From contig CACLAF010000006.1 in the NCBI GenBank assembly GCA_902604855.1, positions 1 to 64,000 of the forward strand: DNA of 64,000 nt, given 5' to 3'. The translations under genes and the position numbers were made by a program. Of this stretch, positions 1 to 64,000 are shown piece by piece (position 1 is the stretch's first letter; the number at the start of each line of letters is the position of its first letter). The DNA comes from an uncultured SAR86 cluster bacterium. GTDB lineage: Bacteria; Pseudomonadota; Gammaproteobacteria; Magnimaribacterales; Magnimaribacteraceae. Under the pieces are notes generated by a model, which saw only the letters and a program-made list of their open reading frames with translations, ran no database searches and had not been told where the DNA came from.

Positions 1-1357
1 CTACAGCTGAAGCTGCTGCTGTCACAGGAGATACAAGATGAGTTCTTCCTCCATAGCCTTGTCTGCCTTCAAAATTTCTATTTGAAGTAGAGGCACAATG
101 CTCACCATCTCCCAGTTGATCTGGGTTCATAGCTAAGCACATTGAGCAACCAGGGGCTCTCCATTCAAAGCCTGAGTCAATAAATATTTTATCTATACCT
201 TCATCAATGGCCTGTTGAGAAACAAGACCCGAACCAGGAACTACAATAGCCCTCTTAATTGATTCAGAAACCTTCTTGCCTTCTAGCACTTTTGCTGCTT
301 CTCTTAAATCTTCTATTCGTGAGTTTGTACACGAACCTATAAAAATCTGATCTAGCTTAATATCTTTTATTTTTTTCCCAGGTTCAAGGTTCATATAGCT
401 CAGAGCATGTCTAATAGATTCGCTATTAGGCTCAGGTATTACACCATCAATATCACTGACCATTTCTGGTGAAGTTCCCCAAGTAACCTGGGGTGCTATA
501 AAAGATCCATCAATTTCAATCTCTTTATCAAATTGAGCTTCGCTATCACTGACAAGATCTTGCCATTGCTCTTTTGCTACCAACCATTGTTCTCCTGTTG
601 GAGTAAATGGCCTGTCTTTTATATAAGCTTCAGTTGTTTGATCATATGCTACAAGTCCTGCCCTAGCTCCAGCTTCAATTGCCATATTACATACAGTCAT
701 TCTTCCTTCAATTGACATATTTTCGATGACTGAACCAGCATATTCTATGGCATAACCAGTTCCTCCTGCGGTTCCAATTCTTCCAATAACTGCCAACGTA
801 ACGTCCTTCGGAGTGACACCTTCTTGCAGCTCACCTGAAATGTTAACCCTCATATTTTTTAGTTTTGAGGTTTTCAAACATTGAGTAGCTAAAACATGTT
901 CCACTTCGGAAGTACCAATACCCATTGAAAGCGTCGCTAATGCCCCATGAGTAGAGGTGTGAGAATCTCCACAAACAATTGTCATGCCGGGTAAAGTTAA
1001 TCCTTGTTCAGGCCCAACCACATGAACTATGCCCTGGCGTTTATCATGAATATCAAACTGCAGTATTTCATGCTCTTTGCAATTATCATCTAACGTAACC
1101 ACTTGAAGTTTTGATACTTCATCATTTATACCAGCTATTCCCTTATCCCTGTCAGTTGTAGGAACATTATGATCAGGTGTTGCGATATTAGCTGATATTC
1201 TCCAAGGCTTACGGCCAGCTAATTTCAATCCTTCAAATGCTTGAGGGGATGTAACTTCGTGTATCAAATGTCTATCTATATATAAAAGATAGGTGCCGTC
1301 TTCTCTTTGAGAGACCTCATGAAGATTCCATAGCTTGTCGTATAGGGTGAATGACAT
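1..1357 (-). CDS. leuC: 3-isopropylmalate dehydratase large subunit (3' end cut by window edge)
   Basis: LeuC isomerises 2- to 3-isopropylmalate in cytosolic leucine synthesis, with the small subunit LeuD as partner. I translated 452 codons from an ATG at 1357; the family is about 466-470 residues, so only the C-terminal tip is missing to the left. The aconitase-type 4Fe-4S ligands are visible as Cys343 (GSCTNSR) and Cys404/Cys407 (PGCSMC). TPDHNVPT (about 60-67) and GDSHTSTHG (130-138) are family hallmarks, and GGRTHLVSP lies near the end. Seven bases separate it from aroC upstream, so the two are probably cotranscribed. leuD would be expected just beyond the left edge but is not visible. 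The identification is secure. Confidence 0.97.
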
Positions 1358-1364
1358 GAGATTA

Positions 1365-2453
1365 TTATGAGATATCAGGGATTTCAGTTACGACATCAGC
1401 ATTTTGAGCTCTGTTCCTCAAAAAGTGGTCCATTATAACTAACGCAGTCATAGCCTCGGCTATTGGTGTTGCTCTAACCCCTACACAGGGATCATGTCTT
1501 CCTTTAACTTGAATCTTTTTAGATTCACCTCCCGAATCTATGGTCTGGCCTTCTTTGTTGATACTTGAAGTAGGTTTCAAGGCGATAGAGATTTTTATTT
1601 CTTGGCCAGTACTTATGCCTCCTGAAATTCCACCTGAGTTATTTGACAAATAACCCTCTGAAGTCATTTCATCCCTCGATTCCGAACCTTTTGAATCTAT
1701 GAGATCAAAGCCCTTTCCTATTTCAAAACCTTTAACAGCATTAATACTCATAAGGCCTTTTGCTAAGTCTGCCTCAAGCTTATCAAAAACAGGTTCTCCT
1801 AAACCTATAGGCATATTAGTGACTGAGACTTCTATTTTTGCACCCACTGAGTCACCATCTTTTCTAAGTTGATCAATTAAATCTTCGATAGAAGTCAAAA
1901 CTTCAGGATCTGGGCAAAAGAAGGGATTGAGACTAATTTGTGAAGAATCAAAATTAGATATAGTAATAGAACCTATTTGAGATAAGTATCCTATGATTTT
2001 GATATCCAGTTTTTCGCTTAAGTATTTTTTAGCTATTGCTCCTGCTGCCACACGCATAGCAGTCTCTCTAGCTGACGACCTTCCTCCTCCTCTGTGGTCT
2101 CTTATTCCATATTTTTTTGAATAAACGTAATCTGCATGAGAAGGCCTAAAAACATCTTTGAGTTGATCATAGTCCTTAGATTTTTGATCCTTATTTCTAA
2201 TGAGCAAACCTATAGGTGTTCCAGTTGTTTTGCCCTCGAAAACACCAGATAATATTTCTACTTCGTCATCTTCTTTTCTTTGAGTTGTATACTTAGAGGA
2301 TCCAGGTTTTCTCTTATCTAATTCCTTCTGAATGTCTTCTTCACAAAGCTCTAATCCAGGCGGGCAGCCATCAACGATACAGCCAAGGGCTACTCCATGA
2401 CTTTCACCAAAAGTGGTCACAATAAAAGAGCTTCCGAAAGAATTCCCTGACAT
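1365..2453 (-). CDS. aroC: Chorismate synthase
   Basis: AroC converts 5-enolpyruvylshikimate-3-phosphate to chorismate using reduced FMN, the last shikimate-pathway step. The 362-residue length is normal. FGESHG (15-20, His19) and RPSHADY (103-109, His106) carry the two conserved catalytic histidines, and [12 protein letters not shown] (120-131) is the family signature. The start at 2453 aligns with family N-termini. It is the first visible gene of an aroC-leuC unit. A 120-bp gap separates it from the divergent HAD gene, and I could not pick a convincing promoter there. Nothing looks truncated. Confidence 0.97.
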
Positions 2454-2573
2454 TTTCTTATCTTATTACGTAGTTCGCGGTGCGATTATAGAATTTTTGA
2501 ACAATTTAGGTATTAAATTTGATATTTATTTAAAAACCTCCAAAATACTCGAAAAAAAAATTATTGAATTTTT

Positions 2574-3215
2574 ATGATAAAAGCAGTTTTTTGGGATTTC
2601 GGAGGAGTAATTACTAGTAGTCCTTTTGAATCATTTAATAGGTTTGAAAAAGAAAATGAATTACCTTTAGATTTCTTAAGATTAGTCAATTCTACGAATC
2701 CTAACTCTAATGCATGGGCTAAATTAGAGAGGAATGAGTTAAATTTGGATGAATTTGATAAGCTTTTTTACAAAGAAAGCAGTGATCTTGGTCATTCGGT
2801 CAAAGGTAAAGATGTAATTGCTCTCCTGAAGGGTGAAGTAAGGCCTGACATGATACGAGCTCTGAAAAAAATTAAAGGGAATCTTCTTCAAGCTTGTCTA
2901 ACAAATAATATTCAACCTATGGGAAAAGAGAACTTTGAAGGTAATGTTTCTGCCTCAGGCAAGCATGATGAAGTAATGAAAATGTTTGATTTTGTGTTTG
3001 AATCAAGCAAGGAAAATGTTAGAAAGCCTGATCCAGAATTTTATTTACGAGCTTGCGAAAGAGGCGAAGTCAATCCAGCAGAAGTTGTTTTTCTTGATGA
3101 CTTGGGAATAAACCTGAAACCTGCCAAAAAATTAGGAATGAAGACTATTAAAGTTATAAATTCCAGTGAAGCGTTAACTGAGTTAGATAGCTTGATAGAT
3201 ATTAAACTTTTTTAG
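2574..3215 (+). CDS. HAD-superfamily hydrolase, soluble epoxide hydrolase N-domain-like
   Basis: A 213-residue HAD fold protein, probably a cytosolic phosphatase acting on a small metabolite; the substrate is unknown. Motif I is FWDFGGVI (6-13) with nucleophile Asp8. The usual second Asp is Gly10, as in the sEH-N/YihX-like subgroup. Motif II is LTNN (109-112), motif III is around RKPDPEFY (150-157), and motif IV is FLDDLG (173-178, Asp175/Asp176). The helical cap lies between motifs I and II. The stop is one base from the convergent yqhA stop, with no terminator between. A dehalogenase role is possible but the D-x-G motif fits phosphatase relatives better. Confidence 0.8.
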   Translation: MIKAVFWDFGGVITSSPFESFNRFEKENELPLDFLRLVNSTNPNSNAWAKLERNELNLDEFDKLFYKESSDLGHSVKGKDVIALLKGEVRPDMIRALKKIKGNLLQACLTNNIQPMGKENFEGNVSASGKHDEVMKMFDFVFESSKENVRKPDPEFYLRACERGEVNPAEVVFLDDLGINLKPAKKLGMKTIKVINSSEALTELDSLIDIKLF

Positions 3216-3216
3216 A

Positions 3217-3729
3217 TTAATAAACTTTTGATTTAGAAGTAACATAATCCATTAATGCAAGTAAAACTCCAGAGAGAATGAATACAACATGAACAATAAT
3301 CATCCAAAAGATTTCTCTATCGCTTATTTGAGATAAATCCATAAAGGCTGCTAATAAATTTATTCCGGAAATAGTAACAATTGAAGCGACTAATTTTAAC
3401 TTCATCTCACTAAAGTCCACTCGACCCATCCAAATGGGTTTATCTTCGCTCTCATCAGCTACATGGAGCTTAGAAACGAAATTTTCATAACCAGCAAAAA
3501 TTATCATGAGAACTAAATTACCCACCAAAATAAGATCTACTATATTTAAAACAAATAACATAATCCCTTTGACATCTTGTTCAAGAATTACAGGTAAATA
3601 GACGATAGTATCTTGAATAACTTTCATTGTTATAAACAAAAGTGACAGGCAAAGAACCAAGTAAATAGGTGCAAGAAGCCACCTACTTGCGAAAATAAGG
3701 CTCTCTAGATAATGTTCTAATTTACTCAT
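3217..3729 (-). CDS. yqhA: UPF0114 (YqhA) family inner-membrane protein
   Basis: A 170-residue integral membrane protein of the YqhA/UPF0114 family, whose function is not established. Recognisable family stretches are ASRWLLAPIYL (14-24), FAGYENFVSKL (78-88) and KLKLVASIVTISGINLL (about 110-126). There are roughly four hydrophobic segments, near 15-37, 52-78, 108-128 and 138-162. It ends the thrH-prpBCD run, five bases downstream of the prpD stop, so it is likely cotranscribed. Whether it serves propionate metabolism (for example solute or ion movement) is only a guess from position. Confidence 0.88.
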   Translation of the reverse strand: MSKLEHYLESLIFASRWLLAPIYLVLCLSLLFITMKVIQDTIVYLPVILEQDVKGIMLFVLNIVDLILVGNLVLMIIFAGYENFVSKLHVADESEDKPIWMGRVDFSEMKLKLVASIVTISGINLLAAFMDLSQISDREIFWMIIVHVVFILSGVLLALMDYVTSKSKVY

Positions 3730-3734
3730 TTGAA

Positions 3735-5183
3735 TTATTCAGCTATGAAGAGGTTCATAAACTCAGGTACTGAGGTAGTCTCTAGACTTTCCTGATCTAA
3801 ACATAATGACAAAATTTCCTGGCACCTCTGATCTGAAAATTGAGTAGCTAGATTTCGTTCAAATTTCTCTACAAGCATGGGAATACCTTGCTCTCTTCTT
3901 CGTCTGTGACCAATCGGATATTCGACTTCAATCTTCTCCGTTGAAGAACCATCTGTAAAGAATATTTGAATTGAATTAGCGATAGACCTTTTATCAGCTT
4001 CTAAATATTCTTGTGAATATCTATTATCTTCTTCGATAAACATTTTCTCTCTCAATTGATCTACTCTTGGATCTGAAGCCACGTCGTCCTCATAATCTTC
4101 AGCAACAAGATCTCCCTTTAGTAGTCCAATAGCAGTCATATATTGGAGACAGTGATCTCTATCAGCTGGATTATTTAAAATGCCTTCTTTACTGATAATC
4201 CTTATGGCTGATTCGTGTGTCGTAATTAAAATTTTCTCGATTTCATCAAACTTTTCTTTGACCTGCTCATGCAGAATGACTGCCGCCTCAACTGCAGTCT
4301 GTGCATGGAACTCTGCCGGAAAGGAGATCTTGAATAAAACATTTTCCATGACATACGAATCAAAATCTCTTGGTAGGCTGAAAGAATTTCCTTTAAATTG
4401 CACATCATAGAAACCCCAAGTTGGAGCCGTAAGAACACTTGGATAGCCTATTTGTCCTTTTTGAGTCAATAAAACTAACTGCAAAGCTCTGCTTGTAGCA
4501 TCTCCTGCTGCCCAAGATTTTCTAGGTCCTGCATTTGGAGCATGCCTGTAGGTTCTTAAACTTTGTCCGTCTACCCAAGCTTGTGATAATGCATCTATTG
4601 TTTGATCTTTATTCAATCCAAACATAGAAGATATAACTGCCGTTGAGGCAACTTTTACTAAAACAACATGATCTAAGCCAACTCTGTTGAAACTATTTTC
4701 TAATGCCAAAACACCCTGTATTTCGTGTGCTTTGATCATATTAGTTAAAACATCTTTCATAGATAAAGGTTCTTTTCCTTCTGCCAGATTCTTTTGAGAA
4801 AGATAATCAGCTGCTGCCAAAATTCCACCTAGGTTATCTGATGGATGTCCCCACTCTGCAGCTAACCAAGTATCATTAAAATCTAACCATCTAATTATTG
4901 CACCTATGTCCCAAGCTCCTTTTACAGGATCTAATACATGCTTAGTCCCAGGCACCCTGACGCCGCCAGGGACTTGAGTGCCTTCGATGTATGGCCCCAA
5001 TAAATTCTTACAATCAGGGAAAGTAAGAGCTAAAAGTCCGCATCCTAAGGTATCCATTAAACAGTTTCTTGCAGTGTTGTATGCTTCAGAACTTTCAATA
5101 TCCTTATTTAAAACATATTCAGCTATTTTAACTAGTACGTCATCCGGATTAGGACGCACGTTTGTTTCAACGTTTCCAGACAT
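3735..5183 (-). CDS. prpD: 2-methylcitrate dehydratase
   Basis: PrpD dehydrates 2-methylcitrate in the methylcitrate cycle, which oxidises propionyl-CoA to pyruvate. The 482-residue length matches enterobacterial PrpD. Family-typical stretches include [19 protein letters not shown] (about 99-117), the GDATSRA region (about 228-234) and [15 protein letters not shown] (288-302). It lies 14 bases after prpC. The iron-sulphur alternative AcnD/PrpF is absent here, so this is the cofactor-free PrpD-type cycle. Substrates probably come from odd-chain or branched acyl-CoAs, consistent with the acyl-CoA genes elsewhere in the window. Confidence 0.95.
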
Positions 5184-5197
5184 AATTTTCCCCTTGG

Positions 5198-6322
5198 TTA
5201 ACGATCAGACATATCGACCCAGACAGAGTTATCCGGTCCGATGTACTCTTCACTTGGACGGATAATTCTATTATCCGCTCTTTGCTCCATGATATTAGCA
5301 GCCCAACCCGAGGTTCTGCCTATAACAAATAATGGAGTGAATATTGCAGTAGGTATGCCTAGATAGTTGTAAGCAGAGGCCATAAAGAAGTCAGTATTAG
5401 CAAACATTCCTTTTTCATCATCCATCACTCTTTCTATTTCATCGGAAACTTCAAAAAGTGTAGTATCACCGTTTAATTTTGAAAGTTTTTCTGACCAAAC
5501 TTTAATAATCGCATTCCTAGGATCTTCAGTACTGTAAACAGCATGCCCAAAGCCCATTATTTTTTCTTTTTTAGCGAGCAGATCAAGGACTCCTGCTTTA
5601 GCCTCTTCTCTGCTGGAGTATTTTTCAATCATTTCCATTGCGGCTTCATTTGCACCGCCATGCAGCGGTCCTCTTAAAGTTCCAATTGCACCTGTAATGC
5701 AAGAGTGCATGTCAGATAATGTTGAAGCACAAGTTCTAGCTGTAAAAGTAGATGCATTAAAACCATGTTCAGCATAAAGTATCAACGAAACATCAAGTGC
5801 TCTAGCTTGCTCTTCAGAAGGTTCTTTTCCTGTGAGTAAAGATAAAAATTGACCTCCAATAGTGGGATGATCTGTTACGGTTTCAACTCGAACTCCATCA
5901 TGAGAATATCTGTACCAATATGTAACTATCGAAGCAAAAGAAGCCATTATCCTATCAGCTGTTTCATTCTGATTAGAGAAGTCACCTTCTGGTTCTAAAT
6001 TTCCTAACATAGAGCAACCAGTCCTCATAACATCCATCGGGTGCGCTTCAGCAGGAATTCTTTCCAAAACCTCTTTAAGTTCATCCGGCAGATTTCTGTA
6101 TGATTTAAGTTTAGATGCATATTGATCATATTCAGATTGATTTGGTAAGTTTCCATACAACAGCATATAAGCAACTTCTTCAAAAGAAGCTTTTTCAGCA
6201 AGCTCCTCTATGGCATAACCTCTATAAGTTAAACCTTTTCCTTCTTTTCCTACAGTTGAAAGGGCAGTCTTACCTGCTACTTGCCCTCTTAAACCTGCTC
6301 CATCTAACTTCTTCTCACCCAT
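5198..6322 (-). CDS. prpC: 2-methylcitrate synthase
   Basis: PrpC condenses propionyl-CoA with oxaloacetate to give 2-methylcitrate. The 374-residue, citrate-synthase-fold protein keeps the catalytic set: His221 in PLHGGAN, His260 in MGFGHAVY and Asp311 in NTDFF. The short length and operon position favour methylcitrate synthase over the longer gammaproteobacterial citrate synthase GltA, although such enzymes usually retain some citrate synthase activity. It sits between prpB (13-base gap) and prpD. The start at 6322 gives a normal family N-terminus ([12 protein letters not shown]). Confidence 0.95.
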
Positions 6323-6335
6323 TTAATTTCCTAAT

Positions 6336-7208
6336 CTAATTTTTAAATAGCTCGTCTAATTTATTTTCGAACGAATGATAATCTAGTACGTCATAAAGTT
6401 CATCTCTAGTTTGCATATTTTTTAATAGACTTTCTTGATTATCAGACGTTTTAATTTCTTTAAATACCTCTTCAGCGGCCTTACTCATTGCCCTAAATGC
6501 GGTAAGAGGATAAAGGACCATATCTACCCCTGACTGACTTAGCTCTTCGCAACCAAAAAGTGGAGTCTTTCCAAACTCTGTGATATTTGCAAGGATAGGT
6601 ATTTTCACATGTTTCTTAAGTTCCTTATACTGATCTAGTTCGATAAAAGCCTCAGGGAAGAGAGCATCTGCTCCTGCTTCTTGATAAGCTATAGCCCTTT
6701 CTATGGCGAGATCAAGGCCTTCATTTGCAAGCGCATCTGTCCTTGCCATTACAACAAAATCATTATCTATCTTGGCATCTACTGCAGCTTTGATTCGGTC
6801 GATCATCTCTGAGGTAGAAACAATCTCTTTGTTTGGGCGATGACCACATCTTTTCTGGGAAACTTGATCCTCAATATGCAGTCCAGCAGCTCCATAGTTG
6901 ATAAAAGACTTTACAGTTCTTGCAATATTAAATGCACCACCCCAACCAGTGTCGGCATCAACCAATAAGGGAACTGACGTTGCATTTGTAATCCTCTCAA
7001 CATCTATAAGAACATCTTGAAGAGAGGAAATACCTAGATCAGGAACTCCTAGACTAGAGGCAGCTACTCCACCGCCTGATAAGTATATGGCATTATGACC
7101 CTCCTTTTCCGCTAACAAAGCTGAATAGGCATTTATCGTACCGACAATCTTTAGGGGGTTGTTATTTGCAATGGCCTCTTTAAGTTTTTTTCCTTGAGAT
7201 TGACCCAT
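6336..7208 (-). CDS. prpB: 2-methylisocitrate lyase
   Basis: PrpB cleaves 2-methylisocitrate to pyruvate and succinate, closing the methylcitrate cycle. The protein is 290 residues, normal for the PEP mutase/isocitrate lyase superfamily. Metal-binding VDADTGWG lies at 83-90, and the active-site loop KRCGH at 119-123 contains catalytic Cys121. LSGGGVAAS (43-51) and FPEAFIEL are typical of PrpB. The gene starts one base after thrH, which indicates cotranscription and probably translational coupling. No prpR-type regulator is visible beside it. Confidence 0.95.
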
Positions 7209-7209
7209 A

Positions 7210-7824
7210 TTATGTCCTCCCGATAAAAGAAGAATTTTCTATCAGGAGATTCTTCAAATCTTCATGACTTTCAACTCCTTCAATTTCTTTAAACTCTTCT
7301 CTTATATGTTTCGGAGCTTGAAAAAAGACACCTAAATCGGCTTCTTGAAGCATTTGAATGTCGTTATAAGAGTCACCTGAAGCAAATACTTTAAATTTCA
7401 TATCCTTTAATCCTTGAACCACTTTCTTCTTATTCTCTAACTGTCTCAAGGTATAGCCTTTTAACTCATTATTTTCTATATCTAAATAATGACAGTTAAT
7501 AGAAGGAGTGCCAAGTTTTCTAAGCAAGGGCCAGGCTAGCTCGTAAAAAGAATCAGAAACAATAGTTAACTGAAAGTTATCTCTTACCCAATCAATAAAT
7601 TCTCTAGCCCCATCGAAAGGCTCCATTTTATCGACTAAAGATTGAATTTCTAAAAAGGATAAACCAATCGACTTAACTAGATCAATTCTCATATCCATAA
7701 GTTCTGAATAATCTTTAAGATCTTGAGTCGTTAATTTAAATTGCTCTTCTCCAGTGTATTTAGCTACTTCAGCCCAAATTTCAGGTATTAATACACCTTC
7801 AAGATCAAGACAGACATGTTCCAT
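7210..7824 (-). CDS. thrH: ThrH: phosphoserine phosphatase / homoserine phosphotransferase
   Basis: ThrH, described in Pseudomonas, dephosphorylates phosphoserine and can transfer the phosphate to homoserine, linking serine and threonine synthesis. This 204-residue protein matches the Pseudomonas family along its length. Motif I is [12 protein letters not shown] (6-17), with Asp7 as nucleophile and the D-x-E form typical of Thr[14 protein letters not shown] and [13 protein letters not shown] are HAD motifs II and IV. It leads the prpBCD-yqhA operon, one base ahead of prpB. A metabolic reason for that pairing is unclear; both consume central carbon intermediates. Confidence 0.92.
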
Positions 7825-7836
7825 CGATAGTTATTC

Positions 7837-7856
7837 CCACTCAATAATTGAGGTGG
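7837..7856. promoter_or_regulatory. Inverted repeat in the thrH-prp 5' leader
   Basis: CCAC-TCAAT and ATTGAGGTGG face each other with one unpaired base, 13 bases upstream of the thrH start. No T-run follows, so it is not an intrinsic terminator for the upstream 5'-nucleotidase gene. It may be an operator or a leader hairpin for the thrH-prp operon. This rests on symmetry alone. Confidence 0.3.
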
Positions 7857-7876
7857 TGATTATACATTTTTTGAAT

Positions 7877-8755
7877 TTAAATTCTCGAATTAAAGTTGAT
7901 CACTTGACCGGTAGGAACTTCTAAACAGGCTGATTTACAATTTTCAATTTGATCATCAAAAAATATATCTGCTCCAAAGTCTTTTAAAAAACTAGTTTTA
8001 TCCATACCACCTAAAAAAAGAGATTCATCTATCCTAATTTTCCATTCTCTTAGAGTTTTTATAACTCTTTCATGGGAAGGAGCCGATCTGGCAGTTACTA
8101 ATGCAATCCTCACAGGGCATTCTGCTCGAGGAAAACTTTGCTGAACTTTATAAAGTTCTCTGAGGAAAGACTTAAATGGACCACCACTTAATGGATTGTC
8201 AGCTAGATTTTTTTCATTATTATTGAAAGCTTCTAAACCATATTCATCAAATATTTTCTGAGATTCTTCAGAAAAAATAACTGAGTCTCCATCAAAAGCA
8301 ACCTTAAGAGTTTCATTATCAACTTTAGAGTTTCTTGAAGGCATAATCCTAGCAGAAGCAATTCCACTATTGATAGATGACTTACAGTCTTCGAATTCAG
8401 TTGAGAGAAATAGATGTACTCCAAAAGATTTTGCATATACGTGAGGACTCTTTCCTCCACAAAAAGCTGCTTTTTCAATATCAAGGCCATGATATTGAAT
8501 AGAATTGAAGATTCTCAAACCAGTATCAGCAGTATTTCTGCTTAGCAAAAATACCTCTACTAACTTTTCATCGCTAAATTGGTTGTTTAAATTTAATAAC
8601 TTTTTAACTAAAGAAAAAGCCTGACCAGGCTTTAAGGGACAATTTTCTTTTACTATCTGGTACTCTTTATATGCCTCAAGTCCATTATTCTTAAATATCA
8701 AATGACTTGAATCTAAATCAAAAAGCGCTCTAGAAGTAATTCCAATTTTTAACAT
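7877..8755 (-). CDS. 5'-nucleotidase, cytosolic NT5C1-like family
   Basis: Probably a cytosolic 5'-nucleotidase releasing nucleosides from nucleoside monophosphates (Pfam 5-nucleotidase type). I place the start at ATG 8755, giving 292 residues beginning MLKIGITSRALFDLD. The frame stays open upstream, but an earlier start would run through the SOS box and into lexA. VEVFLLSRNTADTGLR, VAFDGDSVIF and FLGGMDKTSFL are characteristic stretches, and AFDGD holds the acidic active-site pair. It is divergent from lexA, with 43 bases between the two starts, so the LexA box there could also repress this gene. Confidence 0.85.
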   Translation of the reverse strand: MLKIGITSRALFDLDSSHLIFKNNGLEAYKEYQIVKENCPLKPGQAFSLVKKLLNLNNQFSDEKLVEVFLLSRNTADTGLRIFNSIQYHGLDIEKAAFCGGKSPHVYAKSFGVHLFLSTEFEDCKSSINSGIASARIMPSRNSKVDNETLKVAFDGDSVIFSEESQKIFDEYGLEAFNNNEKNLADNPLSGGPFKSFLRELYKVQQSFPRAECPVRIALVTARSAPSHERVIKTLREWKIRIDESLFLGGMDKTSFLKDFGADIFFDDQIENCKSACLEVPTGQVINFNSRI

Positions 8756-8757
8756 TA

Positions 8758-8785
8758 TTGCATAATACAATATACTGTATATAAT
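8758..8785 (+). promoter_or_regulatory. Sigma-70-type promoter of lexA
   Basis: TTGCAT at 8758-8763 and a consensus TATAAT at 8780-8785 are separated by 16 bases. The -10 hexamer lies inside the SOS box, so bound LexA would block polymerase. The predicted transcript start is only a few bases before the lexA ATG at 8799. No Shine-Dalgarno sequence is visible, so the message may be nearly leaderless. Confidence 0.6.
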
Positions 8786-8790
8786 TACAG
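8775..8790. promoter_or_regulatory. LexA operator (SOS box)
   Basis: CTGTATATAATTACAG fits the gammaproteobacterial LexA consensus CTGT-N8-ACAG exactly, with the usual AT-rich centre. It lies 8 bases before the lexA start and 19 bases before the divergent 5'-nucleotidase start. Autoregulation of lexA is the established pattern; control of the nucleotidase gene is inferred from position. Confidence 0.93.
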
Positions 8791-8798
8791 TAATTATT

Positions 8799-9404
8799 AT
8801 GAAAAATCTAACTAAAAGACAAGAAGAAATTTTGAATTTAATCAAAACGCACATATTAGATTTAGGATTTCCTCCTACTAGAGCAGATATAGCGAGATCT
8901 TTGGGTTTTAAATCTCCTAATGCTGCAGAACAACATTTAAGGGCTATAGAGAAGAAAGGTTTCATAAAGATTTTATCTGGAGCTTCCAGAGGAATAGTTC
9001 TAAATGATTCTGAGAATGACCAAATACCTGTAATTGGCTTAGTTGCTGCCGGAGGTCCAATCCTAGCTGAAGAAAATGTTGAAAAGACTATTCCCAGATC
9101 AAATAACCTTCTCTCTAGTGATATTGACTACTATTTAAGAGTAAAAGGAGACAGTATGGTTGATATAGGCATATTTGAAGAAGACTTAATTGGGGTAAGT
9201 AAATCTGCAAATACGAAAGTTGGATCTGTGGTAGTTGCAAGAATTAATAATGAAGTGACAGTTAAAACCTTGATTGAAATGACTCAAAATAAAGTTGTGC
9301 TAAGAGCTGAAAACCAAGAATATGAAGACATTATTGTTAATCCGGAAGTTGAGGAGCTAGCTATTGAAGGTTCGTGTGTGGCCCTCCTAAGAGAGAGTAT
9401 TTAG
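8799..9404 (+). CDS. lexA: LexA repressor of the SOS response
   Basis: LexA represses DNA-damage genes and cleaves itself when RecA filaments form. The 201 residues align with E. coli LexA position for position. There is an N-terminal winged helix-turn-helix (about 1-65, with TRADIARSLGFKSPNAAEQH), the autocleavage site Ala84-Gly85 in LVAAGGP, the catalytic Ser119 in GDSM and Lys156 in VTVK. The start is fixed by the operator just upstream. Its stop overlaps the convergent topA stop by four bases, with no terminator, so antisense readthrough at the ends is possible. Confidence 0.97.
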   Translation: MKNLTKRQEEILNLIKTHILDLGFPPTRADIARSLGFKSPNAAEQHLRAIEKKGFIKILSGASRGIVLNDSENDQIPVIGLVAAGGPILAEENVEKTIPRSNNLLSSDIDYYLRVKGDSMVDIGIFEEDLIGVSKSANTKVGSVVVARINNEVTVKTLIEMTQNKVVLRAENQEYEDIIVNPEVEELAIEGSCVALLRESI

Positions 9405-12013
9405 ATAACCTTTGAATCTTCTAGAGAAATAAATTTCTCCCCTTTTTTGAGCTTTAAGATTTCGTTGATAATGAAATTTTGCTCTTCCTGATCCAATTTA
9501 TACCAGTCATTTGGAATTTCCGTTTCTATTTCGCCTACCTTTAAATTCTTTACAAACTTAAACGCTTTCCCAGGCTTTCTTATTTTTATTCCTACTGGTT
9601 GTATAGATTTATCTTCTTTGTGAATGAATCCCAATATTCTTAATGAATTTAAAACATATCTTCTTCCAGAATCTGATTGATAATCTATTGTGTTAGGTTC
9701 GTAATAAGATACTTTGGGACTTGGATCTCTGTCTTCAGGCTTCAGCTTAGTAGCCTTATTGAATCCATCAAATTCAGTATATTCACCAAATCTTCCATTT
9801 TTTAAGGTAATTGGTAAGTTTGTATTAACTTCAGTAAATAATATATTTTCAGCATTGCTTGTGTCTATTAATTCTATAGCTCTATTCAGCCCTATATCTA
9901 GAATAAATTCGTCTTCATCTGGGGTTCCAAAAAGCTTCTTTTCCTCTTCATTTAATGTCCAAACACAAGGTCCATTTACACTTAAGTCTGCATATATGGG
10001 TTTACCCAAATCTGGATGAAGTCCTAAATCTTTTGGAAGTTCTTGATAAGTCTCCCAAGTTGTATTGAATTCAAATGGTTTTTTAGTCCACTTGCATTCC
10101 GAGCAGCCTACAAAGTAACCCCAGGCTCCCGATTTCAAACTAATAGGACTAGAGCATTTTGGACATTCACTTCTATTTTGTCCGGATTCATCTTTTGGGA
10201 ATATTACAGATCCAAGCTCTTCATTAAGTAAGTCTAAAACTTGTCTAGTTTTAAATTCATCCTTATTACCAATCTCTATATCATTAATTTTTCTGTTGAG
10301 GTAGTTTTGGAGCTCTGTCCAAAAAGCATCTAAAACTTCTTCATAATTTTTGTTTCCTGAAGCAACTTCATCTAAATCGGCTTCCATTCGAGCTGTAAAT
10401 TCAGTTTCTATAAAAAATTCCTCAAAAACCCTTTTCAGGTAGGAAGTTAAGACTCTTCCTAAATCAGAAGGGATGATTGACTTTGCTCCATAAGCATATT
10501 TTTTTGTTCTCAATCCCTTAACGATGGTTGCATATGTCGAGGGACGTCCAATACCTTCCTCTTCCATCTTTTTTATCAAAGAAGCTTCTGAGTATCTATT
10601 TGGGGGTGTAGTAAATTTTTGTTCATATTTGTTTGAGATTAAGCTCAGCTCACTCCCTTCCTCGAGACCTTCAGGAAATAATGTCACTTTTTCATCTTCA
10701 GTGCCGGTAAGAATCTCAAAACCTTTAAATATATTCTTTCTGGATGAGGCCCTAAATTCATAATTATTATCTGCTGAAGATATCACCAGAGTTTTTCTCT
10801 CATATTTCGCGACCTCCATCTGACTTGCAACAGTTCTATTCCATATCAAGGTATACAATTTTTCTTCATCTCCGGATAAAACGGCATCTGTCGGGGTCTT
10901 AGAAATATCTGTTGGTCTAATTGCCTCATGTGCTTCTTGAGAATTTTGTACTTTAGATTTATAAATTCGTGGCTCTCTAGAAAGAAAAGTAGAATCATAG
11001 TTTGAAAAAATAAAGTTTCTTATTTCTTGTAACGGGGGCGGGCCTGGATTTTGTTCAGAAAATGGCTCTCCTGTATTGGGAGAAGTGCTAATTGATATAC
11101 CATCGGTTCTAAGATAAGTTATTAGACCTCCTTCATAAAGTTTCTGAGCAGCTTGCATAGTCCTATCAGCTGTAAAGCCTAAGCCACTTGCTGCTGACAT
11201 CTGCAATGTTGAAGTTCTGAATGGTGGTTTTGGACTGCTTGATTGGGCCTTAGAATCTATATTTCTTAATTTAAAACTCTGAGTTTTCAATTCGTTGATC
11301 AGATTATTAACTTCATGCTCATCTTTTAGAGGTTCTTTGTTAATGTTTCTTTCTAAAATTTGAGTTAATTTTGCATCAAATAAGGTCCCTGAAAAATTAA
11401 AACTTGATTCGAAAGGCCAATATTCTTCAGGAGTATGTAAATCTCTTTGATCTTCCTTTTCACAGAGCAGTCTTAGTGTCGGAGATTGTACTCTTCCGGC
11501 AGATTTTGCTCTTGAAACATGTCTCCAAAGCAGTGGAGACACCTTAAAACCAATCAAATGATCTAAGATTCTTCTGGTTAAATAAGCATCTACTAAATCT
11601 TGATCTATTTCTCTCGGTGATTCTATGGCTTTTTTTATTGCAGAAGAGGTTATTTCATTAAAAGTGACCCTTCTTACATCAACATCTTTCGTCAGTTTCT
11701 TACTATCAAAATCGCTAAGCAAATGCCAAGCAATCGCTTCCCCTTCTCTATCCGGGTCTGTTGCCAAGTATAAAAGTTCAGACTCCTTACAAAATTTACG
11801 AAGATCCCTCATTACTTTCTTACCTTTAGTAGAAAATTCCCATTTGAGATTGTTCCAATTAGTAGGATCGACAGCGTTTTCATTATCAGCAAGATCTCTT
11901 ACATGGCCCACGCAGGCTTCAACCTGCCAATCTTTATCTGGAAAGTTAGAATCCAGGTAACCTTTTATTTTTTTTGCTTTTGCTCCCGATTCTACAATTA
12001 CAAGTGATTTCAT
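9401..12013 (-). CDS. topA: DNA topoisomerase I
   Basis: Type IA topoisomerase that relaxes negative supercoils. The 870 residues start with a TOPRIM domain (SLVIVESGAKAKKIKGYL at 3-20, DPDREGEAIAWHL at 86-98). The catalytic tyrosine is Tyr300 in ITYLRTDG, and GRPSTYATI lies at 489-497. One four-cysteine zinc ribbon is visible (Cys617, 620, 637, 640), followed by about 230 residues of C-terminal repeat-like domain. E. coli TopA has three zinc ribbons, so the tail differs in layout. The start aligns with E. coli. It is 66 bases from the pyrD stop. Confidence 0.96.
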   Translation of the reverse strand: MKSLVIVESGAKAKKIKGYLDSNFPDKDWQVEACVGHVRDLADNENAVDPTNWNNLKWEFSTKGKKVMRDLRKFCKESELLYLATDPDREGEAIAWHLLSDFDSKKLTKDVDVRRVTFNEITSSAIKKAIESPREIDQDLVDAYLTRRILDHLIGFKVSPLLWRHVSRAKSAGRVQSPTLRLLCEKEDQRDLHTPEEYWPFESSFNFSGTLFDAKLTQILERNINKEPLKDEHEVNNLINELKTQSFKLRNIDSKAQSSSPKPPFRTSTLQMSAASGLGFTADRTMQAAQKLYEGGLITYLRTDGISISTSPNTGEPFSEQNPGPPPLQEIRNFIFSNYDSTFLSREPRIYKSKVQNSQEAHEAIRPTDISKTPTDAVLSGDEEKLYTLIWNRTVASQMEVAKYERKTLVISSADNNYEFRASSRKNIFKGFEILTGTEDEKVTLFPEGLEEGSELSLISNKYEQKFTTPPNRYSEASLIKKMEEEGIGRPSTYATIVKGLRTKKYAYGAKSIIPSDLGRVLTSYLKRVFEEFFIETEFTARMEADLDEVASGNKNYEEVLDAFWTELQNYLNRKINDIEIGNKDEFKTRQVLDLLNEELGSVIFPKDESGQNRSECPKCSSPISLKSGAWGYFVGCSECKWTKKPFEFNTTWETYQELPKDLGLHPDLGKPIYADLSVNGPCVWTLNEEEKKLFGTPDEDEFILDIGLNRAIELIDTSNAENILFTEVNTNLPITLKNGRFGEYTEFDGFNKATKLKPEDRDPSPKVSYYEPNTIDYQSDSGRRYVLNSLRILGFIHKEDKSIQPVGIKIRKPGKAFKFVKNLKVGEIETEIPNDWYKLDQEEQNFIINEILKLKKGEKFISLEDSKVI

Positions 12014-12039
12014 AATTAATTTAGGCTTGACTCCTTTAC

Positions 12040-12071
12040 AGTATAAAGTTCAAGAACGGGTGGTCTGTCAA
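12040..12071 (-). promoter_or_regulatory. Weak candidate promoter for topA
   Basis: On the minus strand a perfect TTGACA (12066-12071) is followed by TATACT (12040-12045), but the spacer is 20 bases, longer than the usual 16-18. It lies in the only gap between pyrD and topA. The long spacer makes it doubtful, although topA promoters are known to respond to supercoiling. Confidence 0.25.
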
Positions 12072-12079
12072 GTGTTTCT

Positions 12080-13108
12080 TTAAATGAGTTCGTTTTTAAG
12101 TATATCTTTTATGAGTTTCGGGCCCTCAAAAATAAATCCTGTATATACTTGCACTAAGTCAGCACCTGCATTGATTTTATCAAGATAATCCGATGCTGAC
12201 ATAACACCTCCAGATGCAATTATTGGTATTCTATTGCCAACAATATTTTTTATGAATATAAGTTTTTCTGTGGCTTTGTCTCTTAGAGGTAAGCCACTAA
12301 GACCGCCGTAACCATTCTTGTCAGCATGATTAATAGTAGTGTTACTTGAGATAATTCCATCAATTTGGCAATCGATAATACAATTACATATTTCTTCTAA
12401 TTCTTGTTTAGTTTCATCGGGACTTATCTTGATGAATATAGGAACATAGTTAAAAGATTTTGATAGTAGGTTTTGTTTTTCCTTTATCTTAAGAATAAGG
12501 TCTTTTAAAAATTCTTTGTTACTTAGCTCTCTCAACTCTGTAGTGTTTGGCGAGGAGATATTTATCGCAATGTAATTAGAATATTGATAAACCTTTTCCA
12601 TGCAAAAAAGATAGTCTTGATAAGCATGTTCATTAGGTGTGTCAAAATTCTTACCTATACTCACTCCTATTGGTATAGTTGAATTTCTTTTTTTTAAATT
12701 CTCTACAAGAGACTCAACACCTTTGTTATTAAAACCTAACCTATTAAGCAAGGATTTATCTTTTCTGTTTCTAAATAACCTAGGTTTTGGATTTCCTGCT
12801 TGTTTGACGGGTGTTACTGTTCCAACTTCAATGAAGCCCACTCCAAGCGCGGCTAAACAATCAATATATTCTCCATCTTTATCGAGTCCTGCTGCTATGC
12901 CCAGTTTATTTTTATAATTCTTAAAATTGTTCAAAGATAGATTTTTAGAATCTTTGCTTATTTTTTTTGTTTTTCCATCACTAGATTTGGTTAATATTTT
13001 TAAAAGGCCTGTCGAATAAGCAACTTTTAGCCCATTTAGTGCTAAAAAATGAGAAAGCTCACTTGGAAGATAGTGAAATATTCTTGTAAAAAAGCTTAAT
13101 AGAAACAT
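12080..13108 (-). CDS. pyrD: Dihydroorotate dehydrogenase (quinone), class 2
   Basis: PyrD oxidises dihydroorotate to orotate at the inner membrane face and passes electrons to quinone. I choose ATG 13108 (342 residues). It is preceded by AAGG six bases upstream and aligns with the E. coli N-terminus (FHYLPSELSH against the LFQLDPERAH region); the ATG at 13129 lacks a good ribosome site. Counting from the 13108 start, AAGLDKDGE lies at 72-80. EVGTVTPVKQAGNPKPRLFR, the active-site serine region ISSPNTTELR, and IASGGVMSASDYL follow. The N-terminal helices are the membrane/quinone tunnel typical of class 2. Confidence 0.95.
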   Translation of the reverse strand: MFLLSFFTRIFHYLPSELSHFLALNGLKVAYSTGLLKILTKSSDGKTKKISKDSKNLSLNNFKNYKNKLGIAAGLDKDGEYIDCLAALGVGFIEVGTVTPVKQAGNPKPRLFRNRKDKSLLNRLGFNNKGVESLVENLKKRNSTIPIGVSIGKNFDTPNEHAYQDYLFCMEKVYQYSNYIAINISSPNTTELRELSNKEFLKDLILKIKEKQNLLSKSFNYVPIFIKISPDETKQELEEICNCIIDCQIDGIISSNTTINHADKNGYGGLSGLPLRDKATEKLIFIKNIVGNRIPIIASGGVMSASDYLDKINAGADLVQVYTGFIFEGPKLIKDILKNELI

Positions 13109-13197
13109 TAAATACCTTGTATGCTCCATTCTATATTAACTTCGTACAAAAAAGTTTGATCATAGTGCAAAATTCAAAAAAAAACAGGTATTTTAGT

Positions 13198-13215
13198 TTG
13201 GCATAAAAATTGCAT
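13198..13215 (+). promoter_or_regulatory. Candidate sigma-54 (RpoN) promoter
   Basis: TTGGCATAAAAATTGCAT matches the -24/-12 pattern YTGGCAcgrNNNTTGCW: GG at 13200-13201 and GC at 13212-13213 are exactly 12 bases apart. Only the two positions after GGCA deviate. Transcription would begin near 13225, just before the Shine-Dalgarno of the small ORF at 13243. The geometry of promoter, ribosome site and start is coherent, but rpoN and an activator gene are not in this window. Confidence 0.65.
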
Positions 13216-13242
13216 TTTTTCATAATTAAGGGAGAAATTTCT

Positions 13243-13338
13243 ATGCGTAAAAAAAAATTAAAGTTGACACAAAGACACGAATTGACTTTAAATACGCAAG
13301 TAGTTCCCAATCCCTACAAAAATTGGACCAAAAATTAA
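13243..13338 (+). CDS. 31-residue basic peptide ORF upstream of the GfcA-like gene
   Basis: ATG at 13243 is preceded by a good ribosome site (GGGAG at 13231-13235, seven bases away) and encodes 31 residues, starting MRKKKLKLTQ and ending NPYKNWTKN, before TAA at 13336. The peptide is strongly basic with no membrane segment or signal peptide. The next gene starts 17 bases after the stop and has a weaker ribosome site, so the small ORF could couple or tune its translation. It could equally be a non-conserved leader ORF. I do not recognise a family. Confidence 0.5.
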   Translation: MRKKKLKLTQRHELTLNTQVVPNPYKNWTKN

Positions 13339-13355
13339 TTAAAATGGGTTTTAAA

Positions 13356-14126
13356 ATGAAAAAGATTTCAAACAATATTTTTGCTGCTTTTACGAGTCTA
13401 GCAATACTTTTAGTTCCGCAACTTGTAAATGCAGAAACTGAAACTGCCGGTGCAGGATCGGGTGGAGCTGCTGGTGAGGCTGCTGTTAACACTGCTATAG
13501 GAGGCGTTAGTGCTGGAACAATTGCGGCTGTGGTAGCTATTGCTGCTGCTGCTGCAGCTATATCCGATAGCGGTTCGGGAGGCGGAGCCATAACACCGGA
13601 ACCAGTAGTTGAAGACACAACACCAGTTGAAGAAGATACAACTAGTGATGAGCCAACCATTGAAGAATACGTTACAGAAATAGTCATCGACATACCTGGT
13701 TCAGCCTCTTCTACTACTGCAGGTGCGACAGCAACCAGAACAACTGGTGCTACTGCTACAAGAACAACCGGTGCTACTGCTACTAGAACAACCGGTGCTA
13801 CTGCTACAAGAACAACTGGTGCTACTGCTACTAGAACAACTGGTGCTACTGCAACTAGAACAACCTCTGCTACAACTACTTCATCGCAAGGTGGTGCAGC
13901 TGGTGCTACGGTAGGAACAAGTGCTGGTGGAGACCTATACAATGTCATAGAAACCTTCGATGTTGAGGAAACATATGATGTAGTAGAAACCTATGACGTA
14001 GTCGAAGAATACGACGTCAAAGAGACTTATGATGTAGAAGAAGAATACACAAAAACCGTGACTATTCCTGCTGTTGCAGCCTCAACAGCTACTGCAACAG
14101 CTACAGCTACTAGAGAGTCAAACTAG
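13356..14126 (+). CDS. GfcA/YjbE-like exported Ala/Thr-rich repeat protein
   Basis: The protein begins MKKISNNIFAAF and has a clear signal peptide ending near LVNA-ETE (about 25-27). The frame is open further upstream to a TTG at 13323, but ATG 13356 gives the better exported protein, of 256 residues. A small-residue segment (GGVSAGTIAAVVAIAAAAAA, then ISDSGSGGG) closely resembles E. coli GfcA and YjbE, small exported proteins encoded with group 4 capsule/Yjb exopolysaccharide genes. Then come six copies of GATATRTT and an acidic tail repeating ETYDV-like units. It faces the yjbF-yjbH-export operon. The role in exopolysaccharide assembly is inferred from this neighbourhood. Confidence 0.7.
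   Translation: MKKISNNIFAAFTSLAILLVPQLVNAETETAGAGSGGAAGEAAVNTAIGGVSAGTIAAVVAIAAAAAAISDSGSGGGAITPEPVVEDTTPVEEDTTSDEPTIEEYVTEIVIDIPGSASSTTAGATATRTTGATATRTTGATATRTTGATATRTTGATATRTTGATATRTTSATTTSSQGGAAGATVGTSAGGDLYNVIETFDVEETYDVVETYDVVEEYDVKETYDVEEEYTKTVTIPAVAASTATATATATRESN
13722..13865 (+). repeat. Six tandem 24-bp repeats inside the GfcA-like gene
   Basis: Six consecutive 24-bp units beginning GGTGC encode GATATRTT each time; they differ only at synonymous positions. A degenerate partial unit (SATTTSS) follows. The unit is in frame, so gain or loss of copies would change protein length without a frameshift. Codon divergence between copies shows they are not all recent duplicates. Confidence 0.95.
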
Positions 14127-14142
14127 TATAATTTTTTTTAAT

Positions 14143-14169
14143 AAAAGCCCCGTTCATCGGGGCTTTTTT
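14143..14169. terminator. Bidirectional intrinsic terminator
   Basis: A nine-base stem (AAAAGCCCC at 14143-14151, GGGGCTTTT at 14159-14167) with a seven-base loop is followed by T residues on the plus strand and preceded by an A/T run that serves the minus strand. It separates the convergent GfcA-like gene from the yjbF-like gene, whose stop codon lies within the hairpin. Confidence 0.9.
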
Positions 14170-14813
14170 GCTATTTCAAAATGAATTTCTGGCAATCTTG
14201 GAGATATATATTGACTAGATTTCCAAACATAATTTGTTTCATCTAACCAATATCTATTGGTACGATGCCATCCTATCTCATGAGAGTCAATTTTCTCTTC
14301 TACCAGCCTAAAAGTCTTATCACCGAAGACTGTTTTAACGACATCTTTACCCTTATAAGTATATGTTGATTTAACTTTAAGATTATTTAACGTTGGTAAA
14401 CTATAAGAATTGTAAGAAATATATTCCAAGTTATTTTTCACCTTATTATTCCAATCTCCAGAAGTTGTTATTTTTTCCTTAAGATTATTTGGTAGTCCAG
14501 AAGTTGCAACTATCTTTCCGTTATTGATTACTAAATATACGCCGTCAGCACTAACCCAGGTAAAATTATCATTATTGATACTTTCAAGTATCAATAGAGC
14601 CGAGGGTCCTTTACCGATTTTTACAACCATCGAGGCATAAGGGATATTTTTGATTAACTCGGGATCAATACCCTTATCGTTTTCAAATAAAAGCTTACTG
14701 ATAGAGCTAAATGCTTCAATATAACCAGGAGCAATTCTGTTCGAATCGATAGAGGCGCAAGCAGCTGTCAAAGCTAGAATAAAAATTGAAATGATTATTT
14801 TCATATTAATCAA
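14154..14813 (-). CDS. YjbF/GfcB family outer-membrane lipoprotein
   Basis: A 219-residue lipoprotein of the YjbF/GfcB family associated with exopolysaccharide or group 4 capsule export. The lipobox LTAAC places the lipidated Cys near residue 19 (18 if the M4 start is used). Family landmarks are IPYASMVVKIGKGPSALLIL, the FTWVSADGVYLVINNGKIV block and the C-terminal HRTNRYWLDE...VWKSSQYISPRLP. The start overlaps the yjbH-like gene end by eight bases. The last codons run into the terminator hairpin. The exact biochemical role of the family is not known. Confidence 0.88.
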   Translation of the reverse strand: MINMKIIISIFILALTAACASIDSNRIAPGYIEAFSSISKLLFENDKGIDPELIKNIPYASMVVKIGKGPSALLILESINNDNFTWVSADGVYLVINNGKIVATSGLPNNLKEKITTSGDWNNKVKNNLEYISYNSYSLPTLNNLKVKSTYTYKGKDVVKTVFGDKTFRLVEEKIDSHEIGWHRTNRYWLDETNYVWKSSQYISPRLPEIHFEIAKKPR

Positions 14814-16926
14814 TTATCTTATCCCAGTCTCGAATAATTGATGACGAACTTGAATCACCGAGAATACCAATGAGTGAATTATGTTTATTTAAAATTGCAC
14901 CTCCATCTTTTGTTAAAGGATGAAGGCCAAATGAAATAACCCCCGATCTGAAGTCAGAATAGAATAACTGTGTTGGAACAGATATATAGAAGCCTTTGTC
15001 AAAGCTACCTTCGCCAAATTCCTCAGCAGAAAGATCTGTTTTAGTTGCAAAGATCCCAAGTGTAAAACCAGATTTAAACCTTCGTGATAAATCTAAGGTT
15101 GCACCTTTGTCTCCAGCTAAGTATTTACCGACTAAAATTTGAGAGCGTATTTGATAAGGCATATCAAAATAAAATCCTAAATGACCAGTGGTAGTGGAGT
15201 ACTCTTTAAAAGAAAATAATTGATTATAAGCTCTCTGTTTTACTTTATGTGCTGATAATCCAATAGAATATTTTTTATTGAAAGGACGGTATAGGATTTC
15301 ACCACCCACACCCCCAAACATTTCTTCTAGATAACCCAGATCCAACCTAGTAAAGATATCTTTAAATGGTGAACCAAAGTACTCTAGTTGCATTCTTTGT
15401 ATATTATTTTTTCCTTCTGATAGATAATCTTGAATGTCACTTCGTACGTGTGGAATTTGGCTAGAACTTGCATTATTAAAACCTTTAAATGTATCGTAGA
15501 TATTTATTCCAAAGGAGGTGTATAAAGACAAATTTCTTCTAAATTTAATGGTTGTATCTGTCTTCCATAGCAACTGTCCAAGATAAAAACCTTCTGGACC
15601 TCCAATCTGATGTTTGATCGCTGGGGACATGGTCCAACTGAATTCTGGAAAAGAAATACTTGGCATAAAGGAAGCTTCTTCATAAAGAGGTTTTGAATTA
15701 TTAGAATCTAAACTACTTAGCTTCAGAAGCTCATTAGAACTCATAACTCCAATATCTGATTTTTCAAAATATTCTTTTCCGAATGTTACTCTTGCTACTT
15801 CAAAATCTCCATTCATAGCATGAATGTTTATTTTCTCGACTTTGTCAGGTGAAAGAGCAGAAACAATTCTTGCTGTTCGGCCAATGGGTCGAGATAATGA
15901 AAAAAATCTTGAAGATGCAATTGCGACATCAACTTCATTCTCCTTCAAATTTGCAGCTTGAATATATATATTTTCGTCTCTTAAGCTCAGATTTAGAGAT
16001 CTATAGAAAATATTATTATCTTCTTTTATCTTGTTTTTTTGGTCTTTATTCAGAGATTGAACTCTTTTGGGCCTAGGTTTTGGGATAGTATCTTTAAGAA
16101 AGTTCCCTTTTAACTTAAAAGCTACACGAAATTTAGAACCTCGTTCGAAAGATGAAGAAAAACTTAGGTTTTCTGAAAAAGAGAAGTCAAATCCGATATT
16201 AAATCTACTCTTTAAATCATCGACGATATTCCTTTCATCTGGATTAGATGTATCATATTCAAGCTTAAGCCTTAAACCTGTCCTAGGTAAATCATACTCA
16301 ATTCCTCCAAATATAGCAGTTTTACCTGAAAACCAGTTTTTAAAAGAAAATGTGCCCCCTTGACCAAAAGCTTCATTTCTAAATTTATAACGATCATCAA
16401 TTGAATTTAAGGGATTAGAAAAATTATTATCTGTTCCCAAAATACCCCAACCAAGTCCTAAAGATAAATCTAAGTTTCCAAATTTCTTAGAACCAACAAG
16501 ATACTCTGATGAAAATAGTCCAGTACCAGCTACATCTCTTAATCCCAAGGAAACCGCCGGTAAGTAATAAGTCTCTGACATAATTAAAGCTTTTAAGTCA
16601 AAGCCCTTATCTTTAAGACTTTGATTGCCACTGTATGCTGATGGACCATAATTCTGATTCTTTACCTCTGCATACCTGTAAGTTGCTTCAAGCCAACTAA
16701 AAGGAGTAGCTGTTAGCGAAGTAAATTCATGAGGATACGACGCAGAAAGGTTGAATCTTAAACTTGCCTCGGGCATCATTCTTGCGTTGGGTATTTCTAT
16801 TATTCCCGTATTACCATAGTTAGAAGCTGATGGAAGTACCTTGAAAGGGTAATAATCTTCAATTGCTGAAAAAAGATTTGCACTAACTAAACAAATACCC
16901 AGCAGCCACGACTTTGGCTTTGACAT
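14806..16926 (-). CDS. YjbH/GfcD family outer-membrane beta-barrel protein
   Basis: At 706 residues this matches the YjbH/GfcD family, predicted outer-membrane barrels needed for exopolysaccharide or group 4 capsule surface assembly. A signal peptide (about 1-20) is followed by NYGNTGIIEIPNARMMPEASL (the characteristic first strands) and by alternating aromatic-rich strands throughout. YLGYLEEMFGGVGGEILYRP-like text near the C-terminal third (residues about 530-550) is typical of the family. It is seven bases downstream of the export gene. No separate GfcC-like gene is present in this operon. Confidence 0.88.
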   Translation of the reverse strand: MSKPKSWLLGICLVSANLFSAIEDYYPFKVLPSASNYGNTGIIEIPNARMMPEASLRFNLSASYPHEFTSLTATPFSWLEATYRYAEVKNQNYGPSAYSGNQSLKDKGFDLKALIMSETYYLPAVSLGLRDVAGTGLFSSEYLVGSKKFGNLDLSLGLGWGILGTDNNFSNPLNSIDDRYKFRNEAFGQGGTFSFKNWFSGKTAIFGGIEYDLPRTGLRLKLEYDTSNPDERNIVDDLKSRFNIGFDFSFSENLSFSSSFERGSKFRVAFKLKGNFLKDTIPKPRPKRVQSLNKDQKNKIKEDNNIFYRSLNLSLRDENIYIQAANLKENEVDVAIASSRFFSLSRPIGRTARIVSALSPDKVEKINIHAMNGDFEVARVTFGKEYFEKSDIGVMSSNELLKLSSLDSNNSKPLYEEASFMPSISFPEFSWTMSPAIKHQIGGPEGFYLGQLLWKTDTTIKFRRNLSLYTSFGINIYDTFKGFNNASSSQIPHVRSDIQDYLSEGKNNIQRMQLEYFGSPFKDIFTRLDLGYLEEMFGGVGGEILYRPFNKKYSIGLSAHKVKQRAYNQLFSFKEYSTTTGHLGFYFDMPYQIRSQILVGKYLAGDKGATLDLSRRFKSGFTLGIFATKTDLSAEEFGEGSFDKGFYISVPTQLFYSDFRSGVISFGLHPLTKDGGAILNKHNSLIGILGDSSSSSIIRDWDKIID

Positions 16927-16933
16927 TGATTAC

Positions 16934-18730
16934 TTAATCGCTTATCGCAGCTATGGCAGCTGCTGAAGTAGCCAGATCAGCTAAAATAGGAGTGACAATT
17001 TGAGTTAAACTAATAGCATCAAATGGTCTTGAATCTCTAGAAATAACTATTGTACTTCCAGGTATAATTTCCTTGCTAGAGCTAAATAAAGATTTTTTTA
17101 CTAATTGAGATTTACCATCAGGGTAAATTACAAAGGTTCTGTCTTTATCGGCCGTATCTTTCATGCCGCCTGCTAATGCAATGTATTCATCAACTGTTAG
17201 GTTAGGATTAAAACCAACAGTAGCGCCGTATAAAACTTCACCAACTATTGAAACTGAAGACGGCCTACTCGGTATAAATAATTTGTCACCGTGCTGAACA
17301 GGGAAATTAAAAATTGGATCTGATTTTAGGGTTAATAAATCTAAATTAACAACCATTCTCCCAGGGGGATCTTCTGCCCTTAATTTAGAAATAAGGTTTG
17401 ATATAGGCAAAAGGGTGAATTCAGTGATTTCATCAATCGTGTCTTTAGTGATTACATCCACAATGGTATTTTCCAGTTCATCAGCTGCTCTTTCAAAAGC
17501 AGCTTTTTGTGCTTTTGCGACATCCCTTCTAAGAAAAACCGCTCCTTGGAAGAAAGATTGATCGGTATATCCTCCTGCCCTCAATATAATGTCACGTATA
17601 GTATCTCCAGGCTGGATAGAGTATTCGCCTGGATTTTTTATTTCACCTGAAACTTGAATTGATTTAGGGCTTATTCCAGCAACAGAGGAAATGTTGATAA
17701 CATCACCATTCATTAATGATCTATCTAGGTTATCTGTTGAGCTTATATAGGTAAGATTTCTTTTAGCAGTTTTAGGATCAATTGAACTTAATTCTAATTC
17801 TGGAGAGCCGTACACTTCCGAATTAAAACCTCCAGCAAGAGAAATTGCATCTGCAATAGTTTCTCCTTCTACAATTTCATATCTATATGGCCTTTTAAAG
17901 GCTCCTCCTAGAGTGATACTTTTTTCAATAAAAGGTACAAAAACAACATCACCATCTTGGAGAATAACATCTGACTCTAAAGAACCTTTGAGCAAAATAT
18001 CATAAAAATCATAAGTTTTTATAACCTTGTTATTCCTCCTAACTTTTATATTTCTTAAAGACCCTTGTTCATTTACTCCACCACTAACAAACAAAGCATT
18101 CGAAACTGTACTCAATCCGCTCATTACATACCTTCCAGGTTTATATGCCTCACCAAGAATATAAACGCCTATCGATCTAAGCTTACTTAGAGACATATCA
18201 ACAGAAGTTCCTATTAATTCAGTTTCCACTGTTTTGACTAAAAGCTTAGTGGCTTTCTCATAAGTTAAACCTAAAAAATTAACTGGTCCTATGAATGGAA
18301 GGACAACTTTACCTTCTCTACTAATAGTTGCTTCAACTTTCTTTTCTTTACTTCCATAGAAATTAACCAATATTTTATCTCCTGGACCGAGTATGTAGTT
18401 TGCAGTGACTGGAGTATTATCCACGGGAGCGAAAGTTGTAGGAGAATACTGAAAGAAATTGAATCCGTATATACACTCCGGGCAGTAATCCTCATCTTCT
18501 TCGAGATCTTTTAACTCAGGTTTTTTCATTAGAGAGAGCTCTTCGTCAAAAGTTTCTTCAATTTCATCTCTTAGAGAATCTGCTGTTTCCATCTTTTCGA
18601 TTATGCTTGTTCTTTGATCAGGTGGTAATTGCTCTATCATTATCATCTGATCTGGAGTAATTTCAGCAGTTAATGAAAAGGACATCAAAGCGATGGAAAA
18701 AATAAGTGAATTTATACTTTTTTGTTTCAT
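16934..18730 (-). CDS. Polysaccharide export protein (Wza/KpsD/GfcE-like, multiple SLBB domains)
   Basis: Probably the outer-membrane polysaccharide exit channel. It has a signal peptide (1-22), then a Poly_export domain starting near YILGPGDKILVNFYG (about 110-124). Several SLBB domains follow, with GVYILGEAYKPGRY, SITLGGAFKRPYRYEI, SIQVSGEIKNPGEYSI and SVSIVGEVLYGA. At 598 residues it is nearer KpsD than Wza (about 380). A CPEC motif precedes the export domain. The C-terminus ends LATSAAAIAAISD, echoing the Ala-rich AAISD segment of the GfcA-like protein. No tyrosine autokinase or glycosyltransferase is nearby. Confidence 0.88.
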   Translation of the reverse strand: MKQKSINSLIFSIALMSFSLTAEITPDQMIMIEQLPPDQRTSIIEKMETADSLRDEIEETFDEELSLMKKPELKDLEEDEDYCPECIYGFNFFQYSPTTFAPVDNTPVTANYILGPGDKILVNFYGSKEKKVEATISREGKVVLPFIGPVNFLGLTYEKATKLLVKTVETELIGTSVDMSLSKLRSIGVYILGEAYKPGRYVMSGLSTVSNALFVSGGVNEQGSLRNIKVRRNNKVIKTYDFYDILLKGSLESDVILQDGDVVFVPFIEKSITLGGAFKRPYRYEIVEGETIADAISLAGGFNSEVYGSPELELSSIDPKTAKRNLTYISSTDNLDRSLMNGDVINISSVAGISPKSIQVSGEIKNPGEYSIQPGDTIRDIILRAGGYTDQSFFQGAVFLRRDVAKAQKAAFERAADELENTIVDVITKDTIDEITEFTLLPISNLISKLRAEDPPGRMVVNLDLLTLKSDPIFNFPVQHGDKLFIPSRPSSVSIVGEVLYGATVGFNPNLTVDEYIALAGGMKDTADKDRTFVIYPDGKSQLVKKSLFSSSKEIIPGSTIVISRDSRPFDAISLTQIVTPILADLATSAAAIAAISD

Positions 18731-18759
18731 GATAATTATTCTACAAGTTTAAAATAATT

Positions 18760-19644
18760 CTAAGTAGTACTTTTTTTTGGTACACCCAGACTCCAACCTA
18801 GTTTATTTCTGCACGACGAAAAGAAGCTGTGATCTGTTGGATGTATTAAAGTTAATTCTTTTTTAGCCCTCTGTATGTATACATCTTTATTATTAGGAAC
18901 TTTGAGATTCTCATGACTATCCATACTTAAGAAAGCTTTTGTGCTACCTTTAGTTCTTATTTTTATTTGTTTATCTTGGCTTGTTATCATGGTTCTCGAA
19001 TTAAGGCTATGAGGAAACATTGGGAGAAGGCTTATAGCTTTGACCTCTGGAGAAATGATGGGCCCATTTCCGGATAAGGAATATGCAGTTGAACCTGTGG
19101 GTGTGCTCACTATAAGTCCATCTGCTTTTTGTCTATAAACAAATTCATCATCTATAAATAGTTCATACTCTATTAGTTGTGCTATTGAACCAGAGTGAAG
19201 AACTATTTCATTCAATGCCCTATACCTGCTTTTTTCGCCTTCAATCCAAGCTTCTAGAAATATCCTTTTGTCTTCAATGAAATTACCTTTCAATATTTCA
19301 CTCAATGCAAAAGTTAAATCTGCAGGAGGAATATCAGTTAAGAATCCTAGATTTCCTAGATTTATTCCAAGAACAGGGATGCTACTATCGCCAAATTTCC
19401 TAGCAGTACTTAAAAGCGTTCCATCTCCGCCAATTGCGATGACTAAATCCGATTTTCTTGCAATAGTTTTTTCGGTATATATCCTTCCCTTTAACTTACC
19501 GCTAATACTTGAAGAAGAAGGAAAAACACATATTATTCCTAGACTAGAAAGAACTTCTACTACTTGTTCAGCTATGGAAATTACTTTTTTATTATTTATT
19601 GAAGAATAAATTGCTATATTTTTAAATAAGAAGTTACTTACCAT
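18760..19644 (-). CDS. nadK: NAD kinase
   Basis: Phosphorylates NAD to NADP. The 294-residue protein has GGDGTLL (72-78), NLGNLGFLTDIP, ALNEIVLH and STPTGSTAYSLSGNGPI, the conserved ATP/NAD kinase motifs. The start overlaps the end of yhhQ by seven bases, indicating cotranscription with that gene. The 29-base gap to the export gene downstream leaves open whether nadK is also upstream in the polysaccharide operon transcript. Confidence 0.96.
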   Translation of the reverse strand: MVSNFLFKNIAIYSSINNKKVISIAEQVVEVLSSLGIICVFPSSSSISGKLKGRIYTEKTIARKSDLVIAIGGDGTLLSTARKFGDSSIPVLGINLGNLGFLTDIPPADLTFALSEILKGNFIEDKRIFLEAWIEGEKSRYRALNEIVLHSGSIAQLIEYELFIDDEFVYRQKADGLIVSTPTGSTAYSLSGNGPIISPEVKAISLLPMFPHSLNSRTMITSQDKQIKIRTKGSTKAFLSMDSHENLKVPNNKDVYIQRAKKELTLIHPTDHSFFSSCRNKLGWSLGVPKKSTT

Positions 19645-20342
19645 TTTTTTACCCAGTATATGAATATTGTATCAATTGCAGCAATTAAAACCTTAAAAAC
19701 ATATTTAGTAAGGGCTAACATCAATGCAGTTGACCAATCCATCCCGGTTGCGAAAACCCATGTGAATTGATATATGAGTGTATCGATAAGTTGAGAAGTA
19801 ATAGTAGACAAATTATTTCTTAACCAGAGCTTAGATTCTCCCGTTATGGTTTTTATTTTATTGAAAAACCATACATCAAATGTTTGACTTACTAGGTATG
19901 CAGTAAGTGAACCTACTACAAAAGCAGGAGAATAATATGCCAAAGTAGAAATTGCATTATGAACCTCCAGAGCTGAGCCAGTTATCTCAGAAGGCTTAAA
20001 TTGGATACTGAGGACCAAAGTTATCATGACAGCAATGTTTGCAAAAAACCCAAGCATTACAGCCCTATTAGCTTCTTGTCTCCCATATTTTTCGTTCAGT
20101 ACATCAGTAGCAAAATATATTCCTGAATACAAAATTGCTCCCATACTTACTTTATATGTGCTTCCGAAAATTATTAGTTCACTTACCTTGCCCCCCTGTA
20201 AGTTGCCCAGCACAATACCTAGAACAACTGCAACATATAAACCATATTTGCCAAAAAATCTGTACAGCAATAATGCCAAGCCAAGGTCATAGACGACAGT
20301 GATTAACCAGAGTGATTCTTGGCTGAGAGAAAAAATATCCAT
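19638..20342 (-). CDS. yhhQ: Queuosine precursor transporter (YhhQ/VUT family)
   Basis: A 234-residue inner-membrane protein of the VUT_1 family, which imports queuosine precursors (queuine or preQ0/preQ1) for tRNA modification. The family signature ATDVLNEKYGRQEANRAVMLGF begins near residue 78. About six hydrophobic segments are visible. It overlaps nadK by seven bases and is divergent from the sirtuin gene (43-base gap). No queuosine biosynthesis genes are in the window, so salvage rather than synthesis is possible here. Confidence 0.88.
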   Translation of the reverse strand: MDIFSLSQESLWLITVVYDLGLALLLYRFFGKYGLYVAVVLGIVLGNLQGGKVSELIIFGSTYKVSMGAILYSGIYFATDVLNEKYGRQEANRAVMLGFFANIAVMITLVLSIQFKPSEITGSALEVHNAISTLAYYSPAFVVGSLTAYLVSQTFDVWFFNKIKTITGESKLWLRNNLSTITSQLIDTLIYQFTWVFATGMDWSTALMLALTKYVFKVLIAAIDTIFIYWVKKW

Positions 20343-20385
20343 TTTTGTATAATTTCTTTATATTCTATCTGAAAGAGAAAGCAAC

Positions 20386-21120
20386 ATGTTCTTAAAACTG
20401 CAGCATTTAATAGAAGAAAGTAAAAGATTAGTATTATTTACTGGGGCTGGTATAAGCACCAATTCTGGTATACCTGATTTTCGTGGGCCAAAGGGTGTAT
20501 GGAAAACTGCAACTCCCATATACTTTCAAGACTTTATGGGCTCAAAAGATAAAAGGATAGAATCATGGGAAAGGAAGTTTTCAAATGAACTTAGCATAGA
20601 TTCAGCTAAACCAAACAGTGGTCATTTAAAATTGGCTGAAATCATGAGCAAGAAAGAGGAAGCTCATCTCATAACTCAAAACGTAGATAACTTACATCAG
20701 GAATCGGGTATTGATGACTCCAAGATAACTGAACTCCATGGAAATGCAACTTATGCTAAATGTTTAAACTGTCATGCAAGATATGAACTTTCTCCTCTTA
20801 AAAAAGATTTCCTCGCAACTAAAGAGCCTCCTTCATGCACTTTATGTGGAGGAATAATTAAAACGGCAACTATCTCTTTTGGTCAAGCCATGCCAGAGGA
20901 AGAAATGAATACTGCACAAAGAGTATCGATTAAGTCAGATCTATTTATTTGTTTAGGTTCTTCTCTTGCTGTTTTTCCTGCCGCTGATCTCCCTTTGTTA
21001 GCAAAAGAAACAGGTGCTAATTTAGTGATTATAAATAATGAACCTACACAGATGGATCATTTATCAGATTTAGTAATTAATAGAGATATTTCTGAGACTT
21101 TGTCAGAAATCACCCTATAA
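20386..21120 (+). CDS. cobB: NAD-dependent protein deacylase (sirtuin, CobB-like)
   Basis: A Sir2-family lysine deacylase of 244 residues. The NAD-binding GAGIS (20-24) and DFRGPKGVW (31-39), the TQNVDNLH block (97-104), catalytic His118 (LHGN) and four zinc ligands (Cys126, Cys129, Cys151, Cys154) are all present. The family acts on acetyl- or other acyl-lysines; the many acyl-CoA genes nearby make protein acylation control plausible. Whether it prefers acetyl or succinyl groups cannot be decided here. Its stop is one base from the convergent alcohol dehydrogenase stop. Confidence 0.93.
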   Translation: MFLKLQHLIEESKRLVLFTGAGISTNSGIPDFRGPKGVWKTATPIYFQDFMGSKDKRIESWERKFSNELSIDSAKPNSGHLKLAEIMSKKEEAHLITQNVDNLHQESGIDDSKITELHGNATYAKCLNCHARYELSPLKKDFLATKEPPSCTLCGGIIKTATISFGQAMPEEEMNTAQRVSIKSDLFICLGSSLAVFPAADLPLLAKETGANLVIINNEPTQMDHLSDLVINRDISETLSEITL

Positions 21121-21121
21121 A

Positions 21122-22174
21122 TTAATCATGTGTTAAGGCCACTAAGCCTAATAGATCTCCCTCTTTCATCTCTTTAAGAGTCTCATTAGCCTTTGAGACA
21201 TCTCTTGTTTCTACCGCAACAGGATCTATCTTTCCAGCAACGACAAGTTCCATCAGTTCTTTCATATCACCTAAACTGCCGACATAAGAGCCCATAAGTT
21301 TCTTTTCCGTAAGAGCTTGTAAAGGCAAAGGCAGACTAATTTGCCCTCCAAAAAGGCCAACTATTACGTAACTTCCTCCTCGCGCAAGAAGGTTATATCC
21401 AAAATTGACAGACGCTTCGGCTCCCACAAAATCAACGATAGATCTGGCACCGCCTTCAGTTAATTCTAATAGCTTTTCAGCAGCACCTTCTTCAGAGGAG
21501 TTTATTGTTGCAGATGCACCAAGCTGTCTGGCCATTCCTAGTTTTTCGTCATCGATATCAACCACGATTGGATTTATACCATATGCCGCTTGAGCAATTT
21601 TTAAAGCTAATACCCCTAAACCCCCTGCAGATACAATAACTAATGAATTATCTTTCTTATAAGGACCTGCTTTTTTTAAAGCACTATAGGCGGTCAAGCC
21701 TCTACAAGCATAACTACCGGCTAAACTGTCAGGTGTGTCCGCTGCATCAAATAAATATTTTTGATCAGGAACTAAAACATATTCTCCATATCCGCCAGCA
21801 ACATGAATACCTAGATTAGAGTTATTCGGACAATAATGAGTCATATCGTCATCGCAAAGGTCACAATCACCGCAGCCCATCCACGGATAAGCTACATATC
21901 TCTCTCCTATATTGATATCTTCTACTTCATCTCCGATTGCACTTACTTCTCCAAAAATTTCATGACCCATAGTCAGGGGCTCGCCACCAGGTAATGGTGA
22001 TGGAAGTTGCACACCTCCCCCCAAGTCAAAATATCCATCATGAATGTGTACATCAGAATGACATACGCCGCATGCGACCGTCTTAAGAACTACCTCTCTT
22101 CCTTTCGGTTCAGGTGTTTCTAATGTTCTCTCTTCTAATGGTTTACCATTTTCTATTACTTGATAAGCTTTCAT
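21122..22174 (-). CDS. Zinc-dependent alcohol dehydrogenase
   Basis: A 350-residue medium-chain dehydrogenase/reductase. The catalytic zinc set is CGVCHSD (Cys38) and GHEIFGE (His71/Glu72); the structural zinc cysteines are Cys101, 104, 107 and 115. The NAD(P) Rossmann motif is SAGGLGVLALKIA. The substrate is unknown; a role in primary or short alcohol oxidation is likely from the family. It stands alone, divergent from the acyl-CoA dehydrogenase pair with an 81-base gap that probably holds both promoters. Confidence 0.92.
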   Translation of the reverse strand: MKAYQVIENGKPLEERTLETPEPKGREVVLKTVACGVCHSDVHIHDGYFDLGGGVQLPSPLPGGEPLTMGHEIFGEVSAIGDEVEDINIGERYVAYPWMGCGDCDLCDDDMTHYCPNNSNLGIHVAGGYGEYVLVPDQKYLFDAADTPDSLAGSYACRGLTAYSALKKAGPYKKDNSLVIVSAGGLGVLALKIAQAAYGINPIVVDIDDEKLGMARQLGASATINSSEEGAAEKLLELTEGGARSIVDFVGAEASVNFGYNLLARGGSYVIVGLFGGQISLPLPLQALTEKKLMGSYVGSLGDMKELMELVVAGKIDPVAVETRDVSKANETLKEMKEGDLLGLVALTHD

Positions 22175-22193
22175 TTAAACTCTCTAGAATTTG

Positions 22194-22222
22194 TTTAGTT
22201 ATCTTTAGAATAAATCTATAAT
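22194..22222 (+). promoter_or_regulatory. Candidate sigma-70 promoter for the acyl-CoA dehydrogenase operon
   Basis: A consensus TATAAT (22217-22222) is preceded by TTTAGT (22194-22199) at a 17-base spacing. The -35 is weak. It lies 33 bases before the first acyl-CoA dehydrogenase start, which has an AAGGA ribosome site. Confidence 0.45.
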
Positions 22223-22255
22223 TGCATTGGAACAAGTAAATAAATAAGGAATAAG

Positions 22256-23452
22256 ATGACAGATTTACAAACTTTTAGAGAAGAAACAAGAGATTGGCTG
22301 GAGGCTAATTGTCCACAAGAAATGAGAAAACCAGGAGATGTTGCTTGGGGTGGCAGAAATGCTCAATTTTCTCATCCTGACCAAAAAATATGGTTGGAAA
22401 GAATGGGGGAAAAAGGATGGACTTGTCCGACTTGGCCTAGTGAATACGGCGGAGGTGGCCTATCTAAAGAAGAAAATAAAATTCTTCAAGAAGAAATGGG
22501 CGCGATTGGGGCAAGATCTCCATTAGGTAGTTTTGGGATATGGATGTTAGGACCGGCTCTTCTTGAGTTTGCCAACGAAGAGCAGAAAAAAGAGCATTTA
22601 CCTCCAATTGTTAGAGGGGAAGTGTGGTGGTGCCAAGGTTATAGTGAACCTGGATCAGGCTCAGATTTGGCTTCGTTAAGCACTAAGGCAGTAGAGGACG
22701 GAGATAACTATGTTATAAATGGTCAAAAAATCTGGACATCATATGCAGATAAAGCCGATAAGATTTTCTGTTTAGTTAGAACTGGACCTCAGGAGCCCAA
22801 ACATGACGGAATAAGTTTTTTACTTATAGATATGGATCAGCAAGGTGTTACAACAAGGCCCATTACTTTAATAAGTGGAAAATCCCCATTTTGTGAAACT
22901 TTCTTTGATGATGCGAAAGCTCCTACCAAAGATCTGGTTGGTGGATTAAATAAAGGTTGGACGGTTGCTAAGAGACTTCTTGAGCATGAGCGAACTATGA
23001 TCTCAGCTATGGGCCTATCGGGCGGTGGAGATGGTAGTAAAAAAACTAAATCAGGATTAGCTGAGATAGGAAAGAAATATGTTGGAATAGATGCTGATCA
23101 AAAGATTTCTGATAAAGCCCTAAGAAGAAAAGTGGCTATGCATGATCTTAACTCCAGAGCCTTTGGTCTAACTATGCAAAGGGTAGGAGAAGAAACTAAA
23201 GTCGGTGCACCAAGTCCAGCTGCGGCTATGGGTAAATACTATGGAACTGAACATAATAAACTCCGTTATGAGCTGATGCTTGAAGCAATGGGGACTCAGG
23301 GAGTTGGATGGGATGGAGAAGGATTTTCAATAGAAGAATTAGCGATTACAAGAGACTGGCTTAGAACCAAAGCAAATTCAATTGAAGGAGGTACTTCTGA
23401 AGTGCAACTAAATGTAATTTCAAAAAGAGTTCTTGGTTTACCAGACAAGTAA
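22256..23452 (+). CDS. Acyl-CoA dehydrogenase, catalytic-type subunit
   Basis: A 398-residue FAD-dependent acyl-CoA dehydrogenase. Typical features are WCQGYSEPGSGSDLASL (about 124-140), INGQKIWTSYAD and a C-terminal IEGGTSEVQ holding the catalytic Glu position. A longer insertion (GGGDGSKKTKSG) lies mid-protein. It is followed after two bases by a second, more divergent acyl-CoA dehydrogenase. That pairing resembles mycobacterial FadE heteromers (alpha2beta2) acting on bulky acyl-CoAs such as steroid side chains. The substrate is not known. Confidence 0.92.
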   Translation: MTDLQTFREETRDWLEANCPQEMRKPGDVAWGGRNAQFSHPDQKIWLERMGEKGWTCPTWPSEYGGGGLSKEENKILQEEMGAIGARSPLGSFGIWMLGPALLEFANEEQKKEHLPPIVRGEVWWCQGYSEPGSGSDLASLSTKAVEDGDNYVINGQKIWTSYADKADKIFCLVRTGPQEPKHDGISFLLIDMDQQGVTTRPITLISGKSPFCETFFDDAKAPTKDLVGGLNKGWTVAKRLLEHERTMISAMGLSGGGDGSKKTKSGLAEIGKKYVGIDADQKISDKALRRKVAMHDLNSRAFGLTMQRVGEETKVGAPSPAAAMGKYYGTEHNKLRYELMLEAMGTQGVGWDGEGFSIEELAITRDWLRTKANSIEGGTSEVQLNVISKRVLGLPDK

Positions 23453-23454
23453 AT

Positions 23455-24594
23455 ATGGCACTAATTCTTAATGAGGAACAGCAATCCCTCAAAGATATTG
23501 CTAAAGAGTTTTTACAAAAGAATGCTCCTGTAACCCATTTCAGAGAGATTAGGGATACTCAAAATGAATTAGGTTATGATGAATCCTTATGGTCAGAGAT
23601 GGTTAATCTTGGCTGGTCAGGTATCTTAATTCCTGAGGACTATGGCGGATTTGATTTTGGCATGGTCGGAATGGGAAGTATTTTTGAAGAAATGGGAAGG
23701 ACATTAACGCCCTCACCTCTCTTTTCAACTGGTGTTTTAGGTGCAAGTCTATTAACTTTAGGTGGAGATGATAAACAAAAACAAAATTATCTGCCTCGAA
23801 TAGTAGAAGGTAGTCTTACTACGGCTCTTGCCTTAGAAGAAGGCAACAGACATTCGCCGTTTTCTATTTCAACGAAAGCGACTAAAGCCGGCAATGATTA
23901 CAAGATTTCTGGTGAAAAGACTTTCGTCATTGACGGGCATTGTTCAAATTTAATTATAGTGGCCGCAAGAACAGAAGGTTCAGATGATGATGCTTCAGGA
24001 ATTACACTTTTTCTAGTAGAAGCGGAAGCTAATGGGATTGAAATAACTAAAACCAGTATGGTGGATTCTAGAAATTCTGCCAATATCAAGTTCAATGACA
24101 TTACTGTCTCGTCTTCAAATCTTCTTGGAGAAGAAAATAATGGGGCATCAATATTGGAAGAGGTTCTGGATAGAGCGCAAATCGCTATTTCAGCTGAAAT
24201 GCTGGGAAATGCGTCGCAAGCATTTGATGTGACGCTGGATTATCTAAAAGAAAGAAAGCAATTTGGTTCTGTCATAGGGACGTTCCAAGCGCTTCAACAT
24301 AGGGCTGCAGAAATGTATTCAGAATTAGAATTGACAAAATCGTCAGTAATAGCTGCTTGCAATGCGGTTGATGAAAACTCAAATGATCTCAAAAGAATGG
24401 CAAGTTTAGCTAAATACAAAGCAGGAGAGACGAACCACCTCGTCACAAATGAAGCAGTTCAGATGCATGGCGGTGTAGGTGTTACCGATGAATATGATGT
24501 CGGGCTTTACCTAAAAAGAGCTAGAGTGACTGAACAAATTTTTGGAAATTCAGAATATCATCTGGATAGATACGCAACTCTTAGCGAATATTAA
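23455..24594 (+). CDS. Acyl-CoA dehydrogenase paralogue, probably non-catalytic partner
   Basis: A 379-residue acyl-CoA dehydrogenase-fold protein starting two bases after the first. The flavin/acyl core is recognisable (GWSGILIPEDYGGFDFG, KQFGSVIGTFQALQHRAAEM, QMHGGVGVTDEYDVGLYLKRA). At the position of the catalytic Glu (IEGGTS in the partner) it reads IFGNSE, so Phe appears to replace Glu. This is the pattern of the beta subunit in FadE-type heteromers, which supplies structure and FAD contacts. A catalytic Glu elsewhere, as in isovaleryl-CoA dehydrogenase, is not excluded. Confidence 0.88.
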   Translation: MALILNEEQQSLKDIAKEFLQKNAPVTHFREIRDTQNELGYDESLWSEMVNLGWSGILIPEDYGGFDFGMVGMGSIFEEMGRTLTPSPLFSTGVLGASLLTLGGDDKQKQNYLPRIVEGSLTTALALEEGNRHSPFSISTKATKAGNDYKISGEKTFVIDGHCSNLIIVAARTEGSDDDASGITLFLVEAEANGIEITKTSMVDSRNSANIKFNDITVSSSNLLGEENNGASILEEVLDRAQIAISAEMLGNASQAFDVTLDYLKERKQFGSVIGTFQALQHRAAEMYSELELTKSSVIAACNAVDENSNDLKRMASLAKYKAGETNHLVTNEAVQMHGGVGVTDEYDVGLYLKRARVTEQIFGNSEYHLDRYATLSEY

Positions 24595-24595
24595 T

Positions 24596-25372
24596 CTGAA
24601 TAGTATAGAAAAGCTTTTAGCCATCATGTCTCAATTAAGAGATAAAGATGATGGCTGTGAATGGGATAAAAAACAAACCTTCCGGTCCATAGCTCCTTAT
24701 ACTATTGAAGAAGCATACGAAGTTGCTGATGCCATAGAAAGAGAAGATATTTCAGATCTAAAAGAGGAATTAGGTGACCTTCTTTTGCAGGTGGTCTTTT
24801 TATCTCAAATTGCAAAAGAAGAAGAATTATTTTCCTTTGATGATGTTGCAAAAACTATTTCGGAAAAACTTGTAAGGAGACACCCTTTTGTCTTCTCAGA
24901 TAAAAAAAATCATTCCTTAGACGAACAGGTTAACCAATGGGAAGAAACAAAACAAAAGGAAAGGTCCAAAAAAAATCAAGGAGGTATCCTTGACGGAATT
25001 GCTAAGAATTTACCATCCCTCCAAAGATCGCAAAAGATTCAAAAGAGAGTTGCTAGTGTAGGCTTTGACTGGCCCGATACAAAGGGGGTATTCAAAAAGA
25101 TTAAAGAAGAACTCAGAGAGCTTGAAGAGGCAGTGGAAGCTAACAGCAAAGAATCCATTCAAGAAGAAATTGGCGATCTTTATATGATTATTACCAATTT
25201 ATCAGAAAAGTTGGGTATAGATTCTGAGGAATCCTTGAGAAAATCTAATGTTAAATTTGAGAAGAGGTTTAACTATATTGAAAAAGAACTTGAAAAAGAC
25301 AACATAGAATTATCTGAAATGGATTTAGATGAACTCAATACTCTTTGGGATGATTCTAAAAAATTAAGATAA
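24596..25372 (+). CDS. mazG: Nucleoside triphosphate pyrophosphohydrolase MazG (start uncertain)
   Basis: MazG hydrolyses (d)NTPs to monophosphates. Two tandem MazG domains are visible, with the acidic motifs EEAYEVADAIEREDISDL and LREELG-type ELREL...EEIGDLY. Alignment with E. coli MazG puts the first residue at CTG 24596 (NSIEKLLAIM against NQIDRLLTIM), giving 258 residues. The alternatives are TTG 24542, inside the previous gene, and ATG 24626, which would lose a conserved helix. CTG lies two bases after the upstream stop, suggesting coupled reinitiation. No strong ribosome site is present. Confidence 0.9.
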   Translation: MNSIEKLLAIMSQLRDKDDGCEWDKKQTFRSIAPYTIEEAYEVADAIEREDISDLKEELGDLLLQVVFLSQIAKEEELFSFDDVAKTISEKLVRRHPFVFSDKKNHSLDEQVNQWEETKQKERSKKNQGGILDGIAKNLPSLQRSQKIQKRVASVGFDWPDTKGVFKKIKEELRELEEAVEANSKESIQEEIGDLYMIITNLSEKLGIDSEESLRKSNVKFEKRFNYIEKELEKDNIELSEMDLDELNTLWDDSKKLR

Positions 25373-25381
25373 AATAATTCT

Positions 25382-26254
25382 ATGGAGATTATTAGGGGAG
25401 TCTTAGGGCTATTTGCAGTTGTCTTGAATACACTTTTCTGGTGCATATTCCTTCTAAGTATAGCGATCTTAAAGTTACTTTTACCCATCGAAAGTTGGAA
25501 AAGAGTTTGTACTAAGCTAATAATTAATGTTGGAGAATGTTGGATATATTGTAATGGTCTATGGATTCAAGCCCTTCATAAGCCCGAATGGAAAATAGAA
25601 GGATTTGAATCACTAGATAATACAAGATGGTATTTATCTGTTGCAAATCATCAATCCTGGGCTGACATATTCGTTCTCCAAGCAATCACGAATAGAAAAG
25701 TGCCCATGCTTAAGTTTTTTATGAAACATGTACTCATTTGGGTTCCAGTTATTGGATTAGCATGGTGGGCATTGGATATGCCATTCTTAAAGAGATATTC
25801 AAAAGAGGAATTAGACAAAAATCCGAATCTGAGAGGCGAAGATATTAAAGCCATGGAAAAATCTTTTGAAAGGTATTCTAGATATCCTGTTTCTATCTTT
25901 AGTTTTGCGGAAGGTACACGGTTTAATGAAGAGAAAAGGTTAACTCAAGATTCAAAATTCAAAAATCTACTTAACCCAAAATCTGGAGGTATAGGCTTAA
26001 CATTGACTACTATGCCATACATTCAGTTGATGCTCGATTTTTCTATTTACTACCATAGTTCGAAAAGATCTTTTTGGGATTTTTTGTGCGGTAGAATGTC
26101 AAAAGTAACAATTAAAGTTCGCGAGATACCGATTCCAGAAAATCTACTTCAGAAAAACTACGAAGAAGATATAACATTCAGGGAAGATTTAAAATCTTGG
26201 ATGAAAAACCTTTGGACAGAAAAAGATAACTTTATTGAGGATTTAAAAAAATGA
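25382..26254 (+). CDS. PlsC-family lysophospholipid acyltransferase (YihG-like)
   Basis: A 290-residue membrane-bound acyltransferase. The HX4D catalytic motif is NHQSWAD (His90, Asp95), and FAEGTR (175-180) is the phosphate-binding block. One or two hydrophobic segments at 5-35 anchor the N-terminus. The YihG/LPLAT group acylates lysophosphatidic acid or related lipids at the inner membrane. It begins nine bases after mazG and overlaps the next GST gene by four bases (ATGA), so the three are likely cotranscribed. Confidence 0.88.
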   Translation: MEIIRGVLGLFAVVLNTLFWCIFLLSIAILKLLLPIESWKRVCTKLIINVGECWIYCNGLWIQALHKPEWKIEGFESLDNTRWYLSVANHQSWADIFVLQAITNRKVPMLKFFMKHVLIWVPVIGLAWWALDMPFLKRYSKEELDKNPNLRGEDIKAMEKSFERYSRYPVSIFSFAEGTRFNEEKRLTQDSKFKNLLNPKSGGIGLTLTTMPYIQLMLDFSIYYHSSKRSFWDFLCGRMSKVTIKVREIPIPENLLQKNYEEDITFREDLKSWMKNLWTEKDNFIEDLKK

Positions 26255-26979
26255 TAGATTTATATTACGCGCCAACTCCTAATGGATGGAAAATTTCAAT
26301 CATGTTAGAGGAGTGTGACTTGAATTACAAAATTGTGCCAGTTAACTTAGGTAAAGGTGATCAGTTTAAGCCTGATTTCCTAAAGATAAGTCCAAATAAC
26401 AGAATGCCGGTTATAGTTGATCATACAAATATTATAGAAGGTGAACCATTAAGTGTATTTGAGTCTGGGGCTATACTCATGTACCTTGGCGAAAAAACAG
26501 GAAAATTCTTTCCTAAAGTTTCGCCTCATAAAGAAAGAGTTTTGGAGTGGCTTTTTTGGCAAGTCGGTGGTTTGGGGCCGATGGCCGGACAAGTGAGTCA
26601 CTTTGTTAATTATGCGCCTAACTTTCCTGGAGATCATTCTTATTCTGAGAAAAGGTATAAAAATGAATACGATAGATTATTGGGAGTAATGAATAATATT
26701 TTGCATGAAAGAGATTATTTAGCTGGAGATTATTCCATAGCAGATATGGCTTCCTTCCCATGGATTACTGCCTATAAGAGATATGAGGTAAACCTTGATG
26801 AGTTCCCAAATGTCAGGAGATGGTTTGATAACATTAAATCAAGACCTGCTGTAAGAAAAGGTATTGAGGTAGGGAAAGAACAAAGGAATTTTGGTAAAGG
26901 TATTACAAAGGAAGGACTAAAAACTATGTTCGGTCAAGATTCAAGAAGCATTTCCAAGATGGCAAAAGATAAAGAATAA
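26251..26979 (+). CDS. yfcG: Nu-class glutathione transferase / disulfide-bond oxidoreductase (YfcG-like)
   Basis: Strong similarity to E. coli YfcG, which reduces disulfides with glutathione. The N-terminal thioredoxin-like half has YYAPTPNGWKISIMLEE (5-21), SPNNRMPVIVDH and ESGAILMYLGEKTG. The C-terminal helical half carries the family stretch WLFWQVGGLGPMAGQ. It is 242 residues, slightly longer than YfcG, with a 20-residue basic tail. It ends the mazG-acyltransferase-GST run and faces the isomerase gene five bases away. Confidence 0.9.
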   Translation: MIDLYYAPTPNGWKISIMLEECDLNYKIVPVNLGKGDQFKPDFLKISPNNRMPVIVDHTNIIEGEPLSVFESGAILMYLGEKTGKFFPKVSPHKERVLEWLFWQVGGLGPMAGQVSHFVNYAPNFPGDHSYSEKRYKNEYDRLLGVMNNILHERDYLAGDYSIADMASFPWITAYKRYEVNLDEFPNVRRWFDNIKSRPAVRKGIEVGKEQRNFGKGITKEGLKTMFGQDSRSISKMAKDKE

Positions 26980-26984
26980 GTAAG

Positions 26985-27578
26985 TTAGATTCTTTGTTCA
27001 ATAAGCTGAATTCTGTCATTCCCGAAGAACATATCTTCATCATCTAAGAAGAAAGTTGGAGATCCAAAGCCCCCTCTATCAATTAATTCTTGAGTGTTAT
27101 TTATCAGTCTCTGTTTAGCTTCAACTGTAGATATGAATTCTAAATACTCCAAAGGCTTTGCTCCATTTTCCTCAGCAATTAAAGACAAATAGTCAGTATC
27201 TGAAATATCTTTGCCATTAGTCCAATATCCCTGGAAAACATCTTCAAGATAGGATTCTATTCCGCCCTTGTCTATAAAATAAAAAGCACCGCGCATGGCT
27301 TTCACACTATTTACAGGAAATATCGTAGGCCAGTTAATTGTTATCTCTCTTAATTCTGACCAATCTTTCAAGTCTTTTTGAGAGTAAGCTGCTTTTTCTT
27401 TCACAGGATTCTTTCTACTTTCATAAACACTTGGATTTATTGAGTTAAAAATTCCTCCAACCAGGATCGGCTTCCATACAATTTCAAAATCCTTCTGCCT
27501 TTGCAAATCTAAGATTCCCCTGAATGAAAGATAGGTCCATGGACTGCTGCAATCTAAGTAATATTCAATTTTCTTCAT
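26985..27578 (-). CDS. DsbA-fold 2-hydroxychromene-2-carboxylate isomerase family protein
   Basis: A 197-residue kappa-GST/DsbA-like protein. The N-terminus YYLDCSSPWTYLSF contains the serine (Ser11/Ser12) that replaces the DsbA CXXC in this glutathione-dependent family. PVNSVKAMRGAFY and GGFGSPTFFLDDEDMFFGNDR are characteristic. Known members isomerise hydroxychromene carboxylates in naphthalene breakdown, but many marine homologues have no known substrate. No aromatic degradation operon accompanies it, so a general glutathione-linked isomerase role is as likely. Confidence 0.85.
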   Translation of the reverse strand: MKKIEYYLDCSSPWTYLSFRGILDLQRQKDFEIVWKPILVGGIFNSINPSVYESRKNPVKEKAAYSQKDLKDWSELREITINWPTIFPVNSVKAMRGAFYFIDKGGIESYLEDVFQGYWTNGKDISDTDYLSLIAEENGAKPLEYLEFISTVEAKQRLINNTQELIDRGGFGSPTFFLDDEDMFFGNDRIQLIEQRI

Positions 27579-27695
27579 TTATATAATTTTTATTTAAATT
27601 ACTATCATATAGAAAAAAGAAGAATATCTACTCATGGAATTCTATTTAATTAAATTTTTAGATAGAATACATAAGCCCTATTTTCTTATTACATT

Positions 27696-29759
27696 ATGAA
27701 ACAAAATTTTCTTCTAATAGTCATATTATTGTGGACTACAACAGCCCCATCGTTAGAAACTGAAGTAATTGAAAAGTATATTTTCAGTCAAGACCAAGTA
27801 AATTTAGCTTCTGAGATTATTGATAAACTTGAGTCAAGTCATCTTGTAAAAAAAGACTACAGGGCGGTAAAATCTGATTCTTTTGAGATATTCATTGATA
27901 GATTAGATCCCAATAAAAATATTTTTACCACTTCGGAAGTTGAAGCAGTATTCAAGGATATTAATGCAAATTCAACGATTACTGATGATCTGGAAATAGC
28001 CTTTTTCCTATTCAATAATTACGTTAAGCGTTATAAACAAAGGTATAAAACTCAAATAAACTTTCTTGACGATATTAGTGAAAATAATTTAAAGAGTTCC
28101 CGAACTTTAATTAGAACTCTCTCTGAGGGTGAAAGGCTAAATACACTTGATGAATTGAGAAAGTTGTGGATCGATTTAAGTATCAATGATGTTATTCAGC
28201 TCATGCTTTCTGGAAACACAATTGACGAATCTGTCAGTAAAACCATGAAAAGAATGGAGAACCAGTTAAACTATTTTGAACAAACTAGAAATGAAGATGT
28301 CTTCAATATTTTTGTGAATTCTATTGCTTCAGTTTATGGGCCCCATACTGCTTATATGTCTCCAAAAAATTCTGAAGACTTTGATATCAATATGAGTCTA
28401 TCTCTAGAAGGTATAGGAGCACTCCTTTCCTCGGATGGACTTTACACATCTATATCTTCACTCGTACCTGGCGGACCTGCGGAAAAGACAGATTCTTTAA
28501 AACCAGAAGATAAAATTATTGGAGTAGGACAGGATGAAAAAGGTGAAATTATTGATGTAATAGGCTGGAGAATTGATGATGTCGTAGACTTAATTAGGGG
28601 TCCTAAAGGGTCAAAAGTTAGATTGCAAGTTATTCCGTCAACTTCAATTAATGACAATGAAACAAAAGAAATAGAAATCATAAGAAACGTCGTTAAGCTA
28701 GAAGATCAAGAGGCAGAAAGAAAAATCCTATCCTTAAAACGAAATGAGAAAGAATACAAAGTTGGTGTAATAGAATTGCCTGCGTTTTATTTCGACTTCG
28801 ATGCATACCAGAAACGAGATTATAATTACAAAAGTAGTAGTAAGGATGTAAAGAGACTCCTAAAAGAATTAAAAACAGAAAATGTTGATGGTTTGGTGAT
28901 AGACCTTAGAAACAATGGGGGTGGTTCTTTATTCGAAGCAAATGAGTTAGCTCACTTATTCCTTGGAAGAGGAACTACCGTTCAAGTGAAGAGTTCTAAT
29001 GGCAATATTCAAGGTCTCGGCGGAAGATGGGGTTATCAGTATTTTGATAAACCACTAGTTGTGTTAGTGAATAAATTTAGTGCGTCGGCTTCAGAAATAT
29101 TAGCAGGTGCAATTCAAGATTATGATAGAGGTTTAGTTGTAGGCACAAGTACTTTCGGAAAGGGAACCGTCCAAAAAGTTGATTTGCTTTCATCGGGTCA
29201 GATTAAATTTACAGAGTCTAAATTTTATAGAGTTTCAGGCAGTAGTACTCAAAATCTTGGAGTAGAGCCGGATATTAATCTTCCCTCGTTATTCGATATA
29301 AAAGACTTAGGAGAGAGTAATCTAGATAGAGCTTTGGCGCATGACACTATTCCAAGCACTAGCTTTAAAAACTTCAATAGAGTTAGTAATTTTAAGGAGT
29401 TGCTTAAACTGCAAAGCTTATCAAGAGTTCAAAGCTCAGCGCTGTTCGACAGCATAGAAGTCAGAAAAAAATGGCAGAAAGAAAATGAATTAGACTTCTT
29501 GGACCTAAATTTTGAAGTTAGATTGCAACAGAAAACCAAAATAGAAGAGTTCCTGCTTAAAAATGAAAATACACTAAGAGCTTCTCTGGACCTTCCTACC
29601 TATGAGACATATAAAGAATTTGTAGAGAGAGAGGATGATCCAGAAGTACTTGATGTGGATTCTGAGATATTAGAAGAGGCTGCGAATATACTTATAGATC
29701 TTATAGAAATAAAAAATAAACCTCTACTAGCTTCAAATTTCGTTACGTCATCTTCATGA
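27696..29759 (+). CDS. prc: Tail-specific protease Prc (C-terminal processing peptidase, S41)
   Basis: Periplasmic protease that degrades or trims proteins with apolar C-termini and controls peptidoglycan hydrolases in relatives. The 687 residues begin with a signal peptide (about 1-20). An N-terminal helical domain, a PDZ domain (about 235-330, GIGALLSSDGLY onward) and the S41 catalytic core follow. The catalytic Ser464 in FSASASE and Lys489 in FGKGTVQ are 25 apart, as in E. coli Prc. A C-terminal helical domain completes it. xthA overlaps its end by four bases. Confidence 0.95.
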   Translation: MKQNFLLIVILLWTTTAPSLETEVIEKYIFSQDQVNLASEIIDKLESSHLVKKDYRAVKSDSFEIFIDRLDPNKNIFTTSEVEAVFKDINANSTITDDLEIAFFLFNNYVKRYKQRYKTQINFLDDISENNLKSSRTLIRTLSEGERLNTLDELRKLWIDLSINDVIQLMLSGNTIDESVSKTMKRMENQLNYFEQTRNEDVFNIFVNSIASVYGPHTAYMSPKNSEDFDINMSLSLEGIGALLSSDGLYTSISSLVPGGPAEKTDSLKPEDKIIGVGQDEKGEIIDVIGWRIDDVVDLIRGPKGSKVRLQVIPSTSINDNETKEIEIIRNVVKLEDQEAERKILSLKRNEKEYKVGVIELPAFYFDFDAYQKRDYNYKSSSKDVKRLLKELKTENVDGLVIDLRNNGGGSLFEANELAHLFLGRGTTVQVKSSNGNIQGLGGRWGYQYFDKPLVVLVNKFSASASEILAGAIQDYDRGLVVGTSTFGKGTVQKVDLLSSGQIKFTESKFYRVSGSSTQNLGVEPDINLPSLFDIKDLGESNLDRALAHDTIPSTSFKNFNRVSNFKELLKLQSLSRVQSSALFDSIEVRKKWQKENELDFLDLNFEVRLQQKTKIEEFLLKNENTLRASLDLPTYETYKEFVEREDDPEVLDVDSEILEEAANILIDLIEIKNKPLLASNFVTSSS

Positions 29760-30568
29760 AAATAATCTCATTTAATATAAACAGCATCAGAGCTAGGCCT
29801 CATCAAGTAGAAGCGATCGTCAAAAAGCATAAGCCCGATGCGATCGGACTTCAAGAAACTAAAGTTCATGACGATGATTTTCCCTATGAAATTCCAGAAT
29901 CTTTAGGCTACATGGCTCACATTCATGGCCAAAAAGGACATTATGGTGTTGCTATCCTTACAAAGGAGAAACCGATAAATGTAAATAAAGGATTTGAAAC
30001 GGATGATGATGAATCTCAAAAAAGATTTATTTCAGTGACTCTTAAAAAAGATAGAAAAAAAATTCACATATTAAATGGATACTTTCCACAAGGTGAAGAG
30101 AGGGAACATCCAGTAAAATTTCCCTATAAAGTCAAATTTTATAAAGATCTTATAACTCACTTAAAAAAGAATTATGACCCGAAAGACCATTTAATAGTCA
30201 TGGGTGACTTAAATATTTCACCTCAAGATATAGATATTGGGATTGGGGAAGAAAACAAAAAAAGATGGCTAAGAACTGGAAAATGTAGCTTTCTTCCTGA
30301 AGAGAGAGAAATGTTATCAGAGTTAACTGATTGGGGTCTATTTGATTCTTACAGAACTCTTTATTCAGAAAAAAATAATGAATTTAGTTGGTTCGATTAT
30401 AGAAGTAAGGGTTTTGAAGATAACCCTAAAAGAGGTTTGAGGATTGATCACATTTGGGTTACCAAAAAACTTAACTCAGCAGTTAAGGCTTCAGGAATTG
30501 ATTACGACATAAGAGGTATGGAGAAGCCTTCAGATCATGCTCCCATATGGACTGAGTTTAATTTATAG
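29756..30568 (+). CDS. xthA: Exodeoxyribonuclease III
   Basis: Base-excision-repair AP endonuclease and 3'-5' exonuclease of 270 residues. The EEP-fold motifs are FNINSIRARPHQ (6-17), GLQETKVHDDDFP (Glu metal ligand), GDLNISPQDIDIG, GLRIDHIWVT and the terminal SDHAPIW. It overlaps prc by four bases (ATGA), a coupling that may simply reflect compaction. Its end overlaps the convergent tadA end by six bases. Confidence 0.96.
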   Translation: MKIISFNINSIRARPHQVEAIVKKHKPDAIGLQETKVHDDDFPYEIPESLGYMAHIHGQKGHYGVAILTKEKPINVNKGFETDDDESQKRFISVTLKKDRKKIHILNGYFPQGEEREHPVKFPYKVKFYKDLITHLKKNYDPKDHLIVMGDLNISPQDIDIGIGEENKKRWLRTGKCSFLPEEREMLSELTDWGLFDSYRTLYSEKNNEFSWFDYRSKGFEDNPKRGLRIDHIWVTKKLNSAVKASGIDYDIRGMEKPSDHAPIWTEFNL

Positions 30569-31015
30569 CCTCTTCTCTCTAAAAAAGCACTTTAATAAAT
30601 CTGAAGATTCTGCAATTAGAGGCCCTTGTCTAAACCTTACTGTGTGATTCAAAAATTCTGCTTCTAGAAAATTTGAATTACTAATTACAACCCCAGATTT
30701 AGGATCTGTTGCAGAGAATATTAGATCGTCTATCCTTGCATGCACTAAAGCACCACAACACATCATGCAAGGCTCCAAGGTCACATAGAGTGAAGTATTA
30801 GGAAGTCTATAATTTCCTAATAGTTCTGCCCCTTTTCTTATAACATTCATTTCTGCATGCGCACTAGGATCATTCAATGAGACTGATCTATTATGATCTT
30901 CAGCAATAATCTCATCATTCAGCGTTAATACAGCTCCTACTGGTACTTCACCCAAAATAGCAGCTTCTTTAGCCTGCATGAGTGCTTTTTGCATAAAAAA
31001 AAGATCTTTTTTCAT
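30563..31015 (-). CDS. tadA: tRNA-specific adenosine deaminase TadA
   Basis: Deaminates A34 of tRNA-Arg(ACG) to inosine. The 150-residue protein has the zinc site HAE (His53, catalytic Glu55) and PCMMC (Cys83, Cys86), plus GEVPVGAVL (22-30) and NYRLPNTSLYVTLEP as TadA hallmarks. It overlaps the DUF2237 gene by four bases, in an operon GNAT-DUF2237-tadA. Confidence 0.93.
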   Translation of the reverse strand: MKKDLFFMQKALMQAKEAAILGEVPVGAVLTLNDEIIAEDHNRSVSLNDPSAHAEMNVIRKGAELLGNYRLPNTSLYVTLEPCMMCCGALVHARIDDLIFSATDPKSGVVISNSNFLEAEFLNHTVRFRQGPLIAESSDLLKCFFREKRL

Positions 31016-31392
31016 AAAACATCTAAGGAAAATTCTTTAATTACTTCTATAGGAATAACTTCTAATGCTCTTTTATTGGTAGCCTTAGCAATAATTGATG
31101 GAGCAGAACTAGCTTCGTAAGCCTCCAGCCATCTAGCAGCACATAAACACCATCTATCTCCTGAATTTAATCCTGGAAAATCAAATGCTGGAACAGGAGT
31201 TGAAAGGTCATTTCCTTTTGATTTACTGTATTCAAGAAATTCTTCAGTCATTATTGCACAAACAGTATGATTACCAGAGTCCTGTTCGGAGGTTTCGCAG
31301 CAACCAGTTCTAAAAAACCCAGTTAAAGGCGCGCAACTGCATTCTTCTATAGGCTCATCGAATATATTATTTTGTATAACTTTATCGTTCAT
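31012..31392 (-). CDS. DUF2237 family protein
   Basis: A 126-residue protein that matches DUF2237 along most of its length: FDEPIEECSCAPLTGF, RTGCCETSEQDSGNHTVCA, LEYSKSKGNDLSTP and FPGLNSGDRWCLCAARW. The many conserved cysteines suggest a metal or redox site, but the function of the family is unknown. The start overlaps the GNAT gene end by four bases, and its end overlaps tadA by four. Confidence 0.9.
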   Translation of the reverse strand: MNDKVIQNNIFDEPIEECSCAPLTGFFRTGCCETSEQDSGNHTVCAIMTEEFLEYSKSKGNDLSTPVPAFDFPGLNSGDRWCLCAARWLEAYEASSAPSIIAKATNKRALEVIPIEVIKEFSLDVL

Positions 31393-31916
31393 AAATTTTT
31401 AAACATTCTATACATCTTTACTTTGTTTCCAGCTTTACTTTCGTATTCAATTTCTTTATCCACTTCATAGCCTCTATCTTGATAAAGAAGTATTCCTGAA
31501 ATTGTTGCCATAAGTTCAGCTTTATTAAATCCTAATTTTTTAGATTCATTTTCTGCAAGTTTCAATATCATACTTCCAACACCCTTCCTAATCCAATTAG
31601 GATGAGTATACATCGCCCTTATTTTAGAAGGTTGCTTACCTGGTATTAATAAGTCATCCGACCTATTTGGAGTATGGTTTCCCCCAAACAATGTCTTTCT
31701 GATGCTGTAACCTCCGGATCCGATCAAGGTATCTGCCTCAAATATAAGGAAATAAGACTTATCTTCAATAAGTTTAGTATCTAGCCCCATGGACTCATAA
31801 GAAGCCTCGAGTTCTTTTTTATCAGTCAGTTTTCCAAGAACTTCAGAGATTGATAAATCCATCAATTCCTCTATTGCCGGTATATCCTGAATTTCAGCTT
31901 TTCTGTGAGTAAACAT
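31389..31916 (-). CDS. GNAT-family N-acetyltransferase
   Basis: A 175-residue acetyltransferase-fold protein. The acetyl-CoA-binding motif is HPNWIRKGVGSMILKLAE (about 110-127), with IRAMYTHP before it and KLGFNKAELMATISGILLY after. The target is unknown. It is first in the GNAT-DUF2237-tadA operon. Its upstream region contains two exact tandem copies of a 12-bp sequence and no obvious ribosome site. Confidence 0.85.
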   Translation of the reverse strand: MFTHRKAEIQDIPAIEELMDLSISEVLGKLTDKKELEASYESMGLDTKLIEDKSYFLIFEADTLIGSGGYSIRKTLFGGNHTPNRSDDLLIPGKQPSKIRAMYTHPNWIRKGVGSMILKLAENESKKLGFNKAELMATISGILLYQDRGYEVDKEIEYESKAGNKVKMYRMFKNL

Positions 31917-31917
31917 A

Positions 31918-31941
31918 AAAGGTACATATAAAGGTACATAT
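31918..31941. repeat. Two exact 12-bp tandem repeats upstream of the GNAT gene
   Basis: AAAGGTACATAT occurs twice in direct succession (31918-31929 and 31930-31941), starting two bases before the GNAT start codon. It lies where the GNAT leader must be. It could be a pair of binding half-sites or a recent slippage duplication. Confidence 0.7.
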
Positions 31942-31989
31942 CAAGATATAAAAAAATTTTTTATTAATGATGTTTATAGTACCTAACGA

Positions 31990-32018
31990 TTGCATAAGCA
32001 ATTAACGATCTATAGAAT
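31990..32018 (+). promoter_or_regulatory. Candidate sigma-70 promoter for the TonB receptor
   Basis: TTGCAT (31990-31995) and TAGAAT (32013-32018) are 17 bases apart. This predicts a start near 32025 and a leader of about 170 bases before the receptor ATG at 32198. The leader holds the hairpins described next. Confidence 0.5.
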
Positions 32019-32089
32019 ATAGGGTATAAAGCTATCACAGCAAAGTAAAATTTCTTACATATGTTGTTCATAAACGGTAAATGTAAAGT

Positions 32090-32161
32090 CTATTTTGCTA
32101 GAAAATAGTGCATTACTGCTTAAAAAAGGTTTTTACCTTTGGCTTTAAGATTGCAGTAATG
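32090..32161 (+). ncRNA. Structured leader RNA candidate upstream of the TonB receptor
   Basis: Three nested or adjacent perfect stems are visible. CTATTTT/AAAATAG (32090-32096 with 32102-32108) has a five-base loop. CATTACTGC/GCAGTAATG (32111-32119 with 32153-32161) encloses AAAGGT/ACCTTT (32125-32130 with 32135-32140) around a TTTT loop. They end 36 bases before the receptor start. I see no hallmark of a known riboswitch class such as the cobalamin box. It may be a cis-regulatory RNA, or an attenuator or operator. The stems are seen directly; the function is inferred. Confidence 0.45.
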
Positions 32162-32197
32162 AAAATATGTTAAATTTAATAATTTGGGGTAAAAATT

Positions 32198-34714
32198 ATG
32201 TATAAATCCAAAATAGGATTCCTATCCATAACCCTTTCCTTGTTAATTACACCTACCCTTCCTAGCTTCTTGGCAGCTGCCGATGAAGTAGAAGAAGTAG
32301 TTGCAATTGGAACAAGGAGAGATGCAAGGTCGGTAGGTGATTCTCCTGCTCCTGTAGATGTTCTCACTGGATCTGATTTAAAAAATCAGGGTGCAACTGA
32401 ACTTGACTACATGCTAAGAACACTAGTACCTTCCTTTAATGTAAATACGCAGCCGATTAGTGATGCTGCAACACTTATTAGGCCTGCAAACCTTAGAGGT
32501 TTACCACCCGATAATATGTTGGTTCTCACAAATGGTAAAAGAAGACACAGAGGTGCTGTAATTTCTTTCCTAGGCGGCGGTATAGCTGATGGTGCTCAAG
32601 GTCCAGACATCTCTGCAATTCCTTCTATAGCTCTTAAGAAAGTAGAAGTTCTAAGAGATGGTGCTGCAGCACAGTATGGTTCTGATGCCATCGCAGGTAT
32701 CCTTAACTTTGTATACAAGGATGCAGCTGAGGGTTATCGTTTAGAAATAAAATCTGGTGAATACAAAGAAGGTGATGGTCAAACTGTAAGGATCGGTATG
32801 AATGCCGGTATGCCTTTTACAGACGATGGATATGCTAACTTTTCACTTGAACTTCAAGAAACAGATCCAACAGCAAGAAGTGCCCAACGTGGTGATGCTG
32901 CCTCATTGAAAGAGGCAGGAGTTCCAGTATGGGAACATCCTTTTGGAAATGGTGAAGCTCAGGTGTGGGGTTCTCCAAAAGTTAAGGATGACGTAAAATT
33001 TGTAGGAAACATAGGTTTAGAACTTACACCTTCAAGTAAATTTTATCTGTTCGGTAACTACGCTGAAAAAAATGTTATGGGTGGTTTCTTCTTCAGAAAT
33101 CCGAATAACAGAACTGGTGTTTACGATGATGGAAGCGATATCAGATTGATCGCTGACGTCGCGCAAGCAGCGGGTGGTGCAAGAACATGTCCAAGCGATA
33201 TAAATGCGAAAGATTACAATTTAATAGGTGATGCTTTAGCTGTCTACGAAAATGACCCAAATTGTTTCGTATTCAACCAAGTCTTCCCTGGCGGTTTCAC
33301 ACCATCATTTGGTGGTGACGTAACTGATTGGTCAATCGCATCAGGTGTAGAGGGAGTCTTTGAGGGCGGTACTTCATATGACTATAGTGTTCACATTGGT
33401 GAAAACAGAGCTGACTTTGTAATCATCAATACACTTAACCCTTCATTAGGTCCACAATCTCCAACTGAATTCGAACCAGGAAGCTATATTCAGCTAGAGA
33501 AAAATTTCAATGCTGACTTTGTAACTGTCATACCAATGAGCAGTTATGACTTAAACTTCGCTTACGGATTTGAGTGGAGAGAAGAGCAATTTGAGATTGT
33601 AAACGGAGACGTTGCAAGTTTTACAACTGGTCCTTACTTTGATCAAGGCTTTGGTATAGGTTCAAATGGTTTCGCTGGTTTCACTCCCGATATTGCTGGA
33701 GTTTGGGATCAACAGAACGTTGCTGCTTATATCGATTTAGAAGCAGATGTAACTGAAAATCTATTACTTGGATTTGCTACTAGATATGAGCATTTCGATA
33801 CTTTTGGGACAACTACAAACTCAAAAATATCATTCTTAGCAACAATGTCAGATACATTAAAATTCAGAGGAACAATGAGTACAGGTTTTAGAGCTCCAAC
33901 TCCTGGTCAAGCTAATGTATCAAATGTAACAACTGCAACAGCAGGAACAGGTGAATTGGTTCAACAAGGAACATTGTCTCCTACAAACCCAATCTCGGTA
34001 ACTGCTGGCGGTAAAGCCCTTGAACCAGAAGAATCAGATAATATAAGCCTCGGTTTAGTATGGGATGTTACTGATTCTCTAAACATTACGCTTGATGCTT
34101 ACGAAATAGAACTCACTGATAGAATTGCTCTAACAGAAAACTATTTCCTAACTGATGCTGATAGAGCTGCCTTGGTTGCTGCAAAAGTACCAGGTGCAAG
34201 CGATATGCAAACTTTCAGATTCTTCACTAATGACTTTGATACTACTACAGAAGGATTTGATCTAGTAGCTTCTTACTCTACTGAGTTGTTCCAAGGAGTT
34301 ACAGACTTTACTTTTGTATACAGTAATACTGAAACTGAAGTTGATAAATCAACTTTAATTAGCGGAAGTAGAATTGGTGCATTAGAGTCGTTACTACCTG
34401 AGAAAAGATATAACTTTACAGCAGTACACAATCAAAATGACACAACCATTTTGCTAAGATACATGTTTGTAGGTGAATCAGACTATTACTCAGGTATTGA
34501 TAATATAACTAATTTAGGTGATCAGTATTCACTAGATCTAGAGATCACTCAAGATCTTGGAACTATGCAACTAACACTAGGTGCAGAAAATATTACTGAT
34601 GAGTATCCTGATGATGATACTGGAGTAACTTGTTGTGGTGCCATATACCCTGAGTTTGCTCCATTAGGATTCATGGGTGCATTTTACTACCTAAGATTAG
34701 GTATGGATTTCTAA
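32198..34714 (+). CDS. TonB-dependent outer-membrane receptor
   Basis: An 838-residue receptor for energised uptake across the outer membrane. It has a signal peptide (1-27), a TonB-box-like region before EVVAIGTRRDARS, a plug domain (about 40-170, with LVLTNGKRRHRGA and VEVLRDGAAAQYGSDAIAGI) and a barrel ending LRLGMDF, with the terminal aromatic residue expected of barrels. GGGG-type ribosome binding (TTGGGG) precedes the ATG. The ligand is unknown. The cluster downstream (amidohydrolase, CoA-transferase, MFS carrier, enoyl-CoA hydratase) might process what it imports, though none is cotranscribed. Confidence 0.93.
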   Translation: MYKSKIGFLSITLSLLITPTLPSFLAAADEVEEVVAIGTRRDARSVGDSPAPVDVLTGSDLKNQGATELDYMLRTLVPSFNVNTQPISDAATLIRPANLRGLPPDNMLVLTNGKRRHRGAVISFLGGGIADGAQGPDISAIPSIALKKVEVLRDGAAAQYGSDAIAGILNFVYKDAAEGYRLEIKSGEYKEGDGQTVRIGMNAGMPFTDDGYANFSLELQETDPTARSAQRGDAASLKEAGVPVWEHPFGNGEAQVWGSPKVKDDVKFVGNIGLELTPSSKFYLFGNYAEKNVMGGFFFRNPNNRTGVYDDGSDIRLIADVAQAAGGARTCPSDINAKDYNLIGDALAVYENDPNCFVFNQVFPGGFTPSFGGDVTDWSIASGVEGVFEGGTSYDYSVHIGENRADFVIINTLNPSLGPQSPTEFEPGSYIQLEKNFNADFVTVIPMSSYDLNFAYGFEWREEQFEIVNGDVASFTTGPYFDQGFGIGSNGFAGFTPDIAGVWDQQNVAAYIDLEADVTENLLLGFATRYEHFDTFGTTTNSKISFLATMSDTLKFRGTMSTGFRAPTPGQANVSNVTTATAGTGELVQQGTLSPTNPISVTAGGKALEPEESDNISLGLVWDVTDSLNITLDAYEIELTDRIALTENYFLTDADRAALVAAKVPGASDMQTFRFFTNDFDTTTEGFDLVASYSTELFQGVTDFTFVYSNTETEVDKSTLISGSRIGALESLLPEKRYNFTAVHNQNDTTILLRYMFVGESDYYSGIDNITNLGDQYSLDLEITQDLGTMQLTLGAENITDEYPDDDTGVTCCGAIYPEFAPLGFMGAFYYLRLGMDF

Positions 34715-34726
34715 TATGAATCTAAG

Positions 34727-34757
34727 AAAAAAGGGTACTATATGTACCCTTTTTTTT
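34727..34757. terminator. Bidirectional intrinsic terminator
   Basis: A 12-base perfect stem (34727-34738 with 34744-34755, core GGGTAC/GTACCC) with loop TATAT and flanking A and T runs lies 12 bases after the TonB receptor stop. Its reverse orientation ends the amidohydrolase transcript, whose stop codon immediately adjoins it. Confidence 0.92.
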
Positions 34758-36438
34758 ATTTTGAATAAACTACTTTGCCTCCAACAATAGTCATAGTAAC
34801 TTCGGAACTCATAATATCTTCTTCCGGAATCAACATGAGATCTTTATTAAATATTGTCAAATCTGCTAACTTTCCAACTTCAATTGTTCCCTTTATATCC
34901 TCTTCAAAAACAGAATAAGACGCCCATTTTGTAAACATATACAGAGCTTCTTCTCTAGAAACAACCTCTTCAATATTCCACCAGTCTTCATAAAAGCCGT
35001 CTAAATCTTTTCTGCTTACGGCGGCCTTAAATTCAATTCGTGGATCACCTATTTCAACAGGTGCATCTGATCCGCCTACTACAACTACACCTAATTCAAT
35101 CAACTTTTTCCATGTATATGCATCTTTTAATCTTTCCTCTCCCAATCTTTTGTGTGCGAAATGTAAATCGCCAATCGCATGAGAAGGTTGCATTGAAGCA
35201 ATAACTTTTAAATCTGAGTATCTTTTTTGATCTTCGGGTTTAATGTTTTGAGCATGCTCAACTCTCCATCGAGGATTTTCAATTATTCTATTTTCCGGTG
35301 AAACTTTATTGAATGCCTCTTCATACCAATCGAGAGTAATTTTATTTGCCAAATCTCCAATAGCATGGGTTTGTATTTGTATGCCATTCACAAGGGCTTT
35401 AACTAGCTTTGGGATAGTTTCCTCTTTTTGGAATATAAGGAAGCCTTTTGTTTCGTAATCATCATATTTGTCGAAGAATGCAGCACCCCTGGAACCTATT
35501 GCTCCATCGGCGTAAAACTTAATTCCCCTAGAAGTAAGGAAATGATCTGGATCTAAATAAGGGCCTTCCTCGAGAAACTTATTACCATCTTCTCCATCAC
35601 TTACATAAAATTGAATCCTAACTGGTAAGCCTTCATTTTTTTTAAGTTCATTTAGAATTTCGTAATCGGATAAAGGAGAGCCTGCATCGTGCAATTGTGT
35701 CCATCCCATTTTCGCTGTTCTATTAAGCCCTTCCCTCAAAGCTCGCTTTTCTTCTTCCCTGGTGCGTTTGGGAATAATAGATTCAACTAAGGACGATGCT
35801 TTGTCTATCAAGACTCCATTAGGTTCCCCATTGACATCTTTATCTATTTTTCCTCCTATAGGATCGGGAGTACTTCTATCAATACCTGCTAATTTAAGAG
35901 CAAGCGAATTAACAATAATTGCATGGCCATCTGCCCTTTCCAGGGCAATAGGCTTTTTACTGGAAATAGCATCCAACTCCTCAATAGTAGGAAACCTTCC
36001 CTCTGGCCATTTTTTTTCTATCCAGCCCCTTCCAACTACCCAATCGCCGTCTGATAATTTATTTGAATGGATTTGAACCAAAGTGAGCATATTCTTCAAA
36101 CTGTCCGCACCCTGAAGATTGAGGGTTATTTCTCGGTAACCTATACCCTTAAGATGTGCATGTGCATCAATGAATCCTGGGAATACAAAGGAATCTTTTA
36201 AATCTAAAACTCTATTAGATCCGCACGCGTAAGCAGAGGAATCGTCATTACTACCAATAAAGATAAATTTATCACCTAAAATAGCCAGGGCTGCTGCTTC
36301 CCATTGATCTTCATTGGCAGTATAGATTTTACTATTTACTAAAACCAAATCTGCTTCGTAACATACCTCATCTTTCGAGCAAGAAATAATGAGTGATATG
36401 AAGAGAATAGCTGATATTTGTTTTATGTAAGTTTTCAT
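34756..36438 (-). CDS. Amidohydrolase (YtcJ-like, Amidohydro_3), lipoprotein
   Basis: A 560-residue metal-dependent hydrolase. An N-terminal lipoprotein signal (LFISLIISC, Cys20) anchors it in the envelope. The metal motif is GFIDAHAHLKG. TSRGIKFYADGAIGSRGAAF, IQTHAIGDLA, WRVEHAQ and GSDAPVE are typical of the YtcJ/exoenzyme-regulatory amidohydrolase group. Substrates in this group are amides or imides of unknown identity. It starts three bases after the CoA-transferase gene and is probably cotranscribed with it. Confidence 0.9.
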   Translation of the reverse strand: MKTYIKQISAILFISLIISCSKDEVCYEADLVLVNSKIYTANEDQWEAAALAILGDKFIFIGSNDDSSAYACGSNRVLDLKDSFVFPGFIDAHAHLKGIGYREITLNLQGADSLKNMLTLVQIHSNKLSDGDWVVGRGWIEKKWPEGRFPTIEELDAISSKKPIALERADGHAIIVNSLALKLAGIDRSTPDPIGGKIDKDVNGEPNGVLIDKASSLVESIIPKRTREEEKRALREGLNRTAKMGWTQLHDAGSPLSDYEILNELKKNEGLPVRIQFYVSDGEDGNKFLEEGPYLDPDHFLTSRGIKFYADGAIGSRGAAFFDKYDDYETKGFLIFQKEETIPKLVKALVNGIQIQTHAIGDLANKITLDWYEEAFNKVSPENRIIENPRWRVEHAQNIKPEDQKRYSDLKVIASMQPSHAIGDLHFAHKRLGEERLKDAYTWKKLIELGVVVVGGSDAPVEIGDPRIEFKAAVSRKDLDGFYEDWWNIEEVVSREEALYMFTKWASYSVFEEDIKGTIEVGKLADLTIFNKDLMLIPEEDIMSSEVTMTIVGGKVVYSK

Positions 36439-36441
36439 TCT

Positions 36442-37674
36442 TTAAAGCTCATTAGGCCAATAAATGGAGGATCTATTTTTTAAATCTTCTAATTCACTAT
36501 CTGAATATCCCATGTTCTCCAGAACTTCTTTAGTATGTTCGCCTACATTGGGAGCCCTAGAAAAATCTATCTTGTTCTCATCTTGAATTGTAAAAGGACT
36601 ATTGATTGTTAATAGGTTCTCAAAAGATTCATGGTATAGAGGAACCAAAGTTTTTGTTTCTAAAAATTGCTTATCATCTCTATGATCAGTAGTTTTACCG
36701 AGTACACCATAAGTAACACCAGAGTTCCGTAAAAGTTGATTTATTTCATCAAGTGATCTTTTCTTAAACTCTTCTGATAATTCTGATCTAAGTATATCTG
36801 CATTTTGGAAAGCATCATCAAAATCAAATAGTTCTCTCTGCAACCAATCAGCTCTATCTAGTACTTCAGTGAGTTTTGGCCATTCAATTCTTGAATTAAT
36901 CATGCCAAGGGCAAATTCTCTATTATCTTTTGTTTGGTAAAAATCGTAAAAAGGGTGTCTCGGGAGAGGCTCAGTTCTTTCTGGAAATTCAATATCCATT
37001 AAAGCTGCCTGGATAAAAACTCCATTAGCCCAGGCTCCATTTGCCATTAATGAAGTAGATACTTCTCCCCCCTTTCCTGTTTTTTCTCTATTAAATAAAG
37101 CAGTCATTATTGCTCCGTATAAAGCCATACCAGTAGGATGGTCTCCCATGCCTGGTGTTGACCATGCAACAGGAGAGTTATTAGAAGGTCTGACAAAATC
37201 CATTAATCCACTTCTAGCCCACCAAGCAACTGAGTCATAAGCAGTCCTATCTGCATCGGGACCAACTTCACCATATCCAGTTAGAGAGGCATAAATTAGT
37301 TTGGTGTTATGCGGCCTTATGTCTTCAGATGTTATTTTTAATTTTTTTCTTATTGGAAATGGCATATTAGTTATAAAGACGTCAGCTTCTTTTATAAGAT
37401 CAATCAGGATGTTATGAGCTTTTTTATCTTTTAAATTGAGAGAAACACTTTTTTTATTCCGAGAAGTTAATTCCCAGCAGTAATTTTCAGGTCCTTCAGG
37501 CATTCTTCCGTTAGTGATCAAATTCCTCAAGCTATCTCCGTTTTGCGGTTCAATCTTTATTACTTCTGCCCCATAATCAGACATTATTGTTGCAGCTGAA
37601 GGTCCAGCTATAAAACTTGCAGCATCTATAACTTTTATACCACTTAGTAAGTAATTTTTTTTTAAAGTTCCCAA
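36442..37674 (-). CDS. Class III (CaiB/BaiF) CoA-transferase
   Basis: A 410-residue family III CoA-transferase moving CoA between acyl acids. Family features are GIKVIDAASFIAGPSAATIMSDYGAEVIKIEP (split here, about 13-45), RNKKSVSLNLKD and the Asp-containing GMGDHPTGMALYGAI that carries the catalytic aspartate. The donor and acceptor are unknown. It is divergent from the MFS gene across a 104-base gap containing a palindrome, and it is followed by the amidohydrolase. Confidence 0.92.
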   Translation of the reverse strand: MGTLKKNYLLSGIKVIDAASFIAGPSAATIMSDYGAEVIKIEPQNGDSLRNLITNGRMPEGPENYCWELTSRNKKSVSLNLKDKKAHNILIDLIKEADVFITNMPFPIRKKLKITSEDIRPHNTKLIYASLTGYGEVGPDADRTAYDSVAWWARSGLMDFVRPSNNSPVAWSTPGMGDHPTGMALYGAIMTALFNREKTGKGGEVSTSLMANGAWANGVFIQAALMDIEFPERTEPLPRHPFYDFYQTKDNREFALGMINSRIEWPKLTEVLDRADWLQRELFDFDDAFQNADILRSELSEEFKKRSLDEINQLLRNSGVTYGVLGKTTDHRDDKQFLETKTLVPLYHESFENLLTINSPFTIQDENKIDFSRAPNVGEHTKEVLENMGYSDSELEDLKNRSSIYWPNEL

Positions 37675-37735
37675 AGTCCTCTCCCTTTCATTAATAAATA
37701 TAATAACGAATTTACAAAAAAAATTTTAATTAATC

Positions 37736-37759
37736 TTATTACGAGGTATCTTGTAATAA
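37736..37759. promoter_or_regulatory. 24-bp imperfect palindrome between CoA-transferase and MFS genes
   Basis: The halves TTATTACGAGGT and ATCTTGTAATAA are inverted copies matching at 10 of 12 positions, with seven perfect outer pairs. The centre is about 30 bases before the MFS start and about 70 bases before the CoA-transferase start. This is the size and placement of a dimeric repressor operator. No regulator gene is adjacent. A GGGGAG ribosome site for the MFS gene follows at 37764-37769. Confidence 0.5.
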
Positions 37760-37778
37760 ATATGGGGAGAAATTTTTA

Positions 37779-39026
37779 ATGCATCAAAGATTTAAAGTAA
37801 TTGCATTAACTGTTGCAGCAGTTTTTATTTGTTACATAGATAGAGTGGTAATTTCCTTAGCTATTATTCCTATGAGTGAAGAGGCTGGATGGTCAGAAAC
37901 ACAAAAAGGAATTATTTTAGGTAGTTTTTACATTGGTTACATGGTGACGCAAATCTATGGAGGAGTTCTTTCTGACAGAATAGGTGCGAAAATAGTTCTT
38001 GGAGTTGGGTTACTTGTTTGGTCTTTATTTACCTTTATAACTCCTTGGGCTTTCTTTGGAGGCTTTATATCCTTAATCATCGCGAGAATAGGCATGGGTC
38101 TAGGTGAAGGTATTACTTTTCCTGCATGGCATAGTTTATATGCAAGGTGGATCCCTTTTAGCGAAAGAGCCAGGTCCGTCGCGATAACCAACAGTGCTAT
38201 TCCAATAGGAACTATATTTGGGTTAGTAGTAACTCCAATAATTATCTTAAACTTGGGTTGGCAATGGGCTTTTTATCTTTATGGAGGATTAGGCTTTATT
38301 TGGTATATTTTTTGGAAAAATATTGTTCAATCAACACCGAAGGAAGACGAAAATATTTCTGCTGAGGAATTAGATTATATTCTCAATAATGCTCCAGCAA
38401 GTGAAAAAGCTGAGACACTTCCTTTTTCTAGATTAAGAACAAACCTTCCTTTATGGGCTATAACAGTTGCACATTTTTGTAGTAATTACAGTTTATTCGT
38501 ATTTCTTTCATGGCTACCAATTTTTATAAAAGATGGCCTTGGAATTCCTATGGCTGCAGTGGGAGTTCTCGCTATGCTACCGCATATTGCCTCCTTTTTG
38601 TTCATAAATATTGGAGGTTATTTTGCAGATTACTTAACCAATAAGGGTATAAACCTTTTAACTGTGAGAAAGCTTTGTAATTCAATAGCCTTTGGAGGAA
38701 GTGGTATTTGTTTATGTATTGTCCCCGAACTCGAGAGTGTTGCAGGTATTATCGCAATAATGTGTTTAGGAAATGTTTTTGGTGGTTTTAGTGCAGGAGG
38801 TTTTATAGTAAACCATGCAGATATAGGACCGAAACATACAGGAAGATTAATGGGAATCACAAATATGGTGGCTGCCTTACCTGGTTTGGTTGGAGGCGTT
38901 TTAACAGGCATAATTCTTGATACAACTAATTCATGGGATATGGTATTTTACGTAGTTGCTGGAGTTACCTTTTTTGGAGGAATCTTTTACTTTCTCTTTG
39001 CTAGTGCAGAGAAACAATTTGATTAG
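37779..39026 (+). CDS. MFS transporter, anion:cation symporter-like
   Basis: A 415-residue, 12-TM major facilitator. The N-terminal CYIDRVVISLAIIPMSEEAGWS and the loop DRIGAKIVLGVGLLVWSLFT are typical of the ACS/SLC17-like family, which carries organic anions such as hexuronates, phthalates or aromatic acids. The two six-TM halves are joined by a loop near 195-225. It is followed after seven bases by enoyl-CoA hydratase, so the imported substrate may be an organic acid activated to CoA by the divergent CoA-transferase. The substrate is inferred only loosely. Confidence 0.9.
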   Translation: MHQRFKVIALTVAAVFICYIDRVVISLAIIPMSEEAGWSETQKGIILGSFYIGYMVTQIYGGVLSDRIGAKIVLGVGLLVWSLFTFITPWAFFGGFISLIIARIGMGLGEGITFPAWHSLYARWIPFSERARSVAITNSAIPIGTIFGLVVTPIIILNLGWQWAFYLYGGLGFIWYIFWKNIVQSTPKEDENISAEELDYILNNAPASEKAETLPFSRLRTNLPLWAITVAHFCSNYSLFVFLSWLPIFIKDGLGIPMAAVGVLAMLPHIASFLFINIGGYFADYLTNKGINLLTVRKLCNSIAFGGSGICLCIVPELESVAGIIAIMCLGNVFGGFSAGGFIVNHADIGPKHTGRLMGITNMVAALPGLVGGVLTGIILDTTNSWDMVFYVVAGVTFFGGIFYFLFASAEKQFD

Positions 39027-39033
39027 ATAAATT

Positions 39034-39840
39034 ATGAATGACGCGATACAAAAAGAATTAAATAATGATGGAGTCCTAAAACTCAGTCTTAATAGACCTG
39101 AAGTTCTTAATGCGATGAATGCAGACCTTATAATGGGTCTTTTAGATGCCTTATACGAAGCTAAATCCGATAAAAAAGCAAGATCTATTATTATCACAGG
39201 CAATGGAAGAGGTTTCTGCTCTGGAGCAGATTTAATTGAAGGTGGCTGGCCTAAAACAGAAGGGTTGTCAGCAGGAGAGGCAGGTTCTATGAATATGGAA
39301 AATGCATTCAATCCACTTGTAAAAGCTATAACGCAATCTACAAAACCGGTTGTGAATGCAATCAATGGAATTGCAGCTGGAGGTGGTGTTGGGTTGGCTC
39401 TTACAGGAGATATAGTTATAGCTTCAGAATCTGCAAAATTTAAATTAGTTTTTGGACCTAATCTAGGTATCATTTCTGATGTTGGAGCATCCTGGTTTGT
39501 GCCTAATTTAATTGGAAGAGCTAGGGCTAATGGTATGGGGCTTCTCGGTGAAGACATTTCAGCAAAACAAGCTAAAGAATGGGGGCTTATTTGGGACTGT
39601 GTACCAGATGAGGAATTAATGCCAAAAGCAGAAGAGATAGCAAAGAAGTTAGCTAATGGACCTATAACTGGACTTAAAGAAATAGTGAAAGCTCACGATA
39701 AAGCTTTATCTGGTTCTTTGAGCGAGCAATTGGATTACGAAAAAGAAACCCAAAGGATTAGACTCGATTCAAAAGATTTCAGAGAAGGCGTTACCGCTTT
39801 TGCTGAAAAAAGAAAACCAAATTTTAAAGATCTAGATTAG
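39034..39840 (+). CDS. Enoyl-CoA hydratase/isomerase family protein
   Basis: A 268-residue crotonase-fold enzyme. The oxyanion-hole segments are GNGRGFCSGADL and NAIAAGGGVGLALTGDI-type (INGIAAGGGVGLALTG). The fold acts on CoA thioesters as hydratase, isomerase or related. The usual catalytic glutamates are not clearly assignable: the second position reads near GASWFVPN, where hydratases have Glu, so isomerase or other chemistry is possible. It is cotranscribed with the MFS gene and overlaps the convergent CIA30 gene by four bases. Confidence 0.88.
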   Translation: MNDAIQKELNNDGVLKLSLNRPEVLNAMNADLIMGLLDALYEAKSDKKARSIIITGNGRGFCSGADLIEGGWPKTEGLSAGEAGSMNMENAFNPLVKAITQSTKPVVNAINGIAAGGGVGLALTGDIVIASESAKFKLVFGPNLGIISDVGASWFVPNLIGRARANGMGLLGEDISAKQAKEWGLIWDCVPDEELMPKAEEIAKKLANGPITGLKEIVKAHDKALSGSLSEQLDYEKETQRIRLDSKDFREGVTAFAEKRKPNFKDLD

Positions 39841-40367
39841 TAAAGCTCAATACTAGCTAAATCAATATCCGCATAAAAATCTTTACCAAAAGCCACGATT
39901 CCAATCGATTTAATATCGGATGCTTTAAACTTTCGTGGCAATATCAGTCCTGACTTTTTAAATGAAGCAAAGGGTATCTCAATATATTGCCAGTCACTAG
40001 TTGTATTGAAAGATGCGGCGTAATAGTTCCAAGGTAGGCGAGTTTTTGGAGTTCTAATATGAATAAAATACTCTTCTCCATTTCCCCTGGTCATTATTTT
40101 TAAACCTTCATAGGGTATGTCATCTATAACAACTCCAGCTCTAAATTGGATAAAACCACCATTATTTTCTGTGCTCACGTTTCCTTCCATATGATAAAAG
40201 GATATTTCTTCTTCTTTTCTTTCAGAAAAGTTAATTTCAGAAATGCCCCCCATAACTTTATCTGAAAAAGGTAACCATTTAACTCTTTCATTATCTAAAT
40301 TATCTATAACTTTTGTCATGGTCATCAAGGGGAAAAATAAAATAAGAATTGCTACTAATCTTTTCAT
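39837..40367 (-). CDS. CIA30-domain protein with signal peptide
   Basis: A 176-residue protein with an N-terminal signal-like segment (about 1-19) and a CIA30 domain. Recognisable parts are WLPFSDKVMGGISEINF, MEGNVSTENNGGFIQFRA and GLKIMTRGNGEEYFIHIRT. CIA30 was first found in a mitochondrial complex I assembly factor; bacterial secreted versions are carbohydrate-binding-like folds of unknown role. It is divergent from the PQQ dehydrogenase gene, so a shared context with periplasmic redox proteins is possible. Confidence 0.85.
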   Translation of the reverse strand: MKRLVAILILFFPLMTMTKVIDNLDNERVKWLPFSDKVMGGISEINFSERKEEEISFYHMEGNVSTENNGGFIQFRAGVVIDDIPYEGLKIMTRGNGEEYFIHIRTPKTRLPWNYYAASFNTTSDWQYIEIPFASFKKSGLILPRKFKASDIKSIGIVAFGKDFYADIDLASIELY

Positions 40368-40458
40368 ATTAATACAATAACATAGTAAAAATTATTACGT
40401 TCTTATATTCCAATAGATAAAAAAAAGAGTTAGAGTAAATAAAAAATTGAGGTAATCA

Positions 40459-42663
40459 ATGAAAAATAAAATCTTCTACATGGGACTGTTGTTAATATTA
40501 GTTATTACAGGATGTAGTAATTCAAATGAGAAAGAATTAATAGAAAGTTCTGAGGTATCAGGTTCATCTTCAATAGGTTTGATTGATGATGAGAGAATAT
40601 TGTCTGCTGAATCGGAACCTGGAAATTGGCTAGCTTTCGGAAGAACTTATGATGAACGAAGATTCTCTCCACTCAAGCAGATCAATAAGGATAGTGTCTC
40701 TAATCTTGGTCTAGTGTGGTCAAAAGACATGGGTACGAACAGAGCATTGGAAGCAACACCTATTGTTGTCGATGGAATAATGTTTTTTACAAGTACGTGG
40801 AGCAGAGTTTATGCTGTAGAAGCTTTGACTGGAGAGACTGTTTGGAGTTTCGATCCAAAAGTACCCGGTGAATGGGCGAGAAAAGCTTGTTGTGATGTTG
40901 TAAACAGAGGCGTTGCTGTGTACAACGGAAAAGTTTACTCAGCCAGTTTAGATGGTCGATTATTTGCTTTGAATGCAGAGACTGGGGAGAAGATTTGGGA
41001 AGTAGATACAATTATTGATCGGGAAAGGTCATATACGATAACTGGAGCGCCTAGAGTTGCTAAAGGAAAAGTATATATAGGTAATGGTGGAGCCGAATAT
41101 GGAGTTAGAGGTTATGTGACTGCCTATGATTCAGAGACTGGAGATCAGGAATGGAGATTTTTTACAGTCCCTGGAAATCCTGCTTTAGGTTTTGAAGATC
41201 CTGCTATGGAGATGGCTGCTAAGACATGGAAAGGTACAGATTGGTGGGAATTTGGAGGCGGAGGAACTGTTTGGAATTCAATAGTCTATGATTCTGAATT
41301 TAATAATATATATCTTGGTGTAGGTAATGGTTCACCATGGACAAGAGAAATAAGATCTCCAGGTGGAGGCGATAATTTATTCCTATCATCTATCGTAGCT
41401 GTGGATGCCGACACAGGTGTTTATAAATGGCACTACCAAACTACTCCTGAAGATAATTGGGATTATACAGCCGTTCAGGATATGGCTCTGGCTGATATGG
41501 AAATTGATGGAGAAATGAAAAAGGTTTTACTTCAAGCTCCAAAAAATGGTTTCTTTTATGTAATTGATCGATCAGATGGTAAGGTACTCAGAGCCCATCC
41601 TTTTGCAGCAGTTACATGGGCAACACATGTTGATTTAGAAACTGGAAGACCAGTTGAAAATCCTGAAGTTGATTATTCTGATAATGGTGCGTGGGTACTT
41701 CCTGGACCTTTAGGCGCTCATAACTGGCAAGCTATGTCTGTTGATATTGATTCGGGTCTCGCTTACATACCAACTCAAGAAAACCCTTTCTTCTACGCGG
41801 TACAGGAAGACTATAAAAAGACAGGTATATTCAAATGGACTCCAGGTAAGTGGAATATGGGGTTAGAAATGAGTTCTTTGGCACAAAATATACTTAATAA
41901 TCTTGATTCACAACCAAAACCTGGAGGTTTTTTAAAGGCTTTTGATCCCCTGACAGGAGAAACAAAATGGTCTGTGCCTATTCCACATTATTGGAATGGA
42001 GGTGTTCTGGCAACTGCTGGAGGCCTAGTCTTCCAGGGCGATGCTCTTGGTATGTTCTCTGCCTACGATAAAGACACTGGCGAAAGACTATGGGAGTTCA
42101 ATACTTATACTTCTATGCTAGCTCCACCTATAACATTTGAGATAGATGGAGAACAATATGTCTCAATACTAACCGGTTCAGGCGGAGGTGACTTATTTGG
42201 CGGAGAACCATTACCTCCGTTAGAAGTACAAGCATCTCTTACCTACAACAATTTCGGAAGGTTGTTGGTTTTTAAATTAGGAGGACAAGAAACCTTACCA
42301 ATACCAGATGTAAGAGACACTACTATTCCAGAACAAAAACTAGTTCAAGTAAGTATCGATCAACTTCAAGACGGCGAAAGTAAATATAATGAAAATTGTG
42401 CTGTTTGCCATGGTTTTGTAGTCAAATCAGGAGGTGCGATACCTGATTTGAGAAAAATGTCTGCAGGAGTCCATGATGCCTTTAATCAGATAGTATTAGA
42501 AGGTCTCTTGGCAGGTGGTGGCATGGCATCTTTTTCAGATGTACTAACAGAACAGGAAGTAGAAAATATTCATCACTATGTAAAAGCAAGAGCTCATGAA
42601 GATAGAGAGGTAGCCCTAGGAAATATGGAAGCTCCTCAATACACTTGGTTTGGACAAGAGTAA
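40459..42663 (+). CDS. PQQ-dependent quinohemoprotein dehydrogenase, probable lipoprotein
   Basis: An eight-bladed PQQ enzyme fused to a cytochrome c domain (734 residues). The lipobox VITGC (Cys19) predicts lipidation. Adjacent Cys144-Cys145 (KACCDVVNRG) form the vicinal disulfide over PQQ, and NWDYTAVQD carries the catalytic-site Asp/Trp region. GAHNWQAMS is typical. The C-terminal heme site is Cys647-x-x-Cys650-His651 (CAVCHG). It oxidises an alcohol or related substrate in the periplasm and passes electrons to the respiratory chain. PQQ synthesis genes are not in the window. GAGGT precedes the start. Confidence 0.92.
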   Translation: MKNKIFYMGLLLILVITGCSNSNEKELIESSEVSGSSSIGLIDDERILSAESEPGNWLAFGRTYDERRFSPLKQINKDSVSNLGLVWSKDMGTNRALEATPIVVDGIMFFTSTWSRVYAVEALTGETVWSFDPKVPGEWARKACCDVVNRGVAVYNGKVYSASLDGRLFALNAETGEKIWEVDTIIDRERSYTITGAPRVAKGKVYIGNGGAEYGVRGYVTAYDSETGDQEWRFFTVPGNPALGFEDPAMEMAAKTWKGTDWWEFGGGGTVWNSIVYDSEFNNIYLGVGNGSPWTREIRSPGGGDNLFLSSIVAVDADTGVYKWHYQTTPEDNWDYTAVQDMALADMEIDGEMKKVLLQAPKNGFFYVIDRSDGKVLRAHPFAAVTWATHVDLETGRPVENPEVDYSDNGAWVLPGPLGAHNWQAMSVDIDSGLAYIPTQENPFFYAVQEDYKKTGIFKWTPGKWNMGLEMSSLAQNILNNLDSQPKPGGFLKAFDPLTGETKWSVPIPHYWNGGVLATAGGLVFQGDALGMFSAYDKDTGERLWEFNTYTSMLAPPITFEIDGEQYVSILTGSGGGDLFGGEPLPPLEVQASLTYNNFGRLLVFKLGGQETLPIPDVRDTTIPEQKLVQVSIDQLQDGESKYNENCAVCHGFVVKSGGAIPDLRKMSAGVHDAFNQIVLEGLLAGGGMASFSDVLTEQEVENIHHYVKARAHEDREVALGNMEAPQYTWFGQE

Positions 42664-43224
42664 TTAGTTATCAAGAATCAACGTCTTTGGGGGAAGGCTG
42701 GGAGGAGGAACTTCAAAAAATTCAAATGAAGGTCCTCCCTCTTCAGGTTCTCCTGAAGTTTGGTCATACTGTGTAGACTCCTTTCCTTCATTGTCTTTGT
42801 TAACTACACCATAGGTTTTTTTTCCATTTAATTGTTCTCCTTCTTGGAGCTTATGCAATGCAGATTGAACTAGCTTTTGATTATCTTCATTCCAATACAG
42901 ATTGTAAGATCTAGGTTTTCCAAATTTTTTTCCAAATTCATCTAACTCAATAATCCATAAATAGAGACTGCCCTCTTTTTTTAATCTTTTGTCTGGCTCT
43001 TCTATAATAGCCCAATTAATCTGGAAGTTTTCGGGTAGTTCTTCAAATGTCGGCCATCCCAAAATAGACTCATAACCTTTCCAAGTAGTAATATAAAATC
43101 CAGTTGAAATAATTATAGTTAAAAGCTTGGTTTTCTTTGAAAAACTAGTGTGTAAACATATCGAAAGCAATAATATGGCTATGAACAAGTAGGCAAAAAT
43201 TAAAATTAGTCTTTCTTCAAGCAT
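42664..43224 (-). CDS. Uncharacterised membrane protein, third gene of a MotA/TolQ-like cassette
   Basis: A 186-residue protein with two predicted transmembrane segments (about 7-25 and 33-50), then a soluble region with many aromatic and charged residues (SLYLWIIELDEFGKKFG, PRSYNLYWNEDNQKLVQ) and a proline-rich C-terminus (EVPPPSLPPKTL). The topology puts the long tail outside or inside depending on orientation, which I cannot fix. I recognise no family. It begins three bases after the second cassette gene, and its stop touches the convergent PQQ gene stop. It is likely a partner of the two upstream membrane proteins. Confidence 0.75.
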   Translation of the reverse strand: MLEERLILIFAYLFIAILLLSICLHTSFSKKTKLLTIIISTGFYITTWKGYESILGWPTFEELPENFQINWAIIEEPDKRLKKEGSLYLWIIELDEFGKKFGKPRSYNLYWNEDNQKLVQSALHKLQEGEQLNGKKTYGVVNKDNEGKESTQYDQTSGEPEEGGPSFEFFEVPPPSLPPKTLILDN

Positions 43225-43227
43225 ATA

Positions 43228-43842
43228 TTACTTATTTCCAAGTGCTTTAGTTATAAGCCTCTTAGGAATTTGATTCAAATCTGAGATATTTTTTTGACTA
43301 TCTACGTAGAATCTCAATGCCGTCATCTCATCTCCTACGCCATTTAAGAAATGTTCTCCATAATAAACTAACTCTACTGAGGGGTTTAATTTCTCCACTT
43401 TTACAGTTACTGGAAGAGGTTCTTTGAAATTTGACTTATAGTGTAAGAGATTAATTATATATTCTCCAGACTGCAGACCTCTGACAGTGATAGTTTCTTG
43501 ATTTATAGGATTAGAAACGACCTCGCCATTAATATTCAGATTATCTGCTAAATTTCCTCTATCATCTCTATCTAAGTGCATTAGTCCTGAATCTCTGTTG
43601 TGATACCAAACTAAACTCCCTTGCGGATCTTCAACAATTGCATCTACATCATCTGGATGATCATCTGGCCACTGAACTGAGATAAGTATTTCTGCTTTCG
43701 ATCTAATATTTCCTGTTTCTTCCGAGCTGTTTATCAACATAAAAGCTATAGCAAACATAAAAGCAAATCCAAGTAATGCATTAAAAAGTAAGTCTGTAAA
43801 AACATCCTGTTCTTCAGACTTACTAAAAATTTTATGTTTCAT
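43228..43842 (-). CDS. ExbD/MotB-like single-TM protein with periplasmic beta domain
   Basis: 204 residues. One transmembrane helix (about 18-40) is preceded by Asp17 (DVFTDLLFNALLGF), the arrangement of ExbD, TolR and MotB, in which a conserved Asp at the helix start carries protons. The remainder is a predicted periplasmic beta-rich domain (ISVQWPDDHPDDVDAIVEDP, then GSLVWYHNRDSG and LDRDDRGN) resembling YfaP/DUF2135-type domains, rather than the usual TolR/OmpA-type ending. It overlaps the TolQ-like gene by 11 bases. The role is inferred from architecture; no close family is recognised. Confidence 0.7.
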   Translation of the reverse strand: MKHKIFSKSEEQDVFTDLLFNALLGFAFMFAIAFMLINSSEETGNIRSKAEILISVQWPDDHPDDVDAIVEDPQGSLVWYHNRDSGLMHLDRDDRGNLADNLNINGEVVSNPINQETITVRGLQSGEYIINLLHYKSNFKEPLPVTVKVEKLNPSVELVYYGEHFLNGVGDEMTALRFYVDSQKNISDLNQIPKRLITKALGNK

Positions 43843-44455
43843 TGAAAGATTTTGATGATAAATAATTTAGGCTATTGCTGAGGCTTGAATCAAGAATAAA
43901 ATATTGAAATTTCAATAGAATACTCGTCACAAGACCGGTCAAAGTTGTGTAAAGCGCAACAGCCATTCCTCCACTCATAGTTGAAAGAAGCTTTTGGAGA
44001 ATTTGAGGATCAAAGTCTTGAATTTGTCCAATTGGAAGAAGCATCAGTATGAAACCAATAACAGTACCAGTTAGACCAAGCTTAAGAAGAATATCAACTG
44101 ACAAATAACCAAGTGCATGCCTATTTGATAGTTCATCCTCCAAAAGAGATAGTTGAATGTTTCGATCAGCAGACCCTAAATTTTCGTTATTTTCTAAAAA
44201 AGAACTCATCAATGTTCCTTTTTTAGGTTCATCTAGATCAGATATCTCCTTATCTAGTCTAAAGGCATTATAAAACCAATGAAAAGTAGCCAGAATATAG
44301 ATAAAGATAATTATGATAGATATTTTGCTCTTATCTGAATCAATTATTAATGACAAAAGACCAAGATCTACAATCAAAAAGGCGGCAAAAAATATCAGTG
44401 ACATTAATATTGACGACCTCAATAACAAATAATTATTTTTTTTTGAAATTATCAT
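43832..44455 (-). CDS. MotA/TolQ/ExbB-like proton-channel protein
   Basis: A 207-residue protein with about four transmembrane segments (10-37, 45-65, 120-145, 160-185). LKLGLTGTVIGFILMLLPI and MSGGMAVALYTTLTGLVTSIL correspond to the two pore helices conserved in MotA/TolQ/ExbB (compare LGLFGTV and the Thr-rich GLFAAIP helix of TolQ). The cytoplasmic loop is acidic (about 75-115). It heads a three-gene cassette with an ExbD/MotB-like partner. Unlike exbB/tolQ it has no tolA, tonB or pal neighbour, so it may energise a different envelope process. Confidence 0.78.
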   Translation of the reverse strand: MIISKKNNYLLLRSSILMSLIFFAAFLIVDLGLLSLIIDSDKSKISIIIIFIYILATFHWFYNAFRLDKEISDLDEPKKGTLMSSFLENNENLGSADRNIQLSLLEDELSNRHALGYLSVDILLKLGLTGTVIGFILMLLPIGQIQDFDPQILQKLLSTMSGGMAVALYTTLTGLVTSILLKFQYFILDSSLSNSLNYLSSKSFNET

Positions 44456-44458
44456 TAT

Positions 44459-44815
44459 TTAATCATGGCTTGCGCCATCTACTTGTTTAATTTTAATATC
44501 TCTTGGAATCAATATATCATCAACACACATTATATTTACACTTATCTGATTTGGATCCCTTCTTCTAATATGATGCGTATAAACTCCACAAGTTCTGCAG
44601 AAGAAATGTTTTGCTATATTTTTATTCCACTGATATTCGCTTATATTTTCTTTACCAGATAAAAGAGTGAAGTCTTCTTTAGGTATAGGCTTCATAAGGA
44701 TTGACTTTTTTAAACACAAAGAACAATTACACTTGTATAAGTCATGTAATATTTCGTCAGTATAAAATTTAAATTGTACTGAGCCACAGTGGCAAGATCC
44801 AAAGAACTCGTTCAC
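44459..44815 (-). CDS. GFA/CENP-V family (glutathione-dependent formaldehyde-activating-like) protein
   Basis: A 118-residue zinc protein of the GFA fold. Cysteine ligands are visible as GSCHCGSV (Cys8, Cys10), KCNCSLC (Cys29, Cys31, Cys34) and FCRTCGVY (Cys73, Cys76), the full family pattern. Gfa was proposed to help glutathione react with formaldehyde; most family members are uncharacterised. It lies directly after an SDR gene with no gap, three bases before the TolQ-like gene. Confidence 0.88.
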   Translation of the reverse strand: MNEFFGSCHCGSVQFKFYTDEILHDLYKCNCSLCLKKSILMKPIPKEDFTLLSGKENISEYQWNKNIAKHFFCRTCGVYTHHIRRRDPNQISVNIMCVDDILIPRDIKIKQVDGASHD

Positions 44816-45598
44816 TTATATATGACCTGCTTGACCACCATCGACTTCTATTGAAGTACCATTTATATAAGATGCAGCCTCTGAACAAAGAAAAGTGACA
44901 AGTGATGCCACTTCTTCAGAAGTTCCATATCTCCCTACTGGAACTGAGGCACCATTACTTTTTATTACCTCTTGCATTTTTCCTCCAGTTGCCTCTGCTA
45001 TTTCAGTAGCTGCCCTTTCCCACATTGCTGTATGGATAAGTCCCGGTAGGACAGAATTAATTAAAACTCCATCTGATCCATATTTTTTAGCTAAAGATTT
45101 AGAAATAGAAATCATCGCTGCTTTTGTTGCTCCATAGTCGATAAGGGCAGCATTTGGATATTTACCTGCAGAACTAGAGATCATCACTACCCTTCCCCAT
45201 TTATTCTCTCTCATTGCTGGCAGAAAAGATCTAGTACATCTTACAGCTGAAAGAAGGTTTAGTTCATGAAGTTCCTGCCAGTCTTCATCTGTCATATATA
45301 GAAAATTTCTTGATGGCGATGCACCAACATTATTAACCAGAATATCGACAGCTCCCTCAGCTAGAACGCTATCAATAAAATTTTCAGTTGAATCTTTCTG
45401 TCCCATGTCTGCCACAAAACCTTTAATAGAACCATTTGTTGTTTCACAAGCTGATAATTTTTCAACTGACTCGGCAGTCCTGGCACAAAAAGAGACATCT
45501 GCTCCGTGTTCAGCCAACATTTTCACAGTTGCTTCTCCAATACCAAGGCTAGCTCCTGTTACAACAGCTCTTTTTCCTTTTAAATCAAGATTAATCAT
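44816..45598 (-). CDS. Short-chain dehydrogenase/reductase
   Basis: A 260-residue SDR, probably an NAD(P)-dependent oxidoreductase. The cofactor motif is TGASLGIGEATV (14-25), NNVGAS follows beta-4, and the catalytic Ser-Tyr-Lys set is in ISSSAGKYPNAALIDYGATK. Its C-terminal VDGGQAGHI is typical. The substrate is unknown. It sits between a GNAT gene (three-base gap) and the GFA gene (no gap) in the long minus-strand run. Confidence 0.92.
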   Translation of the reverse strand: MINLDLKGKRAVVTGASLGIGEATVKMLAEHGADVSFCARTAESVEKLSACETTNGSIKGFVADMGQKDSTENFIDSVLAEGAVDILVNNVGASPSRNFLYMTDEDWQELHELNLLSAVRCTRSFLPAMRENKWGRVVMISSSAGKYPNAALIDYGATKAAMISISKSLAKKYGSDGVLINSVLPGLIHTAMWERAATEIAEATGGKMQEVIKSNGASVPVGRYGTSEEVASLVTFLCSEAASYINGTSIEVDGGQAGHI

Positions 45599-45601
45599 AT
45601 T

Positions 45602-46072
45602 TTACTCTCCAAGAACTAAATTCATTTTCGTATTTCCTCTCTCGTATCTATTATCATCATTTTGTTCATTTAAAACAAAGCCGCATGAGAAATATAAACT
45701 TAAAGCAGGTTTCAAGGAATCATTGGTAATTAAGAAAATTTCATTAGCTTTTCTTTCTTTTGAATAATCAATACAGCGTTCTAACAACTTTTTTCCTATA
45801 CCGAGTCCCCGCAAGTTTTTTGCAACGGCCATTTTTGCCAGCTCGTAAACACCCTCACTTTTTTTAATCAGAGCAGCTGTACCTACTACATCTTCATCTA
45901 ATACAGCAAAAAAAATCTCGCCTCCACTTTCCATTACATAAGATTCAGGATTTTGAAGCGTCATTAAATCCTCTTCTTCCATTATAAAATATTCCTCAAT
46001 CCACTCCCTGTTCAGTTTCTCAAATGCTGATATGTAATCAGTATTGAATGGAACTATTTTCAGTTTATCCAC
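45602..46072 (-). CDS. GNAT-family N-acetyltransferase
   Basis: A 156-residue acetyltransferase. The acetyl-CoA loop is NLRGLGIGKKLLERCIDY, preceded by YELAKMAVAK, and the C-terminal part carries LYFSCGFVLNEQ. These match amino-acid or small-molecule acetyltransferases of the PhnO/MarR-fused C-terminal type. The substrate is unknown. It overlaps the nucleosidase gene by eight bases. Confidence 0.87.
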   Translation of the reverse strand: MDKLKIVPFNTDYISAFEKLNREWIEEYFIMEEEDLMTLQNPESYVMESGGEIFFAVLDEDVVGTAALIKKSEGVYELAKMAVAKNLRGLGIGKKLLERCIDYSKERKANEIFLITNDSLKPALSLYFSCGFVLNEQNDDNRYERGNTKMNLVLGE

Positions 46073-46625
46073 TTAAAGTTTCCAAATAATTTTGGAAAGC
46101 TTCGCCTCCCTTTGATACATTTTCATTCCAATCAGATGACGCATTTTCATTTGCTTCGTCACTAATATATTTGAAACAAAAAAATTTGATTTTTTCGATT
46201 AAGCAAAGTTTTGCAAGTGCGTACGCCTCCATATCATATAAATCAGTATTTAATTCTTGATTTGCTGTCACAAAATTATCTCCAGTGCCACAACTTAATC
46301 CAGGCCTATCCAGATAAATATCATTTATATGATCATTAAGGGTGACACCAAGGGGAAGACCTAAGCTTCGCAGATCCATATCTCTTTGTTTGAAAGTAGT
46401 TACTTCATGTAGTCCCTTAAGATCACTTCTTGAAGAACCTGCAGTTCCGAAGTTAATAAGATTATCTGGCTTAAATTCTGTTAAAGCTTGATTGACTGAT
46501 ATTAGTGCGTTTACTTTACCAATTCCTGTATAGATGACATTCCATCCATCTGCTTGTTCAAGGCTCAGTTCCTCTTTCATTGCAACTGCAATGAGTGTAT
46601 TTTTTTTTGTTAAATCAGTCCGCAT
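46065..46625 (-). CDS. Short MTA/SAH nucleosidase-like protein
   Basis: A 186-residue member of the PNP/UDP phosphorylase superfamily, shorter than usual MTA/SAH nucleosidase (about 230). Key parts remain: a nucleoside-binding start (TLIAVAMKEE), NFGTAGSS, DMEAYALA with the purine-site glutamate, and ISDEANENASSDW with the catalytic Asp. It would split methylthioadenosine or S-adenosylhomocysteine and release adenine. It overlaps apt by 11 bases; apt would salvage the adenine, which supports the assignment. Futalosine hydrolase is the main alternative. Confidence 0.8.
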   Translation of the reverse strand: MRTDLTKKNTLIAVAMKEELSLEQADGWNVIYTGIGKVNALISVNQALTEFKPDNLINFGTAGSSRSDLKGLHEVTTFKQRDMDLRSLGLPLGVTLNDHINDIYLDRPGLSCGTGDNFVTANQELNTDLYDMEAYALAKLCLIEKIKFFCFKYISDEANENASSDWNENVSKGGEAFQNYLETLSG

Positions 46626-47130
46626 AGCTAATGAGACTTATAATTGGCATATTGAGTTTAGAAGATCCTTTCAGAGATGTCAGCTCAATAACTACAGCTC
46701 CTCCTACCACATTAGCACCCAAAGACTCTAATAACTCCTTGGAACATTGCATAGACCCTCCGGTAGCCAATAGATCATCTATGATAACTATAGATTTATT
46801 CTCTAGATTTAACTTTTGAATACTCAATGAATTTATGCCATATTCAAGCTCATACTTTTTCTCTATGAGCGCTCCAGGGAGCTTATTTGGCTTTCTAATC
46901 ATCAATGCTCCAAGCCCTAATTGTTCTGCTACCAAAGTGCAGAATAAAAAACCTCTGGCATCTATACCTGCAATGTAATCAGGCGAAAGAGGTCTAATGG
47001 TTTCAACAAATTTATCTTTCAAAAGACTTAATGCTGAAGGTTCAGCCAACAGGGGACTTATATCTCTGAAAAGAATTCCTTTTGAAGGAAAATCTGGGTA
47101 ACTCTTAATCCATTTCTGAAGATCTTCCAT
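46615..47130 (-). CDS. apt: Adenine phosphoribosyltransferase
   Basis: Converts adenine and PRPP to AMP. The 171-residue protein has FPSKGILFRDISPLL near the start, AGIDARGFLFC, and the PRPP loop VIIDDLLATGGSM, the Apt signatures. It lies four bases after the fatty acid hydroxylase-type gene and overlaps the nucleosidase gene by 11 bases. The pairing suggests one purine-salvage unit. Confidence 0.95.
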   Translation of the reverse strand: MEDLQKWIKSYPDFPSKGILFRDISPLLAEPSALSLLKDKFVETIRPLSPDYIAGIDARGFLFCTLVAEQLGLGALMIRKPNKLPGALIEKKYELEYGINSLSIQKLNLENKSIVIIDDLLATGGSMQCSKELLESLGANVVGGAVVIELTSLKGSSKLNMPIISLISYAD

Positions 47131-47134
47131 AAAT

Positions 47135-48325
47135 TCACTCCCTATCTAAAAAAGGTAAGAAAGCAATATTTAGAAGTAAGTAAAAAAACAAAACATTAAT
47201 CAGAAAAATCCCTGGACTAAACGAATAAAGATAGCACAGACAAACAAAGATCATAGCAGACTTTAAATACTCTAATTTAATTATCTTTTCAGCATCTAGC
47301 CATTTCGCAGTACAGAACATTGAAAAGATAACTATAGAAATCAACATAACACCTTGGTCATATTCCATATTCTTGTCTGCAAACAGTACTACAGCTGCAT
47401 AAGACATGCATAAAAACTGCATGAAAGCATAAAATTTTGTTAGGGGCTTTATATGCGGATCATGCTTCTCAAAACTATTGGGATCAAAGCTATCATCGGA
47501 TGATCCTTCAGGCGACCAGCCTGTTCTGGCAGTTATTACAGAATAGAAGTTTTTTAAGGAGAGAGAGTAAGATAAATCCTTAAAAATCTTTTGATAAATA
47601 TGGATATTTGCTTTCACTGGATCGAAGGTCTTAAGTGCGCTTCTTATTCCGTAAACACACTTTTCATCATCTTTCTCCTCCTGATAAGTTGAGAATAGTC
47701 TGTCCCAAATAATAAAAACACCGCCATAATTCCTATCTACATATAAATCATTCTGAGCATGATGAACCCGATGATTTGAGGGAGTTACGAAGAATAACTC
47801 ATACCACCCAAGTTTAGGGATATGCCTAGAATGCACCCAGAACTGGTAAACCAAATTAAGAGTGCCAACTGAAACCATCACGTAAGAAGGAACTCCAACT
47901 AAGAATAAGGGGATATAGAAAATCCAAGATATAAAAAATCCTGTACCAGTCTGTCTCAAAGCAGTCGATAAATTATATTCTTCGCTTTGATGATGGGCTA
48001 CGTGCGATGCCCAAAATATCTGTCTCTCATGACTTATACGGTGAAACCAATAATAAAAGAAATCGTATGCAATAAATGCAAATATCCAAGTAATCCAAAG
48101 ACTGCTATCCATTCTCCAGAGGGAAAAATGTGTTTCAATTTGATAGTAAACGTATCCACTAAAACCTATCTTAAGAATCCCGCTCGTACCTCTTATAGAA
48201 CCCATGAATAGACTACTGATCGTGTCATTTAATCTATAGGTATTCTGGCCAATAAGTTTCCCATAAGCTAATTCAAGGACAAGAGCCAGTAAAAAAAATG
48301 GTATAGCTATTTCAACATAGTCCAT
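47135..48325 (-). CDS. Sterol desaturase / fatty acid hydroxylase family membrane enzyme
   Basis: A 396-residue membrane di-iron enzyme. The histidine clusters are HRISHERQIFWASHVAHH (about 96-113) and NHRVHHAQND (about 182-191), typical of the fatty acid hydroxylase superfamily, with several TM segments at the N-terminus and a C-terminal hydrophobic block. The closest described activity may be alkylglycerol monooxygenase-like. Substrates could be sterols, hopanoids, ether lipids or fatty acids; none can be chosen here. It is four bases upstream of apt. Confidence 0.88.
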   Translation of the reverse strand: MDYVEIAIPFFLLALVLELAYGKLIGQNTYRLNDTISSLFMGSIRGTSGILKIGFSGYVYYQIETHFSLWRMDSSLWITWIFAFIAYDFFYYWFHRISHERQIFWASHVAHHQSEEYNLSTALRQTGTGFFISWIFYIPLFLVGVPSYVMVSVGTLNLVYQFWVHSRHIPKLGWYELFFVTPSNHRVHHAQNDLYVDRNYGGVFIIWDRLFSTYQEEKDDEKCVYGIRSALKTFDPVKANIHIYQKIFKDLSYSLSLKNFYSVITARTGWSPEGSSDDSFDPNSFEKHDPHIKPLTKFYAFMQFLCMSYAAVVLFADKNMEYDQGVMLISIVIFSMFCTAKWLDAEKIIKLEYLKSAMIFVCLCYLYSFSPGIFLINVLFFYLLLNIAFLPFLDRE

Positions 48326-48328
48326 AAT

Positions 48329-49108
48329 TTACATCTTGTACCAATCTAAATAAGATCCCATAACATCTGAAAACTCCTTTTTATTGCTTAAAGCCTTAAA
48401 GTGCTTAAAAGTTAAAGGATAGTCTGTTGGAAAATTTTTACTTATCAAAGTTAAATTCTTTTTCTTTAATTGCTCTAAATAGTGCCCTTCTCTTAAAAAC
48501 TGCGCAAATTCACAGACAAATGAGATATCAGCAATGGTTAGATGATCTCCAGCAATAAAGCCTGAAAGAGATAGAGCTTTTTCTAGACCATCAAGATAAA
48601 ACTCATAGGAGGCTTTAGTTCTTTCATAGGTATATTTTGTTATATCTTCAAGCTCTAACAGATAGACTTGAAATTCCCTTGAGAACACGAGATTTGCATC
48701 CAAAAAACTATCTATTCTGGATGTTAAATTTAGATCATCACCTCCATAAAGAGATTTATCTTTACACTCTCTGGCAACCGCTCTGAGGATACTATTAGAT
48801 TCGAAAACTCCCAATCGGCCCTTGCCAACGAAACCTGCTGGTACAGTACCAAAAGGATGTTGACCTATAAATTCATCTGTCTTGTATAGGGAGCCTTTAA
48901 AACCTCTTTTGCTTTTAATTTCGAACGACTTAAGTTTAGATTTATCTTCGTCTGTTATTGGTTTTGCATCAAAATCCCATAGCCAATTTGGCATATTATT
49001 TGGTTTATCTCCAATAACCTCTATGTCAATACCACCAATTTTCGCAGTAATAATCGACTTCCATACCCTGGGATTAGGAAGATAAGAGAATATCCTAATC
49101 TTGTTCAA
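48329..49108 (-). CDS. Glutathione S-transferase-like protein (eEF1B-gamma type N-domain)
   Basis: A 259-residue GST-fold protein. The N-terminal thioredoxin-like part (IRIFSYLPNPRVWKSIITAK) resembles eEF1B-gamma-like GSTs; HPFGTVPAGFV carries the cis-Pro motif, and GFIAGDHLTIADISFVCEF is the typical C-terminal N-capping box. An insertion of about 35 residues sits between the first strand region and the cis-Pro motif. The substrate is unknown. It is two bases after another GST gene, showing a tandem pair. Confidence 0.82.
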   Translation of the reverse strand: MNKIRIFSYLPNPRVWKSIITAKIGGIDIEVIGDKPNNMPNWLWDFDAKPITDEDKSKLKSFEIKSKRGFKGSLYKTDEFIGQHPFGTVPAGFVGKGRLGVFESNSILRAVARECKDKSLYGGDDLNLTSRIDSFLDANLVFSREFQVYLLELEDITKYTYERTKASYEFYLDGLEKALSLSGFIAGDHLTIADISFVCEFAQFLREGHYLEQLKKKNLTLISKNFPTDYPLTFKHFKALSNKKEFSDVMGSYLDWYKM

Positions 49109-49110
49109 GT

Positions 49111-49722
49111 TTATTGAGTCTCTATAGCCTTTTTAAAAGCTGGTCTTTTTTCTAATTTTTCTACATAAGCCTTTATATTGCTCATTTCATCTGAGACGCA
49201 GCCCAATCTATTACTCATAAAACAAGAATGTCCAAGCATTATGTCAGCCCCTGAGAAATCACCTATCAAATAGTCCTTTCCTTCTAAATTTTCATTAACA
49301 GGCTTCAAGGCATTTGAAAGAAGTCTTTGAGCTTGACCTAAAACTGTTTCGTCTCTCCTCTCCGGAGGAAGTAGGACTGTATGAACTACGATTGTGTTCA
49401 TTGGTGGCATTACCATACCTTCACAGTAGTGAAACCACTGTAAATATTTAGCAAAATGTTCTGAATCAACAGAGGGTTTTAATCCTCCATTCTTATGTTT
49501 CTCTAAGATGTAATCGGTTATTGCTCCTGATTCCCATATTTGAGTATCTCCGTCCTCAAGAACAGGAACTCTGCCTAATGGATGTCTTGCTCTATGTTCA
49601 TCAGACTTTAAATCTGTTGGGCTAAACGCCATTTTATTTAGTTCATAAGGTAGCTCTAATTCTTCAAGAAGCCAAAGAATCCTTCCAGCTCTTGAATTTG
49701 GTGCAAAATGTAACTTCAACAT
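49111..49722 (-). CDS. Glutathione S-transferase
   Basis: A 203-residue GST. The N-terminal glutathione site has FAPNSRAGRILWLLEEL (6-22), with HPLGRVPVLEDGD (cis-Pro) and ESGAITDYI. The C-terminal domain has GKDYLIGDFSGADIMLGHSC. It is close to bacterial beta/theta-like GSTs. It is paired with the next GST gene downstream. A 55-base gap separates it from the ACT_3 gene upstream, so a promoter could start here. Confidence 0.9.
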   Translation of the reverse strand: MLKLHFAPNSRAGRILWLLEELELPYELNKMAFSPTDLKSDEHRARHPLGRVPVLEDGDTQIWESGAITDYILEKHKNGGLKPSVDSEHFAKYLQWFHYCEGMVMPPMNTIVVHTVLLPPERRDETVLGQAQRLLSNALKPVNENLEGKDYLIGDFSGADIMLGHSCFMSNRLGCVSDEMSNIKAYVEKLEKRPAFKKAIETQ

Positions 49723-49777
49723 AAATCTCTCCTTTTAGTAAGCCTTATTATAAGGGTAAACATAGTCATAAGAAATC

Positions 49778-50179
49778 TTAGGAATTCTCCAGTGATGATA
49801 TTACTTTCAATGCCTCTGCAGCCAAATTATCTGGAACAAAAATATGGTCATGAAAATATCCAGAGAAAATATTTGAAGATATTTTGTGCTTAGTTAACTC
49901 TCTTGTAATTGTTGAAATAAGACCATGACTTTCCAGGCTTGAGTGCACTCCCAAGGATATACACTTAAAAATAGCATCATATTGTAAAGAGTGCGCATCC
50001 GCATCCTTTTGATTAATCACTAAAGTAATGCCTTCATCTTCTAAAAAAGTTGCTTTTGGTTTAAGTGAGTTAATTAAATCCTCAAGAGGTTCGCTTGAAG
50101 TAATGAAAACAAAAGTCTCATCAAGCAACCGAGGATTAATATTGTGCAATATCTCTTTTAAATTAGTCTTACCTGGCAT
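49778..50179 (-). CDS. ACT_3 (DUF2241) domain protein
   Basis: A 133-residue protein made of tandem ACT-like domains, as in DUF2241. Family text includes MPGKTNLKEILHNINPRL, DETFVFITSS, GITLVINQKDADAHSLQYD, LGVHSSLESHGLI and FSGYFHDHIFVP. ACT domains bind small ligands such as amino acids. Its partner and ligand are unknown. It starts two bases after the DUF4396 gene. Confidence 0.88.
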   Translation of the reverse strand: MPGKTNLKEILHNINPRLLDETFVFITSSEPLEDLINSLKPKATFLEDEGITLVINQKDADAHSLQYDAIFKCISLGVHSSLESHGLISTITRELTKHKISSNIFSGYFHDHIFVPDNLAAEALKVISSLENS

Positions 50180-50181
50180 TC

Positions 50182-50637
50182 TTAGTGACAGGCAATATTA
50201 TATTTTTTTAGTCTGTAGTAGTTATAAGGTAAGGGAGTTATAAAACCCGCTAATAGCATAAAAGGTATGATCCACCAGACTAGAACTCCTCCAGCGAATA
50301 CTACATCAACAGTATTCATGGCTATCTCCATTGACAACATAGAAATGAGAGACATTCCAGTAGCTGTACTGAATGCTTCTTTTAATCTCATCTGTCTGGA
50401 AAGAATTATAGTTTCTAGGATGATGGAAGTAATCAAACCATTAATAATTGCCAAGGTCATTATTCCCAACATTGGAAATGGAATTTCATTTATTTGGAAA
50501 AAAAGAATAGTCCCAAAATCTCCAATAGAGCACCCTAATAGGCACCAGAGAGTATTGATAGATGAACGCTTCCATGTATGCCTGCAAGTCCAAGAAATAG
50601 AATTATCTTGTTGATTCTGAATATTTAATTCACTCAT
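50182..50637 (-). CDS. DUF4396 membrane protein
   Basis: A 151-residue protein with about four hydrophobic segments and the DUF4396 pattern: CRHTWKRSSINTLWCLLGCS near the start (His-Cys-rich), IGDFGTIL, and TPLPYNYYRLKKYNIACH at the end. Conserved Cys/His residues at both ends could bind a metal or heme. The function is unknown. It overlaps photolyase by eight bases; co-occurrence may reflect light or redox stress or only compaction. Confidence 0.85.
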   Translation of the reverse strand: MSELNIQNQQDNSISWTCRHTWKRSSINTLWCLLGCSIGDFGTILFFQINEIPFPMLGIMTLAIINGLITSIILETIILSRQMRLKEAFSTATGMSLISMLSMEIAMNTVDVVFAGGVLVWWIIPFMLLAGFITPLPYNYYRLKKYNIACH

Positions 50638-52069
50638 TTACTTCTTTTTTAGTTGTAGCAAAAGCTTCCAGGGCAAGTTCTCTAGAGATCTTCAAGTCTA
50701 CGATAGGCTCTGGATAATCTACTCCTAATTCTATACCAGCAGATTCTAAGATTTCCTTAGGAGCTTCCCAAGGGCTAAAAAGGTACTTATTTGGTAAATT
50801 CTTCAACTCAGGCACATATTTTTTTGTGTATTCTCCGTCTGGATCAAACTTCAATCCCTGTGTAATAGGATTAAAGATTCTAAAGTATGGAGCAGCATCA
50901 GCACCAGATCCTGCCACCCATTGCCACCCCGCGCTATTACTAGCTAAATCAGCATCCACAAGACAATCCCAAAACCATTTTTCACCTTCAAGCCAGTGTA
51001 TTAGAAGATTTTTAACTAAAAAAGAACCGACAATCATTCTCAGTCTATTGTGCATATAGCCTGTCTGCCATAGCTCTCTCATACCTGCATCAACAATGGG
51101 GTATCCAGTTTTTCCTGACTGCCAAAGTTTTAAAAGATCTTTATTTTCTTTCCAAGGAAATGAATCGAATTTCTTTTGAAAATTAACACTAGGAAAATCA
51201 GGAAAATGATAAAGAAGGTAATATGAGAACTCTCTCCAGCCTAACTCGCTATGAAAATGAGCAAGGCTCTTATCTATCCCTGGAATAGTTTCTTTTGTTT
51301 TGGCTCGATACCAAACTTCATTAGGTGATATTTCACCAAAATGTAAATGTGGAGATAATCTTGATACAAATTTTTGTGAAGGGAAGTTTCTACCTTCTTT
51401 GTAGTTCAATAAACCGTGTTCAAGAAATTCTTCTAAATTCTGTTCTGCACCCTTTTCTCCTGGATTCCATTCCTCCTCGAAACCTGCATACCAGTTAGAC
51501 TTTGGCAGTAGATCCAAACTTTCCAAGTTATCTGAAACATTATCTTTCTTAGAGATATTCTTAAAGCTAGGTTCGCTTATTGGGAGTCTTGGCTCACTAG
51601 CATTTAGGCATCCTTTTTTATAATAAGGGGTAAAAACTCTATATGGAGTCCCATCGTCTTTAGAAATATTCCAGGGTTCCCATAACAAAGAACCACAAAA
51701 ACTTTCTACAATTATATTATTTGTCTCTAGTTCGTTTTTTATTTTCTTGTCTCTATCGATCCTCCAGGGCTCATAACATCTATTCCAAAAAACATTAGAA
51801 ACAGAATAATCCTCAATAAGTTTGGGCAATATTTCGCATGGGTCTCCTTTAAATAATCTCAAACTTCCACCTAAACTTTCATTAAGCTTATTTAAAGAGT
51901 GATATAACCACCATCTACTAGCGGAACCCATTTTGAATTCTCCAGAATTCGTATCGTCCAAAATATAGATGGGAATAAATGAGTCGCACTTGCTGGCTGC
52001 CTCAAGCGAAGGATTATCTTTAATTCTTAAATCTTGTCTAAACCAATGTACTGCAATTTTTTCTGACAT
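50630..52069 (-). CDS. phr: Deoxyribodipyrimidine photolyase (class I CPD)
   Basis: Light-driven repair of cyclobutane pyrimidine dimers. 479 residues: an N-terminal antenna-binding Rossmann-like half (HWFRQDLRIKDNPSL, 8-22) and a C-terminal FAD half with ELGWREFSYYLLYHFP, GYPIVDAGMRELWQTGYMHN, and the signature WQWVAGSGADAAPYFRIFNP (20 residues). The length equals E. coli Phr (472). A cryptochrome-DASH identity is less likely because the DASH-specific extension is not visible. It is directly preceded by an SDR gene (no gap). Confidence 0.95.
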   Translation of the reverse strand: MSEKIAVHWFRQDLRIKDNPSLEAASKCDSFIPIYILDDTNSGEFKMGSASRWWLYHSLNKLNESLGGSLRLFKGDPCEILPKLIEDYSVSNVFWNRCYEPWRIDRDKKIKNELETNNIIVESFCGSLLWEPWNISKDDGTPYRVFTPYYKKGCLNASEPRLPISEPSFKNISKKDNVSDNLESLDLLPKSNWYAGFEEEWNPGEKGAEQNLEEFLEHGLLNYKEGRNFPSQKFVSRLSPHLHFGEISPNEVWYRAKTKETIPGIDKSLAHFHSELGWREFSYYLLYHFPDFPSVNFQKKFDSFPWKENKDLLKLWQSGKTGYPIVDAGMRELWQTGYMHNRLRMIVGSFLVKNLLIHWLEGEKWFWDCLVDADLASNSAGWQWVAGSGADAAPYFRIFNPITQGLKFDPDGEYTKKYVPELKNLPNKYLFSPWEAPKEILESAGIELGVDYPEPIVDLKISRELALEAFATTKKEVNE

Positions 52070-52837
52070 TTATGCTGTGAAACCTCCATCAATTGTGTGC
52101 ACAGAACCGGTGATAAACTCACTCTCATCACTAGAAAGAAATAACATCAACTTAGCTATCTCATCGGCTTCAGCATATCGACCTAAAGGTATCTGTTCTG
52201 CCAAAGAACCTTTACTAGTTTCTTCTCCAGTAATCTTGGAGAAACCGTCTTCTAAAACTCTCATCATTTGTGTCTCTACAGGAGAAGGATTTACCGAATT
52301 AACCCTTATCTTCATCTCAGCACATTCTTTAGCAGCTGATTTAGTCAAACCTACAACGGCATGTTTGCTCATCACATATGGGGATAATAGAGATGCTCCT
52401 GTAACGCCTGCTACACTTGAGGTTATAACCACACTTCCTCCCCCTCTTTCATTTAAAGCTGGTATAACTGCCTTTAAGCCCAGAAAAGGGCCCTTTGCAT
52501 TCACTGCCATTACACTATCAAATACCTCTTCATCATAATCAACTATTGACTGAATTTCTCCAGCCACACCTGCATTAGCAATGAAAATATCAACACCTCC
52601 ATATCTTTCAATTGCCAAATCTACTGCTTTTTGATTGTCTGAAAGTAGTGATACATCTCCTTTAAAATAACTGACCTTATTAGAATCAATCTCTTTAATT
52701 GCATCAACAAGATCATCTTCACTTAAATCAACCATCAAAACACTTGCACCTTCTTTAAGAAAAAGTTCTGTAGTAGCTCTTCCTATGCCCCCAGTTGCAC
52801 CTGTGACTATAGCTACTTTGTCTTCTAATCTATTCAT
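52070..52837 (-). CDS. Short-chain dehydrogenase/reductase
   Basis: A 255-residue SDR. The cofactor motif is TGATGGIGRATTEL (13-26), NAGVAG follows, and Ser-Tyr-Lys lies in ITSSVAGVTG...SPYVMSK. The ending VHTIDGGFTA is usual for the family. It resembles 3-oxoacyl reductase-like SDRs; the substrate is unknown. The phr gene starts immediately downstream with no spacer. Confidence 0.92.
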   Translation of the reverse strand: MNRLEDKVAIVTGATGGIGRATTELFLKEGASVLMVDLSEDDLVDAIKEIDSNKVSYFKGDVSLLSDNQKAVDLAIERYGGVDIFIANAGVAGEIQSIVDYDEEVFDSVMAVNAKGPFLGLKAVIPALNERGGGSVVITSSVAGVTGASLLSPYVMSKHAVVGLTKSAAKECAEMKIRVNSVNPSPVETQMMRVLEDGFSKITGEETSKGSLAEQIPLGRYAEADEIAKLMLFLSSDESEFITGSVHTIDGGFTA

Positions 52838-52869
52838 AAAACTAATTAATTGATTTTTTTAGTGCGTGT

Positions 52870-53619
52870 TTATTGAGAAAGTAAAAAAATACCTCTACCA
52901 ATAAAAACTGCTCCTACAGAAAGGACAATTCGTTGAGTCCATCTAAAAAAAATTTCATCGTCTATTATATCTAAAACCTTCTTACCAAGAGTAGTTCCTA
53001 CTACAGATAAAAATATTGCAAAGAGCAAGAATATAGGCTCAGGCCAATTTTTTAGGCTATATGTCAACAATCCTCCAAAAAAAATAATTTTGGAAATATG
53101 CCCAATAGTTTGTGCTACTGCCTTTGTAGCAACGACTTGATGTCTTGTCATATCTACTCTTTGAAAGAAAACATCTAACAATGGACCGCCAACACCAGCT
53201 ACTAAGTTTGTAAGAACCACTACGCAACCTGCTAAAACTCCCGTACCTGCTTTTGTGATATCCAGAGCAAGTTCTTTTGGGACTATCCATGCAATATAAG
53301 GCAATAATCCTAATGCAAATATTATTAAGATTTGACTAGGTTCGAAAGCTATAAAAAATAGAAAGATTAAAGCTATAGTACTGCCCAATAGCAGCATTGA
53401 AATGATCTTCCAATTGATATCTGTTCTATTGAGCCATGCTCTATATCCATTTGATGTTGCTTGAATTAGACCATGAAGCACCATCGCAGGTCCTACGGAA
53501 AGGAAACTAATCAATATACCCATGAGAATAAGGCCACCGAGCATACCAAAAATAGAGGATAAAAAAGCTGTTGCCAAGGTTGCAAATAGTATAAAAATGA
53601 GAATTAAATCTAATTCCAT
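52870..53619 (-). CDS. TauE/SafE family permease
   Basis: A 249-residue protein with about seven or eight TM segments. The family motif positions include FGMLGGLILMGILIS near the start and VAGVGGPLLDVFFQRVDM with SKIIFFGG in the second half. TauE/SafE proteins export sulphite, sulphoacetate or other organosulphur anions. The substrate here is unknown. It is immediately downstream of a GST gene with no gap, possibly exporting a glutathione-linked or sulphur by-product. Confidence 0.88.
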   Translation of the reverse strand: MELDLILIFILFATLATAFLSSIFGMLGGLILMGILISFLSVGPAMVLHGLIQATSNGYRAWLNRTDINWKIISMLLLGSTIALIFLFFIAFEPSQILIIFALGLLPYIAWIVPKELALDITKAGTGVLAGCVVVLTNLVAGVGGPLLDVFFQRVDMTRHQVVATKAVAQTIGHISKIIFFGGLLTYSLKNWPEPIFLLFAIFLSVVGTTLGKKVLDIIDDEIFFRWTQRIVLSVGAVFIGRGIFLLSQ

Positions 53620-54474
53620 TTATTGTTCTAAAAGAAAATCTTCGATTGATCTACCTTTCAAACGCAAGATCAAAGAATGAACATACAATACAAACTGCAT
53701 TATCAAAGGTCTTCTTACTTCTTTTCTAAAGAGAACATTTGCATATAGTCTTTCATACCAACCAGACACATTAGGGTGTAATCTTTGGAGCGGATAATTT
53801 GCATGTTGTATTCTCGTTGCGTAAATGAACCAGGCAATATCTACTAAAGATAGCTCAGCACCTAAAATATATGGACTATCCTCTAATTGATCATTGAGAT
53901 CTTCCAAAGCAGTCCTAAAACGAATCAAAGACCTGCTTGCATCTTCGTTTGTTATCCCATACTTTTCGTAATGCTCCCAAAAATTTCTATTTACATCGTC
54001 CATAGAGTCTAATTCTCCATTTAAAGTAGCTTTATTTTTTGCTTTAGGCTGAACAGACTTTCCTTTATTTAAAAATCTTGGAACCAAAAACTTAAAGGTA
54101 ATATTTCTTATATCAACATGCAGATTATCTTCAAATTTTAATAATTCTTTAACCTTCTCTTCCATGTTCTCTGGAATTAAAGGGGATTCTTTGAAGCATC
54201 CCTCGAGATACTCAAGAATATCATTGCTCTCTATATGAACCTCTCCATCATGTATTAGAACTGGCACTAGAGATCTTGGGTTGATGCCCTGAAACCATTC
54301 AGAGAAGTTCTCGCCAGCAGAAAGATTTATTTGATGTGATGTAAATGGTATTTTTTTTAAATTTAGATAAATTCTAGTTTTCATAGAACAAGCTGAAAAC
54401 TGGTAATTTAAAAGGTGAACGCCCTTCCAATCCAAGATTTCCTTGGTTTTGATGTCAGAACTCAATAATTTCAT
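53620..54474 (-). CDS. Glutathione S-transferase-like protein
   Basis: A 284-residue GST-fold protein with an N-terminal extension. The glutathione-site region is FSACSMKTRIYLNLKKIPF (about 27-45), with RSLVPVLIHDG (cis-Pro) and ESNDILEYL. The C-terminal half has SPYILGAELSLVDIAWFIY. The Cys in SACS is where many GSTs carry the catalytic Ser/Cys, suggesting a cysteine-type thiol transferase. It overlaps the PhoD-like gene by four bases and directly adjoins TauE. Confidence 0.85.
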   Translation of the reverse strand: MKLLSSDIKTKEILDWKGVHLLNYQFSACSMKTRIYLNLKKIPFTSHQINLSAGENFSEWFQGINPRSLVPVLIHDGEVHIESNDILEYLEGCFKESPLIPENMEEKVKELLKFEDNLHVDIRNITFKFLVPRFLNKGKSVQPKAKNKATLNGELDSMDDVNRNFWEHYEKYGITNEDASRSLIRFRTALEDLNDQLEDSPYILGAELSLVDIAWFIYATRIQHANYPLQRLHPNVSGWYERLYANVLFRKEVRRPLIMQFVLYVHSLILRLKGRSIEDFLLEQ

Positions 54475-56066
54475 ATGTAAATCTTTTCACTGGAAACCAC
54501 CTCTCCAGTTTCCAAATTATCTGGATTGTGACCACCACAAGAATTGATCTCAGCAACTGCTTGTTCATTTTCTATAGTAAAGAAAGTAAAGCCATTTTCT
54601 TCTTTGGTTCTATATATAGATTCACAGATAAGTTGATTAGGATTATCAGCTGTAATACCTCGGGCAAAAGAAGGCCAAGTTCCTGTTGAGCTACTTATGG
54701 GCCCAACCAAAAAGGTTTTAACCTCTCTTTGTAATTTTATTGTATCTGATTGAAGGATCGATGTTGCACCCAATGCATGTATATCGCCTGAGAAGATAAA
54801 TCTTGAACCAGCTCTTTCTGAAATACTTTGAAGTAAACGTTGATGTTGCAAAAACCATCCCTTTTGCCAAAGGTATTTATTTGCATCGATTGTTAAAGAT
54901 CCTTTTCTACCTGATAGCAATTCATTTATTACCGTGCCAGATGTCCCTTCCTCGGCGACAACATCAGGATACCACTCCCTCCATTTTCCTGCGGTATATC
55001 CTAGTGGATGTGATGGGATAAAGGCTAGATGCTTTGCTTTTGAGTCGGTTATTCTGGATAAAAGCCATTTTTCATCTTCACTAGAGATTAAAACTGCTTT
55101 TTCTTCGCCAAGAGTCATATTTCCAGCGCAATCTGCTATGAGTCCTTCAAAAGCATTTCCATACCTTATTCTGCCAGTCCTTCTTCCGGGCTTATTATCT
55201 GGAGTATCGATAAAAGGAGGATAAAAAAGATCAGCCATTTTTTGAAAAGCACCTTTACTGAATGCGTCAGCCGGAAAGGTTACCAAATCTTCTTCTGCAT
55301 CATCATTCTCAAAATAGTCATGATCATCAGGAATAAAGAAAATTGGAGTACTTTTAAATTTAGTACCATAAAGAGCTGCTATTTGTTCATTACCAATTTT
55401 TTTTAAGATTGTTTCATTATTTTCACTGTCTGCGCTTTCAGATCTATTAAAAACACCGTACCTAAATTTTAAATATCCTCCCACAAAAAACTTTATCAAC
55501 TTACTGTTTCGTCCAACTGGAGGAAAATTTTCACCTCTAAGATCGAAATAGATATGATCTCCTATCGAGATGGCGAAATCAGGGTTTTTGGATAGGCCTT
55601 CATCAAAAATCTTTTGTCTAAACTTAAAAGACTTAAAAAACTCTTTACCAGACGCTTTAAAACCATCTCCGCCACCAGCACATGTAAAGGCCATCATAGA
55701 GATATTTTTTACTTCTGATTCAGGATCAGGAAAAGTCTTCAACTGCCAAGGCTTAAAAATTGATTCTTTCTCAGAAAATAACTCAAGTTCATAAGATGTA
55801 TCTGAAAGAAGTTTATCTGAAATAAATTGCCAATGTTTGCCTTCACGATCAATAGGTCTTCCAGTAACAAGAATTTGATTATTAAGGATAAGATCAAGAT
55901 TTTCGACACCTTTTGATAATGATAATGAAACAGCAAGTTTTTCATGACTTGCTGAAGATAAAATATGCTTTACTTCAGTAAAACTTGAATTGCGAAAGAT
56001 ATAACCACCTGCTAAAAGCGTAGCAAGCACTCCGGAAATCTTCAGAAAAGTTCTTCTTGAGTACAC
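54471..56066 (-). CDS. PhoD-like metallophosphatase with Tat signal
   Basis: A 531-residue exported phosphoesterase. The start SRRTFLK (3-9) followed by a hydrophobic stretch is a twin-arginine signal, so folded export is expected. After a PhoD N-terminal-like domain come FAISIGDHIYFD, PDDHDYFENDD and FSGDIHALGATS, the metal ligands of a calcineurin-like/PhoD core. PhoD enzymes cleave phosphodiesters or monoesters to gain phosphate, often in low-phosphate seawater. Its stop overlaps the GST start by four bases. Confidence 0.9.
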   Translation of the reverse strand: MYSRRTFLKISGVLATLLAGGYIFRNSSFTEVKHILSSASHEKLAVSLSLSKGVENLDLILNNQILVTGRPIDREGKHWQFISDKLLSDTSYELELFSEKESIFKPWQLKTFPDPESEVKNISMMAFTCAGGGDGFKASGKEFFKSFKFRQKIFDEGLSKNPDFAISIGDHIYFDLRGENFPPVGRNSKLIKFFVGGYLKFRYGVFNRSESADSENNETILKKIGNEQIAALYGTKFKSTPIFFIPDDHDYFENDDAEEDLVTFPADAFSKGAFQKMADLFYPPFIDTPDNKPGRRTGRIRYGNAFEGLIADCAGNMTLGEEKAVLISSEDEKWLLSRITDSKAKHLAFIPSHPLGYTAGKWREWYPDVVAEEGTSGTVINELLSGRKGSLTIDANKYLWQKGWFLQHQRLLQSISERAGSRFIFSGDIHALGATSILQSDTIKLQREVKTFLVGPISSSTGTWPSFARGITADNPNQLICESIYRTKEENGFTFFTIENEQAVAEINSCGGHNPDNLETGEVVSSEKIYI

Positions 56067-56071
56067 CCTCT

Positions 56072-57292
56072 TTATAAGCTTTGAAAGGCCTGTTTTGCAG
56101 TATTCTCTATGAAATCAATGTCTTCATTGCGATGAGCTAGAGAAATAAAATGATTATGATATCCAAGCATGTAAACACCTCTCCTCACACATTCATCAAT
56201 CCATCTGAAATGAGTTTCAAAGTCTACATCCTCCAATCGATAATAAGGCATAGAAGGTATTCCTGAGGCAATTAAGTTAAAACCTTCTTTCTCAGCAACT
56301 TTAACGAGTCTTCTATTAAGATTCTCACCATACTCAATCAGTTTATTAGGAGCATTTACCTTTTGTAATTGATCGAGAGTTGCAAGTGCTGCAGCCATGG
56401 GGGGTGCACTAAAAAACTGAGTACCAGTAAAATAAACTTTCTCAGCAGAATGCTTCAGCTTTTCTGTACCGACCAATGATGCCAGGGGGTGGCCATTAGC
56501 AATAGCCTTGCCAAAACAAATCATATCCGGTGAAAAATCAAAAGCTACATTAGAGCCGGCTAGATTTATTCTAAATCCAGCCCTCACATCATCAACAATA
56601 GTCAAAACTTCATATTGTTTGCATAATGATGTAATTTTCTTCCAGTAGCCCTCTTCTGGCAGAGTGTTATCTCGAGAGACGGGATGATCGTATGGTGAAG
56701 AAATAAAACAAGCAATATCATTTCCGTGCATGTTGAGCAATTCTTCTAAACCTTCAATATCATTCCATTTAATTTTCAACACATGTTCATTATCAGAGTC
56801 AATAATACCTGGCCTACTTTTATCTTGCATCCAAGGGGCAACGCCGTGATAACCGTCATCAATTTTTACAATCTTCTTCTTTGAAGTGTATTCACGAGCT
56901 ATCATTACAGCTAAGCTTGTTGCATCTCCTCCATTCTTTCCAAACAAGGCCCAATCTGCAATATCTACCATTTCAACTAACTTAGTTGCAAGGTCAACCA
57001 TAATTGGTGAAGCTAAACTGACAGTATTTCCTTTTTCAGAAGAGGTCTTGAATGCTTCTTCTACTTCGGGATGGTTATAGCCTAAAATTGAAGGACCATA
57101 TCCACACATTAAATCTATGTATCGGTTATCATCAAGATCCCAAAAATAGGCTCCTTCGGATCTAGAAAAAAATTTAGGTCCAGTATCTCTTACCGCATAT
57201 TTATAATGCCCAAAAATGCCTCCAGGAATTACTTCCTTAGCCTTCTTGAAGTATTCATTAGATTTGGTTACTTCGTAAGTAGTATTTTTCAT
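56072..57292 (-). CDS. Class III aminotransferase, glutamate-1-semialdehyde aminomutase-like
   Basis: A 406-residue PLP enzyme of the GSA aminomutase/class III type. YFWDLDDNRYIDLMCGYGPSI begins near 48, PLP-phosphate contacts include GKNGGDATSLAVM, IVDDVRAGFR holds the Asp, and FGKAIANGHPLA the PLP lysine. It is not the HemL involved in haem synthesis in any evident way: it sits beside a CmcJ-like gene and a PhoD gene. The role is probably transamination of a specialised amine or aldehyde. Confidence 0.88.
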   Translation of the reverse strand: MKNTTYEVTKSNEYFKKAKEVIPGGIFGHYKYAVRDTGPKFFSRSEGAYFWDLDDNRYIDLMCGYGPSILGYNHPEVEEAFKTSSEKGNTVSLASPIMVDLATKLVEMVDIADWALFGKNGGDATSLAVMIAREYTSKKKIVKIDDGYHGVAPWMQDKSRPGIIDSDNEHVLKIKWNDIEGLEELLNMHGNDIACFISSPYDHPVSRDNTLPEEGYWKKITSLCKQYEVLTIVDDVRAGFRINLAGSNVAFDFSPDMICFGKAIANGHPLASLVGTEKLKHSAEKVYFTGTQFFSAPPMAAALATLDQLQKVNAPNKLIEYGENLNRRLVKVAEKEGFNLIASGIPSMPYYRLEDVDFETHFRWIDECVRRGVYMLGYHNHFISLAHRNEDIDFIENTAKQAFQSL

Positions 57293-57299
57293 CTGAAAG

Positions 57300-58106
57300 C
57301 TAATCGAAGAAACAAACTGCTCTGACTTCTATGCTTTCTCTTGGTGAAACTCCCTCTGGAGTATCTGGATAATCAAATGCACTATGTAATGTTGGTATAA
57401 AAGGCTTCTCTTCGGAGTCATAAGTCTTGAACATAAGAACTTCATCTCTATTCATTTCTGGATAGAAATACCACTTATGAGAATCGCTGTGGGAAGACTG
57501 ACAAATTTCAACTGTCAAGGCATTCGGTTGATCTGGAAGATAGTTAAATAAGTCTGTAGGTATCAATTCTTTATCAGAAACGGATCTTTTATCGCAAACA
57601 GCAAACGGCGTATCTACACCGTCCTTATCAAACCTTCTCCAAAGATTATAAACAACAATCCTTTTAGGATTAATTCCTGTCTCTTTTAAAAATGGATCTA
57701 GTGTTGCTCCGAAACTAGTTGTGAAATCATTATGGACCAACCTATGCCCCCCTTTCCTCTCACCAGTTTCAGCTTGAGCTTCATTTCGGGTTATGTGAGA
57801 AAAAATTTGTACAGTATCAGCACCTACTTTTTCTTTCACATGAGTAGCCATCTCTTGGTAATAAATATTTACTACCTCCTCATCATTATAAAAATCTTCA
57901 ACCGAAGATATATGATTAATTAATTCAAATCCGCCCATTGTTATATCAAAGTTGGATTCTCTGGCATTATGAACTGTTTTCTTAAATGCTTTTAAGTAGT
58001 CTGGTAAAGTGTTTTTATCATCAGAATCATTCTCTAGGCCATAAGCTGGCTTAGCTTCATTCTCTTTTAAAGGTTTTCTGTAATTAAATTCAGCTTCAAT
58101 ATTCAT
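57300..58106 (-). CDS. CmcJ/AsaB/NvfI-family oxidoreductase-like protein
   Basis: A 268-residue protein matching the CmcJ/AsaB family known from fungal and actinobacterial secondary metabolism. Family text includes RLVHNDFTTSFG, VVYNLWRRF, FAVCDKRS and SHKWYFYPEMNRDEVLMFKTYDS. The His-x-x-Asp and later His could form a metal site (CmcJ partners in cephamycin methoxylation). It lies seven bases upstream of the aminotransferase, in a likely operon with PhoD, GST and TauE. The substrate is unknown. Confidence 0.82.
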   Translation of the reverse strand: MNIEAEFNYRKPLKENEAKPAYGLENDSDDKNTLPDYLKAFKKTVHNARESNFDITMGGFELINHISSVEDFYNDEEVVNIYYQEMATHVKEKVGADTVQIFSHITRNEAQAETGERKGGHRLVHNDFTTSFGATLDPFLKETGINPKRIVVYNLWRRFDKDGVDTPFAVCDKRSVSDKELIPTDLFNYLPDQPNALTVEICQSSHSDSHKWYFYPEMNRDEVLMFKTYDSEEKPFIPTLHSAFDYPDTPEGVSPRESIEVRAVCFFD

Positions 58107-58191
58107 AGGTCAAAAATAAAGTTTATATAAAACATATTACAACATTTTTTATTGAAAGATTATTAATATAAGAAAGATAGACTTAGCTCGA

Positions 58192-59511
58192 TTAATTCGA
58201 AGATTGGGTGCTCTCCCAATATTCTTTATACTTAATTGCAGTGTTCTTTTCATTTTTCTGATACTGAAAGAATGCTTTCAGGACACCTAGATTTAGATCT
58301 GGATCTAAATCTTCTCCCATCCTGATAAGATTCAGGCACCAAAATGCTTGTTGACCCCATCCATTTATACCTTTTACAACAGAAAAAGGAGAATTAAGAC
58401 CTAACCAGCCTGGGCCTACTTGCATAGTTTTTTCCAAGATAGGAGTCTTGGATAAATCGCTTTCAATTAACTTATTAGCTATATTTGGATCAATACAAAA
58501 TGGTCTTGCTATGCCAATAACATCACATGCATCTTTATTTAATGCATTATTCATTCCTTCTGTACTTCTAAATCCTCCGGTTACCATGAGAGGGCCCTTG
58601 AACACTGATCTGATATCATTTGCATAATCTAAAAAATAAGCTTCACGTGCAATTGTACTCTCCCTTCTCTTTTCAGCTCTTTCTGGATTTAGGCCCATAT
58701 CAATTCCAACCAAATGAGGTTGTTCATATGTTCCTCCAGAGACTTCTAAAAGATCTAATCCTTCCTCGTTTAACCAAGTTGCAACTTGAATAGCGTCCTC
58801 ATGAGTAAATCCACCTTTTTGAAAGTCTGCAGAGTTTAATTTAAGCGATACTGGAAAATCTGTTCCTACTGATACTCTGACTGCCCTTACTATTTCAAGA
58901 AGAAATTTCGCCCTATGTTCTAAGCTACCTCCCCATTCATCTTCTCTTAGGTTGATATCAGGTGATAGGAACTCAGATATTAAATATCCATGTGCTCCAT
59001 GTATTTGTACACCTGTAAAACCAGTGTCTTTTGCAATGCTAGCGCAATGAGAAAATCTCTGAATGATATCTAAAATTTCTTCATGTGTTAACGGTCTAGG
59101 TTTACCAAATTGTGCGCCAGGCATTTGAAGCTGTACGTCCGAAGGCGCCACTGGAGTCTCTGAAACTGATGCCGGAGTTTGCCTTCCTGCATGAGAAATC
59201 TGCATCCATAAATGAGTATTATTTTTTGTACCAGCTTCAGCATACGAAGTTAATCTAGATAATTGTTCATTCGTTTGTTTTCCCTCTATAACAACATTAC
59301 CTGGCCTCTCAAGATAACGATGATCAACTTGAACATTACCAGTTAATAGGATCCCAGCTCCTCCAGAAGACCATCTATCATACAAATTAACGTGCTTAAA
59401 GGTGGCTCTATTTTGTTCATCCGCTAAGCCTTCAGTCATTGCACCTTTACAAATACGATTTTTTATTTGCACTCCGCAAGGTAGTACGAGCTTATCTGAT
59501 ATGTCTACCAT
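58192..59511 (-). CDS. NADH:flavin oxidoreductase (Old Yellow Enzyme family)
   Basis: A flavin TIM-barrel reductase. Flavin and substrate motifs include RICKGAMTEGLAD, LWMQISHAGRQTP, FTGVQIHGAHGYLISEFLSP (20 residues) and VTGGFRS. I place the start at ATG 59511 (439 residues, MVDISDKLVL), which clears the SDR gene. ATG 59532 (446 residues) overlaps it by 17 bases and is the alternative; neither has a clear ribosome site. OYE enzymes reduce activated alkenes or nitro compounds. It is in the same run as an SDR and a GST. Confidence 0.88.
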   Translation of the reverse strand: MVDISDKLVLPCGVQIKNRICKGAMTEGLADEQNRATFKHVNLYDRWSSGGAGILLTGNVQVDHRYLERPGNVVIEGKQTNEQLSRLTSYAEAGTKNNTHLWMQISHAGRQTPASVSETPVAPSDVQLQMPGAQFGKPRPLTHEEILDIIQRFSHCASIAKDTGFTGVQIHGAHGYLISEFLSPDINLREDEWGGSLEHRAKFLLEIVRAVRVSVGTDFPVSLKLNSADFQKGGFTHEDAIQVATWLNEEGLDLLEVSGGTYEQPHLVGIDMGLNPERAEKRRESTIAREAYFLDYANDIRSVFKGPLMVTGGFRSTEGMNNALNKDACDVIGIARPFCIDPNIANKLIESDLSKTPILEKTMQVGPGWLGLNSPFSVVKGINGWGQQAFWCLNLIRMGEDLDPDLNLGVLKAFFQYQKNEKNTAIKYKEYWESTQSSN

Positions 59512-59515
59512 AGGT

Positions 59516-60400
59516 CTAATATTTCTCTCCATCCTCTCTAGGAGAAAAGAATTTTGCCATTTCCTCTTCCGAATTCGGAACTATCTCTTTTCTTGATAAT
59601 ATATTGTCAAAGTGAGACCTGAGGGAATCATCCCAGGCAGGATGAGATAAAATATAAAAAATGTTCTTTTTTATAGCTTCAAGAACAATTTTTGCTATTT
59701 CGTCAGGTTTCTTTCCCTGTCGAAGCATCGCTGACATAATTTCGGCACCTATTTCATTAGTCGTTTCTCGTGCATCGCCCAAATAACTTGGTCGATTTCT
59801 TTCTGACTTATCTATGTTTGTATCAACAAAACCTGGACATAAAACAGACGCATTAATTTTAGTTTGTCGAGAAATTAAATCTCTGCGAAGAGCCTCTGTT
59901 AGAGCCATGACAGCATGTTTGCTAACTCCATAGGTTCCTGCTCCAGGTAGTAATCCTGCCATTGAAACGGTTGTCAGCACATGTCCCTCTTCACCATGTT
60001 CTACCATATGCGGAAGGAAAGTTTGAATGCCCGTTAAAACACCCTGATAATTTACACCCATTACCCACTCCCAATCATCCTTATCAATCTCCCAGATTGG
60101 TTTATTTCCTGAATTAGCTCCGATGCCAGCGTTATTACACAAAATATGAATGTTCCCGTATTCTTCTATTGCCTTTGCATATAACTCTTTAATAGATTCT
60201 TCGACTAAAACATCAGTTTTTACACCTATAACCCTATGTTGATATTGCCTTAGACTCTCAACAGTTTTTTCTAGAGCATCTTCTTCTATATCGGCAAGTA
60301 CAACTTGCATTTTTTCTTGTGCAAATCTTTCAGCAAGTGCTTTACCTATTCCGCTTGCGGCTCCAGTTATGACAGCTGTTTTTCCTTCGAATTGCTCCAT
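59516..60400 (-). CDS. Short-chain dehydrogenase/reductase
   Basis: A 294-residue SDR of the longer type. The cofactor motif is TGAASGIGKALA (13-24), NNAGIGAN follows, and the catalytic site is VSMAGLLPGAGTYGVSKHA. FVDTNIDKSERNRPS and the C-terminal extension (RQGKKPDEIAKIVLEAIKK) are common to environmental SDRs of unknown substrate. It starts eight bases after the GST gene and precedes the flavin reductase, suggesting a reductive detoxification or catabolic unit. Confidence 0.9.
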   Translation of the reverse strand: MEQFEGKTAVITGAASGIGKALAERFAQEKMQVVLADIEEDALEKTVESLRQYQHRVIGVKTDVLVEESIKELYAKAIEEYGNIHILCNNAGIGANSGNKPIWEIDKDDWEWVMGVNYQGVLTGIQTFLPHMVEHGEEGHVLTTVSMAGLLPGAGTYGVSKHAVMALTEALRRDLISRQTKINASVLCPGFVDTNIDKSERNRPSYLGDARETTNEIGAEIMSAMLRQGKKPDEIAKIVLEAIKKNIFYILSHPAWDDSLRSHFDNILSRKEIVPNSEEEMAKFFSPREDGEKY

Positions 60401-60408
60401 GATATTTA

Positions 60409-61167
60409 TTAGATATTGATTAACTTTTTCTGAATAACCTTAAAGGCCTTTTTGTTAGCATTAATTATTGCCTCCATAGGTGGAGCCTCCTTACTTATAT
60501 CACCTAACTCAAATAAGGCGACATGTATATCATCATGATAATCTACATTTTGCATCTCCTTTAACCACTTTCGAATATTAGGATATGGCTCAAAATTATA
60601 AATATTAGTGAACATGCTTTGCAGTTGGCCTATCTCAACATATGCAGAGATATCAGCAATTGTCATGGTATTTCCAATTAAAAATCTTGAGTCTCTTAAC
60701 CAGCCTATTTCAATTGCCTCAAAAGCTTTTTCTATATTAGATTTAGATGAAACTAAAAAATCTTCTGAAAAATTTAGGTCTTTTCTAACTTTTGGTGCAA
60801 CAAGACCTATTGAAGCTTCTCTCACATTTCTGTGATGTAGATGTAAATAAGAATCTACTTTTGCTCTTTTTTCTGGATTAACTGGATATAAATCGTCCCA
60901 ATTATATTTATTACACAAGTAACACATAATGGCATGCGATTCTGATATGGCAAATCCTGTATCTGGATCCTCTAAACTCGGAATTGTTCCGGTGGGAAAC
61001 TTTTCTAGGAAGTCAGGATGACGGCTTCCACCTTCTGATGAAGAGCCTGGGTTTGTTAACTTCAATTTAAAAGGAAAGTTCTTCATTAACATCAACCACA
61101 TTACAGCGCGCACTGGTTGTGAAAAAGGGACACCATAAATTAGTATGTTTTTAGAAGTTTGATCCAT
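60409..61167 (-). CDS. Glutathione S-transferase-like protein
   Basis: A GST-fold protein of 252 residues from the ATG at 61167 (MDQTSKNILIYG). That start follows a good ribosome site (AGGGAG, five bases away); an upstream ATG at 61194 is less likely. The thioredoxin half has VPFSQPVRAVMWLMLMK, FPTGTIPSLEDPDTGF (cis-Pro) and ESHAIMCYL. The C-terminal half has FLIGNTMTIADISAYVE. It resembles theta-class GSTs. It begins 43 bases after the phosphoribosyltransferase gene end. Confidence 0.88.
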   Translation of the reverse strand: MDQTSKNILIYGVPFSQPVRAVMWLMLMKNFPFKLKLTNPGSSSEGGSRHPDFLEKFPTGTIPSLEDPDTGFAISESHAIMCYLCNKYNWDDLYPVNPEKRAKVDSYLHLHHRNVREASIGLVAPKVRKDLNFSEDFLVSSKSNIEKAFEAIEIGWLRDSRFLIGNTMTIADISAYVEIGQLQSMFTNIYNFEPYPNIRKWLKEMQNVDYHDDIHVALFELGDISKEAPPMEAIINANKKAFKVIQKKLINI

Positions 61168-61209
61168 TTTTTCTCCCTTTGAACATATTAGCATCCAGGA
61201 AGAAAAAAT

Positions 61210-61773
61210 TTAAAGTTTTGGGATGATTTTATCTAATAAATCTTTTAATTCCGGTTTATTTTCCTTTATCTCCTTGGCAGACAAGCCTTCAAGCTCGTGC
61301 GGAAAAACTAACCATTTTTCAGTTTCATGAATGAAGTAGTCGGGATCTCTGTCGGTTATATTTTGCGTTGGTTTGAAATAGGGAGTAGCAACCCTTATTT
61401 CAGGGGTATTTTTTTTACAAGCTTTTTCGAGGTCGATAATAATTTGACTGATTGATTTACCTGTATCATAAACATCATCAACTATAAGCAAGGAATCTTC
61501 AGATTCGAGTTTCTCTATTAAATAACTCAATCCATAAACTTGAACACTATCTTTTCGTTTACCCATACTCGAATAATAAGACGTTCGGATAGATATATGA
61601 TCTGAGGGAACACTTAAAATATCCAACAACTCTTGAACCGCAATACCTACCGGGGCACCACCTCTCCAAACTCCTACTATGTAGTTTGGACGATAGCCGC
61701 TCTCAAAAACTTTCCATGCAAGTTTAAAAGAATCTTCTAGAAGTTCATTGGCTCCAATGTAAAGCTTTTCCAT
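61210..61773 (-). CDS. Phosphoribosyltransferase family protein (Hpt1/COG2236-like)
   Basis: A 187-residue type I phosphoribosyltransferase. The PRPP loop is SLLIVDDVYDTGKSI, preceded by YIVGVWRGGAPVGIAVQELL. Such proteins convert a purine base such as hypoxanthine, guanine or xanthine to its nucleotide. The base specificity is not clear. The two-PRT content of the window (with apt) suggests active purine salvage. A terminator lies 26 bases upstream of its start, so it has its own transcript start. Confidence 0.85.
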   Translation of the reverse strand: MEKLYIGANELLEDSFKLAWKVFESGYRPNYIVGVWRGGAPVGIAVQELLDILSVPSDHISIRTSYYSSMGKRKDSVQVYGLSYLIEKLESEDSLLIVDDVYDTGKSISQIIIDLEKACKKNTPEIRVATPYFKPTQNITDRDPDYFIHETEKWLVFPHELEGLSAKEIKENKPELKDLLDKIIPKL

Positions 61774-61798
61774 GATAAATAGCTTAGAGAAAAAGTAA

Positions 61799-61832
61799 AA
61801 TAAGAGCCTTCTACATTTAGAGGGCTCTTATT
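61799..61832 (-). terminator. Intrinsic terminator of the TonB receptor gene
   Basis: A perfect ten-base stem, AATAAGAGCC (61799-61808) with GGCTCTTATT (61823-61832), and a 14-base loop. On the minus strand it is followed by a T-rich stretch, five bases after the receptor stop codon at 61838. It insulates the phosphoribosyltransferase gene from the receptor transcript. Confidence 0.88.
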
Positions 61833-61837
61833 TCTGA

Positions 61838-64000
61838 TTAAAAGCTATAACTAACTCTGCCCATATACTGACGAGGTGGAATGTACTCAATACCAGTGCC
61901 AGCTACACCGAAAACATCTGTCATGCTTGAGTTCATACCATGCTTATTACCGGCATTGAGAATCATTAAGTCAATGCCCCATTGATCTCCAATGAGATCT
62001 AAGCTGGCTGTAAAGTTAAGTATTGAATAAGGAGCAACCTTATCTATGAAAGGATTATTGAATACTCTTTGTTGGAATTCTCCTCGATAAATAAGCTCAG
62101 CTGTTGTAGTTAATAGCCCATACTGAGTTTCAGTATTGTATTCAATACCTAGATTTGCAGTCAGTTCAGGACTTTTAGCAAGCTCGTTTCCTCTAATATC
62201 TTCTCTCAGAGAATAACGTATTGGTTCTTCTCCAAAGAAATATAGTTCTGCATTGAGGTTATCAAGTGCTTCGTAAGATGATGTGACTTCTGTATCGAGA
62301 TATGCAACTCTAAAGTCAAATGAGAGTGATTCTGAAACCAAACCAATCAACTCCAGCTCTACACCTTTCATTTCTGATTCAGGAATATTAGCTACCCCAC
62401 CCCTGTAAATATCAGGATCTGTAGATTGAAATTGTAAGTTTTCATAATCATAGGTAAAGGCAGATATATTTGCTCTCATTCTTCCATCTAGGAAGTCAGA
62501 CTTCAAACCTACTTCATAAGCATCAATCATCTCACTTTCGAAGAAAGGAAATATAAGTTGAGGAGCAGGCTCAGCTCCAAATCCCTCATTGTCTGGCGGA
62601 TAACCAAAAGTTAAGTTGCTTCCACCTGGTTTGAAACCCTTAGTATAAGAAAGGTAAACCATAGTGCTGTCAGAAAGATCTAACTCATATGCTATTCTGC
62701 CTGTAGTTTCATCCAAATCATCCTGGATTAAATACTGTTGTAAACCAAAGAAGTTGGTAACATTACTTTCAAATTCATCTTCGGTGTATCTTAGACCAAA
62801 CACTAGTCTATTGCTTTCATCTATGTTTACGGTTGCTTGTCCATAAATAGACTGAGATTCTCTTGAAGGGTATGCCTCAGAAACAAATCCTAATTCAGCA
62901 TCATAGGCTGCAAAACAAATACCTTCAAATGGATTTGTAGCGCAGATTGGTGCGTGTGTATAGGGTGTAAACTGACCATCCATAAGTGCAGCTTGCTTAT
63001 TATTATTTACATCTTTAACTTCATAAATATTATTTTCTATCTCATGATCGAAATAGAAGGCTCCTAATATCCAATCTGTATTTCCAAAAAGTGGCTCATT
63101 GGAAATTAGATTGATCTCAAAAGTAGTTGTCTCTACTACAGAAGTTTCTGGTCTAAACTCTGCTCTATTGTAAGGAAAGCCTTCCATTGGACCATTTTGA
63201 TGAACGTCCCCATAATTATGCCTATCATTATCTCTAACGACATAGATATCATCTTCCTGCATACTAGCTAAGATTTTTAGATTTGCGAATCCTAAGTCAG
63301 AGGTGAATATTCCAGCAAACACTTCTGAAGTCAGTTCATAGTCGGAAATTGTATCTTGTCTAAGTTGTCTAGGATCTGGAGTTGGATCATCCAAACCCTT
63401 CATGGCCGCACCATTATTGTCAGCTTCAAAATACTGAGCAAATAATCTTAAGCTTGAAGAATCACTTATATCAAAAAGCCAATCTGACCTTAAACTTGTG
63501 TGACTTGCGTCATCTAAGTCTTGACCAGTAACCAGGTTTTCAGAGAAACCTTCATGATCTGTCGAAACCCAAGAAAATCTGGTAGCTACACTGTCTGATA
63601 AAGGAATATTTACAGCACCTCTAGCCTTTGTTAGATCATAATCACCCAAAGTTAAATCAACCTTACCAGAGAGTTCATCAAAGGTTGGTGCCGTGCTGAT
63701 AACATTAACAGTGCCACCTGTTGAATTTTGTCCAAATAGAGTTCCCTGAGGACCCCTTAGAACTTCTATCCTTTCTAGATCAATAAAATCTGTTCTTAAT
63801 GAGAATTTAGAAGCTATAAAAATGCCATCCATATGAAGAGCAACAGAAGGTGCAGCAATTGCATTCTGGTTCGTTTCATCACCTACACCTCTAATAGAGA
63901 TGATGGTCTTATACCCTTCATTCTTTGCTACCGTAACACCAGGTGCTATTGCACTTAGTCCCACAAAATCAACTAAATTTTTTCTTTCTATTTCTTCGCT
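61838..64000 (-). CDS. TonB-dependent receptor (5' end cut by window edge)
   Basis: The frame stays open to the right edge (about 720 residues visible), so the true start lies beyond it. The GTG at 63964 is not the real start: upstream codons read SEEIERKNLVDF, a normal plug-domain sequence. The plug has ISIRGVGDETNQ and IEVLRGPQGTLFGQNSTGGT, and the barrel ends MGRVSYSF with the terminal Phe. The lineage resembles receptors common in marine gammaproteobacteria; the ligand is unknown. It is distinct from the 32-kb receptor. Confidence 0.93.
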   Translation of the reverse strand, partial: SEEIERKNLVDFVGLSAIAPGVTVAKNEGYKTIISIRGVGDETNQNAIAAPSVALHMDGIFIASKFSLRTDFIDLERIEVLRGPQGTLFGQNSTGGTVNVISTAPTFDELSGKVDLTLGDYDLTKARGAVNIPLSDSVATRFSWVSTDHEGFSENLVTGQDLDDASHTSLRSDWLFDISDSSSLRLFAQYFEADNNGAAMKGLDDPTPDPRQLRQDTISDYELTSEVFAGIFTSDLGFANLKILASMQEDDIYVVRDNDRHNYGDVHQNGPMEGFPYNRAEFRPETSVVETTTFEINLISNEPLFGNTDWILGAFYFDHEIENNIYEVKDVNNNKQAALMDGQFTPYTHAPICATNPFEGICFAAYDAELGFVSEAYPSRESQSIYGQATVNIDESNRLVFGLRYTEDEFESNVTNFFGLQQYLIQDDLDETTGRIAYELDLSDSTMVYLSYTKGFKPGGSNLTFGYPPDNEGFGAEPAPQLIFPFFESEMIDAYEVGLKSDFLDGRMRANISAFTYDYENLQFQSTDPDIYRGGVANIPESEMKGVELELIGLVSESLSFDFRVAYLDTEVTSSYEALDNLNAELYFFGEEPIRYSLREDIRGNELAKSPELTANLGIEYNTETQYGLLTTTAELIYRGEFQQRVFNNPFIDKVAPYSILNFTASLDLIGDQWGIDLMILNAGNKHGMNSSMTDVFGVAGTGIEYIPPRQYMGRVSYSF

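Follow-up and report, generated by a model that had tools for sequence, protein, structure and literature searches.

What is the task of a compact set of three membrane-protein genes in an uncultured SAR86 cluster bacterium, the first of which belongs to the MotA/TolQ/ExbB superfamily? The genes lie in a 64,000-nucleotide stretch of genomic DNA (hereafter the window), on the minus strand, and are read in the direction A, B, C. Gene A (43832-44455) encodes a four-segment protein of 207 aa, gene B (43228-43842) a protein of 204 aa with one transmembrane (TM) helix and a predicted periplasmic TerD-like beta-sandwich, and gene C (42664-43224) a membrane protein of 186 aa with one or more N-terminal TM segments and a small C-terminal domain. 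The three reading frames were found where a preliminary description of this DNA had placed them, with A and B sharing an overlap of 11 bases and C lying 3 bases beyond B. Also in agreement with that description, no TolA, TonB or Pal gene and no ZorC, ZorD or ZorE gene was found among the neighbours. Upstream (5') of A, the window encodes a GFA-domain protein and a short-chain dehydrogenase. The next gene past C, convergent and with zero gap, encodes a PQQ-dependent alcohol dehydrogenase with a C-terminal cytochrome c-like part (40459-42663, plus strand; TIGR03075, 625 bits vs a cut-off of 480), which is a partner of the trio by association and lies outside the operon. Beyond it, a CIA30-domain protein (85 bits) is encoded at 39837-40367 of the window, between the dehydrogenase gene and an enoyl-CoA hydratase gene.

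Protein A passes the Pfam model PF01618 (MotA_ExbB) with 36.5 bits against a gathering score of 22.9 and contains four hydrophobic segments, as expected of the four-TM MotA/TolQ/ExbB-type protein previously described. A profile built from 34 of its relatives matches the solved structures of MotA (8gqy, 1.4e-5), a ZorA-like chain (8vvn, 1.9e-5) and PomA. Residues Gly127 and Gly130 of TM3 and Thr171 of TM4 are kept in 136-137 of 137 relatives (Gly130 in 137, Thr171 in 136), and Thr131 in 111 of them. The NCBIfam equivalog models MotP, TolQ and ZorA match A only far under their cut-offs, at 12.7 of the 221 bits set for TolQ and 11.8 of 700 and 10.6 of 100 bits set for ZorA. Judged by its sequence, A is a minimal member of the MotA/TolQ/ExbB superfamily. 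The phage versions described below are shorter, with only about 140 aa, and consist of the four TM segments nearly without a cytoplasmic part.

Protein B has a single TM helix followed by about 160 residues expected in the periplasm. The aspartate at the start of its helix, already pointed out in the preliminary description, corresponds to Asp17 and is present in 127 of 139 relatives; the remaining 12, from Bradyrhizobium-like genomes and loci L093, L097, L098 and L100 (L098 read at full length), retain Asp13, which lies a single helical turn from it and is present in B of the window as well. In the soluble domain, eight residues (Trp58, Asp65, Asp67, Asp93, Asp94, Gly96, Glu116 and Glu172) are invariant in all 139 relatives. 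The predicted model of B (pLDDT 85) is a beta-sandwich, and its alignment with VIA-align ranked within the first six rows the TerD-family structures 3ibz, 2qz7 and 2kxt and also 2qng, an uncharacterised protein from Streptomyces that resembles them, the TerD rows having Z values of 8.9-11.1 over 130-141 residues and those from rank 7 onward 6.0 or less. By Foldseek alone, the model had no significant match. Sequence similarity to TerD is weak (profile score 20.2 vs 12.0 +/- 2.2 for shuffled columns, 1 of 150 of which scored as high; HHalign probability 2%), and neither Pfam TerD (PF02342) nor the ExbD/TolR-type domain was matched by B up to E = 1. A label of DUF2135/YfaP-like domain, given to B initially, was dropped: Pfam DUF2135 yielded not one match up to E = 1, and the model resembles TerD instead.

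Taken as a prediction, a TerD-like fold for the periplasmic domain of B has fair support. Acidic D-x-D and D-D-x-G motifs occur at similar positions in B and TerD; in contrast to the TerD family, which comprises cytoplasmic tellurite-resistance and stress proteins, B is membrane-anchored and probably periplasmic. From its invariant acidic residues one might guess that B binds Ca2+.

Protein C matches nothing in Pfam, NCBIfam, PHROGs or PADLOC, and is thus as unrecognisable to these libraries as it was at first sight. Two TM segments had been proposed for it; a strong hydrophobic segment at residues 6-24 bears out the first, and the second is likely only from a predicted helix at residues 30-55. 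The proline-rich tail also noted there holds for SAR86 and is variable elsewhere. Motifs GWP and PR are conserved, with GYP in place of GWP in many phages. The model of C contains a small beta-rich domain of low confidence (pLDDT 66), and its fold matches (eIF5A and SSB-like OB rows, with Z of about 7 or less) fall in the range of chance and were not used. Searches by sequence retrieved no solved structure related to B or C.

Do these proteins belong to one of the established ion-driven systems? The trio shares with TolQ-TolR and ExbB-ExbD a four-TM pore protein with Gly and Thr residues (A), a single-TM partner with an aspartate at the helix start (B) and the adjoining position of their genes, but differs from them in the absence of TolA, TonB and Pal, in the predicted TerD-like domain of B, in the obligate presence of C and in the failure of A to reach the TolQ cut-off. 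A direct TolQR/ExbBD role was rejected because cut-offs and partners fail and because SAR86 has further, separate MotA_ExbB-family genes. With the MotA-MotB and PomA-PomB stators the trio has in common the profile matches of A and the aspartate of the partner; unlike in these stators, the cytoplasmic torque domain of A is short or absent, and no flagellar genes are near. A MotAB stator was also disfavoured by the beta-sandwich model of B and by the lack of a Pfam match in B to an OmpA-type peptidoglycan-binding domain. These results uphold the earlier view of the trio as something distinct, that is, a conserved unit that falls short of the TolQ, MotP and ZorA cut-offs, lacks their standard partners and coexists with other members of the MotA_ExbB family. 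The trio may be read, from its sequences, as an energised envelope machine. No description of it was found in the literature covered, which had most subscription journals outside its scope. A survey of MotAB relatives, in the part of it considered here, separates flagellar from generic ion transporters, many with appended unknown domains, and in that part makes no mention of the trio (PMC12505986).

In order to learn whether the three genes travel together, their order was followed in other genomes. In every SAR86-family locus compared, B and C come directly behind A. Of 321 genomes of the class, 35 contain a relative of B by profile search, as do Bradyrhizobium-like genomes, for which the genus is suggested in part by the annotation 'Bll5685' in phage AF3. 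Codon-based gene calls recovered the order A, B, C in 51 of 53 loci, most of which are bacterial and come from many different Proteobacteria. The two exceptions are L112, a 3.3 kb contig in which A was not recognised, and L150, where C was not recognised; in L090 other genes are inserted between A and B. Conservation of the trio as a unit, which the preliminary description had left to be looked for in other genomes, was also evident in phages, with 57 of 58 loci keeping the order, and such constancy across bacteria and phages goes far beyond what chance would give.

The genes that follow C differ between bacterial loci. A gene for a VWA-TM-FHA protein (family assigned by Pfam) lies directly 3' of C in 11 loci (L078-L100; e.g. 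L079:7476-8996), many of which carry DUF302 and L,D-transpeptidase genes 5' of A, and about ten loci have this VWA-FHA gene yet no quinoprotein adjoining the trio. In 9 others, including L096:10784-11488 and L104:10829-11512, C is directly followed by a lipoprotein gene with weak DUF3108_like similarity, mostly in quinoprotein contexts. Because of such company, the trio is not tied to quinoproteins everywhere. Searches run without a positive control found neither VWA-FHA nor lipoprotein genes in five SAR86-family genomes. A tandem double C was observed in L093:8403-9507, L097:6137-7240, L098:10198-11249 and L100:8669-9708, loci in which B lacks Asp17 and has only Asp13.

A further companion of the trio is the PQQ alcohol dehydrogenase seen in the window. 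Among the 321 genomes of the class, this enzyme is encoded in 24 of the 35 with the trio vs 28 of the 286 without it (p = 6e-14), and, when counted by family, in 16 of 22 vs 20 of 151 (p = 2e-8). Outside SAR86, a dehydrogenase gene is found no more than 20 kb away in 8 of 33 trio loci, where 0.78 would be expected (p about 7e-7). Since related genomes are not independent, these p values are optimistic. In all 28 SAR86-family relatives that have A, the dehydrogenase gene is beside it on one contig, and of six genomes of the family lacking A, four have no such dehydrogenase and two have others only.

In two loci the trio is found among genes for PQQ synthesis or use. The order in L104 is pqqB, pqqC, pqqD, pqqE, A, B, C and the lipoprotein gene, with the trio on the strand of pqqE, and in L096 it is pqqD, pqqE, a regulator, the dehydrogenase, PedF, a binding protein, a SoxYZ-like carrier, a relay hydrolase, CXXCW, A, B, C and the lipoprotein gene; these families are backed by profile matches, except for pqqD and the pqqE of L096, which were assigned by eye. 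Such neighbours (PQQ dehydrogenase, PedF, SoxYZ-like carrier, relay hydrolase, CXXCW and pqqBCDE) liken the surroundings of the trio to ped/exa PQQ-dehydrogenase clusters, although no publication reporting a MotA/TolQ-like trio within such clusters was found. The unknown purpose with which the trio was first reported can thereby be narrowed, by co-occurrence, co-location and shared loci, to one linked with alcohol dehydrogenases of the quinoprotein type. There is a slim chance that this link is mere hitch-hiking through a common lifestyle and genome layout, the trio having an unrelated task. This would accord with the lack of a dehydrogenase in 11 of the 35 genomes of the class that carry the trio and with the convergent orientation in SAR86, but not with L104, where pqqE precedes the trio on one strand, or with L096, where CXXCW precedes it.

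How SAR86 obtains the cofactor bears on a second explanation. PQQ enzymes require PQQ together with Ca2+ or a lanthanide. No pqqE was found in six SAR86-family genomes, one of them 95% complete, and these genomes may therefore rely on PQQ from outside. Many bacteria depend on external PQQ, and E. coli takes it in through the TonB-dependent receptor PqqU (PMC12124388). The trio could thus be a Ton/Tol-style energiser of outer-membrane uptake, here importing PQQ or lanthanide, as SAR86, having the enzyme and apparently no PQQ synthesis, would need such import; genes that by eye look TonB-receptor-like, located close to the trio of L080 and L141, would fit. We regard this as improbable, given that the trio comes without a TonB-, TolA- or Pal-like gene, sits also in the pqq operon of a producer, and shares the SAR86 genome with separate MotA_ExbB-family genes.

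The trio is not confined to bacteria. Protein B from the marine IMG/VR contig L046 matches 27 Rhizobium and Sinorhizobium phage records, and scans of IMG/VR with phage-type B queries gave 35 and 14 loci; viral contigs queried with C or with gammaproteobacterial B gave no match. The 58 phage loci mentioned above comprise Rhizobium phages and metagenomic viral contigs. Isolated phages with the trio include RHph_N3_13, AF3, RL2RES and 16-3, which rules out a binning error. Their trio genes are annotated as 'hypothetical' or bear only a number, and PHROGs has no name for any phage trio protein. B and C, like the phage versions of the trio, go unnamed in every family library. Two phage types were distinguished: in T4-like phages the trio lies amid replication and late-sigma genes, and in 16-3-like phages a gene for a trypsin-like protease stands just 5' of A in 25 loci (e.g. 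L118:5286-6185), an assignment verified by Pfam for one of the 25 members. In a tree of B the two types stand apart and SAR86 forms one group, deep support and rooting being too weak to give the direction of donation. PQQ genes are not among the recurrent neighbours of phage trios. Two small phages have endonuclease insertions in their trios, of HNH type between B and C and of Seg-like homing type between A and B (L155:4535-5077 and L156:3243-4001), and retain all three genes. A von Willebrand A domain gene (L152:5335-5528) is located about 2 kb 3' of the trio in Rhizobium phage RHph_I1_18.

Presence in phages, and in the replication region of T4-like ones, raises the possibility of a Zorya-like anti-phage or superinfection-exclusion device taken over by phages. 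The best PADLOC matches of A are indeed ZorA models (7e-5), and 8vvn is one of its top solved relatives. Nevertheless, A lacks the ZorA tail and stays far under the ZorA cut-offs, no ZorC, ZorD or ZorE genes accompany it, B has no OmpA-type domain match, and the locus is fixed in the SAR86 family, unlike patchy defence islands. Membership in Zorya was rejected on the cut-offs and neighbours, and a device of this kind seems quite improbable to us.

A broader explanation is that the trio is a general envelope energiser or sensor with no specificity for PQQ, one motor core fitted with varied outputs, so that quinoproteins would account for just one of its uses. The candidate outputs encoded next to the trio do vary, being VWA-FHA proteins in some bacteria (11 loci), the lipoprotein in others (9 loci) and the trypsin-like protease in phages (25 loci), and the predicted TerD-like fold of B would suit such a role. 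VWA and TerD proteins occur together in Ter stress systems too. Against this stands the strength of the PQQ association, both in profile and in position and in distant lineages, and we consider a general energiser somewhat unlikely.

Our preferred reading, held tentatively and with a little less than even confidence, is that A, B and C form a 5:2-type ion-driven inner-membrane complex which in cells serves periplasmic quinoprotein alcohol oxidation and in phages occurs in a stripped-down form. Counted against the quinoprotein role were the trio genomes without dehydrogenase, the VWA-FHA loci, the absence of PQQ genes from the recurrent neighbours in phage loci and the fact that the SAR86 dehydrogenase is convergent and not co-transcribed. 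The conserved pore Gly and Thr residues of A and the aspartate of B fit a 5:2 ion-driven complex, in which A, by homology, would supply the wheel, as a pentamer, and B the axle, as a dimer. Asp17, or else Asp13 at one turn's distance in the helix, would be the ion-binding residue of B, and ions passing the pore of A at this aspartate would make B turn or shift. The output would be delivered in the periplasm by the acidic TerD-like domain, perhaps in a Ca2+-bound state, together with C, an obligate third subunit that probably has a periplasmic docking domain, both acting upon a target in the periplasm or the outer membrane. For lineages with quinoproteins, this target would most likely be the supply or assembly of PQQ enzymes, i.e. 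the provision or insertion of the cofactor or its metal, and phages might employ the reduced trio for a purpose of their own.

What is familiar in the trio is its pore pair; its novelty lies in the domain proposed to deliver the output, in the third subunit, in the association with quinoproteins and in the occurrence in phages. To our knowledge, only a few kinds of ion-driven 5:2 machine exist, each with its own output. It is possible, if on the doubtful side, that the trio represents a class of envelope motor that has so far had no name, is driven by ions, delivers its output through a TerD-like domain and always includes a third subunit, and that this motor supplies cofactor or metal to periplasmic quinoproteins in bacteria and was acquired by phages of two or more lineages. 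If so, the 5:2 machines would gain a kind distinguished by a new output domain and by its third subunit, and tailed phages would, within the scope of the searches made here, be seen to encode a stator-like motor for the first time. Since the carriers of the trio range from marine bacteria of high abundance to Bradyrhizobium-like bacteria and isolated phages of Rhizobium, these proposals can be tested in culture. The trio offers a candidate answer to a question not yet settled for quinoproteins, namely how the cofactor or its metal is moved and inserted in the periplasm, and an energiser encoded by phages would raise the question of how a phage benefits from driving work in the envelope of its host.
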